From Candidatus Altimarinota bacterium (GTDB taxonomy: Bacteria; Patescibacteriota; Gracilibacteria; BD1-5; UBA2023), in the NCBI GenBank assembly GCA_003488655.1, contig DNKW01000076.1, positions 1-12,407 on the forward strand: a stretch of 12,407 bases of DNA, in the 5' to 3' direction. Each line of letters opens with the position of its first letter. Position 1 is the stretch's first letter. Positions 1 through 12,407 of the stretch are shown piece after piece. A program made the translations under genes and the position numbers. The notes beneath the pieces were generated by a model. That model ran no database searches and was not told the DNA's origin. It saw nothing but the letters and a program-made list of their open reading frames with translations.

Positions 1-471
1 GCGACCAATATAGAGACCCATAAAATGGACGCCCTGAAACTCATGACGGAACTCGAAAAAGAGAGCTTTGACGCGATACTCCTCGATGTTCCCTGTAGTG
101 CCGAGGGACGATTCAAAATAGACGACGAGCGTTCGTACGGATTCTGGACTCTCACAAATATCCGAGACAAAGCCATAATCCAGACAAGCCTTCTTGAGGC
201 GAGCATTCCGCTTCTGAAGAAATGAGGAGTCCTCGTCTACTCGACTTGTACGCTTGCTCCGGAAGAAAATGAGGGGGTGGTGAGCGATATTCTCGCGAAG
301 CATCCTGATCTCAAGCTAGAGGTTATTGATACGACCAGCATACCATTTGCCCGACCTGGAATTACGAGCTTCGAAAAAGCCCTATATAATAGCGATATAG
401 GAAACACGATTCGCATCCTGCCATCCAATCTGACGGAGGGGTTCTACGTGGCGAAGATTCGGAAGATATAG
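1..471 (+). CDS. NOL1/NOP2/Sun-family RNA cytosine-C5 methyltransferase, 3' part
   Basis: C-terminal 156 residues of a SAM-dependent RNA m5C methyltransferase (RsmB/RsmF/NSUN superfamily) that would methylate a cytosine in rRNA or tRNA. The gene starts before the window. Motif IV is visible as DVPCSAEG near residue 34, and the catalytic-cysteine motif VI as STCTLAPEENE from about residue 80. In this family both cysteines act in the covalent methyl transfer. The reading frame crosses a TGA at 223-225 just before GVLVYSTCT, exactly where relatives have the KPGG/KKGG turn, so TGA is read as Gly. It ends at TAG 469-471. Read with the standard code it would be two separate fragments. The N-terminal RNA-binding part (PUA or NusB-like), which would tell RsmB from RsmF-type enzymes, is outside the window, so the exact substrate is not assigned. 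Confidence 0.9.
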
Positions 472-488
472 TTTTGATTTTAAAGGAT

Positions 489-517
489 ATTTAATATACT
501 GCAGAGAGAGATATAAT
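489..517 (+). promoter_or_regulatory. Putative promoter of the membrane-protein gene
   Basis: A perfect TATAAT lies at 512-517 in the AT-rich 66-bp gap after the methyltransferase. The hexamer about 17 bp upstream (ATTTAA, 489-494) is a poor -35. Transcription would begin near 524 and leave a leader of only about 14 nt before the ATG at 538, with no Shine-Dalgarno sequence. Confidence 0.4.
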
Positions 518-537
518 CTTCCTACTTTATTAACATT

Positions 538-1422
538 ATGTCTATGAATAAATACATAAAAATCTGAATATTGCTATTACTTAGTCCCATAATGGTACTA
601 ATATTATCATACTTTGATATATGAAATGATGTATTAGAATTCTTTGGTATAATGTCTATATTTGTATGAATTCCACTATGATTAATTTCCATAGGATTTT
701 GAATTTCTTATTCTTACTCTAAAGATAAAAGTCATGGGCTTGTGATACAACCCACGTACAAAGAAAACGAATTATTACAAAGTAGGATTTTTATATGATT
801 ACCTATAATGATGGGGATATGACTTTATCTTTTATTTTCACCATCCCTAAGCTTAATAATCAAACCAGCAGATATTATTTTTATAAAATCATTTTTTATA
901 GGGATTCCTTTGCTGATAATTTTTGCCATAACTTACTCCTATGTTAAAGACAGGAAAGGAAAGTTATTAAAGAAGCGTGCTTATGATATAGGAATATTTC
1001 TTTGAATATTGTGACTATTTTGATTATATGATAAGTTTTCAACCATACCCCTATATTACTTTTTGATAATATTTTTCTGTTTGTGATTATTTTGATTAGT
1101 ATTGTTCATACTAAGTATTTTCTATACCACGAAAGAAATAGAAGAATATTTGATAGAACCATCATTGAAGAACACTAATCAAATTACAGACAGTAATGGG
1201 GTATCCTCGTCTAATAATAATGATCTTTTAGAAATAGAAAAAGAGTTTTTTGATGAGATTTTAAAAGAGTGAAATCTTCAAGAGTATCAAGAGTATTTAG
1301 CAGAAACTAAAGAATTATATACTGACTGAATAAAAGATGAGCAATCTGAAAAAAGAAAAGAAGAAATCAAAGTAGTACTAAACTATATAGATGAGGAGTA
1401 TAAGAAGTATAATTTAGTATAA
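538..1422 (+). CDS. Polytopic membrane protein of unknown function (code-25 ORF)
   Basis: A 294-residue protein that becomes visible only when TGA is read as Gly: the frame holds 14 TGA codons and no TAA or TAG before 1420-1422. With TGA counted, 14 of its 22 glycines use TGA. Six hydrophobic segments are seen at about residues 7-25, 36-58, 83-108, 112-136, 149-164 and 171-196. A charged, Glu/Lys-rich and probably cytoplasmic tail of about 95 residues follows, with coiled-coil character in its last 65. Many TGA glycines fall inside the membrane helices, as expected for Gly. No catalytic motif or known family is recognised. The base composition is much more AT-rich than in hflX or infB, which suggests weak constraint or foreign origin. 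The ATG is chosen because it follows the TATAAT closely; a second ATG lies two codons later. The downstream PEGA gene converges on it with an 18-bp gap. Confidence 0.8.
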
Positions 1423-1440
1423 GAAAATCTCCATACTGGA

Positions 1441-2721
1441 TTATTTCACCTCTTTCCTCAGCAAATCCACCAAATAACTCTTCCCTTCCTTGTTGAAGAA
1501 TATCTTCGCGTCCACCATGCGGATGACATCGACATCGTCGAGAATTTTCAGAATCTCCGTTGCCCCCTTATAATAGACATAGGCAGTTTTCTGGGTGACA
1601 AATATATAAGCACCGCTGATTTTGTAAACTTTTACATCCGTCGTGTGTTCGAGATCAAGTGTTTTGGAATACTCTTTTTCTGAATCAACGATCCGGAAGA
1701 TTCCTTTCCCTTGCTTTTCTCCGAAAAGGATTGTTTCACCGTCAAACTCCCATACCTGAGAGATAATATCCATTCACCAATCGGGTTTTTTTAAAGGAGT
1801 CACTGCTACATCCGTCTGATCAACAGGAAAAAGTATTCATTTTTCAAAGAAATAAGGAATTTTTCCTATATGAACCACGGCCTCAGGAAATTGCAACGCT
1901 CCGGTCTGATATTCGAAATATTTCCAACTCGTATTGGTATTGTCTCCGTTATAGATATATTCTGGGGTTACGACAATCCGATCATTGATGGCAAGGATTT
2001 TTTCACGAATATTCGATAGAGTTGGTCCTGCAAATCGCATCGTATCATGACAAAAAAGCTTTTCTCCATAATAGGAGATATTCGTGCACTGAAGAGGAAT
2101 CCCTGTTTCCCGATCAATAATGTTTGAAAATTTTTCGGTACTCTGAGAATAGCTGAGTATATTATTGCCATCCGTAAAATACTGTCATCCGATATGTTCG
2201 TATGTCGTCTCTATGCGGTGGAGTATCTGAAAATCTGTATCGACGACCAGAAGCGAACCCGTGGAAGTATCGTGAAGAAGAAAAAAGTCACCATATAATG
2301 AAAGTCCGCTAAAAGCAAGAGGCAGGGGAGAATATTCCGGATTGGCGAAAAGATTGACTACCGTGGTATAAAATGGATTCTTCTTGGTAATGTCGAGAAG
2401 AAGTGTAATGGGAAGATATCATTTTTTCTGAATGGAAATCGTATACTCTCCCAGATCAAATATCGTTTTAGAGTTATTATTATATGGCTCGCCATTTATA
2501 AAAATATTGTCAGGTGAAGGAAACACGTGTATGTCTATGATTCCAAAAGGCTTAAGAAATGCCTGTTTGGAAGTATCCTCCTGATTGAAAAATCGCTCAT
2601 AATTCGGATAATACCCCTGAAAGAAGAAAAAGAGAAACGCCGTCATAACAATCACCACCACCCAAAAGATGCGGTCTTTATTTTTATGTATGCGGATTTC
2701 TTCTTGATATGAGGGAATCAT
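1441..2721 (-). CDS. Membrane-anchored PEGA-domain protein
   Basis: 426 residues when four TGA codons (at 2421, 2187, 1839 and 1776, first base on the minus strand) are read as Gly; in the standard code it breaks into pieces. Residues 1-17 are charged, about 18-35 form one strong transmembrane helix, and the rest is predicted extracytoplasmic. Residues about 62-106 match the PEGA pattern: an IHVFPSPDNIFINGEPY strand-turn, then a short insert, then GEYTISIQKKGY. PEGA domains occur in surface and envelope proteins and are thought to mediate binding. The remaining 320 residues consist of repeated short beta-strand segments with aromatic and Asp-Gly turns, resembling a beta-propeller, but I cannot assign a blade repeat. 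It lies 260 bp downstream of the glycosyltransferase on the same strand, so joint expression is possible. No signal-peptidase site is evident, so it is probably a type II anchored protein. There is no Shine-Dalgarno before the ATG. Confidence 0.82.
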
Positions 2722-2762
2722 AGAACGATTTTAATTATTAGAAAAAAGGGGATAAAAGATTT

Positions 2763-2925
2763 TGTCATTCCGAGCGAAGTCGAGGAATCCCTTTGGGTCG
2801 GGTTGTTTGATGCAGAAATATCAGATATTTTCATGATTCATGTCTATGGGTTTCTTAACAATATTGTGTCAACGAGATGCTTTAAAGGGATTTCTCCACT
2901 TCACTCCGTTTCGGTCGAAATGACA
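2763..2925. repeat. 163-bp palindromic repeat of the GTCATTCCGAGCG type
   Basis: The ends are inverted copies. The left end begins TGTCATTCCGAGCGAAGTCG; the reverse complement of the right end begins TGTCATTTCGACCGAAACGG. Both continue into a shared GGAATCCCTTT or AAATCCCTTT block, after a 7-8 nt length difference. The centre (about 2797-2880) is unrelated AT-rich spacer. Ends of the form GTCATTCCGAGCG...GAGGAATC are familiar from non-coding dispersed repeats in many bacterial genomes. It has no ORF and fills the gap between the glycosyltransferase stop and the PEGA gene start. It could fold as a long RNA hairpin in a read-through transcript. Confidence 0.75.
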
Positions 2926-2981
2926 AGACTCTAATTTTTCTCTTTATTTTGAAGTAAAAGCTAATTTTATAATTCGAATCT

Positions 2982-4460
2982 TTACTTTCTTTTCATCTTC
3001 TGCGTCGTCTCAAACACTCCGAGTCGTTTTCAGAAAAAGAGGCGAACTTGGCTCTCGATGGCAGGAAGAGAGAAAAGTGTCAGGGTCAAGATGGGGATAA
3101 GTGCCCATTGGAAGATATTGAACAGGTAATCCCGCTTACGAAAAGTTGTGTATTTTTTCATAATGAGAATCGATATGATACTCGGAAATATAATGGTGGC
3201 AAATATCCAAGTGAAGAGAAAGGAGGTAATAAGGGGAATTGTGAGACTTACGATGGATTCACGAACCGATAAAAGAATACCGGGAATGTATCCGATAAAA
3301 AAGAGCATCAGTGCGCCTCCTGACCAGAACAAGTGATTCAGTATCAGGTACCTTGTTTTCTTGAATTTTTCGAGAAATGGAATATTTGGGTTGGCAACAA
3401 ACTGAGGGATGACATACTCGATGTCAGTACACCCCCACGACCAGCGCCTGAGCTGTTTATATTGTGATTTTACGGTCTTGAGAAAAGTTTCCTCCTCGAC
3501 GATATCCATTTTACATACCGCCGGAACGTTCACGATTCTAAACATTCCATCAAATGCGAAATAACTTCGCCAGTATTGAAACCCGTCTTCAACGATGCTT
3601 GTCAGCGACCAGAAATCCGCTTTCTTGAGACAATACAGAGACTGACCATAGACTGCGAAGTTCCGGTAGAACTCCGGATTCTGCGACTCGGAAAGCTGCC
3701 AAAATGTCGTCCCCATGGCGATAAGCCGAGCGAAAAACGTTCCCTTGTGCCAATTATTGGCGTACACGGGAGTATATTGATAGATGGCGTTTTGATTGTG
3801 TTCCGTGGAGAGAAAAGTATAGCTTGTGATGAGAAAGAAGTTTGTTTCCACGAGAGTATCGGTATCGATAGTGGACACGAAAGTCATATGATCATCAAAC
3901 TCTTCCATTTCTGTATACCGTTTTATTGCATAGGTAATATTGGAACCCTTTACTTTTCCTTCACCTTTAATATCTGCGGGATGAACCACATTTACAATCC
4001 GCACAGGAGAGGTTCACGAATAATCGGCAACGATTTTTTCTGCATTTTCCATCGCCCCGGGTCCGCGCTCTTCGGTTGCGAGAAGGACGGTGATATTTTC
4101 CAGATACGGATAATCATTCGCGATAATAGATGCGATATTTTCAGCGATGACGTCATAAGGCTCGGAATAAATAGGAACGATAACAATGTGTTTCAAATGC
4201 TTCGCTTCGCCAAGGATCACCGGATAATCGGAATAATCGTGTTTGTTAGTACGAAGGAGTCGGATATAGGAAGTGAGGACATAGTAATAGGACTCAAATA
4301 CCTTTATAGTCCAATAGGAGATATAAAAAGCTATGAAAAGAATACCCACCTGATAGCTGATACTCAAAAGTATTATCGGAATAAAAAAGATAATACAGAG
4401 AAAGATAAGGGGGAGCTTGGAGAGAAAAGCTTGGCTCAGAAAATACGGATGAAGTTTCAT
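2982..4460 (-). CDS. Family-2 membrane glycosyltransferase (cellulose/hyaluronan-synthase-like)
   Basis: 492 residues when two TGA codons (first bases 4016 and 3032, minus strand) are read as Gly; stop TAA at 2982-2984. Two N-terminal membrane helices (about 17-33 and 37-55) precede a cytoplasmic GT-A domain that begins HIVIVPIYSEP (about 91-101). The DxD-type motif STIDTDT is near 196-202, the acid-base VED motif near 290-292, and QLRRW (QxxRW) near 336-340. About four membrane helices follow. This is the arrangement of processive GT2 enzymes that polymerise and export a polysaccharide, with QxxRW typical of the processive branch. The sugar cannot be read from the sequence. The second TGA adds a 16-residue tail ending FETTQKMKRK that the standard code would cut off. 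A good promoter lies upstream, and the PEGA protein follows on the same strand, which suggests a small surface-polysaccharide unit. Confidence 0.88.
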
Positions 4461-4489
4461 GTTGCAGTATAATAATAGGAATGACGGGG

Positions 4490-4517
4490 ATTATAGAGAA
4501 AAGTGGGGGGATTGCAA
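4490..4517 (-). promoter_or_regulatory. Sigma70-type promoter for the glycosyltransferase
   Basis: On the minus strand TTGCAA (4512-4517) and TATAAT (4490-4495) are separated by 16 bp. Transcription would start near 4483, giving a leader of about 22 nt that lacks a Shine-Dalgarno sequence. Confidence 0.6.
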
Positions 4518-4551
4518 ATTATCTGAAAAGTTTCCCTTTACTTTTGCTTTC

Positions 4552-4691
4552 AATTTCATACTATTTTATGAAATTACGTTGATTTCATGATTCATCGCTT
4601 TTCGATAGTATTTTCATTTCTCGTACATATGAAGCCGTGGACATCCTTAAATATATCAAGGCCATATGAACATCGAAATGAAAATACCATC
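4552..4691. repeat. Small hairpin and 88-bp imperfect palindrome upstream of hflX
   Basis: Two structures share the gap between the divergent glycosyltransferase and hflX. A perfect 9-bp stem (AATTTCATA / TATGAAATT, 6-nt loop) lies at 4552-4575. Next, 4604-4691 is an imperfect palindrome whose outer arms are GATAGTATTTTCATTTC and the complement of GATGGTATTTTCATTTC; CATATG recurs in both arms and CCTT/AAGG closes the centre. Neither has a following T-run, so they are not ordinary terminators. The palindrome does not share the core of the 121-bp repeat family found elsewhere in the window. It may be a leader structure of hflX, an operator or another short mobile palindrome. No clear promoter for hflX was found here. 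Confidence 0.6.
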
Positions 4692-4739
4692 TTTCGCTCA
4701 GAATCAGATTGACTAGGAATCCTCATAAACTCACTCTCT

Positions 4740-5963
4740 ATGAAAACCATCATCGTCGACATCGCTCCACGAAATATCAAAACCGAGGATCTGGAAGCTC
4801 GAATGACCGAGCTCGAATCGCTCGTATCCACCTATGGCGACACAGTGGTCGTGAAGCGCATCCAGAAACGCGACACTCCGGATTATGTCACGTACGTCGG
4901 AACGGGGAAACTTGATGAGATGATCGCCGCAGGCGAGGAGCTCGGAGCCGAGCGGATCGTCATCGGGAACATACTGAAACCGGCGCAGATCTACCATATC
5001 AATGAGATTCTCCGGGAACGAAAATCCAAAATCCAAGCCTGGGATAGAATCGATTTGATTCTGAAGATATTTGACCAACATGCCCATTCACCGGAAGCCA
5101 AGCTCCAGATCGAGCTTGCCTCCATCCGCCATATGGGGCCGCGGATTTTCGGAATGGGAATGGAGCTCTCCCGACAAGGATGAGGTGGCTCCGGAGCTAT
5201 GCGCGGACTTGGGGAAACCAACACCGAGATTATGAAGCGCCACCTTCGCGACCACGAGCTCAAGATTATCGAAAAACTCGAGAAGTACAGTAGAACCCGG
5301 AGCGAACACCGCAAGGCCCGCAAGCGCAAAAACCTGAAAACAGTCGGAATCGTCGGATACACAAACGCCGGAAAATCCACCCTTATGAATACCCTGACTC
5401 ATAAATGAGTCCTCGCCGAAGATAAACTCTTCGCAACTCTTGGGACGAGTGTCGGGAAGATGATGCTTCAGAGAAAACCTCACACGAATGCAGAAACATG
5501 GAAAAATAGTCAAATTTGTCGTGAAAATTGAGCATCAGAGTGAGCTGTACGAGATAGTACAGTGAACGAGGAAGCGGAAATTTGAACGCAAAGTTGGCAT
5601 TTTAACATGTTTCCGGTACTTGTGAATGATACCATCGGATTCATCCGTGACTTGCCCCCAGAACTCATCCGGGCGTTTTCTTCGACACTGGAGGATTCCA
5701 TAGAAGCCGATATATTGCTCCACGTCATCGATGCGAGCGATCCGAAGGTTCTCGATAAAATCGACATTGTGGACACGACCCTGTCGAACATCGGAGCCAC
5801 GCAACCGAGAATCTACGTGTTCAACAAGATCGACCACATGTCCGAGCTCGCCATCCTTATGATGTGGGAGCAGTTCGCGGAACTGAACCCTCTCTTTATC
5901 AGTGCGGTGAGCGGACGGGGAATAGAGGAATTGAAGGAGAGGATTGGAGAGATGGTGGAATAA
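4740..5963 (+). CDS. hflX: Ribosome-associated GTPase HflX, with an in-frame insertion
   Basis: HflX binds the 50S subunit and rescues or splits stalled ribosomes. The protein has 407 residues if five TGA codons (5181, 5406, 5529, 5541, 5583) are Gly. The N-terminal HflX domain carries KRDTPDYVTYVGTGK. The family signature from about residue 143 reads SRQGGGGSGAMRGLGET, with one Gly from TGA. The G domain has GYTNAGKST (206-214), LFATL (230-234), NDTIGF (296-301), NKID (362-365) and SAVSG (388-392). Relatives have about 14 residues between FATL and the strand before DTxGF; here there are about 58. The excess matches a 121-bp hairpin repeat (5493-5613) that keeps frame. The ATG at 4740 gives the usual HflX N-terminus (KTIIVDI). 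With code 25 the frame is also open back to an ATG at 4629, which is less likely. No Shine-Dalgarno is seen. The TAA overlaps a terminator palindrome. Confidence 0.93.
5493..5613 (+). repeat. 121-bp hairpin element, copy 1, in frame within hflX
   Basis: The ends GAAACATG (5493-5500) and CATGTTTC (5606-5613) are perfect inverted copies. Inside them TCAAATTT (5509-5517 area) pairs with AAATTTGA (5578-5585), and the tip is CTGTAC-GAGATA-GTACAG. The core TTGAGCATC...GTGAG...GTGAACGAGG.AGCGGAAA is shared with the elements at 7807-7927 and 10758-10880. Translated in the hflX frame it contributes three TGA (Gly) codons and no TAA or TAG. The corresponding frame in copy 3 contains TAG and in copy 2 TAA. 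Exact insertion boundaries are uncertain by a few bases. Confidence 0.8.
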
Positions 5964-5999
5964 AAATACCCCATTCCGAATTCGGAATGGGGTATTTTT
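5962..5999. terminator. Bidirectional terminator shared by hflX and hicA
   Basis: A perfect 19-bp inverted repeat without a spacer: the left arm starts AAAAATACCCC and the right arm ends GGGGTATTTTT. It has A/T runs on both outer sides, so it can act as a rho-independent terminator in either direction. It overlaps the hflX TAA and lies 8 bp beyond the hicA stop, between convergent genes. Confidence 0.85.
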
Positions 6000-6006
6000 C
6001 AAAGTT

Positions 6007-6216
6007 CTACTTCTCCAAATCTTCCTTTGTCAGTCATGTCTGTTTCAAAATTGCCATGAGAGTCCCAACGGGGATATCTTTCTTGTGAAGTGACACGGTC
6101 GTTCGTTTCTTCGAAGCACTCTGGTACATAATCACGTGACTTCCGGTTATGTGATCTTCCATCCATCAAAACCTCTTCAAGAACGCGATAATATCTTTCG
6201 GTTTATACTGTTTCAT
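6007..6216 (-). CDS. hicA: HicA-type mRNA interferase toxin
   Basis: 69 residues, not visible in the standard code because codons 17 (6166-6168) and 61 (6034-6036) are TGA. Read as Gly they give the classical HicA pattern: KPKDIIAFLKRFGW, then TGSHVIMY with the family's conserved histidine (residue 27), a KKRTTVSLHKKDIPVGTL strand-turn, and ILKQTGLT. HicA has a dsRBD-like fold and cleaves mRNA (and tmRNA) to arrest translation until HicB neutralises it. It begins 14 nt inside the 3' end of hicB, so the two are translationally coupled on one transcript in the order antitoxin then toxin. Its stop TAG (6007-6009) is next to the bidirectional terminator. The catalytic His, the conserved TGSH and the full length suggest an active toxin. 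Confidence 0.9.
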
Positions 6217-6430
6217 AGACAGAAACTGAGGAGATAAAACGGGTTTTTTCTTCCACCGGGACATATTCCCCATGTTTTCTCTGAGACGATATATATGCTT
6301 TTATAGCATCCTGTACCATCTCTCTTGCCTCTTCCATATTTTCCCCATAGGAAACGCACCCCGGTAATTCCAGAACTTCCACGGTATACCCACCCTCTGG
6401 CTCCTGTGTAAAGATTGTTGTATATTGCAT
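6203..6430 (-). CDS. hicB: HicB-type antitoxin
   Basis: 75 residues from the ATG at 6430. The family core is clear: EPEGGYTVEVLELPGCVSYG (GGYxVxxxxLPGCxSxG), followed by ENMEEAREMVQDAIKAYI. HicB forms a partly degraded RNase H-like fold that covers the HicA active site. This is the short single-domain form, as no ribbon-helix-helix or HTH region follows the core. The frame is open to an upstream ATG at 6460 (10 residues longer), but HicB proteins normally start right before the first strand (here MQYTTIF), and a TATAAT at 6441-6446 lies inside that extension, so 6430 is preferred. No in-frame TGA is present. The gene overlaps hicA by 14 nt. Confidence 0.88.
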   Translation of the reverse strand: MQYTTIFTQEPEGGYTVEVLELPGCVSYGENMEEAREMVQDAIKAYISSQRKHGEYVPVEEKTRFISSVSVYETV

Positions 6431-6440
6431 AGTATGGTTG

Positions 6441-6460
6441 ATTATAGAATATATCAACAT
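6441..6460 (-). promoter_or_regulatory. Putative hicBA promoter (-10 region)
   Basis: On the minus strand a TATAAT at 6441-6446 ends 10 nt before the hicB ATG, which would give a nearly leaderless mRNA. A second TATAAT-like box overlaps 6455-6460. No convincing -35 was seen. The AT-rich repeats around both boxes (TATATAAT, GATATATTC) could serve HicAB autoregulation, but no clean operator palindrome is evident. Confidence 0.4.
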
Positions 6461-6509
6461 TATATACCGAGGGCTAGAAAATCAAAAAGATTTTACGTTG
6501 CAAGGTAGA

Positions 6510-6565
6510 ATCCCCTCTTTATCAGTGCGGTGAGTGGTCGGGGAATCGGGGAGATGGTGGGGTAA
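6510..6565 (+). pseudogene. Decayed second copy of the hflX 3' end
   Basis: CTCTTTATCAGTGCGGTGAG (from 6514) is identical to hflX 5892-5911. It continues GTGGTCGGGGAAT (hflX: CGGACGGGGAAT) and, after loss of about 31 bp relative to hflX, GGGGAGATGGTGGGGTAAAAA (hflX: GGAGAGATGGTGGAATAAAAA). It would encode PLFISAVSGRGI-GEMVG and a stop, i.e. the G5 motif and C-terminus of HflX. No upstream GTPase sequence is attached. Together with the real hflX tail it brackets the hicBA pair. Confidence 0.75.
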
Positions 6566-6604
6566 AAAAATCCCCGAAGTCTCCTCCAAAGAGTTATCGG
6601 GGAA
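6564..6604 (-). terminator. Rho-independent terminator of the nuclease gene
   Basis: On the minus strand TCCCCGA (6597-6603) pairs with TCGGGGA (6571-6577), followed directly by seven T residues (6564-6570). The 19-nt loop can itself close with CTC/GAG. It lies 17 bp after the nuclease stop codon and overlaps the end of the hflX remnant. Confidence 0.75.
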
Positions 6605-6620
6605 ATATATACAATACTGT

Positions 6621-7523
6621 TTACTTACATAGACTCTCGCAAGGTACTGTATCTTTATCTCTATCGAGACTGTTAATTCAACAAGAATTGAGGTAGTATC
6701 TCGCTTCCTCACATGAATTCATCTCTGTACAGTAATTCTTTTTTATCGAACAGGAGAATGAACCAATGATCGGAGTGATAATACTTGGAATTGTCAGTAT
6801 ATTTTGTACAGAGGGCTTGGTTGTTGTTTCATTTCAAGACTTTTCTACTGGTTTTCTTTTTCCTTCGCAGTATTTCCAGACCCCTACTACATTTTTCTTT
6901 GCCTCATCCTCGGCTGATTTTAGTTGATTATCATATTTGTTCGGAACTTTGTATACATAGTTAAATCCATATCCTTCACGTATTGCCAAGGCTTCATAAT
7001 AAACACCTCATGATAGAAATATATGTCCAAGTGTACGACCGTATTTATCGATTGTATCTTGTGTAGGATCTGTTTCTATCGTAATAGTCTGTCATGATAG
7101 GGCTTTTGTTGCAAATTCGCTCGCTTCTCTTCCGTAACATTCTTCATAACCGGTCCGAGTTGAATACTTTTCCGGGGTATCGATTCCGATAATACGAATA
7201 GTTTTTGTTTCACTATTACGAATTACTTTGATTGTATCACCGTCCGTTACCGAAGTGACTACATATGTGGTATTATCTGTAGCCTGTAAGTGTTCGATTA
7301 CTGCACTGACAAGATATGATATCCTTTCATTCTTTGCTTGTTTCTCTTTAAGTGTCTCAAGAGCACGAATGAATTTTGCTCTCGAGGTTCCTTTGCTTAT
7401 AATTGCCTCAACCTTCTTAGTTACAGCATCGATAGCTATAATATCTTTCTCATTCGGCGTATAGGCGAAAGTTGTTCCTGTGAGATAAAGTACAAACAGG
7501 ATAGAAAATAAAATTCTTCTCAT
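6621..7523 (-). CDS. Secreted SNase-fold nuclease with C-terminal excalibur domain
   Basis: 300 residues once four TGA codons (first bases 7094, 7010, 6836 and 6680) are read as Gly; the standard code would cut it off in the middle of the nuclease domain. Residues 1-20 look like a signal peptide (RR, hydrophobic ILFSILFVLYL, TTFA before Tyr21). About 21-85 is a helical linker. The staphylococcal-nuclease fold (about 86-210) shows TDGDTIKV (93-100), RIIGIDTPE with Arg110, Asp115 and Glu118, and DKYGR with Arg163, equivalent to the catalytic Arg35, Asp40, Glu43 and Arg87. Residues about 258-300 form an excalibur calcium-binding domain (C..KKNYC, MNSCEEARYYLNSCG, DRDKDTVPCESLC). It should degrade extracellular DNA or RNA in a Ca2+-dependent way, which suits nucleotide scavenging in a CPR bacterium. 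Two Gly-TGA codons follow LS in nearly identical contexts (ALSG, FLSGG). Confidence 0.92.
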
Positions 7524-7550
7524 AAAAAAGACGTATTAAAAAATAAATAC

Positions 7551-7718
7551 GCCAAAATAGGGGGGGGTTGTCCGGTGTTTTGGCAAACATAAAAGGGATA
7601 GTCCACTCTATGTTCGCCAAAACATTGTATCTAATTCCTGAAAAGGAAGGAGATAGTCGAGATGGACTACCCCTTTATATTTTCAGAAATTAGATAAATT
7701 TAAATACAATATTTTGGC
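7551..7718. repeat. 168-bp block of nested inverted repeats with GCCAAAATA ends
   Basis: The block begins GCCAAAATA and ends TATTTTGGC. The motif GCCAAAA recurs four times in alternating orientation (7551, 7578-7584, 7616, 7712-7718). Two long hairpins share the third copy. One is 7576-7624 (TGTTTTGGCaAACATA against TATGTTcGCCAAAACA). The other is 7616-7718, whose arms start GCCAAAACATTGTAT and, on the reverse strand, GCCAAAATATTGTAT. Only one of them can form at a time. A further inverted pair, ATAAAAGGGATAGTCCA and TGGACTACCCCTTTAT, also crosses between them. A run of eight G (7560-7567) lies near the nuclease-proximal end. No ORF is present. It sits in the 5' region of the nuclease gene. 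Confidence 0.7.
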
Positions 7719-7756
7719 ACTTTCGATTATACCAATCTAGAAGAAAAAGCAAAAAG

Positions 7757-7785
7757 AAATCCTTATAAGTATTGCTTATAAGGAT
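7757..7785 (-). terminator. Rho-independent terminator of infB
   Basis: A perfect 12-bp stem (AATCCTTATAAG / CTTATAAGGATT) with a 5-nt loop. On the minus strand it is followed by TCTTTTTGCTTTTT. It lies about 145 bp past the infB stop, so the hairpin element at 7807-7927 would be transcribed in the infB 3' UTR. Confidence 0.8.
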
Positions 7786-7806
7786 TCTTATCTCACCAGA
7801 ACTCTC

Positions 7807-7927
7807 GGAACTTTCGCAAAAGCGAAGTAATTCGAGTGCAAATTGAGTATCGAAACGAGGCGTACGACTGTACGATGAGTGAGACACGGAAATTTAAGCT
7901 CGAAGAACGAGTTTTTCCGGAAATTCC
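7807..7927 (+). repeat. 121-bp hairpin element, copy 2, after infB
   Basis: Same core as copies 1 and 3: AAATTGAGTATCG...CGAGGCGTAC, a GACT loop, then GTACGATGAGTGAGACACGG and AAATTT. Tip CGTAC-GACT-GTACG. The outer arms GGAACTTTC.GCAAAAGC...TTCGAG (7807 on) and CTCGAA...GTTTTTCCGGAAATTCC (to 7927) are imperfectly complementary. The element ends 2 bp before the infB stop codon and lies antisense within the infB 3' UTR. Confidence 0.75.
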
Positions 7928-7929
7928 CC

Positions 7930-10380
7930 TTATTTCTTGATCACCGTCTTGTACATTTCAAGCACATCCCCCACTTCCGGTCTCACATCTCCCTTGTAGG
8001 ATATTCCACACTCATCTCCCGCTTCGACTTCATTGACGTCGAGGAGTCCTGATTTGAGGTTGGCAACTTCTCCGTTGGCGATCTTCTTACCATCTCGGAT
8101 GAGACGGATCTTCGCTCGGTTCTCGACTTTTCCGGTCTTAACTTCGAGTCCGACGATCATTTTGTCTTTTCCGGTATAGAATATAGCCTTCACCTTCGCA
8201 TCTCCGAGCTCGACATCCTCGTAACGGGTATCGACCATCCCTGTAATGATCGATTCCACTCGGTCAAGTACATGGTAGATAACCTTCTTGTCGATGAACT
8301 CGATCTTGGAATTGGCGAGGGTATTCTTGGCTCGCACCCCGACTCCGACGTTGTAGGCGATGAGGATCGCTTGGCTCGTACCCGCAAGTACGACATCGGA
8401 ATCATTCACATCTCCGACAGCGGAGTGGATGAAGGTCACGCGGGTTTCTCCTGTAGAGAGCTTGGAAAGGGCGTTCTTGAGAGCTTCCAAACTTCCATTG
8501 GATTCACACTTGAGTACCACTTTGAGTTGCTTGAGTCCTCCGGTTTTGAGTCGGTTGAGAAGGAGATCAAGGGAGGCTCCTTCGAAGTTATGGATACTTT
8601 TGGTGCTCTGAACGAGCTGGAATTCGTGTGCTTTTGCAGCAGCGGTGAGAGAATCGGGAACTACCTGGAGGATATCCCCTCCTCCGACCGTCTTGGACAT
8701 ACCGGAAACGAGCACGGGAACCGATGGTCCGGCGTGATCGACATTCTTTCCTTTGAAATCCCGAAGGAATCGGACACGCCCGCTTGCTGATCCGCAAGCC
8801 ACATAGTCTCCTTTCTTGATGGTTCCGGTATTCACGAGTACGGTTGCGAGAGGCCCGAGCTTCGCATCAAGATGCGATTCGATCACGGTAGCAATAGCGG
8901 GGCGATCTACGGTTGCCTTCAGATCCATCATCTCAGTAGAGAGGAGGATCATATCGAGGAGGTCTTCGATACCAAGTCCGGTATGAGCGGAAACTGGAAC
9001 GACGATAATATCTCCTCCCCATTTTTCCGGCTGCAATCCCTGTTCTGCAAGCTGTCCATATATGAGCTCGACATTGGCTCCCGGTTTGTCCATCTTATTG
9101 ACGGCGATAATCATGGGAACACCTGCTTCTTTGGCATGATTAATGGACTCAATGGTCTGAGGCTTCATACCCTCATCTCCCGCGATAACAATCACGGCAA
9201 GATCGGTAAGTTTCGCTCCGCGCGCTCGCATGATGGAAAAAGCTTCATGTCCCGGAGTATCAAGAAAGGTAATCTTCTTTCCATTTTTTTCCACCTGATA
9301 GGCTCCGATCTTCTGGGTAATACCTCCGGCTTCCCCTTTGGTAATCTCGGTATTTCGGATGTAGTCGAGAATAGAAGTCTTTCCGTGATCGACATGCCCC
9401 ATGACAGAGACGATCGGTGCCCGAGTAATCATCTTCGATACATCATCATTTTTCAGAAGCTCTTCGATATTTCCCTCCATAAGACTGGAAACGCTTGCCT
9501 TGGTGCTGATTTCTTTGATAATCTTGATTCCAAATATTTCCCCGATGAGAAAACAGGTATCGAAGTCGATCTTGGTATTGATAGTGACCATCATCCCGTT
9601 CTTCATAAGCTCGGTGATAATCTTCACGAGCGGAACCCCGATTTTCTCGGAGAATTCTTTTACGGTCAATACCTCTGGAATAGTAATCTCCTGTCCGGTC
9701 TTATCGGTCAGGGTCTGTTTAATTTCATCGATGTCTCGCTCTTTCTTTTCCGAAGTGGATGCCGCTTTCCCAGACCGACGGAATCCTCCATCATCTTCCG
9801 CATACCCTCGAGTCTTGAGCGTTTTTCTTCCTCCGTGTCTCTCACCGAAAGAAAATGGCGACTTTCCAGATCCTCCCTTGGTTTTATTCACCCCGAATAC
9901 TTTTTTCTGGGCACCTCCCGATTCTATAGAACGTGGAACAAACACAAAAGGTGTTTCATTTCCTTCCTTTTTTATAGGAGGAGCCTTGGTGGCAGGGGAA
10001 AAGGAAACTCGTGGAGTAAATGGGGTCTTTTTCTGTTCTTTTGGAGTATGGGAGAATGCATCTCTTGAAACAAACTTCGGAGCGTCAAAGGAAGACGGGG
10101 TTTTCACTTCTTGTTCCTCTTTTTTCTGGTCTTTTGGCGACCAAATAATAGCAACCGAGGATTTTTTCTCTTTCGTCGTCGCTGTTGTTTTCTGAACGGA
10201 ATCCTCTTTCGCTGTTTCTGTGGATATTGCCAATGTCTCTTTCACAGGAGCCTCTTCCACTTTTTTCGCTTTTACTTTCAATTTGAGTCATTTCTTTTTT
10301 GAAGCATCTTCTTCTATGGAGGCAGGAGTGGGAATATGAGCGTAATAGTCGTCGAAATTTGTAATAGTCTTGTCAGTCAT
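7930..10380 (-). CDS. infB: Translation initiation factor IF-2
   Basis: 816 residues. IF-2 is the GTPase that brings initiator tRNA to the 30S subunit and promotes subunit joining. About 230 low-complexity Lys/Glu/Ser/Pro-rich residues precede the IF2_N-type segment ([18 protein letters not shown]...). The G domain has GHVDHGKT (G1), GGITQKIG (G2; most IF-2 have His where Lys is seen), DTPGHEAF (G3), NKMD (G4) and SAHTG (G5). The beta-barrel domain II, domain III and the C-terminal fMet-tRNA-binding domain follow to the end. The true start is the ATG at 10380, giving MTDKTITNF...; one TGA (10288-10290) at codon 31 is Gly, so the standard code would begin the protein too late at an internal TTG (10281). 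Here infB stands alone, divergent from the 16S gene, and not in a nusA-infB-rbfA cluster. No Shine-Dalgarno is present. Confidence 0.97.
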
Positions 10381-10397
10381 TATGTTTAGAGGGGATA

Positions 10398-10425
10398 ATT
10401 ATATAAGAAGAGAATACGCAAACAA
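10398..10425 (-). promoter_or_regulatory. infB promoter
   Basis: On the minus strand TTGTTT (10420-10425) and TATAAT (10398-10403) are separated by 16 bp. Only 17 nt lie between the -10 box and the ATG, so the leader would be about 10 nt, too short for a normal Shine-Dalgarno. Confidence 0.55.
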
Positions 10426-10509
10426 CGGCTTTTTGTGGCAATTGTGGCTTATTTCTGTTTTTTGTTATGTGCTAATATAGGAAAGAGTATATGTTTTCGG
10501 TCTTCAAAG

Positions 10510-10578
10510 TCAAAAAACTTGTAAAAAATTTATAAAAAATACAAAATCTTTTGACTTTAAAGCGTTTTTCCATATAAA
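10510..10578 (+). promoter_or_regulatory. rRNA promoter with A/T-rich UP-like region
   Basis: TTGACT (10551-10556), a 16-bp spacer and TATAAA (10573-10578) point towards the 16S gene. The 40 bp upstream are almost pure A/T with phased A-runs (10513-10546), as in the UP elements that recruit the RNA polymerase alpha subunit at rRNA promoters. Transcription would begin near 10585, giving a leader of about 300 nt. Confidence 0.65.
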
Positions 10579-10584
10579 TCTCTG

Positions 10585-10757
10585 CACGTTTTCGGGAGGT
10601 ATCTATTGCCGACGGAAAATACATTAACCCGCTCCTTAACATCCCACCCACAAGAAGATGAAACTTCAAGTGGGGAAGTAAATAACCACGATACATAAAG
10701 TACCTGAACATGTACTCTAAATACTGTTCATTAGCCATATTTAAATATATGCTAGCA
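10585..10757 (+). other. 16S rRNA leader, no gene recognised
   Basis: This stretch lies between the proposed rRNA start site and the hairpin element before 16S. The only reading frame is on the opposite strand (ATG at 10738 to a stop at 10472, 88 residues). It shows no recognisable family and would run antisense through the rRNA promoter, so it is not called as a gene. No boxA-type antitermination sequence was identified with certainty. Confidence 0.4.
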
Positions 10758-10880
10758 AGTCTCTTTCGAAATGAGATGAGTTCGAGGAAAAGTTGAGCAT
10801 CGTAGTGAGTCGTACCGAAAGGTACGGTGAACGAGACGCGGAAACTTTGACGAAGAAATCGCTCATTCACGAAAGAGACT
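10758..10880 (+). repeat. 123-bp hairpin element, copy 3, abutting 16S rRNA
   Basis: The base of the hairpin is a perfect 11-bp match: AGTCTCTTTCG (10758-10768) with CGAAAGAGACT (10870-10880). Upper arms contain ATGAG/CTCAT and TTCG/CGAA pairs. The tip is CGTACC-GAAA-GGTACG, a GNRA tetraloop. The core TTGAGCATCGTAGTGAG and GTGAACGAGACGCGGAAA is shared with copies 1 and 2. It ends about 2 bp before the mature 16S 5' end inferred by homology. Confidence 0.8.
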
Positions 10881-10882
10881 AC

Positions 10883-12357
<1,475 letters not shown>

Positions 12358-12407
12358 TCGAACGGTTTATTTACTTCTCCATTGTTTTGTCTTCTGGTGG
12401 GTTGGAT

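Follow-up and report, generated by a model that had tools for sequence, protein, structure and literature searches.

The hflX gene in a 12,407-nucleotide stretch of Gracilibacterial DNA (hereafter, the window) very probably carries a non-autonomous palindromic repeat of approximately 125 nt that is scattered over the genomes of a Gracilibacterial family and has been inserted at the tip of the interswitch hairpin of the encoded GTPase and is tolerated there as selfish DNA resembling the Rickettsia palindromic elements (RPEs). At the level of sequence comparison, our data established that the element is present in multiple copies, that its hairpin is kept by covariation and that orthologous sites exist without it. 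The element would move as DNA, and the hflX segment would stay in the mRNA. Its translation would add some 40 disordered residues as a loop lying off the G-domain core of an HflX that would still be functional. Survival of copies inside proteins would depend on landing in surface loops and on one frame of the element often being open once TGA is read as glycine, so that the host protein would tolerate the selfish DNA, as in the RPEs.

The insert in hflX

The hflX gene (4740–5963, + strand; 407 codons plus stop under code 25) matched the Pfam domains GTP-bdg_N, GTP-bdg_M and MMR_HSR1, and its G1, LFATL and DTIGF motifs are all intact, as the original prediction had read for the motifs flanking the insert. 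Following that prediction, we take LFATL to be switch I and DTIGF to be G3. The stretch from LFATL to NDTIGF comprises 61 residues, and the surplus residues coincide with the element copy, as had been proposed (Table 1). The interval first given to the element, 5430–5640, also took in switch I and G3, and the boundaries are better set as tabulated. The in-frame hairpin element itself was borne out by model R2, which matched the hflX copy over its full length (E = 2e-16). R2 was built from copies of the relative's genome G003 only, without the window copies, to lessen circularity, the earlier model R1 having come from a six-copy alignment with the window copies in its training set (the R1 score in Table 1 is therefore that of a training sequence); the G003 copies used for R2 had themselves been gathered by R1.

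Table 1. Positions of the element copies, reassigned codons and flanking motifs in the window.
Feature	Position	Strand	Remarks
Hairpin element copy in hflX (R1/R2 family), in frame	5490–5616	+	residues about 251–292; R1 108 bits, R2 91 bits, fold z −7.4
Element core in hflX	5524–5585	+	apical stem and GTGAG/GTGAAC internal loop; 71% identity, ungapped, to the 16S-leader copy
TGA read as Gly264	5529–5531	+	element codon 13 (0-based), in frame
TGA read as Gly268	5541–5543	+	element codon 17 (0-based), in frame
TGA read as Gly282	5583–5585	+	element codon 31 (0-based), in frame
LFATL of hflX, intact	5427–5441	+	sequence reading
DTIGF of hflX, intact	5628–5642	+	sequence reading
Second element copy	7805–7928	+	ends 1 base short of the infB stop (infB: − strand, 7930–10380); stop-flush antisense
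Third element copy	10755–10880	+	leader directly 5' of 16S rRNA (Rfam 16S match 10883–12357)

The LFATL–NDTIGF length was measurable in 92 of 121 HflX proteins (query included; the strict pattern used found no match in the other 29) and ranged from 20 to 96 residues, being 20–37 in 71 proteins and 38–96 in 21. Approximately 14 residues had been expected of HflX relatives; a mycobacterial HflX, with 17 by the same measure (our own count), comes near to this. The close relatives L003 and L005 have 27 residues and no element in this stretch. The 21 longer proteins might suggest that a long loop is an old feature of Gracilibacterial HflX, its likeness to the repeat being due to chance; this is extremely improbable. 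L003 and L005 are short and the other long loops listed differ in sequence, contrary to the old conserved loop in relatives that the original prediction had named as its refutation, and the full-length match to the independent model R2 counts strongly against it.

The three TGA codons of the insert were found in frame as glycine, in line with the original reading, and TGA also encodes glycine outside the insert, at Gly148 (SRQGGGG segment) and Gly223 (HKGVLAEDKLFATL segment). Sequence reading likewise agreed that the TAG of the 16S-leader copy is replaced by GAG in hflX, and the TAA of the infB copy by TGA.

Folded alone, positions 5478–5627 were more stable than expected (z = −7.4), with none of 200 shuffles equally stable. 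This strong hairpin would fit a segment that is absent from the protein, either because splicing takes it out of the RNA or because ribosomes bypass it, as happens with the hairpins of Magnusiomyces mitochondria, and untranslated palindromic inserts are known in yeast mitochondrial genes, according to the sections of PMC6649704 considered. Such removal is nevertheless very unlikely. At gathering scores, Rfam gave no relevant match in the window and no ribozyme or intron family; up to E 1 on 5440–5660, the only match was MIR537, a miRNA family (E 0.067, far below the cut-off); and a self-splicing intron is disfavoured by the lack of a catalytic core in an element of about 125 nt with no Rfam intron match. 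The reading frames of the intragenic copies, described below, also speak against it.

The AlphaFold2 model of the window HflX (92 sequences; mean pLDDT 82.8) predicted strands at residues 238–244 and 290–301, with residues 263–283 between them below a pLDDT of 50, as were residues 146–156. In this model the insert appears, with low confidence, to form a flexible loop on the tip of the β2–β3 (interswitch) hairpin, facing outwards. Structure prediction had been proposed as a check for an external loop, and a low-confidence loop outside the core was predicted; the description of the site as the nucleotide-sensing part of the GTPase seems overstated, the insert being modelled between β2 and β3. 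The best Foldseek matches for the model were ribosome-bound HflX or HflXr structures. The dN/dS ratios of hflX against six relatives were 0.023–0.053, much as among relatives (0.031–0.049 in four pairs); with dS at 0.76–2.14 these ratios are rough, and a very recent loss of function would escape them. That the window HflX is inactive, an incipient pseudogene burdened by about 40 residues beside switch I and G3, is highly improbable given this constraint, the intact G1, LFATL and DTIGF motifs, the predicted position of the loop outside the core, and the equally long, different loops of several sister HflX proteins.

The HflX loop is a recurrent acceptor of repeats. In genome G006 it holds a different, unrelated multicopy repeat, with 21 matches in G006 (itself included), 33 in G007, 18 in G002 and 7 in G003, counts in which fragments of a copy, or its two strands, sometimes figure separately. 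The HflX loops of other Gracilibacteria (L016, L035, L055 and others), with up to 96 residues between LFATL and NDTIGF, differ from it, and several would resemble other repeat peptides, for example VIPAKAGI in L035 and PHPNPLPRREG in L016. For the loop of L001 one further match was found (68 nt at 83%), which is no more than suggestive. Two candidates were set aside: the second match to the L007 loop in G007 lies on the contig with the rest of the same split hflX and was not counted, and the L002 loop looks like a repeat peptide already known, yet no match to the G006 repeat falls on G002:C22, the contig with its hflX.

Two features were seen at the 3' end of hflX. A terminator-like hairpin (5964–6000) directly follows the stop codon, like many hairpins in G003, and the 3' end of the gene (5885–5929, 87%) with the following stretch is duplicated downstream at 6508–6574. 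An alignment to L005 spans both the 3' end and the duplicate, so that the duplicate may be common to L005.

The element family and its orthologous sites

The element is a single long stem-loop of about 125 nt with paired ends. RNAalifold on six copies gave 31 pairs, in 19 of which both sides had changed. In alignment A5, which holds the 61 G003 copies and had been fitted to the model, 250 cells showed changes on both sides where shuffles gave 88, and the covariation score was 0.371 against 0.178, a value as high in none of 500 shuffles; slid controls were also far exceeded.

In the window, R2 matched two copies besides that in hflX (7805–7928 and 10756–10880), while a fourth match (10523–10572; E 0.31) is at chance level and was rejected. 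Where the third copy stands in the 16S leader, L006 has about 26 nt between flanks that match those of the window copy. L002 also has an element copy in its 16S leader, with different arms.

The genome of L003, G003, was searched in full (five contigs, 1,050,770 bp) and contained 61 copies at E 0.01. In other genomes only part of the candidates were scored, and the counts at E 0.1 are accordingly lower bounds: at least 69 in G001, 31 in G002, 10 in G004, 31 in G005, 11 in G006 and 24 in G007. In the family to which G003 belongs, 21 of 27 genomes gave one or more matches at E 0.001, and in nine of them there were ten or more, copy number ranging from 0 to at least 129 (G014). R2, run on 41 of the 73 more distant HflX loci (734 kb), found nothing better than E 0.65, and the plasmids and phages searched gave no match to the element.

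Six of 66 matches were dropped before counting, five of them repeats of copies already seen on an overlapping locus and one the other strand of L005. Of 60 copies outside G003 that were compared, 43 could be placed on it by their flanks, and G003 has a copy at the orthologous site for nine of these. Conservation resumes within 2 bases of the element end on the 3' side in 33 of the 43, whereas the 5' side is ragged, with 0–97 bases unaligned, and some host bases at the sites also differ. In RimO-like orthologues of G001 and G003 the copies occupy different places, each being absent there in the other genome. At the hflX site, where close relatives have other long loops, the gap in the alignment to G003 is occupied by 56 nt of that genome, and here replacement of a short loop by other sequence cannot be told from insertion.

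In 12 cases the site falls within a G003 gene that is uninterrupted there, and none of these 12 copies closes the frame (11 sense, 1 antisense). This set was defined by the G003 genes and not by openness, to meet the bias of the gene caller; a thirteenth site (L105) was left out, since the overlapped G003 reading frame spans an antisense element and looks spurious. By BLAST coordinates the net insert length is a multiple of three in 11 of the 12. The exception, L178:7218, has a net length of 133 nt and its translation nonetheless continues in frame, so that the conclusion rests on frame and not on length arithmetic.

Copies within genes and at stop codons

Read from the genomes, intragenic copies keep the frame of their hosts, mostly in one frame of the element and mostly by way of TGA codons. 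Sense copies inside called open reading frames (ORFs) made up 25 of 124 placed copies in eight genomes (12/61 in G003 and 13/63 elsewhere), with one antisense copy in a G003 ORF that looks spurious and one elsewhere (AspRS); these classes come from a crude gene caller, and frame-closing copies tend to escape the in-ORF class. L178:7218, at first classed otherwise, is a further in-frame copy, and the weakest of the 25 is G003 C1:189259 (31.7 bits). Pfam domains were matched in 17 of 20 host ORFs scanned and in none of the other three, with UvrA, FtsJ, two UvrD-type helicases, MurB, RecG, PheT domains, methyltransferases, a class-V aminotransferase, RrnaAD (KsgA-type), a Lactamase_B_2 protein and GT28 (MurG-type) among the hosts, as well as a radical-SAM/UPF0004 (RimO-like) protein in two genomes and, for the antisense copy, a class-II synthetase with a GAD domain; the names RimO, KsgA, Dus and AspRS are our reading of these matches. 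One gene, tRNA-U5-methyltransferase-like (L101:121–1851), holds two in-frame copies. In well-studied enzymes (KsgA, UvrA, RecG, PheT and HflX types) the element provides natural insertion variants with element-free orthologues.

Twenty-one of the 25 sense copies are read in a single phase, phase 0 (binomial probability 2.6e-7 for an expectation of one third), leaving four out of phase. In-frame TGA occurs in 23 and is lacking in two, which means that 23 of the 25 inserts would truncate the host protein under the standard code. The 25 elements contain 64 TGA codons, or about 60 per 1000, compared with 58 among the 11,606 codons in the rest of their ORFs, the two-copy ORF being counted twice. 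The TGA positions of the hflX copy are the three commonest among sense copies and recur identically in L101:1501, G003 C5:148353 and G003 C1:39750. The repeats, as well as conserved proteins, give evidence that TGA is read as glycine.

Of the 97 copies classed as outside ORFs (including L178:7218, later found in frame), code 25 leaves phase 0 open in 45, table 11 in four. Each of the remaining five frames is open in 33–55 copies under code 25, and the antisense frames in 21–24 under table 11. These ORF-phase counts replaced counts by peptide-matched frame, in which the match is displaced by indels at the apex; the in-ORF list behind both has 26 rows, the antisense AspRS copy included. The counts bear on removal of the hflX segment before or during translation: skipping would free the frame, yet all 12 copies in sites of G003 genes are open, and 21 of 25 copies share a phase that is open in fewer than half of those outside ORFs.

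Outside the reading frames, the orientation differs. Inside genes the element is sense and in frame; at gene ends it is antisense and flush with stop codons. In G003, 38 of 61 copies lie −5 to +2 nt from the stop codon of an oppositely oriented gene, and outside G003 so do 35 of 63, the window infB copy among them; these copies are not all independent, because nine of the 43 placed copies share their site with a G003 copy. Other hairpins in G003 also most often start 0–2 nt after the stop (46/235), and part of the stop-flush pattern may reflect very short 3' regions. Both observations would suit an element that serves the host as a functional RNA or as a signal at 3' ends, with the intragenic copies as by-products. 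We consider this rather unlikely, although it is compatible with a dispersed selfish repeat: the element is patchy at orthologous sites (a G003 copy at 9/43), its number varies from none to at least 129 within the family, intragenic copies exist, and the flanks of G003 copies inspected by eye lacked a regular T-tract.

At three filled sites (L085, L087 and L194:3424) the stop codon is TAG, against TAA in the G003 orthologue, its third base coming from the element. A junction rule by which TAG arises from the base of the element is weak, TAG being found at 13 of 38 element genes and at 186 of 733 others.

We also entertain, tentatively and as a possibility short of probable, that the element gained access to the interior of proteins when TGA came to mean glycine, the code change creating a niche for selfish DNA, and that the orientation rule points to directional, perhaps stop-codon-linked, insertion or selection. 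The proposal of a code-made niche draws on the openness of phase 0 under code 25 as against the standard code. Other frames are also often open, so that neither the use of a single phase nor the rarity of antisense in-frame copies can be put down to openness alone. Against the proposal, antisense frames are open in a fair share of copies even under the standard code, yet AspRS provides the one convincing antisense in-frame copy. The system makes it testable whether codon reassignment changes which selfish elements live inside genes.

Comparison with known palindromic repeats

Protein-coding palindromes are known from few lineages, namely Rickettsia, Wolbachia and one archaeon, in the sections of PMC2229807 and PMC2996958 available. 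The same sections of PMC2229807 give the RPEs as 105–146 bp and in frame in 19 reading frames, and guanylate kinase, one of the RPE hosts, retained its activity despite the insert (PMC2229807 and PMC10969869, in the parts considered). The parallel drawn in the original prediction between the hflX insert and the RPEs holds on the features that can be tested: length, a long stem-loop, multiple copies both intergenic and in frame within genes, one preferred frame, several housekeeping hosts that are unrelated to one another, and orthologous sites that lack the element. The likeness is one of features and not of sequence comparison, and the lineage differs. The RPEs were reportedly described by Ogata et al. 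in 2000 and 2002. Unlike them, the element has sense codons from TGA as glycine in 23 of 25 in-frame copies, and it has stop-flush antisense copies, of which the RPE literature considered, available in part, contains no report. The element is a new family in a code-25 lineage, set apart from the RPEs by the reassigned TGA and the stop-flush antisense copies.

In Wolbachia and Methanocaldococcus jannaschii, palindromic inserts stand in frame in housekeeping genes (as cited in PMC2996958, sections available). Their lineages differ from that of the element. Both organisms use the standard code. ERIC/RU-1, YPAL/RU-2, Correia and other MITEs are small structured repeats, some of them fused to ORFs in frame (parts of PMC2759123 and PMC2229807), and several bacterial MITEs have TA termini and target duplications (parts of PMC2229807). 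The element has paired ends; no clear target duplication was seen by eye at filled sites, and pattern search revealed no longer relative in G003. The search there for longer or half elements returned four stray matches, none convincing, one of which lay inside a copy cut at a piece border. REP palindromes measure 20–40 bp in the sections of PMC3733652 considered. Both they and the element are multicopy hairpins, the element being about 125 nt and copy-rich G003 having no Y1 match. REP palindromes are mobilised by Y1 transposases (RAYT). A Y1 transposase (PF01797) was rejected as the mover of the element, its matches in these draft genomes being out of step with copy number: none in G003 (61 copies), 1 in G001, 14 in G005, and none in G002, G004, G006 and G007. 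The sections of PMC6851277 and PMC11452946 available contain no terms for palindromes or hairpins, and among the matches listed from open-licence PMC none described such elements for Gracilibacteria, Patescibacteria or the candidate phyla radiation.

Further repeats were noted in the course of the analysis. Another inverted repeat (2772–2906; arms 2772–2794 and 2884–2906) lies near the 3' end of a glycosyltransferase gene in the window, and L001 and L003 carry an element of the hflX type near the 3' end of that gene. Copies approximately 20–50 nt longer, with an extra insertion within the element, were found at L001:99–247, L193:7310–7455 and G003 C5:178544–178719.
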